Part shown: positions 1 to 64,000 of the stretch, piece by piece
How positions within the stretch are numbered: the stretch's first letter is position 1
Layout of the letters: each line of letters begins with the position of its first letter
NCBI GenBank assembly: GCA_016191285.1
Contig: JACPPA010000012.1
Span: 248,001-312,000, forward strand
Length of the DNA: 64,000 nucleotides
Direction of reading: 5' to 3'
Source of the DNA: Gammaproteobacteria bacterium
GTDB taxonomy: Bacteria; Pseudomonadota; Gammaproteobacteria; Ga0077536
The notes under the pieces: generated by a model
What the model saw: the letters and a program-made list of their open reading frames with translations, nothing else
Database searches by the model: none
What the model was told of the DNA's origin: nothing
Program-made: the position numbers and the translations under genes

Positions 1-1344
1 ACGCAATTGTTCTTGATTACCGTGGTCGCCAGCGGCTTGTGCTGGGGCATCATCGCGGCCTATGCATTGAAAGTCGCCGGACTCGCGCCGAGCGTTCCTC
101 TCTTACTACTCGCCGCGACAACCAGTGTCTTTGCGTTGGGCGCACACGCTGGTTACCTCCCTGCCGGATTGGCGACCGCCGCCGGGACCACTCTGCCACC
201 CGCGCTAGCGATGTTTTCGGAATTCACACGACTCGGAGCGGCGACTACGGTCGGCCTCGTGGTGTTGGGCAGCACGGCTTACTACTGCGCCTATCTACTC
301 AAACAGCAGGCGTGGGAAGCTCTTTCGCTACGTGAACGCAATGAGAAACTCGCGAGTTACCTTGACCAACGCCGCGAGCAGGTCGAAAAACTTAATGTCG
401 AATTAAAAACCACCCACGGTAAGCGCGAACAAGCGGAAGTGGGGTTGCGGCGTACTGCGGCAGATCTTGGGTTAGTCCAAGGTAAGGCCAAAGCGCTGGC
501 CGAGACGCTCGAACGCGTGTCGCCGCTGTGCCAGGTTACTGGGCTGGCCAATCGGCGGCACTTCGATCAGTTGCTGGACTCTGAGTGGCGCCGCGCCGCG
601 CGCGAAACCAAAGTCATCGCCATGGTGTTGATCGACGTCGACGAGTATGACAATTACCTCGCGTCCTACGGGCGCCAGTCGACTGATGGACTGCTAAAAC
701 GCGTCGCGACCCTGGTGCGGGGATATAACCGGCGGGCAGGCGATATAGGCGGCCGCTACGACGAGTCCAAAATCGCGTTGCTATTGCCGGGCTGCGACGC
801 GCGTAATGCGGGCCGCATTGCCGACTCCTTGCGCAAGCGTATCGAAGCACAAGGGATCCCGCACGTGCGTGAGAAAAGCCGTGAAGTCGCGACAGTGCAC
901 CTGGGAGTAGCCATGATCAAACCCACACGCGTCATGCGCCCGGACGAATTGCAAAAGCGCGTGGATGCCGCGCTCTATGAGGCACGTTTTCAAGGTGGCA
1001 ACCGCGTGGTCGTCTATCAGCCACTGAATAAGCTGCGCGTCGAACGCTGGGATCCGGCGCGCGATGGCTCGCTAAACGAACAGTCGTTACTGCAAAAGCT
1101 GCTGGTATGGGGCTACGACACCACTAAGCTTTTGATGCGCCCCGGAACACTCGTCGAACCTGAGCTAATCGCGGACGACCGCGTGCTAGCGATTGGCAGT
1201 GGCGAACTCAAGATCGAAGTCGAAGGGCATAAATTAAATGTAAAGCCTGGGGACTGCGTCTTCATCCCACAAGGCGTGGAACTGGGGCTAGAAGTTGTCG
1301 GCGAGCGCCCGGTACTAAAATTCACAGCCGCCAAAAATAAGTAA
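1..1344 (+). CDS. Membrane protein with degenerate GGDEF domain and C-terminal cupin domain
   Basis: The frame is open to the left edge, so the true start may lie outside; the first in-window start codon is TTG at 7. About four hydrophobic segments (residues 2-98) precede a charged coiled-coil-like stretch (about 104-170). Next comes a diguanylate-cyclase-like domain, recognised by the TGLANRRHFD entry motif near residue 177. The expected GGDEF signature after the conserved Arg-Tyr reads DESKI (codons 760-774), and several substrate positions are also changed, so cyclase activity is unlikely. The last 85 residues look like a small cupin barrel (a GELKIEV strand and a KPGDCVFIPQG motif). I infer a sensor or c-di-GMP-related scaffold rather than an enzyme. 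GGDEF-cupin fusion is an unusual arrangement. Confidence 0.8.
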   Translation, partial: TQLFLITVVASGLCWGIIAAYALKVAGLAPSVPLLLLAATTSVFALGAHAGYLPAGLATAAGTTLPPALAMFSEFTRLGAATTVGLVVLGSTAYYCAYLLKQQAWEALSLRERNEKLASYLDQRREQVEKLNVELKTTHGKREQAEVGLRRTAADLGLVQGKAKALAETLERVSPLCQVTGLANRRHFDQLLDSEWRRAARETKVIAMVLIDVDEYDNYLASYGRQSTDGLLKRVATLVRGYNRRAGDIGGRYDESKIALLLPGCDARNAGRIADSLRKRIEAQGIPHVREKSREVATVHLGVAMIKPTRVMRPDELQKRVDAALYEARFQGGNRVVVYQPLNKLRVERWDPARDGSLNEQSLLQKLLVWGYDTTKLLMRPGTLVEPELIADDRVLAIGSGELKIEVEGHKLNVKPGDCVFIPQGVELGLEVVGERPVLKFTAAKNK

Positions 1345-1405
1345 ACCGTAGCAGCATTGTTCCGGCTGCGCGACCCCGACATGCCCCGTAACTAAAGGAC
1401 CTCGA

Positions 1406-2095
1406 ATGCTTATGAAGAAGAGTGCGCTGCTGGGGATCTGCCTACTGTCATCGTCGCTGGCGGTTGCGGCGGAAAACCTCGGCACCAATCTGGAAACTGA
1501 CCAACGAAAAATCAGTTATGCGATCGGCCTCAGCACCGCGCAAAGCATTGTGCGCCAGGGTGTCGAGCTCGATCTGGAAGCGTACATGTTGGGTGTGCGC
1601 GATGCGCTCGACGGGTCGGCGCCGCGCCTGACCCAACAAGAATTTCAGAACGCACTCAGCCACGCCACCGATTCGGTAAACGATAAATTCAAAACGAAGG
1701 CCAAAGAAAACCTCAAGGCCGGTCAGGCCTTCATGGCCAAGAATAAACAACAAGACGGGGTGGTCGAACTGTCTAATGGAATTCAGTACAAGGAGCTTCG
1801 CAAGGGCTCCGGCGCCCACCCGAAAACTAGCGACAGCGTGACGGTCCATTATGAAGGTAGTTTGATCGATGGCACCGTGTTCGACAGTTCAAGGCAGCGC
1901 GGCGAAGCGGCCACGTTTCCGATCAATGGCGTCATTAAGGGCTGGCAGGAAGTACTGCCGCTGATGTCGGCAGGTTCGCGGTGGCAGGTCGTCATTCCGC
2001 CGAAATTGGCCTATGGCATCAAAGGCGCAGGTACCGGCATCGGTCCGAATGAAACCTTGGTGTTCGAAATCGAATTACTCGAGATCAAGAAATAA
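1406..2095 (+). CDS. Periplasmic FKBP-type peptidyl-prolyl cis-trans isomerase (FkpA/Mip-like)
   Basis: The 229-residue protein has a signal peptide (about residues 1-22, ending in AVAA), an FKBP N-terminal dimerisation region (about 30-110: LETDQRKISYAIG, then a helical stretch) and a C-terminal FKBP barrel (about 125-228) with VHYEGSLIDGTVFDSS, GVIKGWQE and PPKLAYG motifs. This order is that of FkpA, FklB and Mip, which catalyse prolyl isomerisation and act as chaperones in the periplasm. ATG 1406 follows AAAGGA at a suitable distance; ATG 1412 is an alternative start giving a cleaner signal peptide. Confidence 0.93.
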   Translation: MLMKKSALLGICLLSSSLAVAAENLGTNLETDQRKISYAIGLSTAQSIVRQGVELDLEAYMLGVRDALDGSAPRLTQQEFQNALSHATDSVNDKFKTKAKENLKAGQAFMAKNKQQDGVVELSNGIQYKELRKGSGAHPKTSDSVTVHYEGSLIDGTVFDSSRQRGEAATFPINGVIKGWQEVLPLMSAGSRWQVVIPPKLAYGIKGAGTGIGPNETLVFEIELLEIKK

Positions 2096-2137
2096 GGAGG
2101 CCGATATGATAACAGTTGATTATTGTGCGGCCGCTCG

Positions 2138-3229
2138 CTAATAACCTGCCAGGTCAGCCGCCAGTACTTCGGCCCGCCAACCCGTCCGCAGACGCTCGGG
2201 CCGCAGTCCGAGTAATACCCGTTCGAGATCCTTGCGCGTGGCGAGCAGCGTATTTGAGACCTTGAGTTCCCGCGCCCTTTTCGCGACCACGTTCTGCAAC
2301 TCGTTAAGTTGCTTTTGGGTCTCCAGGGACGGTCGCAGCCCTGGCTCGAGTACTTCCACGCTCTGCTCCGCCGCGGTAGCAATGATCCGCAGCATTGCGC
2401 CGGCGTGCCGCCGGATCAAGCCCGGCGGCACGCCGGCGCAATTGGCGAGGGCCGTGAGATCGCGTGGCCCAGAACGTGCGATGGCTAGCAAGGCATCGTC
2501 CTTCAACAGCCAGCCCCGCGGGCGGTTCAGTTGTTGCGCCAAAGATTCGCGCCATTCCGCTAGGCGACACGCCACCGGGATCGCGCCGGGCGCCAGGTTG
2601 GTAAGACCTTTAACACGGCGCCATGCTTCGGTCGGCGTCCCGCCAGCGTCAGTCGCCGCGATCAGGCGGCGCGTTTCTTCATATAACCAGTCGAGCTTGC
2701 CCTCCGCCGCCAATACGCTTTGCAAGCGTTCGCGGAGTTCATTGAGGTAACGCACGTCGTCCATCGCATAGGCCAGTTGCTCGGCGCTTAATGGGCGACG
2801 CACCCAATCGGTTCGCGTTTGGGATTTATCTAATGTCACGCCGCAATACTGTTCGACCAGCCACGCATATGAGACCTGGTCTGGATGCCCGATCAGCGCC
2901 GCCGCGATTTGGGTATCGAACAACGGCAACGGCGCCGTCCCTTTGGCACTGCTTAGCGCTTCGAGGTCTTGGCGCGCGGCGTGAAAGATTTTGAGTGCTA
3001 ACGATGTATTGAGGAACTCACCGAACACAGCAAGGTCAGTTAGAACTAGGGCGTCGATACAGAAGCTTCCGTTCGAGGTCGCTAATTGGACGAGGCACAG
3101 TTGCGGGTAATAGGTGCTTTCACGCTGAAACTCGGTGTCCAGCGCAAGCCAGTCAGCCGTCGCGACGGCCGCTAACGCGGCAGCTAACTGATCGGCGGTG
3201 GTGACCTCGGAATAAAGTGCCACATCCAC
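2138..3229 (-). CDS. rnd: Ribonuclease D
   Basis: This is a 3'-5' exoribonuclease of the DEDDy family, which trims tRNA and other small RNA 3' ends in the cytoplasm. Visible motifs are the ExoI DTEFQRE (Asp31 and Glu33 from the proposed start), FHAARQDLEAL (ExoII) and YAMDDVRYL (ExoIII with Asp and Tyr), followed by HRDC-like helical regions. The frame is open to GTG 3343, but that start would run into the divergent protease gene. I prefer GTG 3229, which has GGAG 8 bases upstream and gives 363 residues, typical of RNase D. GTG 3223 is a close alternative. Confidence 0.9.
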   Translation of the reverse strand: MDVALYSEVTTADQLAAALAAVATADWLALDTEFQRESTYYPQLCLVQLATSNGSFCIDALVLTDLAVFGEFLNTSLALKIFHAARQDLEALSSAKGTAPLPLFDTQIAAALIGHPDQVSYAWLVEQYCGVTLDKSQTRTDWVRRPLSAEQLAYAMDDVRYLNELRERLQSVLAAEGKLDWLYEETRRLIAATDAGGTPTEAWRRVKGLTNLAPGAIPVACRLAEWRESLAQQLNRPRGWLLKDDALLAIARSGPRDLTALANCAGVPPGLIRRHAGAMLRIIATAAEQSVEVLEPGLRPSLETQKQLNELQNVVAKRARELKVSNTLLATRKDLERVLLGLRPERLRTGWRAEVLAADLAGY

Positions 3230-3461
3230 TAGAGCGTCTCCGCGCTGGCGTTCAACTCGCGGCGGCCTGACGACAGAATAACCCAGCGCGGTGTAGGACA
3301 ACGGAAACGAATTGAAGGAAACGTAATAATTGCGTGTCACCACTCAAAATCTGGAACCGATAAGTCAGGAGATACGCTACACTACGCATGTCCCCTCGCC
3401 GCGGTATCTTTACACGATGCCTGACAATTCCTTAGGTAGCAATTCAAGCGCTCGAGATTTT

Positions 3462-5666
3462 ATGACATCGCCATCTTTCCGACGGTTTTTCCACTTCCTT
3501 ACCGTCGTCCTAGCCTTATTCTGTGGCGCAGTCCAAGCCACCGCGCCGATCGTCCCGATAGATCAACTGACGCCGCAAAGCGAACACCGCCGCGCGACCC
3601 GTTTGATTACGCACTTCATCGCCAACTATCACTACAAGAAGGCAGTGCTGGACGATGAACTATCGGAGGTTATCTTCGATAACTACCTCGACGCCCTAGA
3701 CCCGACCAAGAGCTACCTGCTGCAATCCGACATTGATGAATTCAGTGCGTATTCCAAAGAGCTGGATGACGATCTAAGAAACTCCGATCTGCGGTCGATC
3801 TTCGAAATGTTCGTGCGCTACCGGCAACGGGTTGAAGCGCGCGTCGATTACGCACTCGGGTTGCTCAACACCCCGTTTAATTTCAACGTCGACGAATCCT
3901 TTCTGTTTGATCGCAAGGACGCCAAATGGCCCGCCAATGACGCCGAAGTCAACGAGCTGTGGCGTAAACGGGTTAAAAACGATTGGCTGTCACTCCGCCT
4001 TGCTGGCAAGAAAGACAAGGACATTAAAACCACACTCGCCAAGCGTTACGAAGGCCTCAAGCGTCTCACCGAGCAATTCAATAGCGAAGATGTCTTCCAG
4101 ACTTTTATCAACGCTTACACCACCGCCATCGATCCCCACACCGCGTATTTTTCGCCACGTTCATCGGAGAATTTCAAAATACGCATGAGTCTGTCGCTCG
4201 AAGGAATCGGCGCCGTCCTGCAAAGCGATAATGAATACACCATGGTGCGCGAAGTCGTGCACGGCGGCCCCGCGGGTTTGAGCGGGAAATTGCACGCCAA
4301 CGACCGCATCGTCGGGATCGGGCAAGGCGCCGCGGGGGAAATCACCGATGTTGTTGGTTGGCGATTAGACGACGTGGTCGATCTAATTCGCGGCCCCAAG
4401 GGTTCCGTGGTGCAACTGCAAATCCTGCCCAAGGGCGCGGGACCCGATGGCACGACGCGCACGATCAAGCTCACCCGAAACACGATCGCGCTCGATGAGC
4501 AGGCCGCCAAGAAAAAAATCATCGAAGTAACGAACGCGGGAGTCAAACAAAAAATTGGCGTCATCGAGCTGCCGACTTTTTACATGGATTTTGAAGCGCG
4601 AATGCAGGGTAACGAAAATTACCGCAGCACCACGCGCGATGTCCGAAAATTAATCGTCGAACTTGCGCGTGAAAATATTGCAGGTCTCATCATCGATCTG
4701 CGCAGTAACGGTGGTGGCTCCCTGTCCGAAGCCACCGAACTCACTGGTCTATTCATCGGCACCGGCCCTGTCGTGCAAGTTAAGAATTCGCAAGGCCGCG
4801 TGCAGCTGGAACGCGATACGGATTCGGAAATCGCGTATTCGGGCCCACTGGCGGTTCTGGTCGATCGGAACAGCGCCTCGGCCTCGGAAATTTTCGCTGC
4901 CGCTATTCAAGACTATCACCGTGGTCTTATTCTCGGCGAACCGACTTTCGGCAAGGGTACCGTGCAGAATCTGGTCGATCTCAATCGCTTTGATGAGGAA
5001 GCCAATGGCAAATTGGGGCAACTCAAGGCGACCATCGCACAATTCTTCCGCGTCGAGGGCGATAGTACACAATTCCGCGGCGTAGTCCCGGATGTTAGTT
5101 TTTCCACGGGCTTCAGCGCTAAAGATCAAGGCGAGCGGGCGCTCAAGCATTCATTACCGTTCGCGCACATCGCGGCGGTTAACTACACCCCGGTGCATGC
5201 CGGGTTTGAGCAGCTCGACGTCATCCGCAAGGAGCACGATGAGCGCGCCGCCAAGGATCCCGCATTCCAGGCGTTGTTAGCACAGGAACGTGCCGTCCAA
5301 CAGGCCGCCGATAAAAAGGAAATTTCGTTACTGGAAACGAAGCGCAAGGCGGAACACGAAACTACTCGGCGTGAGCAGAATGTGCGGGAAAATCAAATTC
5401 GGGTGGCGCATGGTCTCGCCCCAAACCCGCTCAAGGAAACTGAAGGCGACAGTGAGAGCGACGACGCTGGAGCCACCACCGAGAATGATGACAAAAACAA
5501 ATTTGACGTGGTATTGGAAGAAGCGGCTAAAGTAGTTCGCGACTTCGCGCAAGGTGGCGCCGAATCCGCGCATCGCATGGCCGATGCCCAGCCAGTGCCA
5601 ATGTCAACCCATGGCGACACCGGTACTGCAGCTACTCCGCAGATGGAGCGCGAAAAAATCCACTAG
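3462..5666 (+). CDS. prc: Tail-specific periplasmic protease (Prc/Tsp, S41 family)
   Basis: This is a carboxy-terminal processing protease of the periplasm. From ATG 3462 it has a clear signal peptide (RRFFHFLTVVLALFCGAVQA), a helical N-terminal domain, a PDZ domain (LEGIGAVLQ... GPAG... NDRIVGIGQG) and an S41 protease core with DLRSNGGGSLSEA. The catalytic Ser lies in NSASASEIFAAA and the catalytic Lys in FGKGTVQ, exactly as in E. coli Prc. A charged DUF3340-like C-terminus ends the protein. The frame extends upstream to GTG 3330 and ATG 3417, but those starts would put about 15-45 hydrophilic residues ahead of the signal peptide. The gene is divergent from rnd. Confidence 0.93.
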   Translation: MTSPSFRRFFHFLTVVLALFCGAVQATAPIVPIDQLTPQSEHRRATRLITHFIANYHYKKAVLDDELSEVIFDNYLDALDPTKSYLLQSDIDEFSAYSKELDDDLRNSDLRSIFEMFVRYRQRVEARVDYALGLLNTPFNFNVDESFLFDRKDAKWPANDAEVNELWRKRVKNDWLSLRLAGKKDKDIKTTLAKRYEGLKRLTEQFNSEDVFQTFINAYTTAIDPHTAYFSPRSSENFKIRMSLSLEGIGAVLQSDNEYTMVREVVHGGPAGLSGKLHANDRIVGIGQGAAGEITDVVGWRLDDVVDLIRGPKGSVVQLQILPKGAGPDGTTRTIKLTRNTIALDEQAAKKKIIEVTNAGVKQKIGVIELPTFYMDFEARMQGNENYRSTTRDVRKLIVELARENIAGLIIDLRSNGGGSLSEATELTGLFIGTGPVVQVKNSQGRVQLERDTDSEIAYSGPLAVLVDRNSASASEIFAAAIQDYHRGLILGEPTFGKGTVQNLVDLNRFDEEANGKLGQLKATIAQFFRVEGDSTQFRGVVPDVSFSTGFSAKDQGERALKHSLPFAHIAAVNYTPVHAGFEQLDVIRKEHDERAAKDPAFQALLAQERAVQQAADKKEISLLETKRKAEHETTRREQNVRENQIRVAHGLAPNPLKETEGDSESDDAGATTENDDKNKFDVVLEEAAKVVRDFAQGGAESAHRMADAQPVPMSTHGDTGTAATPQMEREKIH

Positions 5667-5745
5667 GCGCGTCCCGTCACCGGTCGTTCAATCGCGCCGG
5701 CGATGCTACACTCCGGCCTGTCCTCCTCAATTTAGTTAGGCTCGA

Positions 5746-6837
5746 ATGTTTGTAAGAGTTGTCCTGATGCTGCTCTTTGCCGGTGCAATTTTTGGTGGAT
5801 TGGCCTATACCAAGTATCAGCAAATCCAGCGCCTCAAAGTTCAATTTTCGGCTCCCCAACCGCCAACCAAGGTCGCGATCACCACGGTGCGACAGGTCCG
5901 TTGGCAAAACGGGGTCAGCGGCACGGGAGCGCTCACCGCCGTACAAGATGTGCAGGTGACAAACGAAGTCCCCGGCCTCGTCGCCGGCATCCATTTCGAA
6001 TCAGGACAGCAGGTCACCAAGGGTGATGTGCTCGTAACGCTTGATACCGCGGTGGACCAAGCGGTGCTGAACGGCTTGCAGGCCGAAGAGCGCCTCGCCA
6101 ACGTGCAATTCGAACGGGCGGCAAAATTAGTGCGTGACCACACGATGGCGCAATCGCAATACGATGAAGCCGCGGCGCGTCACGCGCGGACCGCCGCCGA
6201 CCTCCTCGCGCAACAGGCGCAGATCGCAAAGAAGACCATTCGCGCCCCGTTTTCCGGATCGTTGGGGATTCGACGCATTGCTCTCGGTCAATATCTCAAA
6301 GCCGGCTCGAGCATCGTTCCGTTACAAACGCTCACGCCAATCTATCTCGATTCCGCGATCCCCGAACGGTTCTACCCGTTGTTGAAAATCGGTCAAGAGG
6401 TGCGAGTCCGTGTTCAAGCCTATGCGCCGGAACAATTTGTCGGGAAAATCGCCGCGATCGAACCCGGGATCGATCCCGCAACCCGGATGGTACGCGTGCG
6501 CGCCGAACTCGCGAATGCCGATCGGCGTTTACGCCCCGGCATGTTCGTCGAAGTCGACGCCGTGCAAGCGACCACTGATGAAGTCCTAGTGTTGCCCGAC
6601 ACCGCGGTGACCTACAGCCCGTATGGCAACTCGGTGTTCGTGATCGAGAAAACTCCCAAGGGCGCCACGGTAACGCGCCGCCAAATCGAGACCGGTCCCA
6701 TGCGCGATGGCCAAGTCGCGGTACTGAAGGGCCTAGGCGTTGGCGAGCAAATCGTCGCGGTGGGTCAAAATAAATTGCGCAACGGCATGTTGGTCGAAAC
6801 GGTAACCGCGACCACCACCGATCCCGCGAACATGTAG
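5746..6837 (+). CDS. RND efflux pump periplasmic adaptor (membrane fusion protein)
   Basis: The 363-residue protein has one N-terminal membrane anchor (residues 3-21), a split lipoyl domain (NEVPGLVAGIHFESGQQVTKGDVLVTLD and TIRAPFSGSLGIRRI), an alpha-hairpin between them, and beta-barrel and membrane-proximal domains (RPGMFVEVDA, then LPDTAVTYSPYGNSVFVI). It links the inner-membrane pump encoded 13 bases downstream to an outer-membrane channel that is not encoded in this window. The family exports drugs, solvents or metabolites. The substrate cannot be read from the sequence. Confidence 0.92.
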   Translation: MFVRVVLMLLFAGAIFGGLAYTKYQQIQRLKVQFSAPQPPTKVAITTVRQVRWQNGVSGTGALTAVQDVQVTNEVPGLVAGIHFESGQQVTKGDVLVTLDTAVDQAVLNGLQAEERLANVQFERAAKLVRDHTMAQSQYDEAAARHARTAADLLAQQAQIAKKTIRAPFSGSLGIRRIALGQYLKAGSSIVPLQTLTPIYLDSAIPERFYPLLKIGQEVRVRVQAYAPEQFVGKIAAIEPGIDPATRMVRVRAELANADRRLRPGMFVEVDAVQATTDEVLVLPDTAVTYSPYGNSVFVIEKTPKGATVTRRQIETGPMRDGQVAVLKGLGVGEQIVAVGQNKLRNGMLVETVTATTTDPANM

Positions 6838-6850
6838 CACTCGCCCACCG

Positions 6851-9800
6851 ATGGCGTTCACCGATATCTTTATTCGCCGTCCAGTACTCGCCAGCGTGGT
6901 GAGTCTGCTTATCATGTTGCTCGGATTGCGGGCGATAGAGTCGTTGGAGCTGCGCCAATTTCCGCAAACCGAAAACGCCGTAATCACGATCACCACACCT
7001 TATCCGGGTGCGAATAGCGAACTCGTCAAAGGCTTCATCACGACTCCGCTCCAACAAGCCATCGCGGAGGCCGATGGCATCGACTACATGTCGTCGAGCA
7101 GTCGTCAGGGTGCGTCTTCGATCGAAGTCACGATGAAACTCAACTACAGCGCGCACGATGCAGTGGCTGAAATCCAAAGCAAGGTCGCGAGTCAACGCGC
7201 CGTATTACCCAAAGAGGCCGACGATCCCATCATCGAGTCCAAAGTGGGCGATCCAACTTCGCTGATGTACATCGCGTTCTACAGCGACGCGATGTCGCCG
7301 CAGCAGATTCAGGATTACCTGCTACGCGTCGTGCGCCCGCAACTCCAGGCTCTCCCAGGCGTGGCCAAGGCCGGTATCTTCGGCCGTAATGGCTATGCGA
7401 TGCGAATTTGGCTCGATCCGAAACGCATGGCGGCGTTGAATGTCACCGCGGCCGAAGTGCGGCAGGTACTCGAAAAAAATAATTATTTGGTCGGCCCAGG
7501 CGCGACGCGTGGCCAATACGTCGGGATCGATCTCGATACCACCACCGATATCAACCGGGTTGACGATTTCAATAATCTCGTCATTCGTGCCGACCGAGGA
7601 ATGCTGGTGCGCCTCTCGGATGTGGCGCGCTCGGAACTCGGCGCTGAGGATTACAATTTCACGAGCTGGTACAAATCGAACACCGCCAGCTACATCGGCA
7701 TCGATCCCACGCCGGGCGCGAACCCGCTGACGGTGGCTAAATTGGTGCGCAATGAAATCCCAAAAATAAAAGCGCAAATGCCAAGCGGCTTACAGGTCTT
7801 CATTCCCTATGATGCGAGTCAATTCATCGAGGAGTCGATCAACGAAGTCTTTAAAACCCTCGCCGAATCGGTAGGGATCGTTTTATTCGTGATCTTTTTA
7901 TCGCTCGGCTCGATTCGGGCGGCTTTGATTCCAGCGATCGCAGTCCCGCTTTCGATTATCGGCGCGGCGTTTCTGATGCTGCTGCTCGGCTATTCGATCA
8001 ACATGCTGACGTTGCTCGCGATGGTGCTTGCCATCGGTTTAGTGGTTGACGATGCGATCGTCGTCGTTGAGAACGTCCATCGTCACATGCAAGATGGCTT
8101 AAGCGCTTTAGACGCAGCGTTGATCGGGGCGCGCGAGCTGCGCTTGCCCATCATCGCGATGACCACGACCCTGGTCGCGGTCTACGCGCCGATTGGCTTT
8201 ATCGGCGGCCTCGTCGGCACGCTATTTACCGAGTTTGCTTTTTCGTTGGCGGGCGCCGTGCTCATTTCCGGCGTGGTCGCACTGACGCTGTCGCCGATGC
8301 TGAGTTCCAAAGTGCTTAAATCCGGCCACGGCAACCGGTTCGAATCGATGGTCGAGCGCTTCTTCACCGCGCTTTCCCATGGCTATCGCGATGCCCTACG
8401 TTGGATGCTGCGCGGCTGGCCGGTGATGATTGTCTTCGGCTTGCTGGTCTTGCTCAGCATGTTTCCGATGTACCTCGTCAGCCAGAAAGAGCTCGCGCCA
8501 ACTGAAGACCAAGGGATTTTATTCGTCGCCGCGCGCGGTCCGGAAGTCGCAACCCTGGATTACACCAAGGCTTACTCGCAGCAAATGATCAAGGCCTTCG
8601 AAACTATTCCCGAATATAACGAGAGCTTTTTTATTCTGGGGTTTAACGGCGCCCCCAATACAAGCTTCGGCGGCTTTAAGTTGAAGCCCATCGCTGAACG
8701 CGACCGCTCACAGATGGTCATTCAAAACGATCTCCAGCCGAAATTAAATGACATTACCGGGATGCAGGTATCAGCCTTTCCACGACCGAGCTTACCCGGC
8801 GCGGGTCGTGGCTTGCCCATCCAATTTGTGGTCATGACACCCGCCGATTACACCGAACTCAATACCGCGGTCGACGAATTGCTGGATCGTGCGGTACAAA
8901 GCGGCAAATTCATGTTTCTTCAAAAGTCCGTGGAATTCGCGCGGCCCAAAACCACGGTCGTCATTGATCGCAATCGCGCCGGTGCCTTAGGCATCCAAAT
9001 GGAGGATGTGGGACGCGAATTGGCGACCATGCTCGGGGGCAATTACATTAATTGGTTTAACCTGGAAGGGCGTAGCTACAAGGTGATTCCGCAAGTTCCG
9101 GATCAACTCCGCGCGGATCAATCGATGCTGGATGGCTATTACATTCGAACCGTCAGCGGCAAGCTGGTGCCCATGTCGAGTATCGTGTCCTTCAAACAAT
9201 CGGTTGAACCGAGTGAACGCTCGCAATTTCAGCAATTGAATGCGCTGACACTGCAAGGACTGGCGGCGCCGGGGGTGGCGATGGGCGATGCGCTCGAATA
9301 TTTGGATCAGGAGGCGCACAAAATCCTCCCACAAGGGTTCGCTTGGGATTACGCCGGGGTGTCGCGGCAGTACGTGCAAGAGGGTGCAGCGCTCGTCGCG
9401 ACCATGTTGCTCGCCGCCGTGGTCATTTACCTGGTGCTTGCCGCGCAGTTCGAGTCGTGGCGCGATCCGCTGATCATCATGATGTCGGTCCCAATGACCA
9501 TCGCCGGTGCGCTGGCGTTCATCATGCTGGGCTTTGCCACGATCAACATTTATACCCAGGTCGGCTTGGTCACCTTGATTGGGCTCATCGCTAAAAATGG
9601 CATCCTGATCGTCGAGTTCGCCAATCAACTGCAAGTCGAACGCGGGCTATCGAAACGCGATGCCGTCGAAACGGCGGCGATGATTCGGCTGCGACCGATT
9701 CTGATGACCACGGTGTCGATGATCGTCGCGATGATTCCGCTCCTGACAGCGCAAGGGCCAGGCGCGGTGAGCCGGTTTCATATTGGGCTCGTCATTGCGG

Positions 9801-9934
9801 CTGGACTCGGGATTGGCACGCTTTTCACGCTGTTTGTCGTGCCGGCGTTCTACCTTGCACTCGCGCGTGATCACCGCCAGGCGAGCGCTACCGCAACCAT
9901 TCAAATGGTTGAACCAAAGCTCTCCGAAGGGTAA
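6851..9934 (+). CDS. RND multidrug efflux transporter, inner-membrane pump
   Basis: This is a 1027-residue AcrB/MexF-class hydrophobe/amphiphile pump. It has the two-fold repeated RND architecture: a TM helix, a large periplasmic loop, then five or six TM helices, twice. The proton relay residues are present: the Asp pair in TM4 (GLVVDDAIVVVEN) and the TM10 Lys (GLIAKNGILIVEF). It follows the adaptor gene by 13 bases and precedes an SDR by 5 bases, so the three genes are probably cotranscribed. No local regulator or TolC-type channel is seen. Confidence 0.95.
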   Translation: MAFTDIFIRRPVLASVVSLLIMLLGLRAIESLELRQFPQTENAVITITTPYPGANSELVKGFITTPLQQAIAEADGIDYMSSSSRQGASSIEVTMKLNYSAHDAVAEIQSKVASQRAVLPKEADDPIIESKVGDPTSLMYIAFYSDAMSPQQIQDYLLRVVRPQLQALPGVAKAGIFGRNGYAMRIWLDPKRMAALNVTAAEVRQVLEKNNYLVGPGATRGQYVGIDLDTTTDINRVDDFNNLVIRADRGMLVRLSDVARSELGAEDYNFTSWYKSNTASYIGIDPTPGANPLTVAKLVRNEIPKIKAQMPSGLQVFIPYDASQFIEESINEVFKTLAESVGIVLFVIFLSLGSIRAALIPAIAVPLSIIGAAFLMLLLGYSINMLTLLAMVLAIGLVVDDAIVVVENVHRHMQDGLSALDAALIGARELRLPIIAMTTTLVAVYAPIGFIGGLVGTLFTEFAFSLAGAVLISGVVALTLSPMLSSKVLKSGHGNRFESMVERFFTALSHGYRDALRWMLRGWPVMIVFGLLVLLSMFPMYLVSQKELAPTEDQGILFVAARGPEVATLDYTKAYSQQMIKAFETIPEYNESFFILGFNGAPNTSFGGFKLKPIAERDRSQMVIQNDLQPKLNDITGMQVSAFPRPSLPGAGRGLPIQFVVMTPADYTELNTAVDELLDRAVQSGKFMFLQKSVEFARPKTTVVIDRNRAGALGIQMEDVGRELATMLGGNYINWFNLEGRSYKVIPQVPDQLRADQSMLDGYYIRTVSGKLVPMSSIVSFKQSVEPSERSQFQQLNALTLQGLAAPGVAMGDALEYLDQEAHKILPQGFAWDYAGVSRQYVQEGAALVATMLLAAVVIYLVLAAQFESWRDPLIIMMSVPMTIAGALAFIMLGFATINIYTQVGLVTLIGLIAKNGILIVEFANQLQVERGLSKRDAVETAAMIRLRPILMTTVSMIVAMIPLLTAQGPGAVSRFHIGLVIAAGLGIGTLFTLFVVPAFYLALARDHRQASATATIQMVEPKLSEG

Positions 9935-9939
9935 TTAGC

Positions 9940-10713
9940 ATGCGCAAGGATCTATTCGATCTGCAAGGCAAGGTGGCCTTGATCACCGGTGGCAGCCGCG
10001 GTCTAGGACGCCAAATGGCGCTGGCATTCGCCGAGCACGGCGCGCATGTCGCCATTGCAAGCCGCAAGCTCGAACAATGCCAAATAACCGCGCGCGAAAT
10101 AGAAGCCAAGGGCGTGCAAGCGTTTGCGCAGGCCTGTCATGTCGCCAAGTGGAATGAGATCGAGTCGCTGGTCGAAGCCGTGTATGCGCGATTCGGGCGC
10201 GTCGACATTCTGGTCAATAACGCAGGCCTCTCGCCGTTGTACCCGGCGCTCGACGAAATCAGCGAAGAACTCTTTGATAAAGTGATCGGGATCAATTTGA
10301 AAGGGCCATTTCGGTTAAGCGCGCTCGTCGCCAAGCGCATGATGGCCGGTGATGGCGGCTCGATCATCAATATTTCGAGCACCGCGGCGGTCACGCCGAG
10401 CCCGATGTCGGAGCCCTATTGTTCGGCCAAGGCGGGTTTGAATGCGCTGACCCGCTCGATGGCGTATGCCTATGGGCCGAAGGTCCGCGTCAATTGCATC
10501 ATGCCCGGCCCGTTCTTGACGGACATTTCAAAAGCGTGGGATATGGAAGCGTTTACGGCGGGCGCGAAAGAGCGGATCCCGCTACAACGTGGCGGTCAAC
10601 CGCATGAAATTGTTGGCGCCGCGCTCTATCTCGCGGGCGCGGCGTCGAGTTATACGACGGGAGCGATCATTCCGGTGGACGGCGGATCACAAGGGAATCC
10701 GCGCGTGCTTTAA
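9940..10713 (+). CDS. SDR family NAD(P)-dependent oxidoreductase
   Basis: This is a 257-residue classical short-chain dehydrogenase. It has the nucleotide-binding TGGSRGLG motif (residues 16-23), NNAG (about 92-95), the catalytic Ser in NISSTAAV, and the Tyr and Lys in the YCSAKAG motif, so the active site looks intact. The C-terminal PVDGGSQG is typical of FabG-like enzymes. It starts 5 bases after the RND pump and probably shares its transcript, but the substrate is not evident. Confidence 0.9.
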   Translation: MRKDLFDLQGKVALITGGSRGLGRQMALAFAEHGAHVAIASRKLEQCQITAREIEAKGVQAFAQACHVAKWNEIESLVEAVYARFGRVDILVNNAGLSPLYPALDEISEELFDKVIGINLKGPFRLSALVAKRMMAGDGGSIINISSTAAVTPSPMSEPYCSAKAGLNALTRSMAYAYGPKVRVNCIMPGPFLTDISKAWDMEAFTAGAKERIPLQRGGQPHEIVGAALYLAGAASSYTTGAIIPVDGGSQGNPRVL

Positions 10714-10904
10714 TTGGAGTTTATGCATCTGAAAAAACTGTGATGCAGTGCTGTTGGCTGCAAACCAGGAGATTACAAACCCGGCAACTCTCCCGTCAAC
10801 CCGTTATCGTTTCAACCCAAGCACTCCACCAGGTAGCGCCGGTCGTCGACCCACGTGCACAGTTCCGCGTACGTTCTGACGATTAACCATGCTAATGAAG
10901 AGCA

Positions 10905-11525
10905 CTAGTTTCGTTGAGCCAACCTGCATCGCGCGCCACTCATGCAGAGCACTGCCGCGGCGATCGGCAAGACCCACCGGCCACCACCTTCGAGAAAGAC
11001 CATCCACTTCAGCACAAACGGCACCGCCCGCGCGACGTTGTCCGCCTCAGATGCTTGCTGGATCGCGAGTTCAATTAGCCCCACCAGCTGAAACGGTGCC
11101 GTCAACGCAAGCAATAGTGCGGAGACTGGAAGCCCGATAACGATGCTGAGCATGCGCTCGCGCCACTGCCGCGCCGGGTAGGCCAGGAGCGCGTTGAAAA
11201 AAAGCACCAGCGGGACCAGCACGTGCGCGATATCCGCGCTGGCCGGGACTGATTCACCAAACGGGATCTCGCGGCCTGGTCCCAGCGGAATTGGCACCAG
11301 GACATGTGCATCGAGCAGTAATTGGGTGCCATGTGCGCGCGGAACTAAACTGACTTTCGCAGAGTATGCGGGGGTAATTATTCTGATGGTCCGCTCGACC
11401 AGGGGTAGGTAACGCAGGACTATGGCGTCACCCCAGACATAGCCGATAGTCGCGAACACCAGCCACGCGACGACTAAGCGCAATGCGATCCTACGCAGTA
11501 AGTGTCGCGCCATCACGACCGGCAC
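10905..11525 (-). CDS. Exosortase H-associated membrane protein
   Basis: The 206-residue protein has an N-terminal TM helix (residues 13-32), an extracytoplasmic domain (about 33-95), and hydrophobic segments at about 100-116, 125-155 and 183-200. Its start overlaps the exosortase H gene by 35 bases in the same direction, so the two are cotranscribed. Proteins of this shape and position accompany XrtH in other genomes; the family assignment rests on that context plus overall appearance. Its role in sorting is not known to me. ATG 11513 is an alternative start. Confidence 0.75.
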   Translation of the reverse strand: MPVVMARHLLRRIALRLVVAWLVFATIGYVWGDAIVLRYLPLVERTIRIITPAYSAKVSLVPRAHGTQLLLDAHVLVPIPLGPGREIPFGESVPASADIAHVLVPLVLFFNALLAYPARQWRERMLSIVIGLPVSALLLALTAPFQLVGLIELAIQQASEADNVARAVPFVLKWMVFLEGGGRWVLPIAAAVLCMSGARCRLAQRN

Positions 11526-12024
11526 TGGCGAGCGCCGTCCACGCGATGAAGATCAGGCAGACCACGATGATCAACAGCGTCGGCACGAAATAGATGTGCA
11601 ACGGCAGGAAGAGCGCGGGTTTATACGCGGCGATAAAGTAGAGCCCAGCCAAGCGCAGCAAGTTCAACGCATAGACAGCGACCGCGCCCACCGCGATCCC
11701 CCTGAGTTTCATCCGCCCGGTGGCCGGGAAAGCCAGGATCGCGGCGCTCAGCAAGAACAAGGCACCAGAGCCATCGCAGCCGCGGACGATTTCAAGCACC
11801 GCGCGCAGTGAGACCAGACGATTCGCCATCGCGCTTGCGTGCTCACCGGGCGACAGGAAATTCACGAGTATCGTGCTGGGACGCACAAAATCCTGCAAAT
11901 AAAGCGTGTTGCGCAAGGTCTCATCTGGTACACAGAAATATGCCCAATAAAAAAGCCCATACAGCAGCAACATGCCGAGTGTGAAGCGTAGTGCTGTTCG
12001 CGCATTTGTGGGATTGAGTGTCAT
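11491..12024 (-). CDS. xrtH: Exosortase H (XrtH), IPTL-CTERM-type transpeptidase
   Basis: Exosortases are polytopic inner-membrane cysteine enzymes that recognise a C-terminal sorting tag; XrtH is paired with IPTLxxWG-CTERM proteins. This 177-residue protein is mostly membrane-embedded and carries the exosortase triad: Cys83 in VRGCDGSG, Arg124 in LNLLRLAG and His143 in PLHIYF. The partner membrane-protein gene overlaps its 3' end. No intact IPTL-tagged cargo protein is encoded in this window. The cargo must lie elsewhere, or included the wrecked RHS-type gene immediately upstream. Confidence 0.87.
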   Translation of the reverse strand: MTLNPTNARTALRFTLGMLLLYGLFYWAYFCVPDETLRNTLYLQDFVRPSTILVNFLSPGEHASAMANRLVSLRAVLEIVRGCDGSGALFLLSAAILAFPATGRMKLRGIAVGAVAVYALNLLRLAGLYFIAAYKPALFLPLHIYFVPTLLIIVVCLIFIAWTALASAGRDGATLTA

Positions 12025-12066
12025 GCGTCGTGTTGATGCGGACTGATAATCGACCGCCCTGGAAAT

Positions 12067-12456
12067 TTAGACTTGAGCAGGATTAAGGCGGCTGTTTATA
12101 CGATGATATCGAACTAGTGGGACGGCGCGACAGACCGGAATGCCGTGAAATCCATTGCATCGTACGCGTGACTGGTGCGGTCGAGCAGTCTGGGCAACCC
12201 CTGGGCTGGCGACGAGTAAGGTGTCGCTAATGGCGTTGCCATTCGCGTCATAGCGATAATCGCGGGTCTGGCCGACCGCATCGGTGCCACGGGTAATGCG
12301 GTTCACCGAATCGTAGGTGAAGGCGACGTTCTCGAAGTGCGCATTCACACCCGCCGTCAAGCGGCCCACGGGATCATAGGTCAGCGGCGCGACATCGCAC
12401 GGATCGTCCGTGACCAGACCATTGCTGTTCTTGTCCCCGCAGCGCGGCGGGATCAA
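12067..12456 (-). pseudogene. RHS/YD-repeat protein fragment
   Basis: The translated frame shows short RHS (YD) repeats: DPVGRLTAG, FTYDSVNRITRGTDAVGQ and YRYDANGN. It is preceded by an Asp-rich DKNSNGLVTDDP segment and ends soon after in unrelated sequence. In the neighbouring frame just upstream, NDAYGHGS runs into a stop, pointing to frameshift. RHS proteins are normally many hundreds of residues long, so this is a remnant. It probably belonged to the same gene as the toroid-repeat fragment at 13392-13766, with transposon debris between them. Confidence 0.7.
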
Positions 12457-12741
12457 GGGCCGCGCCGAGGCCGTCCTTATGGTGTTGGTACCGAACCGTG
12501 GCCATAAGCGTCATTTTTGATGATCGAACACGACCGCGCCGGGTTTCTGGATCTAAGCGTGGCGCGTTACGAAGGCAAAAGGCAAGCTCTGACGACCGGA
12601 ACCTCTCGTCGCACTTATCGAGACCGACCCGGCTTCCGTGAAACGGTGGCCCGGCATCACGTGAAATCACCGGCCGGCTTGCGTGAAATACGCACCGGGA
12701 GCCGTGCGAAAAAGTTTCAGCGTCACTGACCCCGTGATCGC
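12457..12741. other. Unidentified sequence between RHS and transposase remnants
   Basis: Open frames cross this stretch on both strands, but none shows a recognisable domain and each is a composite of neighbouring debris. On the minus strand the transposase frame runs on past its homology as LKLFRTAPGAYFTQAGR and stops at 12667. It may be the end of another mobile element. I see no functional feature. Confidence 0.4.
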
Positions 12742-13391
12742 CCCGGCAGGCGATTGGCTCAGCCACGCCAGCCAAGTCGCTTTGCTGCCCTCCTTGCGCT
12801 TGAGGAGTTCGTCCAGGCGCTGCCGGTGGACGCTTGTCAGGGTGTCGGTCAGAGCGGCGTGAATGCGCCGATTGGCGCGGGTGATCGCCTCGGCGCAGAT
12901 ACGTTCCATCACGCCGACCGCTGGCAGCAAAACGCTCTTGCGGCGCAACCCCTCGGCCAGTTCGCGTGCCAGCACAATACCCTTGTCGGTTTGCCAGGCC
13001 AGATCGTCCAAGCTATGCACGGCAGCCCGATAATGGCTCAGTGTCGTGAATGATTGGAAGCCGTAGGCTGATTGCAACTCCAACAAATGTTCGCGTCGCG
13101 TTTCGGCGCGTTGGCCGTAGTCGTTCCAGATATCGCCCGGCAACTTGAGCTGGTCTGCCACCATACGTAGGGTGCATCTGGTTCCGCGTCGGCAGTGAGC
13201 GTGATGCCCGGATAGCGCATGTAGCAAAGTTGCACGGCGAAGCCCAGCCGATTCGCCGCACCGCGATGCTGCCGAATGCGGGACAGATCGGCGTCGTTGA
13301 AGGTGTAGAGCCGGATCAACTCATCTTTGGCGTCGGGCAGTGCCAGCAGGCTTTCGCGCTCAGTCGCGGACAGGATCGAACGGCGTGGAAT
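12742..13391 (-). pseudogene. tnpA: Tn3-family transposase (TnpA) N-terminal remnant, frameshifted
   Basis: The frame starting at 13391 gives [18 protein letters not shown] and [16 protein letters not shown], then [14 protein letters not shown], the N-terminal (DUF4158) part of Tn3-family transposases. Near 13170 homology moves to another frame, which continues with [19 protein letters not shown] and [17 protein letters not shown]. It ends at about 12742 after WLAWLSQSPAG. The catalytic C-terminal two thirds are missing. The old initiator is now ATT, still behind a good GGAG site. So there are at least three lesions: lost start, frameshift and truncation. Confidence 0.85.
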
Positions 13392-13766
13392 GCAGACTCC
13401 TTCTTCTTGAAAACGAGGGTATGCGCCCCAGCCTTTATGGGGCTCGAACCGCGCGTCAGTCAGGTTGGTAAAAAGGGCATCGCTAGCGCGACCCGATCGA
13501 CCTAACACCGCCGCCTGGCGCGCGAGCGCGTCGATGCTCCCAGCGTGCGCGTTGTCCAACCAATTAAGCGCCGCGGCGCGTGGATATCCAATCGATACCC
13601 CCGCCGCTTCCATCCCCAGCAACGCGGTCGCCGTCGTCTGAATGTCGAGCCGTGGTGCGCTTATCCACCGGCCATCCCCCGCTTGATGGGAGATCAAATA
13701 CGCCAAGGCATGCGCTCGCGCGGTGTCAATCTTAGCTTGCGTCGCCGCCAATGCGCGGCCACTCAT
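13392..13766 (-). pseudogene. Fragment of a secreted alpha-alpha toroid (prenyltransferase/squalene-cyclase-like repeat) protein
   Basis: The frame contains repeats such as [29 protein letters not shown] and [20 protein letters not shown], ending at GWGAYPRF. These resemble the N-terminal toroid repeats found in some very large RHS proteins. The frame then runs directly into the ribosome-binding site and first codons of the Tn3 transposase remnant, which fused the two by insertion. The 5' end is also missing, because integrase debris lies just upstream. I infer that it and the RHS fragment at 12067-12456 were once one gene. Confidence 0.65.
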
Positions 13767-13825
13767 CGCGCTCGTGATAGTGACTGAATTTGGGCGTTTC
13801 GACCGGATTAATCCCATGGCAATCC

Positions 13826-13989
13826 TCAGACGCTCGGTCGTCTCGGGGATCCAATGTTACCGCTAAGTGTGGCTGGAGCAGCTGTGTCCCTTTCAAGCGC
13901 TCTAATTCCGCCGGTGAGTAGTGCGTGGTGATGCGCTCCGATCTGTGTCCTAACCAGCCCTGACGATCTTCGAAGGCGTTTAAGTTCAT
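13826..13989 (-). pseudogene. Tyrosine recombinase (integrase) C-terminal fragment
   Basis: The translation shows GWLGHRSERITTHYSPAELE, matching the end of phage/integron-type tyrosine recombinases, where the His and the nucleophilic Tyr of the active site lie. The rest of the enzyme is missing upstream, because the intact vapC gene abuts it. It marks the site as a former integration or recombination spot. The short open frame runs on to 13732, but the last part lacks resemblance to integrases. Confidence 0.7.
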
Positions 13990-14372
13990 GCGTTCTTCGA
14001 GACGCCATTGCCGTAGTAGGCGAGCTTTAACTCAGCGGCGATCGCTGCAAGACGCTTGTCCAAAGTCCACAGCCGCGCGGTGCCGGCGAGTGCGACCGAA
14101 GCCACGAGGTGCGCGTCGATATAGCCCACGCCGCGGCCCATGAGCGCATGTCGCTCGATGAAATTCATCACCTCGGCATTCGTCGCCTGCGGTGCGTCCG
14201 GCAAATCCCCCAACAGGCGCAGCACTTGGCGCCGATTTTTCAGATTGCCGCAAGCTAATTCGCCAAGGACGAATGGATGCATCAGAACTCGACCCTGCTC
14301 TAGGGCAGAGGCTAGTGCCGGCGCGCCCTTGCGCAGATGAGCGATCCAGACCGAGGTATCGACCAGGATCAT
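13986..14372 (-). CDS. vapC: VapC-type PIN-domain toxin ribonuclease
   Basis: This 128-residue PIN protein has the acidic metal site visible: Asp5 in ILVDTSVW, Glu in LGELACG, Asp in GYIDAHLVAS and Asp in LWTLDKRL. VapC toxins cleave specific RNAs, often tRNA or rRNA, when freed from their antitoxin. The gene overlaps the antitoxin gene by 4 bases (ATGA-type coupling). Its length is normal and all acidic residues are present, so the toxin looks intact despite the decayed surroundings. Confidence 0.92.
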   Translation of the reverse strand: MILVDTSVWIAHLRKGAPALASALEQGRVLMHPFVLGELACGNLKNRRQVLRLLGDLPDAPQATNAEVMNFIERHALMGRGVGYIDAHLVASVALAGTARLWTLDKRLAAIAAELKLAYYGNGVSKNA

Positions 14373-14566
14373 CTGGTCCGGGCGCGGCGACGAGGTATGG
14401 ACTCCAAGCGAGGTTCCGTGCCGCCGAGTCGGGCCAGGCGCCGTGCGCTTTCACGCTCGATAAGCGCCTTGAGCCCTTCGTGGATCAAAGTCGTGCGCTC
14501 TTTCGTTCCCGTGATCCGCTGTGCTTCGGCCAATAGTTGATCATCCAGATTGATAGTGGTGCGCAT
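14369..14566 (-). CDS. vapB: VapB-type antitoxin (ribbon-helix-helix)
   Basis: The 65-residue antitoxin begins MRTTINLDDQLLAEA, the ribbon-helix-helix DNA-binding motif of VapB proteins that start this way, and has a basic C-terminal tail (RRRARTR) expected to bind VapC. ATG 14566 follows AGGAG by 7 bases, which decides the start over the longer frame to 14674. VapB normally neutralises VapC and, with it, represses its own promoter. A candidate operator lies 33 bases upstream. Confidence 0.9.
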   Translation of the reverse strand: MRTTINLDDQLLAEAQRITGTKERTTLIHEGLKALIERESARRLARLGGTEPRLESIPRRRARTR

Positions 14567-14598
14567 AGTGTTTCTCCTGTCGCGAGTGCGCCTAGTGT

Positions 14599-14612
14599 AC
14601 ATCATGTGATGT
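14599..14612 (-). promoter_or_regulatory. Candidate VapB operator (inverted repeat)
   Basis: ACATCA and TGATGT form perfect 6-base arms around a TG spacer, 33 bases upstream of the vapB start codon. Short inverted repeats at this place are the usual binding sites of ribbon-helix-helix antitoxins. The link is inferred from position and symmetry only. Confidence 0.5.
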
Positions 14613-14731
14613 CCTAAACGATGCATCGCCAGAGTTCTGCACGGTACGCGGGCGCGCTTCCGGCTAGTTGACACCGGCGACTCCGGGCACTTCGATCTTA
14701 AGGACCGACTCGAGGATCGCGGACACGCCTG

Positions 14732-15664
14732 CTACGGCGTCAAATCTCGAATCGCGTAATTCAACGCCGTGAAGTAAGTCGTGTCGTGCGCGAATTCCGC
14801 TTCATCGGCCTGCACCGTCGCGTATTCGGGACTCGCAAGGAAATCTTCCAGATCGTTCATGTTCGCGAATGACAGGGCGGTTACTCCATCGAAGCGATCG
14901 CCGACGGGATCATAAATTTTATCCCCGGGCTTGCTGACGTTAACGAGTTGGGCATAGCGACGAATCGACTCGCGCGCCTGCGGTAGCCGTCGAATCAGTT
15001 CCGCGTGTTGCGCCATCCAGCGTCCGCGAAACTGTTCGCGGGTCAACGTGGAGTTACGCGCATGCAGCTTCAACAGAATGATCGGATCGCGGCGACGCTC
15101 GCCGTGTTGAATGATTACTTGTTCTTCCGCGATATGAAACCCGAATCCCCGAATAAATACCGCCTCATCCGGCACAATTTTGTCGCCGTATTTGCCAGGG
15201 CCAACGTTAAAAAACGCTTCGAGGTCGCCTTGGCTGCGATAGCCGAGCTGCGCCATGCCATCCCAGGCGGGACGCCGGTACGGTGCGCAGTGCTGGGCGG
15301 GGGTCGCGACCAAGTGTTCGTCCGCGAGTTTGGGTTGATACGGTGCGGGAAATTCGGTCGTCGGGCCACCGGGGATCCGATGCTGCTGCAGATAGTAAGC
15401 AAGCCGCGGCGTTTGGTCGTCGTCGGCCCCTTCGGAATGTAGAATCTTCGGGCCGTGGATCTTGCGCCAGTACTCATCGAAGGCTTCCCATTCGAGCTGC
15501 GGCTCCGCGGTTAATGCGAGCGTGCGCTCGGCAATCTCCGGATCCTCGATCCCTTCCCCGTGGCGATTCACGTTGTAACGTGGTCGCGCAACCCGAGTGC
15601 CCGCCGGTGCGGTGCTATCCGCACGAATGACAAAGGCATTAAGTACTAGCAGTGGTCGGTTCAT
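14732..15664 (-). CDS. EthD domain-containing protein (two-domain)
   Basis: This 310-residue soluble protein has features of the dimeric alpha-beta barrel EthD fold in two copies. The N-terminal half contains EAFDEYWRKIHGPKIL and the C-terminal half contains TREQFRGRWMAQHAELIRRL; both carry the pattern 'xxxFxxxWxxxHaxLv'. EthD was named from an ether-degradation cluster, but most members have no assigned reaction. It stands alone on the minus strand, and a role in oxidative catabolism is only a guess. Confidence 0.75.
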   Translation of the reverse strand: MNRPLLVLNAFVIRADSTAPAGTRVARPRYNVNRHGEGIEDPEIAERTLALTAEPQLEWEAFDEYWRKIHGPKILHSEGADDDQTPRLAYYLQQHRIPGGPTTEFPAPYQPKLADEHLVATPAQHCAPYRRPAWDGMAQLGYRSQGDLEAFFNVGPGKYGDKIVPDEAVFIRGFGFHIAEEQVIIQHGERRRDPIILLKLHARNSTLTREQFRGRWMAQHAELIRRLPQARESIRRYAQLVNVSKPGDKIYDPVGDRFDGVTALSFANMNDLEDFLASPEYATVQADEAEFAHDTTYFTALNYAIRDLTP

Positions 15665-15706
15665 TGGCCCTCCGTTGAAGGTCTAAGCGTTAATTGAGAT
15701 GTGCGC

Positions 15707-16105
15707 TCAGCATCCGATCCGCAAATCAGTCACTGCCGTGCCATCGCTGTGGACGTTGATCTGAACACCTTGATCGGGACGATCACTCGCGCGCAAACAG
15801 GCCAGCGCCGTGTGATCAGCCGTCCAGCGAACGCCAATATTTTTTTTGGTGAAAGGCACGCCGTCATACGCCAATTCGGTTTTAATCAAGCGTTGGGGCG
15901 CGGCATTTTTAGTGCTCGTGAGATCGAGCGCCACAAAGTACGGTCCTTGCGGAATCCATGGCTCAATGACGATTGCGCTTAAGGTGTAGTCGCCGTGCGG
16001 CGAAGTAACCGTGTCGAAGATCTGCGAGCGATCGGCCTCGGCGCACGCCGCCAATAGCGCGGTCGTCACGACCCAGGTACCAACGCGTTTCCAACAGAAA
16101 TGCAT
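15707..16105 (-). CDS. Putative lipoprotein of unknown function
   Basis: From ATG 16105 the protein begins with a short basic segment, a hydrophobic stretch and a lipobox-like LLAAC, predicting lipid attachment at that Cys and an exported 110-residue domain (TVTSPHGDYTLSAIVIE... LRIGC). I recognise no family. GGAG lies 6 bases before this start, and the start sits 13 bases after the upstream hydrolase gene, so the two are probably cotranscribed. The longer frame to 16192 would overlap that gene and bury the signal peptide. Confidence 0.7.
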   Translation of the reverse strand: MHFCWKRVGTWVVTTALLAACAEADRSQIFDTVTSPHGDYTLSAIVIEPWIPQGPYFVALDLTSTKNAAPQRLIKTELAYDGVPFTKKNIGVRWTADHTALACLRASDRPDQGVQINVHSDGTAVTDLRIGC

Positions 16106-16118
16106 GCCCGGCTCCATC

Positions 16119-17120
16119 TCACGCGAGTAATTTGCGGAGATGTTGATCGATGAAGACATTGTCCGCCGCGTGTAAGCCGAAACCCGCACCATGCCCCCAT
16201 ACCGAAGGAATCGCGTGGCATGCTGCGTGCGGCATCAACTTGACCTCGGCTTCGCTATCGGCGACTCGGAAATATAAGTCGGTTGCGCCCGGCATCACAC
16301 ACGCCCGACATCGAATCGCCTTCAAGGCGCGTTTGAAATCACCGTTGAATACTGGATTAGCGCTGATATCGCCGTTGAGCCAGGTATCCGCCATCGCGAG
16401 CAGATTGTTCGCATCGTTCTGCAAAAAATAATTCTGCGTAAGCAAGACCACGTCGCGTCGCGCACCCAGCCCCAGTTCGCGGTAATGCGCGCCGCGCATG
16501 AAGTCTTGGGAGAACAGCCAGGCTGCGTAGACCTTACCAAAGGCCAGCACGCCGCGGATCGGCTGCGCGTCATACCAACCGTCTTTGTAGTCCGGATCCA
16601 ATTGCAGCGTCGACTTGGCGCTATCGACGAATAAATAGTTGTGGTCGGAAATTCGCGCCGCGCCGCAAATCGGCGCGATGGCGTCGACCAAATCGGGATA
16701 CAGCGCGCCCCATTGAAACGACTGCATCGCGCCCATTGAAAACCCACTGACCAGCCTTATCTTCTTGACCTTCAAGTGCTCGGTGAGCAGCTTGTGTTGG
16801 CAGATCACGTTGTCATACAGGCCGACGAGCGGGAAGCCACCGCGTCCGTACGGCGCCGGCGTATTGTGTGGCGACGACGAGTAGCCGTTACCAAACATAT
16901 TCGGAATCACGACAAAGTATTTAGTAGTGTCGATGGCACGCCCTGGGGCGAGCATGAATTCGGTTTCCGGATGACGCCCGCCATAAAAGGTCGGGACCAC
17001 GATGACGTTGTCGCGCGCCTTGGACAGCTTACCGAAGGTCTTATAGGCGAGTTTCAGATCCAGCGTGACACCCGCTTGCAAGGTATAACGCGGGATCTCG
17101 AAAATTTGGTAATCGGCCAT
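16119..17120 (-). CDS. Alpha/beta hydrolase of the homoserine O-acetyltransferase (MetX-like) family
   Basis: The 333-residue protein has the nucleophile elbow GFSMGAMQ (Ser128), an Asp in GATDLYF (Asp281) and a His in VWGHGAG (His310), the MetX-type triad. MetX enzymes acetylate homoserine, but many relatives of this size are hydrolases or acyltransferases of unknown substrate. No methionine genes lie nearby, so I do not call it metX. It is followed after 13 bases by a lipoprotein gene. Confidence 0.82.
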   Translation of the reverse strand: MADYQIFEIPRYTLQAGVTLDLKLAYKTFGKLSKARDNVIVVPTFYGGRHPETEFMLAPGRAIDTTKYFVVIPNMFGNGYSSSPHNTPAPYGRGGFPLVGLYDNVICQHKLLTEHLKVKKIRLVSGFSMGAMQSFQWGALYPDLVDAIAPICGAARISDHNYLFVDSAKSTLQLDPDYKDGWYDAQPIRGVLAFGKVYAAWLFSQDFMRGAHYRELGLGARRDVVLLTQNYFLQNDANNLLAMADTWLNGDISANPVFNGDFKRALKAIRCRACVMPGATDLYFRVADSEAEVKLMPHAACHAIPSVWGHGAGFGLHAADNVFIDQHLRKLLA

Positions 17121-17209
17121 AATCCATCCCTTAAATTAGCGTTTGCGCTGAGGTTCGTTGCTTGACGTTGTAGACTGATCCGCGGACGCGATCAAGGCAT
17201 TGCCGGCTG

Positions 17210-17545
17210 CTAGCGCGGCATCGATTTCGAGATCAACGTCAAGACCAACACGCCGGAAATAATGAGCCCGATCCCAACGAAGGCCGCGCCATCGAGAGTC
17301 TGCCGATACAGATGCCAAGCGATGATCATGACCAGCACCTGCCCCACCCCCGACCAGATCGCGTACGCAATCCCGACCGGCATGGTGCGTAACGTGATGC
17401 TTAGAAAATAAAACGCTGCGGTATAGCCAAAAAACACCAGCAGCGACGGGCCGAGGGTCTTAAACCCATCGGCTGCTTTCAACGCTGATGTCGCAATGAC
17501 TTCGGAGACAATCGCTATCGTGAGATAGACATAGTGCACGGCCAT
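17210..17545 (-). CDS. Small multidrug resistance (SMR/EmrE family) transporter
   Basis: This 111-residue protein has four TM helices. The essential membrane Glu is in TM1 (VSEVIATSALK, Glu15) and the conserved Trp in AIWSGVG. EmrE-type proteins exchange cationic drugs or polyamine-like compounds for protons as antiparallel dimers in the inner membrane. Length and motifs are typical. It is not obviously in an operon. Confidence 0.92.
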   Translation of the reverse strand: MAVHYVYLTIAIVSEVIATSALKAADGFKTLGPSLLVFFGYTAAFYFLSITLRTMPVGIAYAIWSGVGQVLVMIIAWHLYRQTLDGAAFVGIGLIISGVLVLTLISKSMPR

Positions 17546-17666
17546 ACTTCACCTTGGGGTCACTGACGTGGTTTATTGCGCGCGGTGAACTTAGCCGATC
17601 CCCGCTGCTCCTCTTCCGTCGAGGCTTTGACGTCGGTAGCACAATCCGCGATGCTAGCGCCGCGTC

Positions 17667-19298
17667 ATGGTCAATCCTATCGCTATTATCACCCACTGGT
17701 TCGATCGTCACGTGGGCAGCCTGGCGCGCGAATTTCGCGTGGCATTCCTGCCGCCGCTGATGGTGTATGTCGCGGCGGGTGTCTCGGGACTGACGAGTAT
17801 CGTCGGCACCTTCTTCGTCAAGGATTTCCTCGGACTCTCCGCCTCGATGTTAGCCGCCATCGGCTTTTGGGCCGGGATCCCGTGGGCGCTCAAAATGCCG
17901 ATGGGACATCTGGTCGATTTACTGTGGCGCTACAAGGCGTGGTTCGTGTGGCTCGGCGCCAGTTTAATCGCCGTCAGTTTATTGATCATGCTGAGCTTGC
18001 TGCGTGCACCGGACGCGATGCGGACCCTATTGAGCGCAGAAACGTGGTACATCCTCGCCAGTCTGCTAGCGCCGGTCGGCTACATGATGCAGGACACGGT
18101 GGCGGATGCGATGACGGTGGAAGCCGTGCCGTTTCGCGATGCCGCGGGCGCGCCGGTACCGGACGAAACGCGCCGCATCATGAATACCACGATGCAAATG
18201 CTCGGTCGCGTGGCGATCATCAGCGGCGGCGTGCTGGTATCGCTAGCCAATGTCATCCTCTTTGCCGGCGTCGACCAGGCCGATCCGGTTGCCACCCGCG
18301 CGATCTACATCCGTATCTACGAACTCGCGCTCGCCATCCCGGTGATTTCAATCGGCGGCGTGTTGCTTGCCCGCTGGATCAAGCGCCGGCGAATTCAGAC
18401 TTTGGTCGGCGGTGGCATGGCGGCGGACCAGGCGCGTATCTTATTGGAAATGCATCCTGATCCTGCCGAACCGAACTGGTGGATCTTGAGCGGTAGCACG
18501 GTCTTCGTCCTGCTCACCGTCACGATCGGCTTATCGCCGTTCACCTACGGCCAAGAAGCGATCTTCTTAAGTTCCTTCTCGGTGATCAGCTTTCTAATGT
18601 GGCGCCTCGTGCGCGAACTGGAACCCGCCGCGCGTCACACGCTGGTCGGTACCGCGCTAATAATTTTTGTATTTCGCGCGCTACCGGGTCCAGGCGCCGG
18701 CTCGACGTGGTGGATGATCGATGAACTGAAATTCGATCAGGGCTTTCTCGCGCGCTTATCACTGATTGCTAGCGTGTTGACATTGATTGGATTATTCGGC
18801 TTTCGGCGCCTGATGGCGGAAAAATCGATGGCCTATATCATTAGCTTTTTAACGCTAGCCGGTTTTATTCTGGCGTTACCGACCGTCGGGATGTACTACG
18901 GATTACATCATTGGACTGCGCAACTCACCCACGGTGTGGTCGATGCGCGCTTCATCGCGCTTGTCGACACTGCCCTGGAATCACCGCTCGGCCAGATCTC
19001 GATGGTGCCTCTGCTTGCCTGGATTGCGAACTCCGCACCCGCGCATTTGAAGGCCACCTACTTCGCCGTGATGGCATCGTTTACGAATCTTGCGCTCTCC
19101 GCGGCTCAGCTCGGCACCAAATACTTAAATCAGGTTTTTGTCGTCACCCGCGAAGTCGTGGATCCGAACGGTAGCGTGACGACGCCAGCGGATTATAGTC
19201 AGCTCGGCACCTTGCTCATTATCGTCACCGCGCTGTCGCTGTTCGCGCCATTGGCCGCGATCGGATTCACGCGCCTGCTCAAAATGAAGTCCGCCTAA
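17667..19298 (+). CDS. MFS-type transporter resembling the folate-biopterin (BT1) family
   Basis: The 543-residue polytopic protein has about 12-14 hydrophobic segments. Early motifs (GIPWALKMPMGHLVDL and MMQDTVADAMTVEAVP) resemble the BT1 branch of the major facilitator superfamily, where 'K-P-xxG-xxSD' and 'DVxVDALVVE' occupy the same places. BT1 proteins carry folates or pterins in some eukaryotes and cyanobacteria, but bacterial substrates are mostly unknown. It is followed after 23 bases by a DedA gene on the same strand. Confidence 0.7.
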   Translation: MVNPIAIITHWFDRHVGSLAREFRVAFLPPLMVYVAAGVSGLTSIVGTFFVKDFLGLSASMLAAIGFWAGIPWALKMPMGHLVDLLWRYKAWFVWLGASLIAVSLLIMLSLLRAPDAMRTLLSAETWYILASLLAPVGYMMQDTVADAMTVEAVPFRDAAGAPVPDETRRIMNTTMQMLGRVAIISGGVLVSLANVILFAGVDQADPVATRAIYIRIYELALAIPVISIGGVLLARWIKRRRIQTLVGGGMAADQARILLEMHPDPAEPNWWILSGSTVFVLLTVTIGLSPFTYGQEAIFLSSFSVISFLMWRLVRELEPAARHTLVGTALIIFVFRALPGPGAGSTWWMIDELKFDQGFLARLSLIASVLTLIGLFGFRRLMAEKSMAYIISFLTLAGFILALPTVGMYYGLHHWTAQLTHGVVDARFIALVDTALESPLGQISMVPLLAWIANSAPAHLKATYFAVMASFTNLALSAAQLGTKYLNQVFVVTREVVDPNGSVTTPADYSQLGTLLIIVTALSLFAPLAAIGFTRLLKMKSA

Positions 19299-19321
19299 AC
19301 AATTTTAAACTCGAGGTTATC

Positions 19322-19930
19322 GTGCTCACCGCGTTTATTACCGACCACGCCGTCCGACTGCTTGAATCCACCGGTTATGCCGGCGCCGGCTTTTTAATGG
19401 CGCTCGAAAGTATGATTTTTCCGATTCCAAGCGAGGCGGTAATGCCGTTCGTGGGTTTTCTCGTGGCCGATGGACGCTGGAATCTGTGGCTGGCACTGGT
19501 GGTCACAAGCGCCGGCTCGCTCGTCGGATCATTGCTCTCGTATGCGCTAGGGTTTTACGCGGGGAAACCGGCGGTGCTCAAGGTTGGCAGGTATCTATTG
19601 CTCAATGCGCACGACCTGGCCTGGACCGAACGCTTCTTTCAGCGGCGCGCTGGCGCCACCACCGTATTCATCGCGCGCTTTATTCCGGTAGTTCGGCATC
19701 TGATTTCGATTCCGGCCGGGATCGGCCGCATGCCGCTCCTACCCTTCATGGCCGTAACGTTGCTCGGCGCGACCGCGTGGAATGGCTTCCTACTCTATTG
19801 CGGAATGCGCCTGCGCGAACATTGGCCAATGGTGCAAAGTTACTCGCATGAAATAGATCTCGCCGTGGCCGCGATATTACTGGTCATGGCGGGCGGTTAC
19901 GTGGTTCGTCGGCTTAAGCGCACGCAATAA
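19322..19930 (+). CDS. DedA family membrane protein
   Basis: The 202-residue integral membrane protein has DedA/VTT-domain hallmarks: FPIPSEAVMPFVGF, the glycine-rich SAGSLVGSLLSYALGFYAGK and the re-entrant RFIPVVRHLISIPAG. DedA proteins act as lipid carriers or scramblases, for example in undecaprenyl-phosphate recycling, and affect membrane integrity and cation resistance. GTG 19322 is preceded by GAGG. It probably shares a transcript with the upstream transporter and converges with the LLM oxidoreductase gene. Confidence 0.92.
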   Translation: MLTAFITDHAVRLLESTGYAGAGFLMALESMIFPIPSEAVMPFVGFLVADGRWNLWLALVVTSAGSLVGSLLSYALGFYAGKPAVLKVGRYLLLNAHDLAWTERFFQRRAGATTVFIARFIPVVRHLISIPAGIGRMPLLPFMAVTLLGATAWNGFLLYCGMRLREHWPMVQSYSHEIDLAVAAILLVMAGGYVVRRLKRTQ

Positions 19931-19961
19931 ATCCGAAGATTGATGCGGCGAAAATAGCGCT

Positions 19962-21140
19962 TTACGCTTTCGCGCGCGCCCGCCGTTCGGCTTCGTGCTT
20001 GGCGGACATCGCCTCGAGCGCCAGCCGTTGTTGCTCGACCAATTCGACCCGCTGCGTCGTCGCCCGTAATTGTGCGTTACGCGTCGCGGCGGCCTGCCCT
20101 TGAAACTCGGGCATCACGTGGCGGGCGATGAGGTCGTAACTACGCTTGGTGGCTTCGGGATTGGCCCAATCGTGCGCGAGCATCAAGAAGGCGCCGAACC
20201 CACCGTTTGACTGCGCTTGCAGGCGCTCGATTTGCACGCGGCAATCGTCGGGGGTGCCAATCGCGCCAAGGCCGGAGTCCGTCACGAAATCGATCATTTC
20301 GCGCACGCTACCGCCGCTGACGTTCATATGCGGCAACCCGGCAACCGTCTTGAAATAATTGAACCAATGCTCGATACCATACTCGACATCCTTGTAGGCC
20401 TGCGCCTTGGTTTCCGCGCAATGCACGACGCCAACCAAGCGCCATTTATCGCGATCCGCCTTCGTGCCGTAATGCGCGGCATGCTCCTCCATGACATTCC
20501 AATGCAAGCCCAGCGAATCGAACCCGGCGGTTTGCGTCGCGCCCAGCGACAACAGGCCGACACCGTGCTTACCCGCCAGGCGCGGTCCCGACGGCGAAGC
20601 CACCGCCGCGACCGCGACATCGAACAGCGGATTGGAATACGGCCGCAGATGTAGCTGCGCGTTTTTCAGCTCCCACCGCTGATTCTTGAAAGTGACGGGC
20701 TCATCCGAGCGCAACAACTGCATGACCAGATCGAAACCCTGTTCGAGTAAATCGCGGGTTTCGGACTGCGGGATCCCGATCATCGCCGCATCGGTCGGCA
20801 GCGATCCCGGCCCAACGCCCAGCATGATGCGACCGCGCGTTAAATGATCAAGCAGCACAATTCGCTCCGCGATCCACAGCGGATGGTGATAGCCGACACT
20901 GATGACGCCAGTGCCCAATTTGATCCGCTGGCTGCGTTCGGCGGCGGCCGCGATAAACACTTCAGGCGACGCAATGATCTCCATACCCGCCGAATGATGT
21001 TCACCAATCCACGCTTCGTCATAGCCCAGCGCGTCCAAATGCTGAATTAGCGTCAGATCCCCCTGCAGCGCGAGTGTTGGATTATGTCCCGGCGCATGGA
21101 ACGGGGCCATGAATATGCCAAAGCGCAAGCGATCATTCAT
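19962..21140 (-). CDS. LLM-class flavin-dependent oxidoreductase (luciferase-like monooxygenase)
   Basis: The 392-residue protein has the bacterial-luciferase-like TIM barrel signature: YDEAWIGEHHSAG, then RIKLGTGVISVGYHHPLWIAE and GRIMLGVGPGSLPTD. These enzymes use reduced flavin from a partner reductase to oxygenate small organic substrates; here the substrate is unknown. ATG 21140 follows AGGTGA by 7 bases. The longer frame to 21248 would run into msrA. The last 50 residues form a charged helical tail. Confidence 0.87.
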   Translation of the reverse strand: MNDRLRFGIFMAPFHAPGHNPTLALQGDLTLIQHLDALGYDEAWIGEHHSAGMEIIASPEVFIAAAAERSQRIKLGTGVISVGYHHPLWIAERIVLLDHLTRGRIMLGVGPGSLPTDAAMIGIPQSETRDLLEQGFDLVMQLLRSDEPVTFKNQRWELKNAQLHLRPYSNPLFDVAVAAVASPSGPRLAGKHGVGLLSLGATQTAGFDSLGLHWNVMEEHAAHYGTKADRDKWRLVGVVHCAETKAQAYKDVEYGIEHWFNYFKTVAGLPHMNVSGGSVREMIDFVTDSGLGAIGTPDDCRVQIERLQAQSNGGFGAFLMLAHDWANPEATKRSYDLIARHVMPEFQGQAAATRNAQLRATTQRVELVEQQRLALEAMSAKHEAERRARAKA

Positions 21141-21205
21141 CGGGAGGTCACCTATTAATTTCTGGACGACGTGAAATTCGAACCGGGCACGCCGGGGTCG
21201 GACAC

Positions 21206-21850
21206 TTAAGCAATTGCACAGCGCACGCCGGTACCGCCGAGGCCACAATAGCCGCCGGGATTCTTGGCGAGATATTGCTGATGATAATCTTCGGCGTAGT
21301 AATACGCTGGCGCGGCGATGATTTCGGTGGTGATCGCGTTGTGGCCCTCGGCGCGTAACGACTGCGCATAGCTATCACGCATATGCTCGGCCTGGACCCG
21401 TTGTGCGGCATCGTGGACATAGATTCCAGAGCGATACTGAGTACCGACATCGTTACCTTGGCGCACGCCCTGGGTGGGATCGTGCGCTTCCCAAAACACG
21501 CGCAGCAGGGATTCGAAACTGACCGCGTTCGGATCGAACACCACGCGCACGACTTCGTTGTGGCCTGTCAACCCAGAACACACTTCCTCATAGGTTGGAT
21601 TCGGGGTGTAGCCGGCCGCGTAACCGACTGACGTGCTAATGATTCCCGGCAGCTGCCAAAACTTACGCTCGGCGCCCCAAAAGCAACCAAGGCCAAACAA
21701 GGCGAGCGCCGAATTCGCCGGGAACGGCGGCAACAAGGGAGTGCCAAGGACAAAATGTCGGTTAGTAATCGACAATGCCGTTGCACGCCCCGGCAAGGCA
21801 TCGTTCGCGCTTGGCATGGCTAAGCGTTTTCTAGCTCCCAGCATGGTCAT
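21206..21850 (-). CDS. msrA: Peptide-methionine (S)-S-oxide reductase
   Basis: The catalytic motif GCFWGAE carries the nucleophilic Cys56. Downstream YAGG-type and HDPTQ regions ([22 protein letters not shown]) and two C-terminal Cys ([14 protein letters not shown]) match MsrA resolving cysteines. The 214-residue length with an N-terminal extension matches the E. coli long form. It repairs methionine-S-sulfoxide in oxidised proteins. GGGAG lies 7 bases before the start. It is divergent from the lpxR-like gene. Confidence 0.95.
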
Positions 21851-21942
21851 TCTCCCGGCGGGTATTGCGACGATAAACCTTGAGCGTTTGCGGTGGGAAA
21901 AGCAAGATGGTCGTCGGCTGCCGATTAGGTCAAACTCGCGTC

Positions 21943-22974
21943 ATGCGTCAGTTGCCGTGGATCGTTATTTTGCTTGTCTCGCGCGTGAGTTTCGGTGCCG
22001 TGCTGCGTCTGCCTGCCGATAGTTCGACGTTTACGTTCATGTTTGAGAATGATTTATTCGGCAACATGGATGAGCAATATACGAACGGCATCCAGATCGG
22101 CTGGTTATCGCGCGATATCGCGCGCTATGAGCAGGCGCGGCAAGTGCCGCCGTTAATTCTGCGCTTTGTTTCGCATCTGCCGTTCATCAATTTACCCCAT
22201 CGCCAACACAACGTGGGACTCACGTTCGGGCAGCAAATCTATACTCCGCAAAACACCGCCACCCGCGAGTTGGTCGTTAATGATCGACCGTACGCGGGAT
22301 GGCTGTACGGGGGGCTCAGCTTTATCAGCAAGGATGAAGAACGGCTGGACACCATTGAGCTCCAGGCTGGCGTCGTCGGGCCATGGTCGTTAGCAGAAGA
22401 CGCGCAAAACTTTGTGCACGACGTGCGGAACTTACCCGACGCAAAGGGATGGGCACATCAGGTAAAAAATGAACCTGGACTCGCTTTAATCTATGAACAC
22501 AAGCGGCGACCATTCGGCAGTACCAATTCAAGCGGGATGGGTTACGATCTCATTACCCATGTGGGCGGTGCGGTGGGTAACGTCTTCACCTATCTAAACG
22601 GCGGCGCGGAATTTCGCTTCGGCTGGAATCTGCCGGCCGACTTCGGCACGTCGGTAATTCGGCCCGGCGGCGATACCAATGCGCCAAGCGCGGTAAACGA
22701 TCCGCGGCTGAATAATTTCGAGCCCTTTGGCGCGCATTTTTTCGCCGCTGTAAGTGGTCGCGTCGTGCTTCGCGATATTTTTCTGGATGGCAACAGCTTC
22801 GCCTCGAGTCATTCCGTGGATAAGCGGCCGCTAGTGGGCGATCTGATACTTGGCGTTAGCCTGACGTTTCATCGACTAAAACTGTCTTATGCTCAAGATT
22901 TTAGGACGCGCGAGTTCACGCTCCAACGCCGCCGGCACAATTTTGGATCAGTGAGCTTGTCCTGGACGTTTTGA
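21943..22974 (+). CDS. Lipid A deacylase LpxR family outer-membrane protein
   Basis: From ATG 21943 there is a signal peptide (LPWIVILLVSRVSFGAV) and a DUF2219/LpxR-like beta-barrel. The signature FENDLFGNMDEQYTNGIQIGW lies near the N-terminus, YAGWLYGG follows, and the protein ends in Trp-Thr-Phe, the terminal aromatic of outer-membrane barrels. LpxR removes the 3'-acyloxyacyl chains of lipid A in the outer membrane. The 343-residue length fits. The upstream frame to 21880 would precede the signal peptide and is rejected. Confidence 0.87.
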   Translation: MRQLPWIVILLVSRVSFGAVLRLPADSSTFTFMFENDLFGNMDEQYTNGIQIGWLSRDIARYEQARQVPPLILRFVSHLPFINLPHRQHNVGLTFGQQIYTPQNTATRELVVNDRPYAGWLYGGLSFISKDEERLDTIELQAGVVGPWSLAEDAQNFVHDVRNLPDAKGWAHQVKNEPGLALIYEHKRRPFGSTNSSGMGYDLITHVGGAVGNVFTYLNGGAEFRFGWNLPADFGTSVIRPGGDTNAPSAVNDPRLNNFEPFGAHFFAAVSGRVVLRDIFLDGNSFASSHSVDKRPLVGDLILGVSLTFHRLKLSYAQDFRTREFTLQRRRHNFGSVSLSWTF

Positions 22975-22999
22975 GAACTGCGACGATCGCTGGTATATA
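22971..22999 (+). promoter_or_regulatory. Sigma-70-type promoter
   Basis: TTGAGA (22971-22976) and TATATA (22994-22999) are separated by exactly 17 bases, close to consensus. The -35 overlaps the stop codon of the lpxR-like gene. Transcription would begin near 23006, about 24 bases before the small gene at 23030. Confidence 0.6.
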
Positions 23000-23029
23000 T
23001 GCGGGAGTCGTACACATGAGGCTATCGGC

Positions 23030-23275
23030 ATGGGCGCGAATGAGGAACCGATCGAAGTCTACTGCGATGCCATCGGAGTCACGTATTGCAGCACCCGTGA
23101 GCGTCTGATTCGGGCCGGGCTCGCGACCCGCGACATGTTTCCAGAGGCCACTGAAGCCTGGCGCGGCAACGGACCGCTGCGCGAGCCTGATGAATTGCTA
23201 TGGTCGATTCAAAAAACATCGCGCAATCGTTACAAGGTGCTGTGGGGACTGTGCGTCGAACCGGCGTCTGACTAA
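23030..23275 (+). CDS. Hypothetical protein, 81 residues
   Basis: This small soluble protein has no signal peptide or membrane segment; it begins MGANEEPIEVYCDAIGV and carries several Trp and Cys residues. I recognise no family. Support for its being real comes from a GAGG site 8 bases upstream, a good promoter at 22971-22999, and base use like that of its neighbours. It ends 57 bases before the LolC/E-type permease gene. Confidence 0.6.
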   Translation: MGANEEPIEVYCDAIGVTYCSTRERLIRAGLATRDMFPEATEAWRGNGPLREPDELLWSIQKTSRNRYKVLWGLCVEPASD

Positions 23276-23332
23276 AAAGCGCGCTCAACCAGCTTAAGTC
23301 GCCTGGCGCCGGGCGCGCGTGGTATTAGACCT

Positions 23333-24586
23333 TTGTATCAACCGCTATCGCTATTCATCGCTCTGCGCTATTTGCGTACTAAACGCCGCAATCGATTCGC
23401 GACGTTTATCTCCTATGCGTCGGTTTTTGGCATCGGCCTAGGCGCTGCGGTCTTAATCATCGTGTTGTCAGTGATGAACGGCTTCGAACGCGAAGTCAGT
23501 CGTCATATCTTGGACATGACGGCGCATGCTTCGGTATTCAAACTCGGCGGTTCGCTCGAACAATGGCGACAGGTCGCCGACAAACTTCGCGCGACACCCC
23601 AGGTCACTGGCGTCGAACCCTTTATCCGCGGCAGCGGCATGCTCAATTATCGAGGTCAAGTGCGTGGCGTCGTCGTCTATGGCGTGCCGGCGGCGAGCGA
23701 AGCTAATGTCTCAAACCTGCATCAGTACTTACCCGGCCGTTCGCTCGCCAAGCTGAGCTCCACCGCGGGTCCACCGCGCACGTTTATCGGCAAGACATTG
23801 GCGAGCAACCTGGGTGTACACGAGGGCGAAATCGTCACCTTGATTTTGCCGCGTTGGAGCGATCACGGATCGATGTTACTGCCGCTATATCAACCGCTAA
23901 TGGTGACCGGAGTCTTCAGCGCCGGCATGCATGAATTTGATTCAACCTTCGCGATCCTGGATTTAGAACAAGCCGCCAAAATCTATGGTTTCAAGGACGC
24001 AGTGACCGGGCTACGCGTTCGCTTCAACGACTCTCAACAAGCGCCGCAACTCGCGCAACACCTGCAACAGGTGCTCGGCGCGAGTTACGCCACGCTTGAT
24101 TGGACGCAATACCATCAAAACTTCTTCGTCGCACTGAAATCTCAGAAACGAATTTTATTCATGATTCTGTCTCTGATCATCGCGGTCGCCGCGTTTAATA
24201 TCATTGCCTCGATGATCATGGTTGTGAAAGAAAAAACTGGCGATATCGCCATCCTGCGGACGTTGGGTTACGGCCGACGCAACGTGCTCGCGGTATTCGT
24301 GACCCAGGGCGTCATTATCGCTGCTAGCGGTATCGCGCTCGGGATTGGTGGCGGGCTGCTTGGAGCACGATACGCAGATCCGCTGATGCATTGGTTGGAA
24401 CAGCTGTTCGGTGTGCAGTTCATTAAGCCAGACGTCTACTACATCAGTTATCTGCCAACTCAGGTCGCCTTTAGCGATGTCGCGATGGTCTCCGCCGTTA
24501 CGTTTTTTATTGGCGTGCTGGCGACCCTTTATCCGGCTTGGCGTGCCGCGCAAATTGCGCCCGGCGAGGCGCTGCGCGCTGAATAA
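23333..24586 (+). CDS. LolC/LolE family lipoprotein-releasing ABC permease
   Basis: The 417-residue permease has one N-terminal TM segment after YQPLSLFIALRYLRTKRRNR, a large periplasmic MacB-like domain and three C-terminal TM helices ending GEALRAE: the FtsX/LolC topology. LolCDE releases lipoproteins from the inner membrane to LolA. Start TTG 23333 aligns with the usual LolC N-terminus. No LolD ATPase gene lies beside it; the next gene is on the other strand. The ATPase and second permease must be elsewhere, if they exist. Confidence 0.9.
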   Translation: MYQPLSLFIALRYLRTKRRNRFATFISYASVFGIGLGAAVLIIVLSVMNGFEREVSRHILDMTAHASVFKLGGSLEQWRQVADKLRATPQVTGVEPFIRGSGMLNYRGQVRGVVVYGVPAASEANVSNLHQYLPGRSLAKLSSTAGPPRTFIGKTLASNLGVHEGEIVTLILPRWSDHGSMLLPLYQPLMVTGVFSAGMHEFDSTFAILDLEQAAKIYGFKDAVTGLRVRFNDSQQAPQLAQHLQQVLGASYATLDWTQYHQNFFVALKSQKRILFMILSLIIAVAAFNIIASMIMVVKEKTGDIAILRTLGYGRRNVLAVFVTQGVIIAASGIALGIGGGLLGARYADPLMHWLEQLFGVQFIKPDVYYISYLPTQVAFSDVAMVSAVTFFIGVLATLYPAWRAAQIAPGEALRAE

Positions 24587-24607
24587 TCTTGCGTCGCATC
24601 TCGGATC

Positions 24608-25609
24608 TCAAAGCCAATAATTGGCGAGCGTGGGGCGCGAACTCAAGCGCATAAACTGTCCGACCGCGCTACGCATGTTATCCGTCGCTACGAGAATAGA
24701 ATCGAAAGCCTTGGACACCCCGCGCGCGTCGCTCGGCACCCCTTCCGGACCGCGCTGAAGTAATTCATGGCGTGCCTCAGGCTCGGCGAAAATCGTCATC
24801 ACGCGCTCATAGTTCACGAGCAAAGTGCGAAACAGTGCGGGAGCCGCATACCCCATGGTGCGAGCAACCCGTTCGAGTGGCGTCAAATCAAATAACGCGT
24901 CGATTATTTCCGGCGCCGGATCCACTAATTGATCGAGCGAATCAAGGACGAGCCACAGCCCCAGCCACGTGAGGAATCTCGAAGAACGAAGCTTAGCCTG
25001 GCGGACTAGCCAGCTGTCATCAACGCTGCGCTCAAGCTTGAACAATTGCCAATTCGTGTACGCGTTAACGTAACGCGCGAGATCGCGCCGCAAATATGCC
25101 CATCGGTCATCCATCCCAAAGGTCGCGGGCGCCGCATACCAGCACAGGATCTCGCGGCGCACTTGCTTAAATGACGCGTGCCCGTAAAGAGGACGTGCAT
25201 CAAGCAGGAGTTGAATCCGCGTTCCGAAGACTGACGGCGCCTCGTCGAGATCGCCAAAACTACTCGCCGCCCAAAGCGTTTCGGGTTTGATGGGGGTGCG
25301 ATAGATTCCCCAAGGTTTGGGCGCCTTAAGACCGCATTCGGCCGCACAGAAAAATAATATCGACGCAACTTCGTCACCGGCCAGCGGCGCCCAAGCACCG
25401 GGCGCATACAACATAATCGAATCCAAATCGGACCCGAGCCGCGCCTCTAGGCGACCTAATGAGCCTCCCGCCGCGACGCATAACAGCGGCGTTAGCATTG
25501 GCGCTCGCGAGGCGATTGCTCGTTCCAACTGACTAATCAACTCAAGCGAGTACACGCGGCTGTTGGCGAGCGTGGGAAATTCATCGAGGTTTAAATGGAG
25601 TTTGGTCAT
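24608..25609 (-). CDS. Nucleotidyltransferase-fold protein, function unknown
   Basis: The 333-residue protein contains GGSLGRLEARLGSDLDSIML (residues 48-67). The GS...SDxD pattern is the metal/nucleotide-binding core of the DNA polymerase beta-like nucleotidyltransferases seen in GlnD and DUF294 proteins. The rest is helical (ARYVNAYTNWQLFKLERS) and could be a substrate-binding domain. No CBS or cNMP domain accompanies it, unlike typical DUF294 proteins. Target and partner are unknown. Confidence 0.6.
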   Translation of the reverse strand: MTKLHLNLDEFPTLANSRVYSLELISQLERAIASRAPMLTPLLCVAAGGSLGRLEARLGSDLDSIMLYAPGAWAPLAGDEVASILFFCAAECGLKAPKPWGIYRTPIKPETLWAASSFGDLDEAPSVFGTRIQLLLDARPLYGHASFKQVRREILCWYAAPATFGMDDRWAYLRRDLARYVNAYTNWQLFKLERSVDDSWLVRQAKLRSSRFLTWLGLWLVLDSLDQLVDPAPEIIDALFDLTPLERVARTMGYAAPALFRTLLVNYERVMTIFAEPEARHELLQRGPEGVPSDARGVSKAFDSILVATDNMRSAVGQFMRLSSRPTLANYWL

Positions 25610-25893
25610 GAGATCGTGAGGGCCGCAAACCAGATTGATTGAGGATTAACACGAAATGACTGCGGCTCCACTATTATTTCGGGTGCCGTACCGGTACGCC
25701 GAGGTTGTCAGCTGGGAGATTACGCACAAACGGTTTCATAAATTATGAATATAGAATAATTCTAGGTCTAAAATTTAAGTATCTAAAATTATTTGATTTA
25801 TTTTGATTGCCTAGAATAAGAATCGCTTGCGGTTAACTTCACTAACCGCTTAACATACGGGCCGTAGCTGATTAATCCGATAGAGTCCAACGG
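25610..25893. promoter_or_regulatory. AT-rich intergenic region with several palindromes
   Basis: From about 25735 to 25810 the sequence is strikingly AT-rich compared with its surroundings. It holds three symmetric sites. CGTACCGGTACG is a perfect 12-base palindrome (25687-25698). TTCATAA/TTATGAA has arms of 7 around one base (25735-25749). TAGAAT/ATTCTA has arms of 6 around one base (25752-25764). A related TAGAAT recurs near 25812. It probably contains the divergent promoters of the flanking genes and binding sites for one or more regulators. Confidence 0.5.
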
Positions 25894-26382
25894 ATGCATC
25901 AAACCGCCTCGACCAACGAACCTACCGCCTTACCCAAGGCAGTAATGCCCAATTTAGTCCCGTTTATAAAAAGTCTTAGAAAAGCGCCAGTTAAGGTGCG
26001 TGCTGCCAGTGAGTTAGTAAAACATCCCAATAACTTTCCCCTTGAGTTCAGGCCTGCCCCCCCGTGGGTACGGTGGGTGCAGGCCTTCAACTCCTCGCGA
26101 GACACACCCCGCAGCGTTGAATTTGAATTTTTCTCAGGTTGCTACGTGGCCGTAGGGACTTCGATTGACGTGCTCATCCCAGTGCGCCACGACCGGCACC
26201 GCTTCCAATGCCGGGTGCTCGCGTTGAAAGAGAACGCCCTCGGCTACACCGTCGGGGTGTGTTTATGGAATCCGGCTGGGATCGCTAAAGTTAGATTGGT
26301 CGAGCGGATTTGTTGGCTCGAGTGTCAGCTCAAGGCCAACACTCTCTCAAGAATTAGGACTCGCAAACGCACTGCGGCTTAA
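25894..26382 (+). CDS. Hypothetical protein, possibly PilZ-like
   Basis: The 162-residue soluble protein has a basic N-terminal third (FIKSLRKAPVKVRAASELVKH) and a beta-rich middle (CYVAVGTSIDVLIPVRHDRHRFQCRVLALKENALGYTVGV). It ends ERICWLECQLKANTLSRIRTR, reminiscent of PilZ proteins in which a 'VERICHIE...R' segment follows the barrel. The c-di-GMP-binding RxxxR and D/NxSxxG motifs are not clear, so binding is doubtful. It sits behind an AT-rich region with palindromes. Confidence 0.5.
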   Translation: MHQTASTNEPTALPKAVMPNLVPFIKSLRKAPVKVRAASELVKHPNNFPLEFRPAPPWVRWVQAFNSSRDTPRSVEFEFFSGCYVAVGTSIDVLIPVRHDRHRFQCRVLALKENALGYTVGVCLWNPAGIAKVRLVERICWLECQLKANTLSRIRTRKRTAA

Positions 26383-26405
26383 CCAAAGTCCCCACGGTAC
26401 CCTGA

Positions 26406-27674
26406 CTACTGCTGTCCGCGGATATAAGCCGCACGGACCTCGTCAGCGATAGCCGCAATTCCCCGTTGCAACGTTGCTTCGGGCTGCGCATAAGAAATGC
26501 GAATGCATTCCTCCAGATGTTTCGACGCCCCAGAGTGACCAGGTCCGAAATGATGTCCTGGAATCACGAGGACTCCGCGCTGCTTCAGGCGCTGATAAAG
26601 CGCTTGCGCCGTTATCGGTAATCCCGCAAACCAGACCCACAAGAAAATTGCGCCATCCGATTCGTGGATTCGATAGTCCAGGCCCACAAACGCCGCATCG
26701 CAATACGCGATGGCTTGACGCGATTTCGTGGCATAAAACGGGCGAATGATTTGCTTTGCAAATACTGCAAGCTGATCGTCCACCAAGAGGTCCAGCACCA
26801 ACCGCGCGCCCAGGGAATTATTGGCTAGGGCCAGCGTGGCATTGGCGCTGATCAAGACATCGATTAACGCTTCGTCGGCAACCACCATGCCGGTTCGCAA
26901 CCCCGGCAAGCCAAGTTTTGAAAGGCTGAAACAGGCCACCAAATGTTTCGACCAGCGTGGCGGCGACAACTCTGTCGGAAATAGAATTCCGGGCAGTGGA
27001 TTCCCGTAAGCATTATCCAAGATCAGCGGAATATCGCGCGCTTCAGCCAGACGCAATAACCACTCTAAGTCCGCGTTGCTGATGGCGTTGCCGGTCGGGT
27101 TAGTCGGTCGGCTAATGCAAATCGCGCCCACTGTCCCGTCGAGTTGCTCCAGCGCCACGGTGTCCAACGAATAGCGAAAGCGATGGTCGCCGGTCAGTGC
27201 GATTTTCGACGGCACACTGAAAATGGCGTCCGCCTCCAAACACAAATCGGTATAGCCGATATATTCCGGCATCTGTGGCAACAGGATTCGGCGTTTTTCG
27301 CCGGTGGCATAGGCGCCAGAAAATGCGTTAAAGAGCAGGAAAAAGCTTGCCTGACTGCCAGCGGTACAGAGCACGTTAGATGCGCTAATCGGCCAGCCGC
27401 AGTGAGCCGATAGAAATCGCGCGAACGCGCGGATAAATGGCTGGTTACCTTGTGGCGAATCGTAAGCTGCGAACGTATTATCCAACTCACGTGCCGTGGC
27501 TAGTTCGCGCAGTTTGTTACTGAACCAGTCGTGTACTTCGGGAATGCGGCTGGGATTTCCACCCCCTAGATTCAGTATCTCAAGATCGCTGTGTTGCAAC
27601 TGTCCAAGATCATCCATAAGTTGCCGCGTACCACTGTGGCTAGCAAATCGTTCAGCGAACTTTGAAAATCGCAT
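26406..27674 (-). CDS. avtA: Valine--pyruvate transaminase
   Basis: This is a PLP-dependent fold-type I aminotransferase of 422 residues. It begins FSKFAERFASHSGTRQLMDDL, has LNLGGGNPSRIPEV, and carries the PLP Lys in SLSKLGLPGLRTG (Lys253), with NPTGN and LDNAYGNPLPG around the cofactor. This pattern is that of AvtA, which interconverts valine and pyruvate with 2-oxoisovalerate and alanine. It stands alone, converging with the upstream PilZ-like gene. Confidence 0.93.
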   Translation of the reverse strand: MRFSKFAERFASHSGTRQLMDDLGQLQHSDLEILNLGGGNPSRIPEVHDWFSNKLRELATARELDNTFAAYDSPQGNQPFIRAFARFLSAHCGWPISASNVLCTAGSQASFFLLFNAFSGAYATGEKRRILLPQMPEYIGYTDLCLEADAIFSVPSKIALTGDHRFRYSLDTVALEQLDGTVGAICISRPTNPTGNAISNADLEWLLRLAEARDIPLILDNAYGNPLPGILFPTELSPPRWSKHLVACFSLSKLGLPGLRTGMVVADEALIDVLISANATLALANNSLGARLVLDLLVDDQLAVFAKQIIRPFYATKSRQAIAYCDAAFVGLDYRIHESDGAIFLWVWFAGLPITAQALYQRLKQRGVLVIPGHHFGPGHSGASKHLEECIRISYAQPEATLQRGIAAIADEVRAAYIRGQQ

Positions 27675-27762
27675 GCTGTAACCTCGTTGCGATGGGCCTG
27701 CTGCGGTGGATAGTTTCTAAGTCTAACCGCTCTCGACATAGGCTATAGTGGCGCACCCTTCA

Positions 27763-28110
27763 ATGCCGAAGCGAATAATTTCCGTGCCGCGTGGATATCT
27801 CGAAAAGCTCGGCGTTTTACGCAGTCTATTGCTGGCGTCGGCACTGGTGATTACTGGAATGGGGCCCTTTGTTGATGGCACGGCTGATCTACATAGTTGG
27901 CGAATTTTCCCAACCGTCATCGCCCCGACCCTCATGGTGATTCTGGCGTTTTCAATTCCACTCGATATGACGATGTTGCGGATCTTCATGTCCGATTCGA
28001 CGAACAACGAACGGCAGCGCCTTGGCTTCGTGATCCGCGTCGAAGCGATTATCTTGGTCGTGATGCTTGCAGCTTGGTATCCGTTTGTCCTCAAGGTCTT
28101 CGCCTTATAA
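27763..28110 (+). CDS. Hypothetical membrane protein, about 115 residues
   Basis: Three hydrophobic segments (LLLASALVITGMG, VIAPTLMVILAFSIPLD and AIILVVMLAAWYPFVL) suggest a small inner-membrane protein. I do not recognise a family. A -10-like TATAGT at 27744-27749 overlaps the possible GTG start at 27748. If that hexamer is real, translation must start at ATG 27763, only a few bases after the transcript start. The gene converges with glycerate kinase. Confidence 0.6.
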   Translation: MPKRIISVPRGYLEKLGVLRSLLLASALVITGMGPFVDGTADLHSWRIFPTVIAPTLMVILAFSIPLDMTMLRIFMSDSTNNERQRLGFVIRVEAIILVVMLAAWYPFVLKVFAL

Positions 28111-28149
28111 GCAGCGCGTGTCACATGCGCCGATGCTTAGCGTCGTGAG

Positions 28150-29313
28150 TTAACAACCTTCCTTGCCAGCCAACCGGAAGCCTAGCTTAATCCAGCAACC
28201 GATTCTTTCCGCAGCATCCTGAACTTGGGACTCCGCGTCCTTCAAAGCCGTCTCGAGTGACATCGGACGGGCCACGGCGGAAGCCAGCGCAGCAATGCCG
28301 CGGCGTAGTACCTGGCGCGAGTCAGAAGTCAACGCACCCCCGAGCGCGACGACTGGAACTCCCACTCGGCGCGCGAGCGTTGCCACCGCCGCCGGTACTT
28401 TACCGAACATCGTTTGTGAATCGATTTGACCTTCGCCGGTGATGACCAACGCCGCGCCGTGCAAAATTCGAGGAAGATCGACTAGTTCCATCACCAGATC
28501 CGCACCTGGCCTTAACTTACCGGCGGCAATCGCCATCAAGCCACCACTCAGGCCGCCGCCTGCGCCGGCGCCGCGTTTAAGCATGAATTTGCACTGGGTC
28601 GCTTGCTCCAAACGCACTCCAAATTGGTGAAGATTGGCGTCGAGAGCCACCACCATTTTCGAAGTCGCGCCTTTTTGCGGCCCGTAGATCGCAGCGGCGC
28701 CCGTCGGCCCTACCAATGGATTGCGCACATCACAGGCGATGATGACTTCGACTTCTGCTAAGCGTGGCGTCAATTGGGATAAATCGATCCGCGTGATCCT
28801 GTCAAGCATGCCGCCATAGGCGTGATTATCGATTAAGCACTCGTCGCAATCATAGAATCGTGCGCCAAGAGCTTGCATCATGCCGGCCGCACCGTCGTTG
28901 GTGGCTGAGCCGCCAACGCCAACAATCAGGCGCCGTACCTCGTGGGTTAACGCATGTCGAATAAGTTCACCGGTCCCGTAGGTCGTCGTCAGTAGTGGAT
29001 TGCGCGAATTAACGGGCACCAGCGGCAAACCTGATGCCGCGGCCGTTTCCACGACTGCCGTGGCGCGATCGCCAAGAATCCCGAACGTGGCGCGCACCGG
29101 TTCACCAAGCGGACCCGTCACCGTGCGGCGATAAATTTTCCCCGCCGTCGCCGCCACGAGCGCGGCAGTTGTTCCTTCACCGCCGTCGGCTAACGGTACT
29201 TTGACGAGTTCGGCCCGCGGCAGCACGTGGCGCAAGCCGCGTTCAATCGCGTTCGCTACCGCGACTGCGGACAGACTCTCTTTGAAGGAGTCGGGCGCAA
29301 TGACAATTTTCAT
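28150..29313 (-). CDS. Glycerate kinase (GarK/GlxK family)
   Basis: The 387-residue protein begins MKIVIAPDSFKESLSA and has PLADGGEGT, VGVGGSATNDG and GAGAGGGLSGG motifs, all typical of the GarK/GlxK family that makes 2-phosphoglycerate from D-glycerate. Length fits the family. It lies 28 bases downstream of the lhr helicase gene on the same strand and may be cotranscribed. No glyoxylate carboligase or tartronate genes lie nearby. Confidence 0.93.
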   Translation of the reverse strand: MKIVIAPDSFKESLSAVAVANAIERGLRHVLPRAELVKVPLADGGEGTTAALVAATAGKIYRRTVTGPLGEPVRATFGILGDRATAVVETAAASGLPLVPVNSRNPLLTTTYGTGELIRHALTHEVRRLIVGVGGSATNDGAAGMMQALGARFYDCDECLIDNHAYGGMLDRITRIDLSQLTPRLAEVEVIIACDVRNPLVGPTGAAAIYGPQKGATSKMVVALDANLHQFGVRLEQATQCKFMLKRGAGAGGGLSGGLMAIAAGKLRPGADLVMELVDLPRILHGAALVITGEGQIDSQTMFGKVPAAVATLARRVGVPVVALGGALTSDSRQVLRRGIAALASAVARPMSLETALKDAESQVQDAAERIGCWIKLGFRLAGKEGC

Positions 29314-29341
29314 CGACTAGGCTACGCCGACAGAATTCGCG

Positions 29342-32300
29342 CTAGCGTGGCCCGTAGCGTTGCAGGCGACGATTCGCCTCCACTCCACTCAACGCCGTGC
29401 GAATTCGCATTTCACTCCCGGCGCCCAAGGATTTAAGAATTCGCACATCCAACCCAATTTGCACGCCCACCGGTTCGCCATCCTGAAAGGCGATCCGACC
29501 GCCTAACGTCGCCGGGATGCGCACACCCGGCGTGACAATGCCAACAAGATTCAATGGATCCGCGGTACTGATCGCGACGATTACTCCCGACCCAGGTTGT
29601 GCGCGCAGACGACGCAACAACTCGAGCGCTTCCGGCAATGCGAATTGCTCACCAGAGAATCCGTCGACAAAACGCCCGCCACGAATTTCGCCGCGCGCTT
29701 CCAAGCGACGCAGACACCGCAATATTTCTCGCCACCGCCCGAGACAAAGTTCGCGTTCGAGAACCCGGCGAAAAATCACTCCATAGCGCCGTAACAGCGT
29801 GCGCGCGAGATTTTCGATGAAGGCATCATGGTCCGCGCCTCGTGCCGCGAGCGGCGTTGCCACCTTGATCAGATCCCAGCGCCCAGTGTCTTCGATGCTG
29901 GCGCTCGACACCCGTCGTCGTCGCGCGCCATTCAATGGTCGGCGCTTTGCGCTTGGGGTGAGCAACACGCGTAAGCCAATGAAGCTATCCGACGTGACCC
30001 AGCCCTCCGCGACCAATTCGCCGAGTGCCGATTCGCATTGTGATTTCAGCAACCCGGTGCCGAACGCAATGTCGTCGTAAAAAGACGCACGCTGCGTTTT
30101 GAGACACCGCCAAACCCGCACCGCGTTCGGACTCATTAAGGCTTCCTGAGCATCGGTGCCGGCACCGATGCGTTGCCAGGTGGGAAGCATCGCTCGCGGC
30201 AAAATCACGAGTGGCATCGCCTTAACTGGCCCCGCTGAGCGGCCGGTGCCTTGTCGCGGCGACAGCCGCAGCCAGGCAAAGCGCCCCGACGTGGTTAGCT
30301 GTTCGAGATAGTCACCCGAATAGTCGCGCACTCGCAGCGGCAAAATAGTCGCTTCCCATGCCGCCGCGGGCGCTTCGAATCCGGCGAGTTGTTCGAGGAC
30401 CTGCTGCGTGGCTTGTAAGCCCTCCACCTGAGCGGTGGGCGCCACGTACTGCCATTCGAAGAGGAAACGTAGATAGCAAGCCGCCGCTACCGGCTCGATC
30501 TCGGCGCGCAGGCGATTGAGCGTGTAGCGATGAATACGCGCGAGCAGCCGACGGTCGCACCATTCAGACTCCGTGTCATCACCTTGGAGGTAGTGTCCAC
30601 GTAAAACAATGCCAGCGGATTCCAGCGTTAAGAGCGCGTGTTCCGTTTCCGCTCGACTCACGTCAATTTTTCGCGAAAGCACCGACGCGGTGATGGGTCC
30701 ACAAACTTCGAGCCAACCACGGACAACAATCGCGATTGCGTCGGCCCGCGACACTACCGGATGCAACGCATCCGCATTGATCTCAGGAATTCGCACCGTC
30801 GCGGCACGCGACGGCCACAACACCGTCATTAACGGAGTGTTTTCAGCGGCCATCCACACCGTGCTCAGCCCGTTGTCGAGCGGAAGCTCGACCACCCGCG
30901 AGAGCAGCGCGCATTCGGCGAAATAGCCGCGCAGTTGGCTTAATGTTTCGGCGGCGCCGCTTTCGCCAAACGAGACTAAATCTTGCGGGTTCACAACACC
31001 GAGCAGCGATAACGCCTCGTGTAATTCATCCGCCGAGCGCGGCGCGGGCCATACTTCCGATTTAACGCGCGCAATCGCCGCCGGATTAAGCGCGCCTAAA
31101 TCGCTCGCCGTGGTCGAGTCCAACCAGCGTCGACTGTGGACGGCTTGCGTGCGGCGTTCCTCCAGCGGTGCGTCGTCCAGAAAGGCGTAAGGATTGGCAT
31201 TAAGAACGGCCTGCGCGAACGGCGAAGGTTCGGTGAGATCGCGCGCGAGCAGTCGTTTTTCGCCGCCGGCTATCGCCGTGAGTAAGCGTTCCAGTCCTGC
31301 AATATCCATCGCTTCGTTCAAGCAATCCGCGACCGCTTGTTGGACTAAGGGATGATCGGGGATCTGGCGCGGGCCGTGTAAATTTTCAGCGCACGCGAGC
31401 TGCTCAGGAAAAACCAAACCAACCAGATCTTCGGCCTGCATACGCAGCAACCGCGGCGGCGTCTTACGTCCAGCGCGATAGCGCATGATGGCCAAAGCGC
31501 AGGCGGCAACCCAGCGCCAGCGGACGGTGAACATCGGCGCGTCCAACAGCGCCTGGGTCAACACATCGCGCACGGTATTCGGATTAAGAAACCGCCACAC
31601 GTCGTCGAGCGGAAAACTATGCATCGCACCCAACGAAATCACGATGGCATCCTCTACCGCAGCGGCCTGTAGTTCGAAATTAAACTGACCGCAAAATCGC
31701 TTCCGCAAGGCCAGCCCCCACGCGCGATTGATGCGCGCGCCGAACGGCGAGTGGATAACCAATTGCATGCCACCGGATTCGTCGAAGAACCGTTCGAGGA
31801 TCAGTGTCTCTTGAGTTGGCATCGCCGTCAGCGCGCGATAGCCGCTCAATAAGTATTCGTAGATTTGTGCCGCCGCCTCCCGATCGATTCCGATTTCATC
31901 GGTTAGCCAGGCTTCGATGCCGGGTTGGCGTGTATCGCCGCTATTTGCATCAACGCGTTCGGCGAATTCGGCGCGTAAGCGCGATACCGCTAACGAGAGC
32001 TCGGCGCTGCGCGCCGGCGCTTCGCCCAGCCAGAACGGGATATTCGGTGGTTGCCCGGCGGCGTCGGCCACGCGGACCGCAGCCGAATCGACTTTAAGGA
32101 TCCGCCACGAATTATTCCCCAGCTGAAAAATGTCACCCGGCAGGCTTTCAATCGCAAAATCTTCGTTGACGGTACCGACCATGTGACCACTTGGTTCGAC
32201 CAACACCTGGTAGTCGGCTGTATCCGGGATCGCGCCGCCGCAGGTCACCGCCACGAGCCGTGCGCCGGGTCGCGCACGCACCACGCCATTAATACGATCG

Positions 32301-33715
32301 AGATGCAGATGCGCACCACGCTTACCGTGCGCAAAGCTATACCCATCAGCCAGCATGGTAAGTACCGTTTCGAATTCTCTCCGCGCGAGCGCGCGATACG
32401 GATATGCGCCGCGCACCAGATCAAACAACTCGCCGATCCCATAATCACGACACGCCGCTTCAGCGACGATTTGTTGCGCCAGGACGTCGAGCGCCGGACC
32501 CGCAATTTCAATCGCGTCGATCTCGCCGCGCCGGGTCATGTCGAGCAAGGCCGCGGATTCCACCAGTTCATCGCGTGTTTGTGGAAATAAGCGACCCTTG
32601 GCGATTGCGCCAAGTCGATGGCCGGACCGCCCGATGCGTTGCAAAAGTCCAGCGAGACTCCGCGTCGTGCCGATCTGGCACACCAGATCGACCTCGCCGA
32701 TATCGATGCCGAGTTCGAGTGACGCCGTGGCGACCAAGGCCTTCAGTTCACCTGACTTCAAGCGCTGTTCGGCATGCAAACGGAGTTCGCGCGCCATGCT
32801 GCCGTGATGCGAACACACGGCATCGGCGCCAATGCGATCGCTCAGCGCTTTCGCGACCCGCTCCGCCATGCGTCGCGTATTGACGAACACCAACGTCGTG
32901 CGGTGCGCGCGAATGAGCTCCGCGATTCGCTCATGATTTTCCCCTGCCGCGTCGCCGGAGAGTACGGCTTCGAGCGGCGCACTGGGTAATTCAATCGCGA
33001 GATCGCGCGCACGCCCATGTCCCTCATCGACGATTTCAAACGCCGGCGTCGCGTCAGTTGCCGACCCAATCAGAAATTTCGCGATCTCGTCTAGCGGCTT
33101 TTGCGTGGCCGACAATCCAACACGCAAGGGCCGCGCGGCGGTGAGCGCCGACAAGCGCTCGAGCGTCAGACTTAAATGAGCGCCGCGTTTGTTACCGGCT
33201 AGCGCGTGAATTTCGTCCACGATGACCATGCGCGTGGTCCGCAACATGTCGCGACCGCTATCACTTGTCAGTAGGATGTACAGGGACTCTGGCGTGGTAA
33301 CGAGGATGTGCGGCGGGCGCCGCCGCATGAGGGCGCGCAAGGCCTGTGGCGTATCGCCGGTCCGTACCGCGGTACGGATATCGACTGCGCTGTAACCCTG
33401 CGCCTGGAGTTCCGCTTCGATACCGCGGAGCGGCACATCAAGGTTGCGGTTGATGTCGTTGCTTAACGCTTTTAACGGTGATACGTAAACGACCTGGACA
33501 CCGCTCGCTAGCACGCCATCGACAGCTTGCCGAACCAAGCTGTCGATGGCGGTGAGAAACGCGGCAAGCGTTTTACCCGATCCCGTCGGCGCCGCCACCA
33601 AGGTGTGCCGCGCGTGCGCCAAGGCATTCCAGGCCCGCGTCTGACACGCAGTCGGCCCCGCAAAGCTCTGATCGAACCAAGCGCTGACTGCTGGGTGAAA
33701 GCCGAAATCGTTCAC
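29342..33715 (-). CDS. lhr: Lhr-type DEAD/DEAH-box ATP-dependent helicase
   Basis: This large (about 1457-residue) superfamily 2 helicase of the Lhr family unwinds DNA or RNA:DNA hybrids 3'-5' and is tied to repair. Motifs: APTGSGKT (Walker A), VDEIH (Walker B), SATQKP (motif III), ASLELGIDIG and QRIGRSGHR (motifs V and VI). A winged-helix/Lhr core follows, then a long C-terminal extension as in E. coli 'large' Lhr. The frame is open to 33925, but upstream codons cross the divergent IalB-like gene. I prefer GTG 33715 (NDFGFHPAV...). Confidence 0.92.
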   Translation of the reverse strand: MNDFGFHPAVSAWFDQSFAGPTACQTRAWNALAHARHTLVAAPTGSGKTLAAFLTAIDSLVRQAVDGVLASGVQVVYVSPLKALSNDINRNLDVPLRGIEAELQAQGYSAVDIRTAVRTGDTPQALRALMRRRPPHILVTTPESLYILLTSDSGRDMLRTTRMVIVDEIHALAGNKRGAHLSLTLERLSALTAARPLRVGLSATQKPLDEIAKFLIGSATDATPAFEIVDEGHGRARDLAIELPSAPLEAVLSGDAAGENHERIAELIRAHRTTLVFVNTRRMAERVAKALSDRIGADAVCSHHGSMARELRLHAEQRLKSGELKALVATASLELGIDIGEVDLVCQIGTTRSLAGLLQRIGRSGHRLGAIAKGRLFPQTRDELVESAALLDMTRRGEIDAIEIAGPALDVLAQQIVAEAACRDYGIGELFDLVRGAYPYRALARREFETVLTMLADGYSFAHGKRGAHLHLDRINGVVRARPGARLVAVTCGGAIPDTADYQVLVEPSGHMVGTVNEDFAIESLPGDIFQLGNNSWRILKVDSAAVRVADAAGQPPNIPFWLGEAPARSAELSLAVSRLRAEFAERVDANSGDTRQPGIEAWLTDEIGIDREAAAQIYEYLLSGYRALTAMPTQETLILERFFDESGGMQLVIHSPFGARINRAWGLALRKRFCGQFNFELQAAAVEDAIVISLGAMHSFPLDDVWRFLNPNTVRDVLTQALLDAPMFTVRWRWVAACALAIMRYRAGRKTPPRLLRMQAEDLVGLVFPEQLACAENLHGPRQIPDHPLVQQAVADCLNEAMDIAGLERLLTAIAGGEKRLLARDLTEPSPFAQAVLNANPYAFLDDAPLEERRTQAVHSRRWLDSTTASDLGALNPAAIARVKSEVWPAPRSADELHEALSLLGVVNPQDLVSFGESGAAETLSQLRGYFAECALLSRVVELPLDNGLSTVWMAAENTPLMTVLWPSRAATVRIPEINADALHPVVSRADAIAIVVRGWLEVCGPITASVLSRKIDVSRAETEHALLTLESAGIVLRGHYLQGDDTESEWCDRRLLARIHRYTLNRLRAEIEPVAAACYLRFLFEWQYVAPTAQVEGLQATQQVLEQLAGFEAPAAAWEATILPLRVRDYSGDYLEQLTTSGRFAWLRLSPRQGTGRSAGPVKAMPLVILPRAMLPTWQRIGAGTDAQEALMSPNAVRVWRCLKTQRASFYDDIAFGTGLLKSQCESALGELVAEGWVTSDSFIGLRVLLTPSAKRRPLNGARRRRVSSASIEDTGRWDLIKVATPLAARGADHDAFIENLARTLLRRYGVIFRRVLERELCLGRWREILRCLRRLEARGEIRGGRFVDGFSGEQFALPEALELLRRLRAQPGSGVIVAISTADPLNLVGIVTPGVRIPATLGGRIAFQDGEPVGVQIGLDVRILKSLGAGSEMRIRTALSGVEANRRLQRYGPR

Positions 33716-33860
33716 GGCCCCAGCGTATCGCGATCGCGAATTCACGGCCAGCGGTGGACGCCTCACAGACCCTCGTTCGGTGGCTAGCCTGCGCGAGTTC
33801 CGGTAAAGTGCAAACGTCCTTTTTTGGTATTCGCGATCCAAATTCATGAGAGACTGGTCC

Positions 33861-34391
33861 ATGAGAAACTGGCTGGGCTTATGCGCCGCGACCTGCCTCG
33901 TCGGCGTGGTTAGTGGTCTGCCCACTGTGGCCTCGGCGGCCGACGCGGAAACCTACGGCAATTGGACCGCCAAATGTGAAGCAGCCCATGACGGCAAGGA
34001 AGGCGGCTGTTTCCTCTTACAGAATTTGGTCCTACGCGACGGCGGACAACGCGTGCTGCAAGTGGCGGTCGGTTATGTGCCCAATGCCAGTGAGCCCATT
34101 GCACTGTTGAGTCTGCCGCTAGGGATCTCGCTGCCGCCGGGCGTGAGCCTCCGTGTGAGCGACCACGAACCAGTCCAAATCCCGGTCGAACGCTGCGAGC
34201 CCAACGGTTGCCGTGCGGGCTTAAAGCTTAAAGACGATTTGCTCCGCGCCTTGCGCGATAGCACGCAGATCACGGTGGTATTCCATGACGCTCAACGGCA
34301 TCCCATCGAAGTGCCAGTAAAGCTTGAGGGTTTCGCCAAAGGGCTGGACGCGCTGCACGGCAGATCAAGCCCAGCGGCGCCGAAGCACTAA
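33861..34391 (+). CDS. IalB-like periplasmic protein (invasion-associated locus B family)
   Basis: A signal peptide (residues 1-26, ending VASAAD) precedes a beta-rich domain of about 150 residues. It has the family's opening YGNWTAKCEA and paired cysteines (CFLL; ERCEPNGCRAG). IalB proteins are widespread in proteobacteria; a role in host entry was shown only for Bartonella, so the name says little about function here. ATG 33861 follows GAGAG; ATG 33846 is an alternative five codons earlier. The end overlaps the convergent DUF192 gene. Confidence 0.8.
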   Translation: MRNWLGLCAATCLVGVVSGLPTVASAADAETYGNWTAKCEAAHDGKEGGCFLLQNLVLRDGGQRVLQVAVGYVPNASEPIALLSLPLGISLPPGVSLRVSDHEPVQIPVERCEPNGCRAGLKLKDDLLRALRDSTQITVVFHDAQRHPIEVPVKLEGFAKGLDALHGRSSPAAPKH

Positions 34392-34946
34392 CCCATTAGA
34401 CGGACGCCCCGTACGTAATCGCGGCTTAACGGACTGCCGGCCGCCGCCACAATTGGCAAGTCTGTCAATCCGCAATCGAGTTGTCTTGTCGATACCGAGA
34501 TCTGCGGCCTCACCGGCGTTGATTTCCAAGGCGTATCGTACGGGTTGCTGCGTCGAAATAAGCGCGGTAGACAGGGGCGTCGTACCACGCTCGATCTGAA
34601 CCACGCGGCCCGCGGCGTTTAGAAATAAAATATCGAGCGCGAGTGGGGTATCCTTCATCCACATCGCGACCGCGCGCGCGCTCCCGAAGTCAAACAACAT
34701 TCCGTATCCGGCGGTCAAGGTCGTGCGCCCCATCAAGCCCTTGGCGCGCGCTGCTGCCGTGACAGCGAGCTCAGCGTCGAGTTCGATTATCAAACCATCG
34801 CCTCGTTGCAGGACCACCGAACAGGTGATGACGTCGCCACTCGCGTGCGTGAGCGGGGATCCGAAAACCAATAGGCATGCGGCGAGGCGGCGCCACCCGC
34901 AGCGTTTAGCGATGGAGCGCCCTTCATTAAATTGGCGTGTGGACAT
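34365..34946 (-). CDS. DUF192 family exported protein
   Basis: The core matches DUF192: ELAVTAAARAKGLMGRTTL, GMLFDFGSARAVAMWMKDTPLALDILFL, and VQIERGTTPLS. From ATG 34946 an N-terminal hydrophobic segment (AACLLVFGSPLTHASG) predicts export, as for most members. The function is unknown; structures show a small beta-barrel. The frame extends to 35015 but would overlap the divergent SRPBCC gene. The 3' end overlaps the IalB-like gene by 27 bases on the opposite strand. Confidence 0.83.
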   Translation of the reverse strand: MSTRQFNEGRSIAKRCGWRRLAACLLVFGSPLTHASGDVITCSVVLQRGDGLIIELDAELAVTAAARAKGLMGRTTLTAGYGMLFDFGSARAVAMWMKDTPLALDILFLNAAGRVVQIERGTTPLSTALISTQQPVRYALEINAGEAADLGIDKTTRLRIDRLANCGGGRQSVKPRLRTGRPSNGLVLRRRWA

Positions 34947-34986
34947 ATGCTCATGGCTCAACTGCAGTTTTAAAGAGAGGTTGCCG

Positions 34987-35520
34987 ATGATTCGCCGTTT
35001 CATGTTACTCGTCATGGGCCTGTTGCTCGCAATGCCAACGTTGGCTCACGGTCCGTCGCGCCAAAAAGTCATCAAGGACATCACCATCAACGCGCCGCCG
35101 GCCAAGGTGTGGGCATTAATTGCCGATTTCTGCTCGATTTCAAAATGGCATCCGGCGATCGCCAACTGCGTGGCTGATGGCGGCAATGTAGCCGGCGGCA
35201 AACGAACCCTGAGCGTTGGCAAGAAAGACGGTCCGCAAATTATTGAAGAACTGCAGCTCTACGATGCGGCGTCAATGACCTATAAATACAAAATCGTGAA
35301 GACCGACAACGCCGTCCTCCCCGTATCCACGTATGCGTCCTTTCTCGCGGTAGCTGACAACGGCAACGGCACCTCAAAAGTAACTTGGCGCGGCGGATTC
35401 TATCGCGCATTCCCCAACAATAACCCACCGCCGAATTTAAGCGACGAAGCGGCAACCAAGGCAGTCACCAGCGTCTATGAACAAGGCTTGGCGAATCTAA
35501 GGAAACTCGCCGAACAATAA
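34987..35520 (+). CDS. Exported SRPBCC-family protein (MxaD-like)
   Basis: From ATG 34987, with GAGAGG just upstream, a signal peptide (FMLLVMGLLLAMPTLAHG) precedes a START-like helix-grip domain: INAPPAKVWALIADFCSISKWHPAI, then a glycine-rich strand and LSDEAATKAVTSVYEQGLANLR. Exported SRPBCC proteins include MxaD of methanol oxidation systems. The partner beta-propeller gene starts 8 bases downstream. The longer frame from 34723 lies inside the DUF192 gene and is rejected. Confidence 0.83.
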   Translation: MIRRFMLLVMGLLLAMPTLAHGPSRQKVIKDITINAPPAKVWALIADFCSISKWHPAIANCVADGGNVAGGKRTLSVGKKDGPQIIEELQLYDAASMTYKYKIVKTDNAVLPVSTYASFLAVADNGNGTSKVTWRGGFYRAFPNNNPPPNLSDEAATKAVTSVYEQGLANLRKLAEQ

Positions 35521-35528
35521 ATTCCGCC

Positions 35529-36506
35529 GTGACCCGAAGATCCGAATCCTGCCAACGCTTGCGCTGGCGGCCACAGGCGATGCTTATCCTGTGTCTCGTG
35601 ACCCAGATGGGCGCGGCCGGGCCACTCGCGTTCGTGACCAATCAAGGCGCGAATACGGTGTCGGTTATCGATCTCGCGACGCGCACCACGGTTCGCACCA
35701 TCGGTGTTGGCCAAGCGCCGGCTGGGATCGCGTTCGATCGTCAGCGCCGCTACGCCTTTGTTACCACCCCCGCCGCGCATGCGGTTACGGTCATCGATGT
35801 GGCCGAACAAACCGTCGTCAACATCATCAAATTCGACGGAGAAGTGCTAGGGATCGCGGCGGACCCAGTGCGCGATCGGGTCTATATCGCCGATTGGTAC
35901 CGGCATCGCGTGTGGGTGGTTGACTCCCTACGCTTATCGATAACCGGTGAACTCGCGACAGGCAATATTCCCTCGGGTCTAGCCGTGAGTCCGGATGGCG
36001 CCCGACTGCTCGTCGCGAATCGCGATGACGACACGCTTTCGATTTTCGACCTCAACACGAACACTGCCCCGCAAATAATTGGCGTCGGGCACGCGCCGTT
36101 CGGAGTCACCATTGCGCACGACGGCGCGCACGGCTATGTCGCCAATGTAAAAAGCAACGACGTCAGCGTAGTAGATCTGAAGAAAAAGCGGACGGTGGCG
36201 ACGATTGCCGTGGGTGACGCGCCTTATGCCATCGCCGAAGACACACGCGGTCGCTTGTTTGTAACGAATCAACAAGGCGGAACCGTATCCGTTATCGATC
36301 TCGGCGCGGCGCACGAGATTAGGCAAATACCTATCGGCGACTATCCGGAAGGTATTGCCTATAGCCGAACACTCAATCGCATTTACGTCGCGAGTTGGTT
36401 CGACAATACCTTAACCGGGATCAACCTCGATACTTTGCAACGTGAAGCACCCGTCGCGTGCGGCGATGGACCGCGGGCGTTTGGCGAATTCATTACAGAA
36501 CCCTGA
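35529..36506 (+). CDS. Exported YVTN-family beta-propeller protein
   Basis: The 325-residue protein has a signal peptide-like start (MLILCLVTQMGAAGP) and seven YVTN repeats. Each has the pattern 'vtNxxxxtVSVIDxxtxxvxxtIxVGxxPxgiA' (FVTNQGANTVSVIDLA; VANVKSNDVSVVDLK). It is a periplasmic beta-propeller, probably a binding scaffold. It is coupled to an MxaD-like gene 8 bases upstream. Similar propellers accompany PQQ-dehydrogenase systems, but none lies here. The start is GTG 35529. Confidence 0.85.
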   Translation: MTRRSESCQRLRWRPQAMLILCLVTQMGAAGPLAFVTNQGANTVSVIDLATRTTVRTIGVGQAPAGIAFDRQRRYAFVTTPAAHAVTVIDVAEQTVVNIIKFDGEVLGIAADPVRDRVYIADWYRHRVWVVDSLRLSITGELATGNIPSGLAVSPDGARLLVANRDDDTLSIFDLNTNTAPQIIGVGHAPFGVTIAHDGAHGYVANVKSNDVSVVDLKKKRTVATIAVGDAPYAIAEDTRGRLFVTNQQGGTVSVIDLGAAHEIRQIPIGDYPEGIAYSRTLNRIYVASWFDNTLTGINLDTLQREAPVACGDGPRAFGEFITEP

Positions 36507-36569
36507 ATCGGCGCACGCAAATAATCCTGGGGTAGCGGCGGTTGTCGGGTATGCGCTCCGCTCTTCCTC

Positions 36570-36589
36570 GCCGGCCCTCTCTGGCCGGC
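36570..36589. terminator. Possible bidirectional hairpin between convergent genes
   Basis: GCCGGCC and GGCCGGC form a 7-base stem around a CTCTCT loop, between the ends of the beta-propeller gene and the convergent epimerase gene. There is no T-tract, so it is not a standard intrinsic terminator. It could still block or protect transcript ends from both sides. Confidence 0.35.
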
Positions 36590-36610
36590 TCGTCGCTGTT
36601 CCGCGTGCGC

Positions 36611-37456
36611 TTATTGAGCGTCGAGCGCGGCGCGAATCCCCGCGCGGAAATCACGATAACGCGGCGCCCATCCTAGGCGCTGCATGGTACTCGCCGGATC
36701 GCAGCGCTTATCTCCGCCGCGCGTGGCTGAGTTCGGCACGAAGCGTGGTGGCGCGGTCTTTAGGCAGTCCGCGACGAAATGATAGTAATCGCCGCGCGTT
36801 ACCGGTGTGCCGTCACTGCCGAGTTCGATCCGCGCACCATGGAGACTCCGTGTGCGGGCCATAAGCAAGGCCGCGGCATCGTCGACTTCGATCAAGTTTA
36901 ACCATTGCGTGGGCGCACCGGGGAGCGCCGCTCCTGCACGCAGCGTGGCTTCGCCGATCACGCGTCCCGGTCCGTAGAGACCCGCCAACCGTACCACTCG
37001 ACATCGATCATTAGTGAGCCACGCCTGCTCAATTGCAGCCAGCGCCGCGGCGCGCGGCGAGTCCGGTACGACCGAAGTCTCCGCGTTAACCACGCTCCCA
37101 GCAGCGACATCGTAGATGCCAGTACTTGAAGTCAGAACCGCCGTGGTCACTCGGGCATGCGCGGCAATTGCAACCAACCCTTGTAATCGCGCCGCGCTTG
37201 CCAAGGCCTTCGGTGGTAGCAAGCAATACAACGCAGTACCGGATGGCGGCAGCGCTTCTAGCAACGCGCCAACCACTGCTCGATCGTCAAGGTTAACGCA
37301 ATGAACCATGAGGGGTAGTTGCTGGCGAAGCACCGCAGCGCGCGCTGCGGTGCGCGTGGTGACGATGACCGGCGTGCCGTCGTTGACCAGGCATCGCGCC
37401 AGGCGGAGGCCGAGGTAGCCACAGCCGAGAATCAGCGCCGGTGTGGCCTGGCTCAA
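36611..37456 (-). CDS. NAD(P)-dependent epimerase/dehydratase-like SDR (YeeZ-like)
   Basis: The 281-residue extended-SDR-type protein has a Rossmann start LILGCGYLGLRLARCL, SSTGIYD near the active-site Ser region and GLYGPGR typical of YeeZ-like proteins. The Tyr-x-x-x-Lys motif is not obvious, as in YeeZ, so catalytic activity is uncertain. It overlaps the upstream alpha/beta hydrolase gene by 4 bases, implying translational coupling. The substrate is unknown. Confidence 0.8.
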   Translation of the reverse strand: MSQATPALILGCGYLGLRLARCLVNDGTPVIVTTRTAARAAVLRQQLPLMVHCVNLDDRAVVGALLEALPPSGTALYCLLPPKALASAARLQGLVAIAAHARVTTAVLTSSTGIYDVAAGSVVNAETSVVPDSPRAAALAAIEQAWLTNDRCRVVRLAGLYGPGRVIGEATLRAGAALPGAPTQWLNLIEVDDAAALLMARTRSLHGARIELGSDGTPVTRGDYYHFVADCLKTAPPRFVPNSATRGGDKRCDPASTMQRLGWAPRYRDFRAGIRAALDAQ

Positions 37457-38325
37457 GGTGCGGTCCGCACGAAATCCAACAGCAATTTAGCGAGCTCCCG
37501 GGGTTGTTCCCAGTGCAGCATATGCCCTGCCCCCTCGACGATCGCCTCGCGCGCATGGCGAAAACTTGCCGCGACTTCCGCCAGCACATCGAAGCGCGGA
37601 AAGCGTTTACGAAAGTCGGAATCCGCGGCCGCGACCAACAGGACCGACGCCTTCGTCGCGCGCCAACACGCGATCGCTTCTTCGCGTCGATAGAGCACGG
37701 GATTCGAGCGCTTGTGCGCGGGGTCCATCTTTAGCCGCCAACTTCCATCGGCCCGCGGCGTCGCCCACTGGGTCGCGACCCATTCGAGCACATCGTTGGT
37801 AGCCCGCGGGGCGAGCCGTTTGAGATGCGCGATCAGCGCCGCGCGCGACAAAAAATCGCGGATCTCCAGTGGCGATTGCGCCTCATTTAACCAGCGCGCA
37901 TAACGACCCGGTGCCTGGTCAGGCGTCGTCGGCGGTAATCCGAAACCCTCGAGCAAGACCAGATGACTGATGCGATCGGCGAGTGCCCCGGCGTAGAGAC
38001 CGGCCACGTTACCGCCCATGCTATGTCCGACCAGGACGACCGGCCGAGCGTTGGCGTAGTTAACCACCACGGCGTCGACATCCGCCAAATAATCCGGAAA
38101 CCAGTAGCCGTGGGGCGCGCGCTCAGAATCGCCGAAGCCGCGCAGATCGGGAGCGATGACATACGTTTGAGGTGCCAGGTCCTGTGCCAAATGATGGAAT
38201 GTCGCGCCGGTGTCGCCCCAGCCGTGAATTAGCACTATTGGTCGCGAACTCGGCGCACCCCAGGTGCGTACCGCGAGCGTGAGCCCATTGGCGGATAAAG
38301 TGTCGAGCCGTGGTTGATAGATCAC
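37453..38325 (-). CDS. Alpha/beta hydrolase
   Basis: The protein has an oxyanion motif HGWGDTG, nucleophile elbow VGHSMGGNVAG, Asp in AAADSDFRKRF and His in GAGHMLHWE near the C-terminus, a complete alpha/beta hydrolase fold. The substrate is unknown. The start is unclear: the frame runs to 38451, overlapping the upstream REC-PAS-GGDEF-EAL gene by 47 bases, while GTG 38325 avoids overlap but lacks a ribosome-binding site. The 3' end overlaps the SDR gene by 4 bases. Confidence 0.82.
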   Translation of the reverse strand: MIYQPRLDTLSANGLTLAVRTWGAPSSRPIVLIHGWGDTGATFHHLAQDLAPQTYVIAPDLRGFGDSERAPHGYWFPDYLADVDAVVVNYANARPVVLVGHSMGGNVAGLYAGALADRISHLVLLEGFGLPPTTPDQAPGRYARWLNEAQSPLEIRDFLSRAALIAHLKRLAPRATNDVLEWVATQWATPRADGSWRLKMDPAHKRSNPVLYRREEAIACWRATKASVLLVAAADSDFRKRFPRFDVLAEVAASFRHAREAIVEGAGHMLHWEQPRELAKLLLDFVRTAP

Positions 38326-38404
38326 GTAGTGAATAGTACGCGACGTGCCTGCCGATAGAAGGACGGAATTGAAAAGGTCGAAATCGCGCGCGCGGATCCC
38401 GCGA

Positions 38405-40522
38405 CTAATGCCGAACACTCGACATGGCGCTGCCGACCCGCAAATACTCATTCACCGCATCTTTTTGCATCGGGCGTGAAAACCAGAAGCCTTGGGCCGC
38501 AGGGCAGCGCATCGCGCGCAGCCGCTGTACCTGGTCCGAGGTTTCAACCCCCTCGGCGACCACTTTCATCCCCAACGTGCCACCCAAGGTGATGATGGCT
38601 TCGACGATGGCGCTGCTGTCGATTTTGTCACTCATCGATTGCACAAAGCTGCGATCGATTTTCAGCGTATCGTAACGAAACCGTTGCAGATAGCTCAGCG
38701 ACGAATAGCCTGTTCCAAAATCGTCGATATCAAGCTCGACGCCGAGTTCACGCAGATCAGACAAGGTACTCAAGACCAGATCACCGTGATCCATGACGAC
38801 GCGCTCGGTGATTTCCAGCCGAATGGTATTGGGCTCTAGTCCACAATCTTCCAGCAGCGCGGCCAGGCGCTTGGCCATGTCATCGGTGAGAAAAAGTTTG
38901 CCCGACACATTAATGCTCATCGCCAGCGACGGCTCGACCGGAAACATCCGCTGCCATTTCGCCAGTTGATGACAGGCACGTTCAATGACCCACCAACCGA
39001 TGGGTACGACCAGACTGGTGTCCTCGACGATGCCGATGAACTCCTCCGGCATCACCAACCCGCGACTGGGATGATGCCAGCGCAGCAACGCTTCAAAGCC
39101 GAGAATGCGTTCGCTTTCGATCGCGACAATCGGCTGGTAATAAATTTCGAATTCGTCCTTTTCGAGCGCGCGACGCAGATCCGTTTCCATACGATGCTGG
39201 AACATCGCCTGATCGTGCATGTAGGTATCGAACACCGCATAGGTCGCGTGCCCGGAGTTTTTGGCGCGATACATCGCGATATCGGCATCGCGCAAGAGTT
39301 CATCCGGAGTACGATAAATCTCGGAGCTAACGGCGATACCAATACTCGCCGAGGTATACAGCGTATGCGATTCAATTTCGAATTCCTGCGCCAGCGCCTC
39401 GTGCAAGCGTTCGACGACGTAGACCGCGTCCGTTGGCCCGTCAATGTCGTTCAGCACGATCGCGAATTCGTCGCCCCCTAAACGCGCCAACGTATCGCCC
39501 GGTCGCAGACATCCCAACAACCGCCCGCCAACTTGTGCCAGCAACTCGTCGCCGACCGCGTGACCCAAACTGTCGTTCACGTGCTTGAAGCGATCCAAGT
39601 CAAAATACAGCACGGCAAATAACTTGGCGGGATCGCGGCGGAAGCGTCGCAACGCGAGGTCGAGGCGATCCATGAATAAAATTCGATTGGGCAGACCGGT
39701 CAACGCGTCATGCATCGCCTCGTGCAACAGGCGCGCCTCGGTTTGCTTGCGCCGCGTGATGTCGGTCATCGAGCCCGCCATCCGCAACGCCGCGCCGGTT
39801 TCATCGCGCACCGCGAGACCGCGCGTCGAAACCCAGCGGACTTCATCGTTTTTGCTATTCATGCGGTATTCGCACTCGAAGTACCCGGCGTGGCCTTCAA
39901 GGTGTTGGTTCAGTGCGTCTTCGAAACGTTCGCGATCGCGATGATCGACGCGTTCAAACCATTCACTGATTTGCTCGGTGATTTCGCCCTCGGCATAGCC
40001 CAGAATGGCCTTCCAGCGCGGCGAAAAATACACCTCTTCCTCGCGAATGTTCCAATCCCAGACCCCGTCGTTGGCGCCAGCAACCGCCAGGGCATAGCGC
40101 TGTTCACTGGAACGTAACGCGCGATCCGCACGGGCGCGTTCTATCGCATAGCGAATGGCGCGGCCTAACAATGGCCCGTCGACTTCGCGCTTGATCAAGT
40201 AGTCCTGCGCGCCTTCGCGCAAGGCCTTGGTGCCAAGCTCAACGCTCGTTTGATTGGTCAATACGATCACCGGGGTGTGCGGCGCCGCCTGGTGCATGCG
40301 CTGACAGACTTCGATTCCCGCGCCGTCGGGCAAATTCAAATCCAGCAACACCACATCGAAACTTTCTTCCCGGGCGCGCTCGAGCGCGGGCACCAATCGG
40401 TCGCAATGTTCGACCACGAATCGCCAGCCGCTCACCCGTCGCAGATGCTTGATGACGAGCGCCGCCTCGGACTCAATATCCTCGACGAGCAAAACCTTGC
40501 AGGAAATGGCCGACTCTGACAT
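38405..40522 (-). CDS. Response regulator with PAS, GGDEF and EAL domains
   Basis: The 705-residue protein is built as REC (residues 8-125; acidic pocket EDIE, phospho-acceptor Asp61 in LLDLNLPDG, Lys in LIKREV), PAS (about 138-258), GGDEF (about 262-430; intact GGDEF at 349-353, RxxD I-site Arg340-Asp343 five residues before it) and EAL (about 445-695; EALLRW and DDFGTGYSS intact). Both synthesis and breakdown of c-di-GMP are possible. It shares one base with the upstream histidine kinase gene, so the pair likely forms a phosphorelay controlling c-di-GMP. Confidence 0.93.
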   Translation of the reverse strand: MSESAISCKVLLVEDIESEAALVIKHLRRVSGWRFVVEHCDRLVPALERAREESFDVVLLDLNLPDGAGIEVCQRMHQAAPHTPVIVLTNQTSVELGTKALREGAQDYLIKREVDGPLLGRAIRYAIERARADRALRSSEQRYALAVAGANDGVWDWNIREEEVYFSPRWKAILGYAEGEITEQISEWFERVDHRDRERFEDALNQHLEGHAGYFECEYRMNSKNDEVRWVSTRGLAVRDETGAALRMAGSMTDITRRKQTEARLLHEAMHDALTGLPNRILFMDRLDLALRRFRRDPAKLFAVLYFDLDRFKHVNDSLGHAVGDELLAQVGGRLLGCLRPGDTLARLGGDEFAIVLNDIDGPTDAVYVVERLHEALAQEFEIESHTLYTSASIGIAVSSEIYRTPDELLRDADIAMYRAKNSGHATYAVFDTYMHDQAMFQHRMETDLRRALEKDEFEIYYQPIVAIESERILGFEALLRWHHPSRGLVMPEEFIGIVEDTSLVVPIGWWVIERACHQLAKWQRMFPVEPSLAMSINVSGKLFLTDDMAKRLAALLEDCGLEPNTIRLEITERVVMDHGDLVLSTLSDLRELGVELDIDDFGTGYSSLSYLQRFRYDTLKIDRSFVQSMSDKIDSSAIVEAIITLGGTLGMKVVAEGVETSDQVQRLRAMRCPAAQGFWFSRPMQKDAVNEYLRVGSAMSSVRH

Positions 40523-42042
40523 TAGGCGCTCACCCCGTTACGTGGACCGGTGGTTATTACCGAGCGCAACGCGGCGCCGCGAAATTCGATAATGAAGCAG
40601 GCGCCGCGCCCGGCTACCGACTCGACAAATAGGTCGCCGCCGTGCGCGCGAACAATTTGCCGGCAAATCGCCAGGCCAACGCCAATGCCCGGATATTCGC
40701 GTTCGCTGTGGAGGCGCTGGAACATGCCGAAAATTCGCCCGATGTCCTTCGGGTCGATACCGATTCCGTTATCTTCCACCAGCATGCGCACGGCGTCGCC
40801 CGTTTCTTCGGCGCTGATTCGGATGTGCGGCGTCCGTTTGCTGCGGAACTTCAACGCATTCGCGATCAGATTTTGCACCACTTGCACCATCTGTTGCCGA
40901 TTGATGAGCAGAGTTGGCAGCACGGTGCGTTCGATCCGGGCACCCGTCTCAACGATCTCGCTGCGCAAATTCGCGATGGCGTCTTGCACGACGGTATCGA
41001 GATTAACCACCTCCGGTTCGTGTTGATTCGCGCGAACCGAGGCGACTTGTAACATGCCATCAAGCATGCGCTGCATGCGTCCCGTCAAGGCCCCGATTTC
41101 GTCGACTGCCGAGCGCGCCTCGGGGTCTTTTAACTGCGCGGTTTCCGCCAGCGTGCGCGCGTGACTGACGAGCGAATTGAGTGGTGCTTGAAGATCATGC
41201 GACACCGCATAGAGCACGGTGTCGAGTTCGTTCTCACTCGCGCTCGTGCCACTGGCGACGCCGCTTTGCAGCAACCGCGTGACGTCGAGCACATTGACCG
41301 CCCACAGCCCCTGTGCCGACATCAAATCAGTCAACGGATTCGCCGTAATGGCAGCGGTCAGCTGCCGCGAGTTGACGCGCAACATCGCGGCGAATTCCCA
41401 CCTCTCACTCGCCGCCATGAAGCGGCGTCGCCACTCATCTTGACGTTCAGGCTCGGCCAGAAGTTGATCGAACGGGCGTTCAATCAGTTCATAGCGCGGC
41501 CGTTCCAGAATTTGTTCGAGTTCGCGATTGACCGCCAGAATATTGCCGGTTTTGGCGATTAGGCAGGCCGGAATGGCAAACGCGCCAGAGAAGACCGTAT
41601 CCGCGTCCAGTGGAAACCGGCTCCGCAGATCATGCGTCACCCTCAGGCGTTCCAGCAGCGCCGTCGGCAAATTCAAAAAGCCCGCGCTCGTTTTATCGGT
41701 GCGGCCGTCGACGCCATGGCTCACGCACTCGTGGGCGCTGGGCTTGGTCGACTGCGAGCTAAACAACCAAAACAAACTCTGTGGCGTGCGTTTCCGGATC
41801 TGCTCGACCAACCCCAGAAGATCCGCGAACGTCGCGCCGGGATCGGCGATCAACGCGTCAACGGTGCCCGTGCTGACGTGGTGCGCGATTTCCAGCGCGG
41901 ACTCAGCTTCGAGGATTTCGAGGTTCGGCGCAGCGCTGCGGAGGGCTAAAGCGAGTAGCCCCCGGTCATGCCGCTCGCCATCGAAGATTATAATTCTGTA
42001 TTTATAATTCAATGGGTTGTAGTTCGTTATAGTCTGCCCCAA
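40522..42042 (-). CDS. Sensor histidine kinase with REC-like N-terminus (PAS-like and HisKA/HATPase)
   Basis: The 506-residue cytosolic kinase has a receiver-like N-terminal domain (about 14-100; Asp67 in ALIADPGA, incomplete acidic site), a PAS-like middle (about 150-260), a HisKA H-box (AVSHDLQAPLNS, His282) and an HATPase domain with QNLIANALKF, DNGIGIDP and GIGVGLAIC. No membrane segment is seen. The start is TTG 42042 or TTG 42012. It is translationally coupled to the REC-GGDEF-EAL gene that it probably phosphorylates. Confidence 0.9.
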   Translation of the reverse strand: MGQTITNYNPLNYKYRIIIFDGERHDRGLLALALRSAAPNLEILEAESALEIAHHVSTGTVDALIADPGATFADLLGLVEQIRKRTPQSLFWLFSSQSTKPSAHECVSHGVDGRTDKTSAGFLNLPTALLERLRVTHDLRSRFPLDADTVFSGAFAIPACLIAKTGNILAVNRELEQILERPRYELIERPFDQLLAEPERQDEWRRRFMAASERWEFAAMLRVNSRQLTAAITANPLTDLMSAQGLWAVNVLDVTRLLQSGVASGTSASENELDTVLYAVSHDLQAPLNSLVSHARTLAETAQLKDPEARSAVDEIGALTGRMQRMLDGMLQVASVRANQHEPEVVNLDTVVQDAIANLRSEIVETGARIERTVLPTLLINRQQMVQVVQNLIANALKFRSKRTPHIRISAEETGDAVRMLVEDNGIGIDPKDIGRIFGMFQRLHSEREYPGIGVGLAICRQIVRAHGGDLFVESVAGRGACFIIEFRGAALRSVITTGPRNGVSA

Positions 42043-42290
42043 GCGATGGCCGAAGCATATTAGAACCGGCTTCGAGACTCAACGAAAAGATTGTGACATG
42101 CGCCGTTGAACTCGAACTGCGACGACGCTGCCGAATCGACACGAGAGTGTATTGTCATTCGATTTTTTTCGCCGTGGCTTCACGCGTGGGACTTGGCGCC
42201 GTGGGCGCATTGCGAAAACATCGCAACATGACAAGCCAACCTCATTTATGGAACACTTGGACTGCATTTACGTGATAGGGAGGTAGGGCA
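42043..42290 (+). promoter_or_regulatory. Intergenic region upstream of icd
   Basis: A 248-base region lies between the divergent histidine kinase and icd genes. It holds an inverted repeat, TTGCGA and TCGCAA with a 5-base loop, at 42210-42226, and a run of seven T near 42165. No confident -35/-10 pair is seen. The icd ribosome-binding site (GGGAGG) lies directly before TTG 42291. Confidence 0.35.
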
Positions 42291-43586
42291 TTGGCAACGC
42301 AAATTTCGGCGCCGACCGACGGCGCACAGATCACTGTTAATGGCGGACGCTTACAGGTGCCGGATAATCCGATCATCCCGTTCATCGAAGGCGACGGCAT
42401 CGGCCCTGACGTGTGGCGCGCAAGCCGCCGCGTCATGGACGCCGCAGTCGCCAAGGCCTACGGCGGCGGCCGCCGTATCGCGTGGATGGAAGTCCTAGCC
42501 GGCGAGAAAGCGAATAATCTCACTGGTTCGTGGCTACCGGACGCGACGCTCGATGCATGTCGCGCCTATCTGGTTGCGATCAAAGGACCTTTAACGACGC
42601 CGGTCGGCGGCGGTATCCGTTCGCTCAACGTCGCGCTGCGCCAAATCTTGGATCTTTACGTGTGTCTGCGACCGGTGCGCTGGTTCAAGGGCGTCCCGTC
42701 GCCGGTCAAACATCCAGAATCGGTCGACATGGTGATTTTTCGGGAGAATACCGAAGACATCTACGCCGGCATCGAATTTGAAATGGGCTCCGTCGATGGC
42801 AAACGATTCATGGCCATGTTTCAGGAGTCTTTCCCGTCGCTTTATAAGAAAATACGCTTCCCTGAATCCTCGGGGATCGGCATTAAGCCCGTGTCGCGTG
42901 ACGGCAGCGCGCGCTTGGTGCGCGCGGCGTTGAAGTATGCGATCAACAACCAACGCAAGAGCCTGACCTTAGTGCACAAAGGCAATATCATGAAATTCAC
43001 GGAAGGCGCCTTCCGGAATTGGGGTTACGAAGTCGCAGAGCAGGAATTCGCCGCCCAAACCTACACCTGGAACCAATGGGACAAGACGGTCGCGACCGCC
43101 GGCAACCAAGCCGCCAATATGGAACAAGACGCCGCGCTCGCCAGCGGAAAAATCCTAGTCAAGGACTCGATCGCGGATATTACTTTGCAGCAGGTTCTGA
43201 CCCGACCGAAAGAATTTGACGTGATCGCAACGTTAAATTTGAACGGGGATTATTTATCCGACGCACTCGCCGCCCAAGTCGGTGGCATCGGTATCGCTCC
43301 AGGCGGGAATATCAATTACGACACCGGTCATGCGATCTTCGAAGCGACACATGGCACCGCGCCCAAATACGCTAACCAAGACAAGGTCAATCCGGGCTCG
43401 GTCTTGTTGTCGGGCGAAATGATGCTTCGCTATCTGGGCTGGACGGAAGTCGCTGACAGGTTGATTACCGCGATGGATCGCACGATCGCCGATCGTATCG
43501 TCACCTATGACTTCGCGCGGCTGATGGACGGCGCCAAAGAGGTCAAGTGCAGCGAGTTTGGCGACGCGTTAATCGAACGGCTGTAG
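42291..43586 (+). CDS. icd: NADP-dependent isocitrate dehydrogenase
   Basis: The 431-residue dehydrogenase converts isocitrate to 2-oxoglutarate and CO2 in the TCA cycle. It has the E. coli-type features: [13 protein letters not shown], the phosphorylatable Ser111 in [26 protein letters not shown], and [17 protein letters not shown], whose Lys-Tyr pair marks NADP use. Start TTG 42291 has a strong GGGAGGT site. aceK follows 21 bases later, matching the regulated serine. Confidence 0.97.
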
Positions 43587-43607
43587 TAGGAAGGTGAAAT
43601 TGTCGTC

Positions 43608-45383
43608 ATGGATTTAGACGCGCGACGCCAACTCGTTTTCGAGGCGGGCCGCGGCATCCATGACGCCTTCGTAAAATACAACGACAATTTCGGCCGCATC
43701 ACGCGCCGCGCTAAAGTCCGTTTCGAGAACCGCGACTGGAGTGGCGCGGAGCGCGATCTCGGCGAACGCATCGAGCTCTACACTAAATCCGTCGAGCGCA
43801 CCGTAACCGCACTCTCCCGTCAGCTGGGCGCGTTCGGTCTCGAACGCGCGGTCTGGCACGCCGTTAAAACCTCCTTCGGCGAGCGCGTCGGCGGCATTGC
43901 CGACGGCGCCTTCTGCAAGACGTTTTTCAATTCGGTCAGTCGTCAGTTATTCCACACAGTGGGCACCGACGCCGAAACCGAATTCGTCGATATCCGATTT
44001 AATATCCGCGACGCGCAGCGGCACGCGATTGATCACAATTCGTATCTGAATTGGGGCTCCCTCGCGACAACCATTGAGAATCTGCTGCAAAGCTTCGTGT
44101 TCGAAGCGCCTTACACCGATCTCGCGCGCGACGAAACGCGCATCGCGAATCAACTTCTCGGCTACGCAGCCCGCCACGTGCAGAATTCCGAGCTGCTACG
44201 TCTCGATTTTCTGCCTGCCGTGTTTTATCAGTCAACCCACGCCTACCTCATTGGACAGGCGTTCTGGCCGGAGCATAACGCGCCGCTGGTGATCGAGCTG
44301 AAGCACGAAGAACACGGGATTGAAGTCGGTCAGATCATGATGTCCGTCGACGATATCAGTATTCTGTTTGGATTTACGCGTTCGTATTTCTTCGTGGATA
44401 TCGAGCCGGTCGAAGGCGCGGTCTATTTCGTCAATTCGATTCTGCCGCATAAACCGATCGATGAGCTGTATACCGTGCTTGGACGTGTGCGTCAGGGCAA
44501 AACCGAGCGCTATCGCCAATTCACGAGTCACTTGACGAACTGCCAGGACCATTTCATCACGGCGCCCGGGGATCGTGGTTTGGTGATGATCGTGTTCACG
44601 TTACCGTCCTACGATTTGGTCTTCAAGGTGATTCGCGATCGCTTCGGGTTTCCGAAAAGTAGCACGCGTGATGACGTCATGGAGAAATATCAGTTCGTAT
44701 TCAAGCACGATCGTGCCGGCCGCCTAATCGATACTCAGGAATTTACGCACATCGGCTTCCCACTCGATAAATTTGATCCGTCGGTACTCCAAGAACTGCT
44801 TACCGAGGCGGCGGAATCTGCCCGGATCGATGGTAATTTATTGGTGATTCGCCACCTCTATGCCGAACGTCGGCTACGCCCGTTGAATTTATTTCTACGC
44901 GAATGCGGCCGCGCGGCGGGCGACGCCGCCATTGTCGACTATGGCCAAGCCATTAAAGATCTCGCGCAAGCGAATATTTTCCCAGGCGATCTGTTGCTCA
45001 AGAACTTCGGTGTTACGCGGCATAGTCGCGTAATTTTCTACGACTACGACGAATTGTGTCTGGTCACCGACTGCCATTTTCGCGAAGTTCCAGAATCGCG
45101 CTTTGACGAGGACGACATGCGTCCGCGACCGTGGTTTTACGTTAACGGCAACGACGTGTTTCCCGAAGAATTCATCCGGTTCTTGGGGATGGACGATGGC
45201 TATCGCAACACCTTTATGCGGGCGCACGGCGATCTTTTAACCGTAGGCTATTGGCGGACTCTTAAAAATCAACATCTGGACCGGGCCCATCACGAAAAAG
45301 CCACCGGATTTAAACCGGGCCCGGGCAGTCACGGCAAGAGTAATAGCCCTACACGGTCTCAACGCGCAGCCAGCGGCCACTAG
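43608..45383 (+). CDS. aceK: Isocitrate dehydrogenase kinase/phosphatase
   Basis: AceK switches isocitrate dehydrogenase off by phosphorylating its active-site Ser and on again by dephosphorylation, steering carbon into the glyoxylate shunt. The 591-residue protein has the family's motifs, including VFKVIRDRFGFPK (nucleotide loop region), NFGVTRHSRVIFYDYDELC and the HAYLIGQAFWP region. It lies 21 bases after icd, an uncommon but sensible pairing. The usual aceBA genes are not in the window. Confidence 0.97.
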   Translation: MDLDARRQLVFEAGRGIHDAFVKYNDNFGRITRRAKVRFENRDWSGAERDLGERIELYTKSVERTVTALSRQLGAFGLERAVWHAVKTSFGERVGGIADGAFCKTFFNSVSRQLFHTVGTDAETEFVDIRFNIRDAQRHAIDHNSYLNWGSLATTIENLLQSFVFEAPYTDLARDETRIANQLLGYAARHVQNSELLRLDFLPAVFYQSTHAYLIGQAFWPEHNAPLVIELKHEEHGIEVGQIMMSVDDISILFGFTRSYFFVDIEPVEGAVYFVNSILPHKPIDELYTVLGRVRQGKTERYRQFTSHLTNCQDHFITAPGDRGLVMIVFTLPSYDLVFKVIRDRFGFPKSSTRDDVMEKYQFVFKHDRAGRLIDTQEFTHIGFPLDKFDPSVLQELLTEAAESARIDGNLLVIRHLYAERRLRPLNLFLRECGRAAGDAAIVDYGQAIKDLAQANIFPGDLLLKNFGVTRHSRVIFYDYDELCLVTDCHFREVPESRFDEDDMRPRPWFYVNGNDVFPEEFIRFLGMDDGYRNTFMRAHGDLLTVGYWRTLKNQHLDRAHHEKATGFKPGPGSHGKSNSPTRSQRAASGH

Positions 45384-45452
45384 TCCATTACGGCGCGAGT
45401 CGCTATACAATGCGCCCGCGAGTCCGTTCACGCCCCGGGAGTTCATTTTCCA

Positions 45453-46514
45453 ATGTTTCAGATTACAGACGACGCACGCATCGTCGGCTATCGACCGTTA
45501 TTACCGCCCGCAATTCTGATGGAAGAACTGCCACTGACCGAGCACGCGTCAAATACCATTTCGCGCGCGCGTGGCTGCGGCGAACGTATCATCCAAGGGT
45601 TCGATGATCGTCTTTTGATCGTGGTCGGACCGTGTTCGATCCACGATACCAAGGCGGCGCTCGAGTACGCCGATCGTTTGCAGGTCGTTGCCGATCGCTT
45701 ACGGAACGACCTGATGATCGTCATGCGCGTCTACTTTGAAAAGCCGCGCACCACCATCGGTTGGAAGGGATTGATTAACGATCCCCACCTCGATGGCAGC
45801 TTCGATATCAATAATGGACTACGGGCGGCCCGCGGCCTGCTGCTCGAACTGGCACATCGTGGGCTACCGGCTGGCACTGAATTTCTGGACGTGATTACGC
45901 CCCAATTCATCGCGGATCTCATTGCCTGGGGCGCGATCGGCGCGCGCACTACCGAGAGTCAAGTTCACCGTGAACTGGCGTCGGGCCTGTCGATGCCGGT
46001 TGGGTTTAAAAATGGCACCGACGGCAGTGTACAGATCGCGGTGGATGCCATCGGCGCGGCGCGTAATCCGCATCATTTTCTGTCGGTGACCAAGCAAGGG
46101 ATCTCGGCGATCGTCACCACCAAGGGTAACGAGCACTGCCATGTCATTTTGCGCGGCTCGAACACCGGCCCCAATTACGCGGCCGCGGACGTGGCCAGTT
46201 ATGCCGCCATTCTGGCCAAGAATGGCTTATCGGATCGCCTCATGATCGATTGTAGCCACGGCAACAGTCGTAAAGACTATACGCAACAAGCGGCCGTGGC
46301 AGGCGACATCGCAGCGCAAGTTGCTGGCGGATCGAGATCTATCTGTGGCTTGATGATTGAGAGCCACCTGAAGGCCGGCAAACAGAATCACGCGTCAGAC
46401 ACGCCCTTGGTTTACGGCCAGAGTATTACCGACGCCTGCATCGGCTGGGAAACCACCGAACCGATCTTGAACGAATTGGCGATCGCGGTGCAGAAACGGC
46501 GCGCTAAGGCCTAA
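45453..46514 (+). CDS. 3-deoxy-7-phosphoheptulonate (DAHP) synthase, class I
   Basis: This enzyme joins phosphoenolpyruvate and erythrose-4-phosphate, the first step of the shikimate pathway. The 353-residue AroF/G/H-type protein has VGPCSIHD (metal Cys), RVYFEKPRTTIGWKGL, GARTTESQVHRELASGLS, and KNGTDGS, then DCSHGNSRKD near the C-terminus. Which aromatic amino acid inhibits it cannot be told here. A TATACAAT near 45404 may be the -10 of its promoter. Confidence 0.95.
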   Translation: MFQITDDARIVGYRPLLPPAILMEELPLTEHASNTISRARGCGERIIQGFDDRLLIVVGPCSIHDTKAALEYADRLQVVADRLRNDLMIVMRVYFEKPRTTIGWKGLINDPHLDGSFDINNGLRAARGLLLELAHRGLPAGTEFLDVITPQFIADLIAWGAIGARTTESQVHRELASGLSMPVGFKNGTDGSVQIAVDAIGAARNPHHFLSVTKQGISAIVTTKGNEHCHVILRGSNTGPNYAAADVASYAAILAKNGLSDRLMIDCSHGNSRKDYTQQAAVAGDIAAQVAGGSRSICGLMIESHLKAGKQNHASDTPLVYGQSITDACIGWETTEPILNELAIAVQKRRAKA

Positions 46515-46553
46515 CCCTGGATTCGGCAATTGACCGCTTAACAACGTGAGAAA

Positions 46554-47531
46554 GTGCGTGCGCGGATTAGAGCTAGTGCTTCAAATCGTCTTCACCTTGC
46601 GGGTGCCGCGCGCGACGGCGTTTCCAGGATAGCTCGATTGCGGCCGCGACGGTTTGCGCGCATTCGATTCGACGCAACGAGCGGTCGGCGAGCGTGGCCG
46701 GCGCGAGTTTGGATCCGTGGCCTATTGATCGTCGGCGCCGGACTCGCGTCGCCAATGCTGTCGGCGACCGCCCCAACGCGAGTGGTCTCGCTCAATCTAT
46801 GCACCGATAGCCTGTTGCTTGAACTGGCGCCGCCCGCCAGCATCGCGTCGCTGACGCAACTTTCGCGGAATCCCGCATTGTCTCCGTTGGCAGAGCGGGC
46901 CGCTAAATTCTCTTCCAATCACGGCCTAGCGGAAGAAGTCATCGCGCTCGCACCGGACCTGGTCTTAGCTGGCCCCGCCACCACCGCGACCACCAACGCG
47001 CTCTTAAGCAGCTTAGGCGTGCGCGTCGAAACGTTTGGAATCAGTGCGTCGTTAAGTGATTTCGAACGCGATTTCCTGCGCCTCGCGGCGCTGCTGGAGC
47101 GCCAGTCGTATGCAGCACAACTGCTCGAGACCATGCGTCGAAATTTACACGCAGTACCGCGCCGCGACGTAAGCACCGCGTCGGCGTTGCTGGTGCAGCC
47201 CAACGGCTATGTGCCAGGACCGCACAGCCTGGCCAATGATTTACTGAAGTACGCGGAGACGAATAATGTAGCGCCAGCACTCGGCGTGCCGAATGGCGGC
47301 TTCATAGCACTCGAACGACTCGTCGCGGCGCCACCGCGTTGGCTCATCATCAGTGCGATCGATCCCACCCAACCGGCACGGGCCATGGATTTTTTCTCGC
47401 ATCCTGCGCTGCGCCAGGCAATGCGCGAATCGCGGGTGGTGACGCTGTCCGATGCGCTGTGGGCCTGCGGCGGAACCTACTTCGCGGAAGGAGTTGAACA
47501 ATTACGCGCCGCTATCGGCGGTCCGCCGTGA
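46554..47531 (+). CDS. ABC transporter substrate-binding protein, BtuF-like (cobalamin or chelate uptake)
   Basis: This periplasmic binding protein of the helical-backbone type contains RVVSLNLCTDSLLLELAPP, APDLVLAG and ALWACGGTYFAEGVEQL, typical of BtuF/FecB families. The N-terminus is unusually long and Arg-rich from GTG 46554. TTG 46638, which follows AGGA by 8 bases, would give a tighter signal peptide (GLLIVGAGLASPMLSATA). It overlaps btuC-like by 4 bases. Vitamin B12 is the likely ligand by family, not proven; no cobalamin riboswitch is seen upstream. Confidence 0.8.
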   Translation: MRARIRASASNRLHLAGAARDGVSRIARLRPRRFARIRFDATSGRRAWPARVWIRGLLIVGAGLASPMLSATAPTRVVSLNLCTDSLLLELAPPASIASLTQLSRNPALSPLAERAAKFSSNHGLAEEVIALAPDLVLAGPATTATTNALLSSLGVRVETFGISASLSDFERDFLRLAALLERQSYAAQLLETMRRNLHAVPRRDVSTASALLVQPNGYVPGPHSLANDLLKYAETNNVAPALGVPNGGFIALERLVAAPPRWLIISAIDPTQPARAMDFFSHPALRQAMRESRVVTLSDALWACGGTYFAEGVEQLRAAIGGPP

Positions 47532-48523
47532 AAACGCCCGCCTTGTCCTGGGTGCTCGGTGTCCTCGGTGGCGTACTGGGTCTATTGTTCGTTATTGCGC
47601 TCTGTCTCGGCCCCATCACGTTAACACTCACCGACGTCGCACGCGGAGTATTCGGCGGCACCGGTGCCACCCATGTGATCGTGCATGAGATCCGCCTGCC
47701 GCGGGCGCTGCTCGCGATACTGATCGGATCCGGGCTAGGGATGGCCGGCGCCGCGTTACAGGCCTTGCTGCGCAATCCGCTCGCGGAGCCGGGCCTAATT
47801 GGCGTGTCGGCTGGAAGCGCCTTGGGGGCAGTCGTCGCTTTCTACACCGGGCTGTCCGCGCAGTATGCGTTGGCCCTGCCGCTCGCCGGCTGTGCAGGCG
47901 CCATGGTGACGACCTTAATCCTTTACGCCTTTACGCATCGGACGCTCGACACTGGCGGCCTAATACTCGCGGGAGTCGCCATCAACAGCCTGGGCGGCGC
48001 GCTGACTGCCTTGCTGCTCAGCTTATCTCCGAATCCCTATGCGACCTACGAAATCGTCTTTTGGCTAATGGGTTCCTTGGCCGATCGCAGCAATGTGCAC
48101 GTGATGCTCGTTGCGCCATTTATCCTAACGGGAATGGGGTTGCTCATTTACGCCGCGCCCAACTTGGACTCGCTCGTGTTGGGTGAAGAGGTGGCGCAGA
48201 GCTTGGGGGTCAACCTCGGACGCTTGCGGCGATGGGTTATCGTCGGTGTCGCACTGGCAGTAGGTCCTGGGGTGGCGGTCGCCGGGATCATCGGCTTCAT
48301 CGGGCTCTTGGTGCCACATCTGCTACGCCCATTGGTCACCCATCGCCCCACCGCGTTAATACCCGCGAGTGCGTTGGGCGGCGCAGTCATGACGCTGGCC
48401 GCGGATAACCTCATCCGATTGTTCGCGGATGCAGGCGAACTCAAATTGGGCGTGTTAACGGCGCTGATTGGAGCGCCTTTGTTCTTGGTCATCGCCCTGC
48501 GTACTCCCGGCTCCCGATCATGA
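47528..48523 (+). CDS. FecCD-family ABC transporter permease (BtuC-like)
   Basis: This 331-residue membrane protein has about 10 TM helices. It contains IRLPRALLAILIGSGLGMAGAALQALLRNPLAEPGLIGVSAGSA, the FecCD signature, and GFIGLLVPHLLRP near the end. It forms the channel for the importer with the neighbouring binding protein (4-base overlap upstream) and ATPase (4-base overlap downstream). The three overlapping genes are one translationally coupled operon. Confidence 0.92.
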   Translation: MKTPALSWVLGVLGGVLGLLFVIALCLGPITLTLTDVARGVFGGTGATHVIVHEIRLPRALLAILIGSGLGMAGAALQALLRNPLAEPGLIGVSAGSALGAVVAFYTGLSAQYALALPLAGCAGAMVTTLILYAFTHRTLDTGGLILAGVAINSLGGALTALLLSLSPNPYATYEIVFWLMGSLADRSNVHVMLVAPFILTGMGLLIYAAPNLDSLVLGEEVAQSLGVNLGRLRRWVIVGVALAVGPGVAVAGIIGFIGLLVPHLLRPLVTHRPTALIPASALGGAVMTLAADNLIRLFADAGELKLGVLTALIGAPLFLVIALRTPGSRS

Positions 48524-49296
48524 CGGCACTTATCGCGAGCGAATTTTCCGTCTCGCGCGGCGCGCATACGCTGCTCAGCGAGATTTCGTGCACCGTGGCG
48601 GCGGGTCAACTCCTCGGCATCTGTGGACCTAACGGTGCGGGAAAGACGACTTTACTGCGCGGACTGGCGGGCCTACTGCGAGGCGACTCAGGTACGGTCA
48701 CGCTCAACGGGCGCGCGCTGCACGAACTTTCGCTGACGGACCGCGCGCGACAGATCGGTTATCTGGCGCAAGGACCGCAGATCGCGTGGCCGTTGACGGT
48801 GGTCGATCTGGTCGCCCTTGGCCGCCAACCGCACCGCGTGGCCTGGCACGCACCGACGCCAGCGGATCAGATCGCGGTGGAGCGCGCGTTGCGCTCGACC
48901 AACCTCGAGGCCCTCCGGGCGCGGTCGGTTTCACAGCTGTCCGGCGGCGAGCGAATGCGGGCTCACCTGGCCCGCCTGTTGGCCGGTGAGCATCGAATCC
49001 TGTTATTAGATGAACCGACTGCCTCGCTCGACCCACGCCATCAACTTGAAGTCATGGCGACCCTCAAAACTTTGGCTGACGGCGGCCTCACGGTGGCCGT
49101 CGTCCTACATGATTTGACCTTGGCGACGCGCTATTGCACTGAACTATTGGTGTTACATCACGGCAGCGTCACTACACGCGGCGCCCCTGCCCTTGCGTTA
49201 GATGATGCGTGCCTGGCCGACGTCTTTGGTGTCCGCGCCGAGCGTGTTGCTGGCGATCAGGCCATGGTCGGCTTTCGGCCCTTGCACGAGTCCTAG
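48520..49296 (+). CDS. ABC transporter ATP-binding protein (BtuD-like)
   Basis: The 258-residue ATPase has a Walker A (GPNGAGKTT), Q-loop (YLAQG), signature LSGGERMR, Walker B ILLLDEPTASLD and switch His in VLHDLT. It powers the BtuC-like permease and is the last gene of the three-gene importer operon. By family it could serve cobalamin, iron-siderophore or haem uptake; the binding-protein and permease resemblance favours cobalamin. Confidence 0.92.
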   Translation: MTALIASEFSVSRGAHTLLSEISCTVAAGQLLGICGPNGAGKTTLLRGLAGLLRGDSGTVTLNGRALHELSLTDRARQIGYLAQGPQIAWPLTVVDLVALGRQPHRVAWHAPTPADQIAVERALRSTNLEALRARSVSQLSGGERMRAHLARLLAGEHRILLLDEPTASLDPRHQLEVMATLKTLADGGLTVAVVLHDLTLATRYCTELLVLHHGSVTTRGAPALALDDACLADVFGVRAERVAGDQAMVGFRPLHES

Positions 49297-49395
49297 AAAC
49301 GCGCTCAAAAACAACCTATGGATATGCCACATCGGACTAATTTGGAGGGCGCGCAACGTTAATAATGGCGCCTGTACTAATCTCCGGTTCCGCCC

Positions 49396-50064
49396 ATGTC
49401 TGTTCAACCGTTACGAATCGGCGACAAGGCCGCCACGGCAAACTTCCTTGAAGACAATGCCGAATTACGGCTGTACTCACCGCAGGCAATTATCGAATGG
49501 GGTCTGGCTCGCGCCACGAATCCGATACTCTCGACAAATTTTCGGCCGCGTACCGCGGTGTTGCTTCATCTCGTGACGCAAGCGATGCCGAATATCCCTG
49601 TGGTGTGGGTTGATACCGGATACAACACGCCGGCCACCTACCGCTATGCCGAAGCGTTGCGCGCGCGGCTAAGCCTCAATCTGCGGATTTATACCCCACG
49701 TGTCACCGCCGCGCGGCGCGCAGCGCTGTATGGCGGGGTGCCGACCCTTGCCGATCCCGCCCATCAAGCGTTCACGACTGAAGTCAAACTTGAACCCTTC
49801 GAACGCGCCCTCGCCGAACTGCAACCTGATTTGTGGTTTACCGGGATCCGCGAGGAACAAAACGCGTTTCGCAAGTCGTTGGGCGTGGTGTCGCGCGGCG
49901 CCGCCGGTACGCTACGGGTTGCGCCGTTGTTTAACTGGACGGCAGTCGACATGGAGAATTATCTGTACGAACTCCAGTTGCCCGACAACGACGATTACGT
50001 TGATCCCACTAAAGTTCGCGATGACCGGGAATGTGGATTACAGAACCTCGGCAGCGGTATTTGA
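49396..50064 (+). CDS. Phosphoadenylyl-sulfate (PAPS) reductase-like protein
   Basis: CysH reduces PAPS or APS to sulfite with thioredoxin in sulfate assimilation. The 222-residue protein has the PP-loop-type N-terminal fold (LYSPQAIIEWGLARA, VVWVDTGYNTPATYRYAEAL), a TGIREEQ motif and a C-terminal ECGL that carries the catalytic Cys. The usual His after ECGL is Gln here (ECGLQ), and several central residues differ from standard CysH. No cysteine-assimilation genes lie nearby. It could be a true reductase or a divergent relative. Confidence 0.8.
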   Translation: MSVQPLRIGDKAATANFLEDNAELRLYSPQAIIEWGLARATNPILSTNFRPRTAVLLHLVTQAMPNIPVVWVDTGYNTPATYRYAEALRARLSLNLRIYTPRVTAARRAALYGGVPTLADPAHQAFTTEVKLEPFERALAELQPDLWFTGIREEQNAFRKSLGVVSRGAAGTLRVAPLFNWTAVDMENYLYELQLPDNDDYVDPTKVRDDRECGLQNLGSGI

Positions 50065-50128
50065 CGTCACAAAAAAATAGCGGTGGATAAGTCAGCTTTC
50101 GGCGATTTTTGTGCGGTCGCAGCGTTAG

Positions 50129-50193
50129 TGTGGGAGCGGGTTTAGCCGCGAATGGACTTCGACAAAGATTCGAAGCTCAAAGCGGCCCCCACC
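50129..50193. repeat. REP-like palindromic element
   Basis: TGTGGGAGCGGGTTTAGC (with CGCGAA following) at 50129-50152 and a weaker inverted partner ending GCGGCCCCCACC at about 50193 form a foldable repeat. It matches the elements at 63091-63409 in its TGTGGGAGCG arm. Repeats of this kind are dispersed between genes in Xanthomonadaceae- and Pseudomonas-like genomes and can be mobilised by RAYT transposases. It sits in the gap between cysH-like and fumarase genes. Confidence 0.6.
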
Positions 50194-50298
50194 AAACGCG
50201 GCGCAGGCACGCGAATTATCGAGGTTCGTCGTAGGGCAGCAATTAGATAGGCGCTCGTAAGTGCCGCCTCGGCCTGCACACTACGCACAAGCGTTTAT

Positions 50299-51831
50299 TT
50301 AGCTCGCTACCACAATAGGTATCTTCCCAATTCGCCGCCGCCATTCGGCCGGCCCCGTCTTGTGCACAGACTCGCCGTTCACATCGACTGCGACGGTCAC
50401 CGGCATATCTTCAACAACGAATTCGTAAACGGCTTCCATGCCGAGATCGGCAAACGCGACCACCCGTGCTTTCCGGATCGCCTTGGACACCAGGTACGCG
50501 GCGCCGCCAACGGCCATTAAATACACCGCACGATGTTTCTTGATCGCTTCGATCGCGATCGGCCCGCGTTCGGCTTTGCCGATCATGCCGAGTAGTCCAG
50601 TCTCAGCCAGCATCATCTCGGTGAATTTATCCATGCGCGTCGCCGTGGTTGGCCCCGCCGGCCCCACGACTTCGTCACGCACCGGGTCAACCGGGCCGAC
50701 GTAGTAAATAAACCGGCCCCTGAAATCGATTTCGTCCGGCAGCTTTTCTCCGCGCGCCAGAAATTCCTGAATTCGCTGGTGCGCGGCATCCCGCCCCGTC
50801 AGCATCGCGCCCGATAGCAAGAGGGTCTCGCCCGGCCGCCAGGTCGCGATTTCCTCACGCGTGACCGTGGCGAGGTCGATGCGCCGCGCTGTCGCACCGG
50901 CCGACCAGGTAATCGCGGGCCAATCTTCGAGCTTCGGCACCGGAAGTTCAGCCGGCCCCGAACCATCGAGTACGAAATGGGTATGCCGAGTCGCCGCGCA
51001 GTTGGGGATCATCGCCACCGGTTTCGACGCCGCATGCGTCGGGAAGTCTTTAATTTTGACATCCAATACCGTAGTCAAGCCGCCGAGACCTTGCGCGCCA
51101 ATCCCGAGCGCATTGACCTTTTCATAGAGCTCGATGCGTAGCGCTTCAAGCGAATTTCGGGGCCCACGTGCGATGACTTCTTGAATATCGATTGGGTCCA
51201 TCAATGCTTCTTTCGCCATCATCATCGCTTTCTCGGCCGTGCCACCGATGCCGATGCCGAGCATGCCCGGCGGACACCAGCCGGCACCCATCAAGGGCAC
51301 GGTCGCCAGCACCCAATCGACTACATTATCGGATGGGTTAAGCATGACGAACCTCGATTTATTTTCCGAACCGCCGCCTTTGGCGGCGACCGTGATCTCC
51401 AATTCGTCACCGGGCACCAATTCCATGTGGATCACCGCTGGGGTGTTGTCCTTGGTGTTAATTCGCAAGCCGTTCGGATCACTGACAATCGACGGGCGCA
51501 GTTTATTGTCCGGATGCAGATACGCACGGCGTACGCCTTCGTTGATCATGTCGGTCAAACTTAATGTCGCGTCCCAACGCACGCTCATGCCGATTTTGCA
51601 GAATACGTTGACGATGCCGGTGTCCTGGCAGATCGGTCGATGGCCTTCGGCGCACATCCGGGAATTAATCAGGATTTGCGCGATCGCATCTTTTGCCGCA
51701 GGTGATTCTTCGCGCGCGTAAGCCGCGCCTAAATTCTTGAGGTAATCGGCGGGATGATAATAAGAAATGTATTGCAGCGCGTCCGCCACGCTTTGAATGA
51801 CATCGTTTTGTCGGATCACCGTCACACTCAA
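50299..51831 (-). CDS. Class I fumarate hydratase (iron-sulfur)
   Basis: The 510-residue enzyme is the fused alpha-beta class I type. It has CAEGHRPICQDTGIVNVF (4Fe-4S ligand Cys), CPPGMLGIGIGGTAEKAM, NCAATRHTHF and GPVDPVRDEVVGPAGPTTATRMDKF. It hydrates fumarate to malate with a labile 4Fe-4S cluster. It is unrelated to class II FumC. It lies 37 bases upstream of no same-strand partner except maiA-like at its 5' side on the same strand. Confidence 0.95.
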   Translation of the reverse strand: MSVTVIRQNDVIQSVADALQYISYYHPADYLKNLGAAYAREESPAAKDAIAQILINSRMCAEGHRPICQDTGIVNVFCKIGMSVRWDATLSLTDMINEGVRRAYLHPDNKLRPSIVSDPNGLRINTKDNTPAVIHMELVPGDELEITVAAKGGGSENKSRFVMLNPSDNVVDWVLATVPLMGAGWCPPGMLGIGIGGTAEKAMMMAKEALMDPIDIQEVIARGPRNSLEALRIELYEKVNALGIGAQGLGGLTTVLDVKIKDFPTHAASKPVAMIPNCAATRHTHFVLDGSGPAELPVPKLEDWPAITWSAGATARRIDLATVTREEIATWRPGETLLLSGAMLTGRDAAHQRIQEFLARGEKLPDEIDFRGRFIYYVGPVDPVRDEVVGPAGPTTATRMDKFTEMMLAETGLLGMIGKAERGPIAIEAIKKHRAVYLMAVGGAAYLVSKAIRKARVVAFADLGMEAVYEFVVEDMPVTVAVDVNGESVHKTGPAEWRRRIGKIPIVVAS

Positions 51832-51868
51832 TTCTCCTTACGACCTAGACTTGATAATCGGCGTGCGG

Positions 51869-52516
51869 CTACTCGCGCACCGTCTGCTGATCGGGATGCG
51901 CCGCCCGAAACGCCGCCAGCTCCATACAATTCGTTTCGATCGCAACCAAGCGCGGGAAATCATCGAGCACTAAGGCAAAACGCCGCGCGCTCCACATCAG
52001 CGGGATCAAACACACGTCGGCCAGCGTAACGGCATCGCCCAGGCAATACCGACTCCACTGACCCTCGGCCGTTAGCCATAATTCAAGCGCGTCGAGGCCT
52101 TCGAGCAGCCAGTGACGAAACCACAATCCGCGCGCCACATCGCCGGCTTTCAACGTCGTGCGGAGATAGGCGAGCACGCGTAAATTGGTGAGCGACTGGA
52201 TGTCGGCCACGATCATTTGCGCAAATTGCCGGGCCCGCGCGCGCGCTACCGGGCCGGTCGGTAATAGCGACGGCGACGGATAAACTTCGTCCAAGTACTC
52301 GAGGATGGCCAGCGATTGCGAGACGACAAATTCATCGTCGGTCAGCGTAGGTAATAAACCCTGCGGATTGACCGCGCGATAATCGGATAGCAGCTGTTGC
52401 CCGCCACCCTTGACTAACGATACCGGCACCGCACGATAGGTCAGCCCCTTGAGGTTTAACCCAATCCGGACTCGAAACGACGCTGGCGACAAATAGAAAT
52501 CGTATAAATCGATCAC
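51869..52516 (-). CDS. maiA: Zeta-class glutathione S-transferase / maleylacetoacetate isomerase
   Basis: The 215-residue protein has the GST N-terminal motif LSPASFRVRIGLNLKGL, where zeta-class enzymes have SSxSxRVRIAL, the VNPQGLLPTL loop and the SLAILEYLDE glutathione-binding stretch. MaiA isomerises maleylacetoacetate to fumarylacetoacetate using glutathione in tyrosine breakdown, which would yield fumarate for the adjacent fumarase. No other tyrosine-degradation genes are seen, so the substrate is inferred from family. Confidence 0.85.
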   Translation of the reverse strand: MIDLYDFYLSPASFRVRIGLNLKGLTYRAVPVSLVKGGGQQLLSDYRAVNPQGLLPTLTDDEFVVSQSLAILEYLDEVYPSPSLLPTGPVARARARQFAQMIVADIQSLTNLRVLAYLRTTLKAGDVARGLWFRHWLLEGLDALELWLTAEGQWSRYCLGDAVTLADVCLIPLMWSARRFALVLDDFPRLVAIETNCMELAAFRAAHPDQQTVRE

Positions 52517-52746
52517 ACTGGTGCCCTCGCCCGCATCGCGAACCTCATTAATCTGCCCATCGCGGTTTTATCCATGCAGTCGCGATCATGCATGGCTTAC
52601 GGCCTCGGCGCGAGCGCCGCGACGGCTGCAATTTGATTTCGCCGCGCAAGTCCGGTCGCCTGCAATTAAATTCCTGTCCGCGAACGCGCCGGCCGGGGGT
52701 TCAACTATGCTATGACAATCCCGTGCGTTCTCGAAGGCGTATCTTG

Positions 52747-53103
52747 ATGACGGTCGAAAAGCGTCAGCATCCCCGATATCCACGGCGCGTCACCGTTACG
52801 GTCGCGGGCCATGAGCTCTATACGACCACTATCTCGGTGGGCGGCGCGCAGGTCGAATGCGCGGCGATGCGTTTCCCCGCACTCACGGCCGCCACCGCAG
52901 TGGGCGCATGGGAGTTGTGTTTAACGCTACCGAACGAGAAGTTACCCCTTCTAGTAAGCGCCGCGCGTTGTTACGCTGATCGCGTCGACGACGCCTACCT
53001 CATCGGTTTGCGATTCGTTCGCTGGCATGGCTACGCTGAAGAACGGTGGCGCGGCTACCTTGATTCGCTGACGGATACCTACACGCGTGGCGCACGCCCC
53101 TAA
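52747..53103 (+). CDS. PilZ domain protein
   Basis: From ATG 52747 the 118-residue protein is a single PilZ domain. It opens with EKRQHPRYPRR, giving the RxxxR c-di-GMP motif. The second motif, normally D/NxSxxG, reads TISVGG, so the first acidic/amide residue is Thr and affinity may be reduced. The frame extends to 52588 without a recognisable domain. It converges with the ferredoxin operon. Signalling genes at 38-42 kb could supply c-di-GMP. Confidence 0.8.
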   Translation: MTVEKRQHPRYPRRVTVTVAGHELYTTTISVGGAQVECAAMRFPALTAATAVGAWELCLTLPNEKLPLLVSAARCYADRVDDAYLIGLRFVRWHGYAEERWRGYLDSLTDTYTRGARP

Positions 53104-53110
53104 AGGACGT

Positions 53111-53428
53111 TTAATCGTTTTTAGCCACGTGCACGATCAGTCCATCGAGTTCCGGCCGCATCTGAATTTGGCACGTTAACCGGCTCTCGGGCCGACGCTC
53201 ATTCGCGAGGTCCAGCGTCGCATCTTCAATATCCGCGGCCGCGCCGACGCGCGCCAGCCACGCGGAATCCACATAGGCGTGACAGGTCGAACAAGCACAG
53301 CTCCCGCCACAGATCGCCAAGATCCCAGGCACGCCGTTGGCGACCGCGCCTTCCATGACTGATAAGCCATTCGCAACCTCGCAGGTGTGCGCGGCGCCGT
53401 CGAGATCGATATACGTAATTTTCGGCAT
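53111..53428 (-). CDS. [2Fe-2S] ferredoxin (adrenodoxin/putidaredoxin type)
   Basis: The 105-residue ferredoxin has the cluster motif CGGSCACSTC plus a late Cys in LTCQI, giving C-x5-C-x2-C...C with one extra Cys inside the loop. It is paralogous to the ferredoxin at 54687-55010, sharing MEGAV, CACxTCH and LDGLIV stretches. It is the last gene of a six-gene minus-strand run (etfB, etfA, ETF-QO, ferredoxin, reductase, ferredoxin) and starts 10 bases after the reductase gene. It probably passes electrons from the reductase to a P450 or other oxygenase encoded elsewhere. Confidence 0.9.
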   Translation of the reverse strand: MPKITYIDLDGAAHTCEVANGLSVMEGAVANGVPGILAICGGSCACSTCHAYVDSAWLARVGAAADIEDATLDLANERRPESRLTCQIQMRPELDGLIVHVAKND

Positions 53429-53438
53429 AGGTTTCTTC

Positions 53439-54650
53439 TTAAATGACTGACTTCAAATCAACGGCCACATCGGCCGCGCTATGTTTGGCGATTTTGGTCC
53501 CGGCTAACAACCAGCGCCGCGCCACCATATGATCGACAGGGCGATTGATCGAATCGACCGCCAGCAACCGCTCCCCGGCGTAATAAAATACCGAAAAGGC
53601 TCCACTCTCCGGCACCCCGCGCAGGACCAATTCATCGTAGCCGGTGGAGATGCCGGTCATCTGCAGTTTGACGTCGTATTGATCCGACCAGAACCACGGC
53701 ACCTGCGCATACGCAACGGGTACATCGAGCAAGCTAGCGGCGGCGACCTTGGCTTGGTCAACCGCGTTCTGCACCGATTCAAGCCGATGAGGTTCAGCGA
53801 ACAGCGTGTTGCGGTGCCGGGTGCAATCGCCGGCGGCCACGATCGCGGGATCGTTGGTGCGCGCGAATTCATCGACCACGATCCCACTATCGCAAATAAT
53901 GCCAGCCGCGGCCGCGAGTTCAGTGTTCGGCACCACCCCAATGCCGACAATGATGAGCTCGGCTGGGATCTCGGTCGCATCGCGCAATCGAACCGCTAGC
54001 CCCGCTCCGGAATTCACCACCGCTTGCACTTGCGCATCGGTCATCACGCGCACGCCGTGGCTTTCGTGGACGCGTTGAAAGTACGCCGACACGAGCGGTG
54101 CAACCACCCGCGGCATGACGCGCCCTTGGGCTTCGATGACCGTCACCTCCTTACCGAGTGCGCGCGCCACGGCGGCTATTTCAAGCCCGATAAAACCGGC
54201 GCCCACAATCACCACCCGGCTAGTCTCGACCAGCCGCGCTTTGACTCGCACGGCATCGTCCAACCCACGCAGATAACACACCCGCGGATCGTCCGCCCCC
54301 GGCACGGGCAGCGTTCGCACACGCGTCCCGGTCGCGAGCGCCAGGCGGTCGTAGTGCACGGTGCTGCCATCGCTTAACGTCAATTCACACGTTGTACGGT
54401 TCAGCCGGGTAACGGATACCCCCAGACGTAACGTCACATCCTGCTTGCTGAAATGCGCCGCCGGACGGAAATAGAGGCGGGCGGGATCCATTTCCTCGAG
54501 CAGGAATTTTTTCGACAACGGTGGTCGTTGGTACGGCAGCCAGGTTTCATCGCCGATGAGCGTTAACGCGTCCGTGTAACCGCCACGCCGCAAGGAATCA
54601 ACCACCTGCAGCCCGGCCTGACCCGCTCCGACGACAACAATAGGCGGCAT
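53439..54650 (-). CDS. FAD-dependent ferredoxin reductase
   Basis: The 403-residue flavoprotein has an N-terminal FAD site (VVVGAGQAGLQVVDSLR), a central NAD(P) site (VVIVGAGFIGLEIAAVARAL), GIGVVPNTELA and VAAGDC near the end, and the ferredoxin-reductase C-terminal domain. This is the putidaredoxin/rubredoxin-reductase family, which moves electrons from NADH to small iron-sulfur proteins. It sits between two [2Fe-2S] ferredoxin genes, its likely partners. Confidence 0.92.
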   Translation of the reverse strand: MPPIVVVGAGQAGLQVVDSLRRGGYTDALTLIGDETWLPYQRPPLSKKFLLEEMDPARLYFRPAAHFSKQDVTLRLGVSVTRLNRTTCELTLSDGSTVHYDRLALATGTRVRTLPVPGADDPRVCYLRGLDDAVRVKARLVETSRVVIVGAGFIGLEIAAVARALGKEVTVIEAQGRVMPRVVAPLVSAYFQRVHESHGVRVMTDAQVQAVVNSGAGLAVRLRDATEIPAELIIVGIGVVPNTELAAAAGIICDSGIVVDEFARTNDPAIVAAGDCTRHRNTLFAEPHRLESVQNAVDQAKVAAASLLDVPVAYAQVPWFWSDQYDVKLQMTGISTGYDELVLRGVPESGAFSVFYYAGERLLAVDSINRPVDHMVARRWLLAGTKIAKHSAADVAVDLKSVI

Positions 54651-54686
54651 GTCCGCGCGTTACTTATTTCGGTTAGGTTGGGTCGA

Positions 54687-55010
54687 TTAGGTTTGACGTT
54701 CGGGCAGCTGAACAATTAAGCCGTCCAAGTCGGCAGACAACTTAATCTGGCAGCTCAGGCGTGAGTTTGCTTGCCGTGGCACGGCGGTGCATTCCAGGAG
54801 ATCGAGTTCAGTGGCGCTCGGCGCAGGCAATTTCGCCAACCAGTTCGGATCCACCACGACATGACAGGTCGCACACGCACAGCCGCCGCCGCATTCCGCA
54901 ACAATGCCGCTTACATCATTCTGAACCGCACCCTCCATCAACGACCAGCCGCTCGGAATATCGAGTTCACGGCGCGTTCCGTCGTGGGCAATTAGGGTTA
55001 CTTTGGGCAT
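54687..55010 (-). CDS. [2Fe-2S] ferredoxin, second copy
   Basis: From ATG 55010 the 107-residue protein has CGGGCACATC and LSCQI cluster ligands, again with the extra loop Cys. It resembles the 53111 ferredoxin along its whole length (MEGAV, CACATCH, LDGLIVQ), so the two probably arose by duplication. It starts 7 bases after ETF-QO ends, and the reductase gene begins 36 bases downstream. The longer frame to 55049 overlaps ETF-QO and is less likely. Confidence 0.9.
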   Translation of the reverse strand: MPKVTLIAHDGTRRELDIPSGWSLMEGAVQNDVSGIVAECGGGCACATCHVVVDPNWLAKLPAPSATELDLLECTAVPRQANSRLSCQIKLSADLDGLIVQLPERQT

Positions 55011-55017
55011 GGCGAAC

Positions 55018-56649
55018 TCACATATTGGGATAATTGGGTCCGCCACCACCTTCTGGTGTCACCCAATTGATGTTTTGCGACGGATCTTTGATATCGCAGG
55101 TCTTACAGTGCACGCAGTTCTGCGCGTTGATCCGTAACTGCGGCGTGCCGGCTTCTTCCACGAATTCGTAGACCCCCGCCGGACAATAGCGCTGCTCGGG
55201 TCCGGCGTAGACGGCCAAATTCAGGCGAGTGGGAACCCCGGCATCTTTCAAGGTTAGGTGACAGGGCTGTTCTTCTTCGTGATTGGTATTCGACAGAAAC
55301 ACCGAGGACAGCTTATCGAAGGTCAGCACGCCATCCGGTTTCGGATAGTCAATGGGCGTGCACTGCGCGGCCGGCTTCAAACTCGTGTGATCCGGTGTGT
55401 GATGCAGGGTCCACGGCGCCTTGCCGCGCAATACAAAGGTATCGATGGCGGAATAGGCCATGGCCGGCCACAAGCCCCAATGAAAAGCGGGCTTGATGTT
55501 ACGCACGCGATACAACTCATCCCACAGCCAAGAGTTCTGCAAGCGCTGCGGATAGTCGACCGCTTCCTTGCCGATTTCACTCTCCGATCGCAGCAGCTCG
55601 AACAGGCTCTCAGCCGCCACCATGCCGGACTTCATCGCGGTGTGGCTGCCTTTGATCTTGGGCAGATTCAAGAAGCCGGCCGCGTCGCCAATTAATAATC
55701 CGCCGGGAAAGGTCAGCTTCGGAATCGATTGGAACCCACCCGCACTGATGGCACGCGCGCCGTAGGCGACGCGCCGCGCACCGGCGAAAGTTTCCCGGAT
55801 CGCCGGATGCGTTTTAAACCGCTGCATCTCATCGAACGGGCTCAAATAGGGATTGGCGTAGCCCAAGCCAAGGACATAGCCAATCGAGACGAGGTTGTCT
55901 TCGAGATGATAGAGAAAGGAGCCGCCGTAGGTTGCTTGATCGACTGGCCAGCCAATGGTGTGCGTAACACTGCCGGCGTGATGCTGTTGTGGCGTTACTT
56001 CCCACAGTTCCTTGACACCTAGGCCGTAGACTTGAGTGTCGACGCCAGCGCGCAACTTAAACCGCTCAAATAGCGTCTTGGTGAGTGAGCCACGGCAGCC
56101 TTCGGCGAAAATAGTTTGCTTGGCATGCAGTTCCATGCCGGGCGCGAAATTAGGACCTTCTTCACCCGTTTTGGTACGGCCCATGTCACCGGTCGCTACC
56201 CCCTTCACGCTGCCATCGGCGTGATACAACACCTCGGCCGCGGCGAAACCTGGATAGATGTCGACGCCCAGGCCTTCCGCCTGCTGCGCCAACCACCGGC
56301 AGACATTGCCCAGGCTCACGATATAGTTGCCGTGGTTTTGCATCGGCGGCGGCGTGGGCAAGCGAAACGCGCGCTGCCTGGTTAAAAACAAAAAACGATC
56401 GTCGGTGACCGGCGTCTTCAGCGGCGCGCCGAGTTCCTGCCAGTCCGGAAATAATTCGGCCAATGCCCGCGGTTCCATCACCGCGCCGGACAAAATATGC
56501 GCGCCAATTTCGGAGCCTTTTTCAAGGACGCACACGCTGAGCCCGGTGCCGTGTTCGAGTGCCAGCTGTCGCAGTCTGATCGCGGTCGCCAAGCCGGCGG
56601 GGCCACCGCCGATCACGACCACGTCGAACTCCATTGCCTCTCGTTCCAT
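55018..56649 (-). CDS. Electron transfer flavoprotein-ubiquinone oxidoreductase
   Basis: The 543-residue membrane-associated flavoprotein accepts electrons from ETF and reduces ubiquinone. It has the FAD site [17 protein letters not shown], the [14 protein letters not shown] region and a C-terminal 4Fe-4S domain with CPAGVYEF and [13 protein letters not shown]. All are as in mammalian and bacterial ETF-QO. Starts at 56649 or at the MEFDVVV codon (56634) are possible. It follows etfA by 23 bases. Confidence 0.95.
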
Positions 56650-56672
56650 ACGCGCGCCCCTAAGCGTAACGC

Positions 56673-57608
56673 TTATTTGTCGAGAGCTTCGATCAGCGCT
56701 GGAACTTCCTTGAACAAGTCTCCAACCAGCCCGTAATCCGCGACCTGGAAAATCGGCGCCTCTTCATCCTTATTGATGGCCACGATCACCTTGCTGTCTT
56801 TCATGCCGGCCAGGTGTTGAATCGCGCCCGAAATCCCGACCGCGACGTACAAGGTCGGCGCGACCACTTTGCCGGTTTGCCCGACTTGGTAATCGTTCGG
56901 GACGTAGCCTGCATCGACCGCCGCGCGCGAGGCACCGACCGCGGCGCCCAATTTATCCGCCAGCTTCTCGATAATCGCGAAGTTCTCCGCACTCCCAACA
57001 CCACGCCCGCCGGAGACCACGATGTCGGCCGCCGCGAGTTCGGGTCGCGTTGATTTCGTCAGCTCCTCGCCTTTGAAAGTCGAAAGTCCCGCATCGGGTC
57101 CCGGTGCGAGGGCTTCGATGGTTGCGTTACCGCCTTGCGCGGCTACGGCATCGAACGCTGTGGTCCGCACGGTGATAGTTTTGACGCGATCGGACGACTG
57201 AACCGTCGCCAATACATTCCCCGCATAGATCGGACGCACGAAGGTTTCCGGATCGATCACCTCGATGATGTCCGATAGTTGCGCGACATCGAGTAAGGCC
57301 GCGATCCGGGGCACGACATTTTTGCCGTTAGTGGTCGCCGCCGCCAGCACGTGGCTGTAATTCGCCGCCAGCCGCACCACCAGCGGCGCCAAATTTTCAG
57401 CCAGCCCATGGGCGTAATGCGGCGCATCGCAATGGAGCACCTTGGCTACACCGACGACCTGTGCCGCGGCCGCCGCGACTGCCCGACATTGATGGCCGGC
57501 GACCAAGATATCGCAGGGACGACCGAGCTTGGCGGCGGCGGCAACTGCATTAAGCGTCGCGATATTTAGCGCCGCATTGTTGTGTTCGGCTATGACGAGA
57601 GCAGTCAT
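56673..57608 (-). CDS. etfA: Electron transfer flavoprotein subunit alpha
   Basis: The 311-residue EtfA binds FAD and carries electrons from acyl-CoA dehydrogenases. The C-terminal FAD domain shows [35 protein letters not shown] and [12 protein letters not shown]. etfB ends 3 bases upstream, and ETF-QO begins 23 bases downstream. Its natural electron donor is very likely the acyl-CoA dehydrogenase at 60.6 kb. Confidence 0.96.
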
Positions 57609-57611
57609 GAC

Positions 57612-58361
57612 TTAGATCACCTTCGCTTCGTTGCGGAGCTTCGCAACCAATTCGTTAACATCCGCCACTTTGACCCCACCGGCGCGCGCCGCGGGTTCGC
57701 TGACTTTGACCAGCTTCAAGCGCGGCGCTACATCAACCCCTAAATCAGCCGGGGTCACGATGTCGAGCGGCTTCTTTTTAGCCTTCATGATGTTCGGCAG
57801 CTTTACGTAGCGGGGTTCGTTCAAACGCAGATCGGCGGTGATCACGGCGGGAAGCTTTAAGGTGAGCGCTTGCAAGCCCCCATCGACTTCGCGCTTCACA
57901 TCGACCGTGTCCACACCAACTTCCACTTTGGCCGCGAACGTGCCTTGGGCCCAACCCAGCAGACCCGCCAGCATTTGGCCCGTTTGATTCGAATCGTCGT
58001 CGATGGCTTGTTTGCCGAGAATAACCAACCCTGGCTGCTCCTTGTCGACCAGCGCCTTCAATAATTTGGCGACTCCAAGCGGTTGGATTTCGGTCTCGGT
58101 TTGCACCAGGATACCCCGATCAGCGCCCATCGCCATGGCGGTGCGCAAAGTCTCCTGGCACTGCGCCGGGCCAACCGAGACCGCGATGATTTCCTCGACC
58201 TTGCCGGCTTCCTGCAAGCGAATCGCCTCTTCGACGGCGATTTCGTCGAACGGGTTCATCGACATTTTTACATTCGCTAATTCAACACCAGTGCCGTCGG
58301 ATTTCGGCCGCGCCTTGACGTTGTAATCTATGGCTCGCTTGACGGCCACCAAGATCTTCAT
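57612..58361 (-). CDS. etfB: Electron transfer flavoprotein subunit beta
   Basis: The 249-residue EtfB starts [16 protein letters not shown], contains [15 protein letters not shown] and [17 protein letters not shown], and ends in the recognition-loop domain typical of the family. ATG 58361 has AGGAACCC just upstream. A longer frame to 58373 would begin MEEPMKIL, but its start lacks that site. It heads the minus-strand electron-transfer run. Confidence 0.95.
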
Positions 58362-58633
58362 GGGTTCCTCCAAAGTGCTTACGAATCCAGCACCCCGCGA
58401 CGCGCTCGGTCGAGCACAAAAGGGGGCGAGACCGGGTCATCAACAGGGGCTGGCATGGTATCAATAAATCCTTGATCGAACCACGGATCCTATACGGGAT
58501 ATGCCGCGCCCGGCGGGGTTTACATTGCGTGTGATGGCCTCGGTATGTTTGAATTCAGCGTGAGCGGACCCGCGAAGGGGACGCGTTAGCGGGTGAGAGC
58601 GCATAACAACAAATTAATTCAAATCGGACATCT

Positions 58634-59011
58634 ATGAATATCTATGTAGGGAATTTGCCTTATAGCGTGCGCGATGACGAACTCCGCGGCGCTTTTGAAC
58701 CGTTCGGCAAAGTCGTTTCGGCCGAAGTCATTTTCGATAAACGCACGCGGCGTTCACGTGGTTACGGATTCGTTGAAATGGAACACGATGCGGAGGGGCA
58801 ACGCGCGATCGAAGCGCTGAACGGCAAGGAATTTCACGGGCGGGAGCTACGCGTGGATGCCTCGCAACCGCGTGACGAAAAAACCGCTACGCGCGGCGAC
58901 CGACCGCCGCGTAGTAATCAAAACCGCCATTCGAATGAACGCGCCGCGCCACGGGCAGCGGAGGCGCCCGCAAGCGGTATTAAGGGCTTCTTCAAACGTC
59001 TTTTCAGCTAG
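58634..59011 (+). CDS. RRM-type RNA-binding protein
   Basis: One RRM domain fills residues 1-80, with RNP2 IYVGNL and RNP1 RGYGFVEM. It resembles the small bacterial and cyanobacterial RRM proteins often raised by cold. The tail (about 81-125) is basic and low-complexity, ending GIKGFFKRLFS. A long upstream gap (272 bases) holds weak TTTACA/TATGTT promoter-like hexamers 19 bases apart. The stop is an amber codon, and the same frame stays open for another 119 codons downstream. Confidence 0.93.
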   Translation: MNIYVGNLPYSVRDDELRGAFEPFGKVVSAEVIFDKRTRRSRGYGFVEMEHDAEGQRAIEALNGKEFHGRELRVDASQPRDEKTATRGDRPPRSNQNRHSNERAAPRAAEAPASGIKGFFKRLFS

Positions 59012-59371
59012 CCTAAGCTGCGTGTCACCCTGAGCCCTCACACACTGCTGGACGACGCCGTTCACGACTTACCCGACAGCGCGCGGCCGGCTTGGAACGC
59101 CTATCGCGAACTGCTCGATTCCAAATCGGCGTACTTCGATTTTCTCGCGTTGCTGGCGAATAAATATCAACACGGAGGGCAACACAGTCTTGCCGAAATT
59201 GCCCGCCTCGAAACCCTGCTCGCTGCGCATACCGCGGCGGTGAAGACGTTCAAATCCGCGGTTATTGATCTGGGGCAGGCGGATGCCACGGCGCGCGATC
59301 TCTTGGTCAAGCTACTCAGTCGCGTGAACGCGGGCCTCGGCACTACTCAGGGCTCGACCACCACGCATTGA
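59012..59371 (+). CDS. Hypothetical open frame continuing past the RRM gene's amber stop
   Basis: Right after the TAG at 59009-59011, in the same frame, 119 sense codons follow to a stop at 59369-59371. They look coding: LSPHTLLDDAVHDLPDSARP, then AYRELLDSKSAYFDFLALL and a helical LAEIARLETLLAAHTAAV. No ATG, GTG or TTG occurs in frame before TTG 59150, and that start would cut off half of the helical protein. CTG at 59018 or 59030 may be the real start. Alternatives are readthrough or an amber mutation in a once fused gene. No family recognised. Confidence 0.5.
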   Translation, partial: PKLRVTLSPHTLLDDAVHDLPDSARPAWNAYRELLDSKSAYFDFLALLANKYQHGGQHSLAEIARLETLLAAHTAAVKTFKSAVIDLGQADATARDLLVKLLSRVNAGLGTTQGSTTTH

Positions 59372-59437
59372 CGCACGGGCACTGAGTAGGAGTCGACGTA
59401 CGAGATCGTCGTGGGGGGAACTTATCTCAAAATCCTA

Positions 59438-59587
59438 AACCCCTCACCCTAACCCTCTCCCACAAGGGGAGAGGGGAAAGATCACGCTTTCGCATCACAC
59501 TCGCCGCCCTCGCCGGAGCGGTGAAAGATCGCGCGATCGTCTTACTCCCTCTCCCCTCGCGGGAGAGGGCTGGGGTGAGGGGGGTTA
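59438..59587. repeat. Long imperfect inverted repeat (CCCTCACCCTAACCC type)
   Basis: AACCCCTCACCCTAACCC (continuing TCTCCC) at 59438-59461 is mirrored by GGGAGAGGGCTGGGGTGAGG (with more G) at 59561-59587. Inner AGGGGAGAGGGG/CCCTCTCCCCT segments also pair. The element fills most of the 328-base gap between the RRM-linked frame and the SDR gene. Repeats with this wording recur between genes in many proteobacteria and are nonautonomous. It could act as a transcript-end hairpin here. Confidence 0.75.
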
Positions 59588-59699
59588 AACGCCCCCTCCG
59601 ACGTTTGGGTTTTTAGCCACGATTAATCTCGTTGCTTCACCCACTCGAAATTCAAAAGAGGCCTTGAGTTATTTGGGAACACGGCAGTGCGGTTGTGGG

Positions 59700-60605
59700 T
59701 TATCCAGTCTGTTCTGGCGGTGAGGGCGCGGCCGGGGTGTCGAGCCGACGTGTCGCGTCAGCAAAATATTCCGGCTTGCCGGTGGTCCATATCTCACCCC
59801 AGTGTTGGCCCGCGCCGTCAATGGTCAGCACTTCGCCATTGATATAGCCGCCCGGCGGCCCGCCAATAAACACCGCGGCTTCCGCGATCTGCCACGGCGA
59901 ACCGACTTTTTGCATGGGATTGGTCAGAGGATATTTGCTCCGCGCTGCTTCCGAATACACCGCCCAGCCTTCGGTCTTGATCGCGCCCGGCGCGATGCAA
60001 TTGACGCGGATATTGAACGGGGCCCACTCCACAGCGACCGCTTGCGAGACCGCAATAACGCCGGCGCGCGCCGCGACCGTATGGGCAACCCCATGTAAAC
60101 CGCGCGGCACGACGACAATATTAACGATACTGCCCGGTTGTCCCGCCTCGCGCCATTTGCGCGCATGCGCCTGCATCATGCCCCAGGTGCCATTCAAATT
60201 GGTGTTGATGACGGTATTCCAACCTTTGTCGGAAAAATCGATCGCCGCCTGCGGGAATTGACCGCCCGCGCTGTTAATCAGCAAATCCACTTGCCCGAAT
60301 CGGCCCCAGATCGTCTCGGCCGAGCGGTCGATCCACCCGCGATCACGAATATCCACCGGTTCGAAATCGACATCAAATTCGCGTTCGCGCAGGGCGTCGA
60401 CCACGGCGACCAGCTTGTCTTCGTTACGACCGCAGATCACCACGCTGGCGCCGAGTCGCGCCGCCAGCCACGCGGTCGCGCGTCCGATCCCACTGCCGCC
60501 GCCGGAGACCACGACGACTTTGCCGGTCAACAGTCCAGGCGCAAAGACCGTTGGGTGACCTGCAAGCTCCTCATTAGTGGTCGGGATGTCATCATGAGTT
60601 TCCAT
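59700..60605 (-). CDS. SDR family protein with non-canonical active site
   Basis: The 301-residue Rossmann protein has GGGSGIGRA (about 36-44), SAGGQFPQAA in place of NNAG, and INTNLNGTW. The catalytic positions are changed: IVNIVVVPRG replaces the usual Ser region, and HTVAARAGV sits where YSAAKAGV is expected, so Tyr is Thr and Lys is Arg. It resembles the 2,4-dienoyl-CoA reductase branch of the SDRs, which also lacks the Tyr. The gene follows an acyl-CoA dehydrogenase by 14 bases, so it may act on a CoA thioester. Confidence 0.85.
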   Translation of the reverse strand: METHDDIPTTNEELAGHPTVFAPGLLTGKVVVVSGGGSGIGRATAWLAARLGASVVICGRNEDKLVAVVDALREREFDVDFEPVDIRDRGWIDRSAETIWGRFGQVDLLINSAGGQFPQAAIDFSDKGWNTVINTNLNGTWGMMQAHARKWREAGQPGSIVNIVVVPRGLHGVAHTVAARAGVIAVSQAVAVEWAPFNIRVNCIAPGAIKTEGWAVYSEAARSKYPLTNPMQKVGSPWQIAEAAVFIGGPPGGYINGEVLTIDGAGQHWGEIWTTGKPEYFADATRRLDTPAAPSPPEQTG

Positions 60606-60619
60606 ACGATCTCTTCTGT

Positions 60620-61834
60620 CTAGCGCCGCGCCAGCAATTCGCGACTGATAATCAACTTACGCACTTCGGTCGTGCCCGCGCCGATTTCCAATAGCTTAAT
60701 CGAGCGGTACAGACGATTGATTTCAGCTTCCCACATGTAGCCGTAGCCACCAAAGATTTGCAGGGCTTCGTTGAGGACGAGGTTCAGGGTATTCGCGGTA
60801 TACATCAGCGACGCCGCAGTCAAGGCATGAATTTCACCACGGCCGCCACCGCCGACTTCGAGATTGTTACCTTCCGCAAGTACGCGATAACACAGCGTGC
60901 GCATGGTTTCGACCCACACATACATGTCCGCGAGCTTCGATTGAATCATTTGGAATTCGGACAGCGGCTTGCCAAACTGTTCGCGGTTTTTGGCATAGTC
61001 GATGGCGAGATCCAACGCGCGCTCGGCAATGCCGACACAGATCGACGAAATCACGGCACGTTCGAGATCGAGCCCGCTCATCACCACCGCGACGCCGACA
61101 TTTTCCAGCCCGACTAGATTCTCCGCGGGCACACGACAGTTCTCGAACACGAGTTCACCGGTCTGGCTACCGCGAAAGCCCATTTTCTTGAGTTTCTGCG
61201 CGACCCGAAAACCCGGGAAGGTGTTCTCTACGATAAACGCCGAGATCCCGTGTGGGCCGCGCTCCGGCGCGGTCTTGGCATACACCAACAAGGTGTCGGC
61301 GATCGGTCCATTGGTGATGAACATCTTGCTGCCGTTCAAGACATAAAAGCTACCATCGCGCCGCGCAGTAGTCCGCATCGAGCCGAGCGCGTCCGAGCCA
61401 GCACCGGGCTCCGTCAGACCTAACGCCCCCACTGCCTTGCCGCTGCATAAATCCGGCAAATATTTACGCCGCTGATCCTCGTTGGCGTTGCGATAAATAT
61501 TGTTCAGGCAGAGATTCTCGTGCGCGATCCAAGACAGGCTCAAGGCGTAATTCCAGCGCGCCATCGCTTGGCACACCAGACCGCTCGTAAAGAAATCGAG
61601 ACCCGTCCCACCGTACTCCTCGGGGACCGTGATGCCGCAGTACCCTTGCGCACCGATCTTCTCGAAGACGCCGGGCGGCCACCACTCTTCGTCATCCATA
61701 CGCGGGGCCAACGGGTAGAGTTCCTTGCGCGAAAATTTGTCCGCTTCGTCCAGGATGATCTGTTGATCAGGGGTCAGGTTAAACGCGTTCGCCGACGTCT
61801 GAGCATCGGCGGCTGACGCAGTGGCATGCGACAT
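60620..61834 (-). CDS. Acyl-CoA dehydrogenase, isovaleryl-CoA-dehydrogenase type
   Basis: The 404-residue flavoenzyme has LTEPGAGSDA, FITNGPIADTLLVYAK and the FAD-binding region of acyl-CoA dehydrogenases. The catalytic base sits in LDLER, as in isovaleryl-CoA dehydrogenase, while the usual Glu near the C-terminus is replaced (IGAGTTEVR where IYEGTxQ is typical). That placement supports a branched or short-chain substrate. It is followed after 14 bases by the SDR, and the ETF genes lie 2.3 kb further on. Confidence 0.93.
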   Translation of the reverse strand: MSHATASAADAQTSANAFNLTPDQQIILDEADKFSRKELYPLAPRMDDEEWWPPGVFEKIGAQGYCGITVPEEYGGTGLDFFTSGLVCQAMARWNYALSLSWIAHENLCLNNIYRNANEDQRRKYLPDLCSGKAVGALGLTEPGAGSDALGSMRTTARRDGSFYVLNGSKMFITNGPIADTLLVYAKTAPERGPHGISAFIVENTFPGFRVAQKLKKMGFRGSQTGELVFENCRVPAENLVGLENVGVAVVMSGLDLERAVISSICVGIAERALDLAIDYAKNREQFGKPLSEFQMIQSKLADMYVWVETMRTLCYRVLAEGNNLEVGGGGRGEIHALTAASLMYTANTLNLVLNEALQIFGGYGYMWEAEINRLYRSIKLLEIGAGTTEVRKLIISRELLARR

Positions 61835-61932
61835 GGGAGTCTCCAGTGCAAGAAATTCGGAGTTGCCGAGCGTTGGCCGCTGGGTGGGCGCTCGTGTTAG
61901 CCATCGACAATATTAAAACGGCCGGCCTTTGT

Positions 61933-62706
61933 CTACGCGCGGCCCTTCGCCAGAAAGGCTTCCAAGGTCGCCATGGTTTCAGGATGTTTGGCCTGAGTCG
62001 CGATCGATCGTCCTTCCAAATCGAGTTGCGACGGCAATGAATTCTCGACGCCGGCGCGAATCAGCTGCTTCAAGCGGCCACCGGCGCCGGCTGGTAGTGC
62101 AGCCAGTCCACGCACCACCTTCTCGACCTCGGCGTCGAAGTCCGCGTCGTCCACCACGCGCGCGACGATCCCGAGCCGCTGGGCTTCGTCGGCGGTGAGT
62201 GTTGGATTTGTCGCTAAAAGATCGAAAGCGCGCTGCAAGCCGATGAGCCGCGGTAAAAAATACGTCGCACCGCCATCCGGCGTAAGCCCGGAACGGGTGT
62301 AGGCGAAATTGAATCGGGCCGAACGGCTCGCAATTGCGAGATCCGACATACAGACCAGACTAAAACCACCGCCGGCTGCCATCCCGTTGACGGCCACGAC
62401 GAGCGGTGCGGACAAGCGATTCAACACCAGAATCGCGGCATGAAAATCGACGGTCATGCCGCGCACGTGGGAATCGACGCGCGCGCGTTCCGCGACGAAT
62501 TCGCGCAGATTGCCGCCGACCGAAAACTGCCTGCCTTCGGCGCTGAGCACGACACACCGCAGCTCGGTCTCAATCTCGCACGCCACCGCGATGGCCCGGA
62601 ATTCCTCGGTCCAGCGCTTATCGACTGCATTGTGATGGGTGGGATCGGCCAGCACGATGCGCGCAATACCGTCGGCGATCGAAAATTTGAGTTTCGTAAA
62701 TTCCAT
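61933..62706 (-). CDS. Enoyl-CoA hydratase/isomerase family protein, PaaG-like
   Basis: The 257-residue crotonase-fold protein has NGMAAGGGFSLVCMSDLAIAS and FAYTRSGLTPDGGATYFLPR. The two hydratase Glu residues are absent: the first is Ser (GGGFS) and the second falls on Tyr. The Asp in TPDGG is kept, as in PaaG/isomerase members, so an isomerase is more likely than a hydratase. It begins 3 bases after the DUF6285-like gene and lies 98 bases before the acyl-CoA dehydrogenase gene. Confidence 0.87.
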   Translation of the reverse strand: MEFTKLKFSIADGIARIVLADPTHHNAVDKRWTEEFRAIAVACEIETELRCVVLSAEGRQFSVGGNLREFVAERARVDSHVRGMTVDFHAAILVLNRLSAPLVVAVNGMAAGGGFSLVCMSDLAIASRSARFNFAYTRSGLTPDGGATYFLPRLIGLQRAFDLLATNPTLTADEAQRLGIVARVVDDADFDAEVEKVVRGLAALPAGAGGRLKQLIRAGVENSLPSQLDLEGRSIATQAKHPETMATLEAFLAKGRA

Positions 62707-62709
62707 GGC

Positions 62710-63075
62710 TTATTCCCGATGCATCGTATCCAAGTGTTCAGGTTTCGAAACACGGACCTTGTTACGCACGTGCTCAAACACCAGCGCGAAGGTTTCGTCC
62801 CAATTCGTATCGTGGCGTCCGGCGCGAATCGCTTGCGCAAGGTCGGTATAGGCGTCGGGCAAGATCACCGGCTTCCTGCAAAACGCCGCCAAGCGCTGTT
62901 CTTCCGCCGCGTTCAGCGCGGCACCGGCCCCTAACTCGCGTTCAGCGACCGCCAGTAAATAACTCACACACATGGCGTGATAGCGATCCTTATCTGGCAC
63001 GCGATCGGTAATGTCGTCCACGAATTCGCGCACCGTGCGGAGCAGTTCGGTGAGTTGCGGGAGATCTTGACTCAT
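62710..63075 (-). CDS. DUF6285-like small protein
   Basis: From ATG 63075 the 121-residue protein opens with MSQDLPQLTELLRTVREF and contains AMCVSYLLAVAERELGAGA, matching the helical pattern I associate with DUF6285. Such proteins typically sit next to an APH-type kinase and acyl-CoA dehydrogenases, like LvaB beside LvaA of the levulinate pathway; that link is from memory and inferred. The repeat cluster at 63042-63409 contains two more copies of its first codons. Confidence 0.7.
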   Translation of the reverse strand: MSQDLPQLTELLRTVREFVDDITDRVPDKDRYHAMCVSYLLAVAERELGAGAALNAAEEQRLAAFCRKPVILPDAYTDLAQAIRAGRHDTNWDETFALVFEHVRNKVRVSKPEHLDTMHRE

Positions 63076-63409
63076 GCAGTGACCCAATCTTGTGGAAGTG
63101 ACTTTAGTCGCGAATGGTCGGGCCGTTCGAAATTCGCAGCTAAAGCTGCTCCCACATTCGAACTGTCGCGGCGCAGAATGACGATGCGAAGCAGTTCTGA
63201 AAGTAGAGAAAGATCTTGGCTCACGCAGTGGCCCAATCTTGTGGGAGCGACTTCAGTCGCGAACGGGCGGTTCGTTTGGGATTCGCGATGCGAAGCAGTT
63301 CTGAAAGTAGAGAAAGATCTTGGCTCACGCAGTGGCCCAATCTTGTGGGAGCGACTTTAGTCGCGAACGGGCGGTTCGTTTGGGATTCGCGGCTAAAGCC
63401 GCTCCCACA
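63042..63409. repeat. REP-like hairpin cluster upstream of the DUF6285-like gene
   Basis: Two strong inverted pairs occur. One is 63091-63114 with 63133-63156. The other is 63344-63367 with 63386-63409, whose 24-base arms (TGTGGGAGCGACTTTAGTCG plus CGAA) match with only two differences. A third left arm lies near 63240. The cluster fills the gap between the DUF6285-like gene and the kinase and overlaps the gene's first codons. It belongs to the same repeat family as the 50129 element. Confidence 0.8.
63183..63390. repeat. Two tandem 104-base units carrying ghost copies of the DUF6285-like gene start
   Basis: 63183-63286 and 63287-63390 are identical but for one base (C or T in CTTCAG/CTTTAG). 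Each contains, on the minus strand, GTGAGCCAAGATCTTTC, encoding VSQDLSLLSELLR, a near copy of the real gene's MSQDLPQLTELLR. The ghost start codons (63224 and 63328) are not in frame with the gene and lead nowhere. This points to duplication of a gene edge along with REP sequences. Confidence 0.85.
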
Positions 63410-63465
63410 TACGAACGACCGCGGCGCAGAATGGATGAACTAGGCGGGTTCATTGCGACATCGCG

Positions 63466-64000
63466 CTAGCTGTAATGGCCGAGCAGGGTCATCATCATGT
63501 CGTATTCAATGAGGCAGGTATTGCGCCCGCAGGCAGCAAACGCGGGCGAGCGCCGGACTCCCGTCCAGTGTCCATGCACCTGCATGATGTTGAGCACGAT
63601 CCAACGCACGAAGCCAAAGACTTCCCACCACTTCACTGCCTCGGGGTCGACCCGTTCGCCGCCCGCGACTTCGTACGCCCGATATAACTCGGCGCGCGTG
63701 GTCAAACCACCGGCCGGCTTATCGATATGGCCGAAGCGCCACGAGCGCAGACACAACCAGCCAAATTCCTCCATCGGGTCCCCCAAATGCGCACATTCCC
63801 AGTCCAGTACCGCACGGATCCCTTCCGGCCCCATGATCAGATTTCCGTTCCGGAAGTCGCCATGCAACAGACGCCGCGACGATCGCGCCGGCCGGTGCCG
63901 CTCAAGCCAGCGGACCGCAAGTTCGACCGCCGGGTGCGCTTCGCCGTAGTAATCGAGCCGCGCTAGTTGCGCGGCAAGCGCATCCTGACTATCGGTGGTG
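63466..64000 (-). CDS. APH-type phosphotransferase (LvaA-like kinase), partial
   Basis: The gene runs off the right edge; 178 codons of its C-terminal part are visible. Motifs are the catalytic HGDFRNGNL and the metal-binding LDWECAHLGDP, followed by EEFGWL, typical of the kinase family annotated as aminoglycoside phosphotransferases and related to the kinase part of ACAD10/11. Members next to acyl-CoA dehydrogenases phosphorylate hydroxyacyl-CoAs, as LvaA does with 4-hydroxyvaleryl-CoA. The substrate here is unknown. Confidence 0.85.
   Translation of the reverse strand, partial: TTDSQDALAAQLARLDYYGEAHPAVELAVRWLERHRPARSSRRLLHGDFRNGNLIMGPEGIRAVLDWECAHLGDPMEEFGWLCLRSWRFGHIDKPAGGLTTRAELYRAYEVAGGERVDPEAVKWWEVFGFVRWIVLNIMQVHGHWTGVRRSPAFAACGRNTCLIEYDMMMTLLGHYS

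What the first reader, a model, noticed from the sequence alone, without database searches (positions are those of the whole stretch)
10905..13989. Exosortase H next to a shattered RHS/toroid gene
Intact XrtH and its partner protein lie directly downstream of fragments of a large secreted repeat protein interrupted by a Tn3-type transposase. The wrecked gene may have been one cargo of the sorting system, leaving an orphan enzyme that serves distant substrates.
Basis: partly seen in the sequence, partly recalled or inferred. Interest (0 to 1): 0.5.

Follow-up and report, generated by a model that had tools for sequence, protein, structure and literature searches.

The report
Orphaned exosortase of a toxin module
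The window holds an intact protein-sorting enzyme and its helper beside the debris of two neighbouring genes; relatives show that these genes form a linked set in which the enzyme's tagged partner protein sits next to a large secreted Rhs toxin.

Summary
The exosortase at 11491-12024(-) is intact, but it is XrtM (136 bits, cut-off 125), not XrtH (52.7, cut-off 86). A conserved membrane partner follows it. The 'shattered RHS/toroid gene' is the remains of two genes: the N-terminus of a secreted squalene-cyclase-like toroid protein and about 100 codons of an RHS gene, with a Tn3 transposase piece between. Intact versions occur in Methylococcaceae and one Chromatiales genome: toroid protein with a C-terminal tag (QVPALPxWAM...), RHS polymorphic toxin (signal peptide, dead transglutaminase domain, variable toxin end), immunity-like genes, xrtM, partner. 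The tag is on the toroid protein, not the RHS. In 201 genomes of that order, 21 of 36 xrtM genes lie within 12 kb of an RHS core (0.7 expected); 12 of 15 toroid-bearing genomes have XrtM. XrtM-linked toroids carry the tag in 12 of 12 cases, unlinked ones in 1 of 5. The window's genome has no detectable XrtM tag, and its own XrtA and XrtD suit its PEP-CTERM-type tags, so XrtM looks orphaned. Inferred: XrtM anchors the toroid protein, which displays or retains the Sec-exported toxin.

The parts
11491..12024 (-). xrtM, exosortase family protein XrtM, 177 aa, intact
   Evidence: TIGR04300 136 bits over cut-off 125; TIGR04177 (XrtH) 52.7 under 86; invariant Cys83/Arg124/His143
10905..11525 (-). XrtM partner: membrane protein, four helices with a small beta domain, 202-206 aa (GTG at 11525 or ATG at 11513)
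   Evidence: No Pfam or NCBIfam match at E<=0.1; homologue beside xrtM in 35 of 37 loci; model mean pLDDT 95.5; no PDB match at E<=0.001
12148..12489 (-). remnant of an RHS polymorphic toxin gene (middle of the RHS array); best-matching part 12211-12444
   Evidence: PF05593; aligned to residues 1400-1476 of L069 RHS (56%) and 1420-1526 of L062 RHS (35%); single match of this piece in the own genome at E<=0.001
13407..13754 (-). remnant of the toroid cargo gene (about its N-terminal quarter; the part that would hold the C-terminal tag is gone)
   Evidence: tblastn to L062 toroid 41.5%, E 1e-17, and L069 toroid 39%, E 6e-13; no other copy in the own genome and none in 95 relatives at E<=1e-4
12742..13376 (-). 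Tn3-family transposase, N-terminal fragment only, in two frames
   Evidence: NF033527 positions 3-198 of 954; PF13700

Best explanation
The locus is a decayed copy of a module whose intact form is: toroid cargo, RHS toxin, immunity-like gene(s), xrtM and partner. In the intact form the toroid protein (signal peptide, squalene-cyclase-like alpha/alpha toroid, TSP3 repeat, Ig-like domain) ends in a roughly 28-residue tag, [VI]Px[LMV]PxW-like motif + hydrophobic helix + basic tail, recognised by the adjacent dedicated exosortase XrtM. XrtM, with its membrane partner, would cut the tag in the inner membrane and transfer the protein to an anchor on its way to the cell surface. The neighbouring RHS protein (Sec-type signal peptide, transglutaminase-like domain without the catalytic Cys, RHS array, variable C-terminal toxin) has no tag; it most likely docks on the anchored toroid protein, so that the sorting system fixes or displays the toxin on the surface. 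In the window, insertion of a Tn3-type element and deletions (the cause is inferred) removed most of cargo and toxin but left xrtM and partner intact, now without a detectable substrate. Shown here: gene identities, ancestral order of the remnants, linkage, the tag/no-tag contrast, and no tag found in this genome. Inferred: tag cleavage, anchoring, toroid-RHS docking, surface display.
For: Remnants lie in the ancestral order and strand (toroid, RHS, xrtM, partner), as in L062/G100, L063/G101, L065/G103 and L077/G113. 21 of 36 XrtM places in 201 genomes lie within 12 kb of an RHS core, 0.72 expected, 0 of 100,000 random placements as high. 12 of 15 toroid-bearing genomes have XrtM; hypergeometric 5e-10, not corrected for kinship. 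Tag present in 12 of 12 XrtM-linked toroid genes and 1 of 5 unlinked ones (exact p 0.002); in unlinked G269 a tag-like stretch follows the stop. Of 28 tag hits in 54 genomes, 22 lie within 13 kb of an xrtM. RHS-linked XrtM fall in three separately supported groups and three layouts: RHS upstream, divergent (G228b, G106), downstream (G177). RHS ends carry NucA/NucB (2 of 6 scanned) or HNH (1 of 6) nuclease domains, ComJ being next to both NucA-type genes.
Against: No biochemical or genetic evidence for any step. 15 of 36 XrtM places have no RHS core within 12 kb, and XrtM loci also hold other tagged proteins (subtilases, a pro-kumamolisin protein, an ExeM nuclease, RCC1 and nucleotidase-like proteins), so RHS linkage is one use of XrtM, not its definition. 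Many RHS-linked XrtM are close relatives, so the statistics overstate independence. The tag contrast is partly a difference of subfamily: three of the four untagged toroids (G228 third copy, G232, Spartinivicinus) are a longer form, 566-588 aa, at 225-232 bits where scored. G215 has a tagged toroid but no XrtM match at E<=1e-15; G228's third, untagged toroid-RHS pair stands in a genome with XrtM elsewhere. Profile A6 was built mostly from XrtM-adjacent proteins, so the adjacency count is partly by construction; only the scarcity of non-adjacent hits is independent. 15 of 36 XrtM-bearing genomes have no A6 hit. Toroid-RHS contact was not modelled.
Confidence: 0.7

Rival explanations
1. Co-location only: RHS toxin genes and xrtM cassettes both ride on plasmids and genomic islands and cluster there without working together.
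For: The three plasmid records with xrtM, all Methylomonas, also hold RHS genes; two are typed mobilizable. Integrases or recombinases lie nearby in two. 15 of 36 xrtM places lack an RHS core within 12 kb.
Against: The tagged gene lies directly upstream of the RHS gene and the tag tracks XrtM linkage (12 of 12 against 1 of 5). The set recurs in separate XrtM groups and three layouts. Only 4 tag hits in the 36 XrtM-bearing genomes searched lie away from xrtM or on another contig.
Confidence: 0.17
2. One reading: XrtH with an RHS cargo carrying an IPTLxxWG tag, now serving distant IPTL-tagged substrates.
For: The TIGR04177 model does ring at 52.7 bits. XrtM tags resemble IPTL tags; G177's toroid tag reads IPTLPEWG. 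Some short tagged proteins upstream of RHS genes carry one YD repeat.
Against: TIGR04300 scores 136 bits. The partner shows no similarity to two XrtH neighbours (hhalign probability under 1%, single sequences on one side). 0 of 23 RHS-like ORFs with their 3' end are tagged. No XrtM-type tag hit in G000; IPTL tags proper were not searched there.
Confidence: 0.04
3. XrtM in this genome is not orphaned: it works on VPLPA-type PEP-CTERM proteins or on a tag too divergent for the profile.
For: The ORF, its catalytic residues and its partner are intact. Some XrtM-linked proteins elsewhere carry VPLPxW tags in genomes where A6 found nothing at E<=0.001 (G013, G109). Two of the 12 tags (VPVPGAVGL, VPVPAALPL) are of an intermediate kind.
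Against: XrtD and XrtA are both present; by eye six tags are of the PEP kind and four of the VPLPA kind. A V[AP][LF]PxW codon pattern gave 11 hits in the own genome, none at a tag-like C-terminus, against 16 for the reversed control pattern.
Confidence: 0.25

Closest known systems
XrtM exosortase family (TIGR04300)
   Same: Sequence family, conserved Cys/Arg/His, size; annotated xrtM in two Methylomonas plasmids
   Different: The family name seen here states no cargo; a partner protein, a tag type and several cargo classes are attached to it here
XrtH / IPTL-CTERM system (TIGR04177, TIGR04174, NF041730)
   Same: Small exosortase, one membrane partner, related tag (IPTL model 13-34 bits on eight XrtM-linked proteins)
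   Different: Enzyme below the XrtH cut-off; partner not similar to two XrtH neighbours; tag consensus VPxLPxW, one to three hits in each of the genomes with any, mostly beside xrtM
Sec-dependent RHS polymorphic toxins with an inactive transglutaminase domain (PMC3482391, passages seen)
   Same: Signal-peptide-like start, transglutaminase-like domain without the Cys (three read by eye), RHS array, variable nuclease ends, ComJ beside NucA-type ends
   Different: That paper's held text (the first 300,000 of 357,715 characters) has no 'sortase', 'CTERM', 'toroid' or 'squalene'; the exosortase and the tagged toroid neighbour are additional here

Membership tests
XrtM (TIGR04300) | Score over the curated cut-off | tested here: met
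   136 against 125 bits
XrtM (TIGR04300) | Exosortase Cys-Arg-His set | tested here: met
   Invariant C83, R124, H143 over nine proteins; their catalytic role is recalled, not from a call
XrtM (TIGR04300) | Proteolytic/transpeptidase activity | not testable with these tools
   needs experiment
XrtH (TIGR04177) | Score over the curated cut-off | tested here: not met
   52.7 against 86 bits; whole-genome search 52.4 bits, below cut-off
XrtH (TIGR04177) | XrtH-associated membrane protein beside it | tested here: not met
   No NCBIfam match for the partner at E<=0.1, while a true XrtH neighbour scores 171.6 with NF041730; hhalign of the partner profile to two XrtH neighbours 0.3-0.5%
RHS polymorphic toxin (intact relatives) | RHS repeats with variable toxin C-terminus and adjacent immunity gene | tested here: met
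   PF05593 and DUF6531 in four of four; NucA/NucB in two and HNH in one of six C-termini; ComJ in two of ten small ORFs
RHS polymorphic toxin (window fragment) | Complete RHS gene with toxin end | tested here: not met
   Only about 100 codons of mid-array remain
Squalene-cyclase-like toroid | Alpha/alpha toroid fold | tested here: met
   In the intact L062 relative: PF13243 over its cut-off (below it for L069); model of the L062 protein, mean pLDDT only 66.8, matches squalene-hopene cyclase 8pak, E 1e-7
Squalene-cyclase-like toroid | Cyclase catalytic motif or activity | not tested
   not examined; a binding role is assumed

The most novel reading that the evidence does not exclude
XrtM modules include an exosortase-dependent toxin display system: a dedicated exosortase and its partner anchor a tagged toroid protein on the outer surface, and that protein holds a Sec-exported Rhs polymorphic toxin through its dead transglutaminase domain, giving a surface-presented, contact-acting Rhs toxin independent of type VI secretion. 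The window shows the system's decay, with the sorting enzyme outliving its cargo.
Probability: 0.35. Interest if true: 0.82.

Novelty: new variant of a known kind. Interest (0 to 1): 0.62.

Why it matters
Exosortase cargo specificity and the route of Sec-exported Rhs toxins to the cell surface are both open (my judgement). A recurring gene set that places a dedicated exosortase, a tagged toroid protein and an Rhs toxin with immunity gene side by side makes both testable in cultured methanotrophs such as Methylomonas. It also proposes cargo, a tag consensus and a conserved membrane partner for XrtM; the partner had no match in Pfam or NCBIfam.

Tried and rejected
XrtH identity: rejected on curated scores. 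RHS as the tagged cargo: rejected, 0 of 23 RHS-like ORFs with their 3' end in 37 xrtM regions are flagged by my hydropathy script (26 found, 3 cut); that script is a heuristic with many false flags elsewhere, so the tag counts used above rest on the A6 profile and on reading the C-termini. Nuance: the 151-224 aa tagged proteins preceding RHS genes in L056, L089, L151, L158, L162 and L173 include some with one YD repeat (L056 PF05593 25 bits; L158 TIGR01643 15.9 bits). A V[AP][LF]PxW codon pattern in the own genome: 11 hits, none tag-like, reversed control 16. Partner fold: no PDB match. First genome-contig scan with the single window protein: nothing. Rfam and tRNA scans of the window: nothing. 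PHROGs and PADLOC were not searched.

Papers: seven of ten searches used, of open-licence papers only. Lists were capped where long (30 of 102, 15 of 195). No listed title or abstract start links exosortases with Rhs toxins. PMC8416519 holds both words; passages seen, 'exosortase' only in its reference list. PMC8262886 holds 'PEP-CTERM' and 'Rhs' once each and was not opened. Passages only were seen of PMC3482391, PMC11072679 and PMC5874918. The main exosortase paper (PMC3256604) is not held, so XrtM may be described there or elsewhere in print.

Rows dropped: five genomes whose XrtM hit was only about 60 bits (G149, G201, G213, G219, G220) are outside the 26-genome/36-place counts; G111 (toroid and xrtM on different contigs) and G236 (toroid broken off) are in neither group of the tag contrast; L060 fell out of the tree (49 of 50 rows).
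Full report
What is in the window. On the minus strand follow one another: a toroid-protein remnant (13407-13754), a broken Tn3-family transposase piece (12742-13376), an RHS remnant (12148-12489), then an intact exosortase gene (11491-12024) overlapping an intact partner gene (10905-11525). The exosortase is XrtM: 136 bits against TIGR04300 (cut-off 125), against 52.7 for XrtH (cut-off 86). Cys83, Arg124 and His143 are invariant among nine XrtM proteins aligned.

Two genes, not one. The toroid piece aligns with residues 16-133 of a 462-residue protein in L062 (41.5% identity, E 1e-17) and with L069's homologue. The RHS piece aligns with residues 1400-1476 of L069's RHS protein (56%, E 8e-18) and at the corresponding place of L062's. 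In the relatives these are two adjacent genes, toroid first. The transposase piece covers about the first fifth of a Tn3 transposase model. Neither remnant has another copy in the genome at the thresholds used; three RHS cores lie on other contigs.

Relatives of the same family. XrtM-type hits occur in 14 of 96 genomes, the own one included (3 over the cut-off). I fetched 11 neighbourhoods. Homologues of the partner lie near xrtM in the eight closest XrtM loci. Six loci scanned for YD repeats had none. Some XrtM genes adjoin other secreted proteins with a tag-like C-terminus: a subtilase in G010 and a protein with a pro-kumamolisin activation domain in G013.

The intact module. A genome-contig scan with a four-sequence profile gave 28 XrtM loci, and plasmid records gave three more, all Methylomonas. 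In L062, L063, L065 and L077 the order is toroid protein ending TQVPxLPxxAM..., an RHS gene of about 2,470-2,510 codons, small ORFs, xrtM, partner. In the Chromatiales locus L069 xrtM is divergent from toroid-RHS. RHS proteins begin with signal-peptide-like sequences (by eye), carry a transglutaminase-like domain, DUF6531 and RHS repeats (four of four scanned), and end in variable domains: NucA/NucB in two, HNH in one, nothing recognised in three of six scanned. ComJ lies next to both NucA-type genes (two of ten small ORFs scanned). None of the three transglutaminase-like domains read has a Cys where I expect the catalytic one (by eye). This agrees with the inactive domains described in PMC3482391 (passages seen).

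Linkage in one order. In 201 genomes of the order of Methylomonas isolate FW.007 (G100; Methylococcales by name, recalled), XrtM of at least 100 bits occurs in 26 genomes, 36 places (five genomes with hits near 60 bits dropped). RHS cores (TIGR03696 at E<=1e-10) lie within 12 kb of 21 of the 36, in 15 of 26 genomes; random placement predicts 0.72, and 0 of 100,000 draws reached 21 (genome sizes rounded). The toroid profile hits 15 of 201 genomes at E<=1e-30, 12 of them with XrtM (hypergeometric 5e-10). In 10 of those 12 the two genes share a contig within about 12.5 kb; in G111 and G236 they lie on different contigs. None of these figures is corrected for kinship. On the XrtM tree RHS-linked genes fall in three separately supported groups that also hold unlinked ones (with G228b/c; with G177; the main Methylococcaceae clade); the deeper forks, and the places of the window and G106, are unresolved. 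Gene order differs between them, so one inherited arrangement does not explain the linkage.

The tag and the enzyme. The 12 toroid genes linked to xrtM whose 3' end is present all end in the tag: G100, G101, G103, G106, G113, G177, G198, G228b, G228d, G272, G274, G279 (G272's gene is split over two ORFs). Of five without linked xrtM, four lack it (G228 third copy, G232, G269, a Spartinivicinus plasmid, of which only about 19 kb were read and whose host chromosome was not searched) and one has it (G215) (exact p 0.002). In G269 a tag-like stretch follows the stop codon. Three of the untagged are a longer form of the protein, so part of the contrast is one of subfamily. A 28-position tag profile searched in 54 genomes gave 28 hits at E<=0.001: hits in 21 of 36 XrtM-bearing genomes and 2 of 18 others (G215; G126, inside a 1,915-residue frame); 22 of 28 lie within 13 kb of an xrtM. 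Fifteen XrtM-bearing genomes, the window's included, have no hit; some have variant tags (VPLPxW in G013 and G109).

The partner. It lies beside xrtM in 35 of 37 loci (none found in G285 and G236). Its model is confident (mean pLDDT 95.5): one long helix, a small beta domain, three further helices. It has no PDB match at E<=0.001 and no detected similarity to two XrtH neighbours. That it helps XrtM is inferred.

The window's enzyme as an orphan. The genome has three exosortases: XrtA, XrtD and XrtM. Twelve PEP-CTERM-type proteins were found, eight over the curated cut-off. By eye six tags are of the PEP kind, four of the VPLPA kind served by XrtD, two intermediate (assignment of PEP tags to XrtA is recalled). 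None of the XrtM kind was found. Selection on xrtM was not measured.

Mechanism, with marks. Shown: identities, order, linkage, tag contrast, toxin and immunity domains. Inferred from exosortase biology (recalled): XrtM removes the tag and anchors the toroid protein. Inferred from linkage and architecture only: the anchored toroid protein holds the Sec-exported RHS toxin, perhaps through the dead transglutaminase domain. The toroid model (mean pLDDT 66.8) resembles squalene-hopene cyclase (E 1e-7), transcobalamin (3e-4) and, weakly, complement C4 (4e-3); the last two bind ligands or targets (recalled), so a binding role is plausible. Because XrtM loci also hold tagged proteases and nucleases, the toxin link would be one specialisation of XrtM.

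Noticed in passing
window 13986-14674 (-): VapC-like PIN toxin and VapB antitoxin ORFs directly upstream of the wreck, apparently intact.
   Followed up: no
G228 and G261 (L149-L153, L168, L169, L172, L178): One genome carries five xrtM copies and another four, each with a partner gene; eight of the nine lie within 12 kb of an RHS core.
   Followed up: partly
L019 10845-13478; L071 10349-12298; L081 2919-5162; L184 7392-10013: Subtilase-like proteases with XrtM-type C-termini adjoin the xrtM-partner pair in four loci, a second recurring cargo class.
   Followed up: partly
L018 3569-4484: A truncated xrtM (109 aa) with an apparently intact partner lies about 7 kb from a full xrtM-partner pair; a PepA-type flocculation PEP-CTERM protein lies between them.
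   Followed up: no
L182 5004-6396: Toroid gene split into two ORFs beside xrtM in G272, a genome without any RHS core match: possibly a second decaying module like the window's.
   Followed up: partly
L149, L153, L161 and L215: Proteins with a toroid-like part, a repeat region (internalin-like by profile in L215, leucine-rich by eye in the others) and an XrtM-type tag, on contigs that also hold RHS genes: a variant cargo.
   Followed up: no
L211 1501-3081 (-): An MbnH/MauG-like di-heme protein (below the curated cut-offs) carries an XrtM-type tag in G019, on a different contig from xrtM.
   Followed up: no
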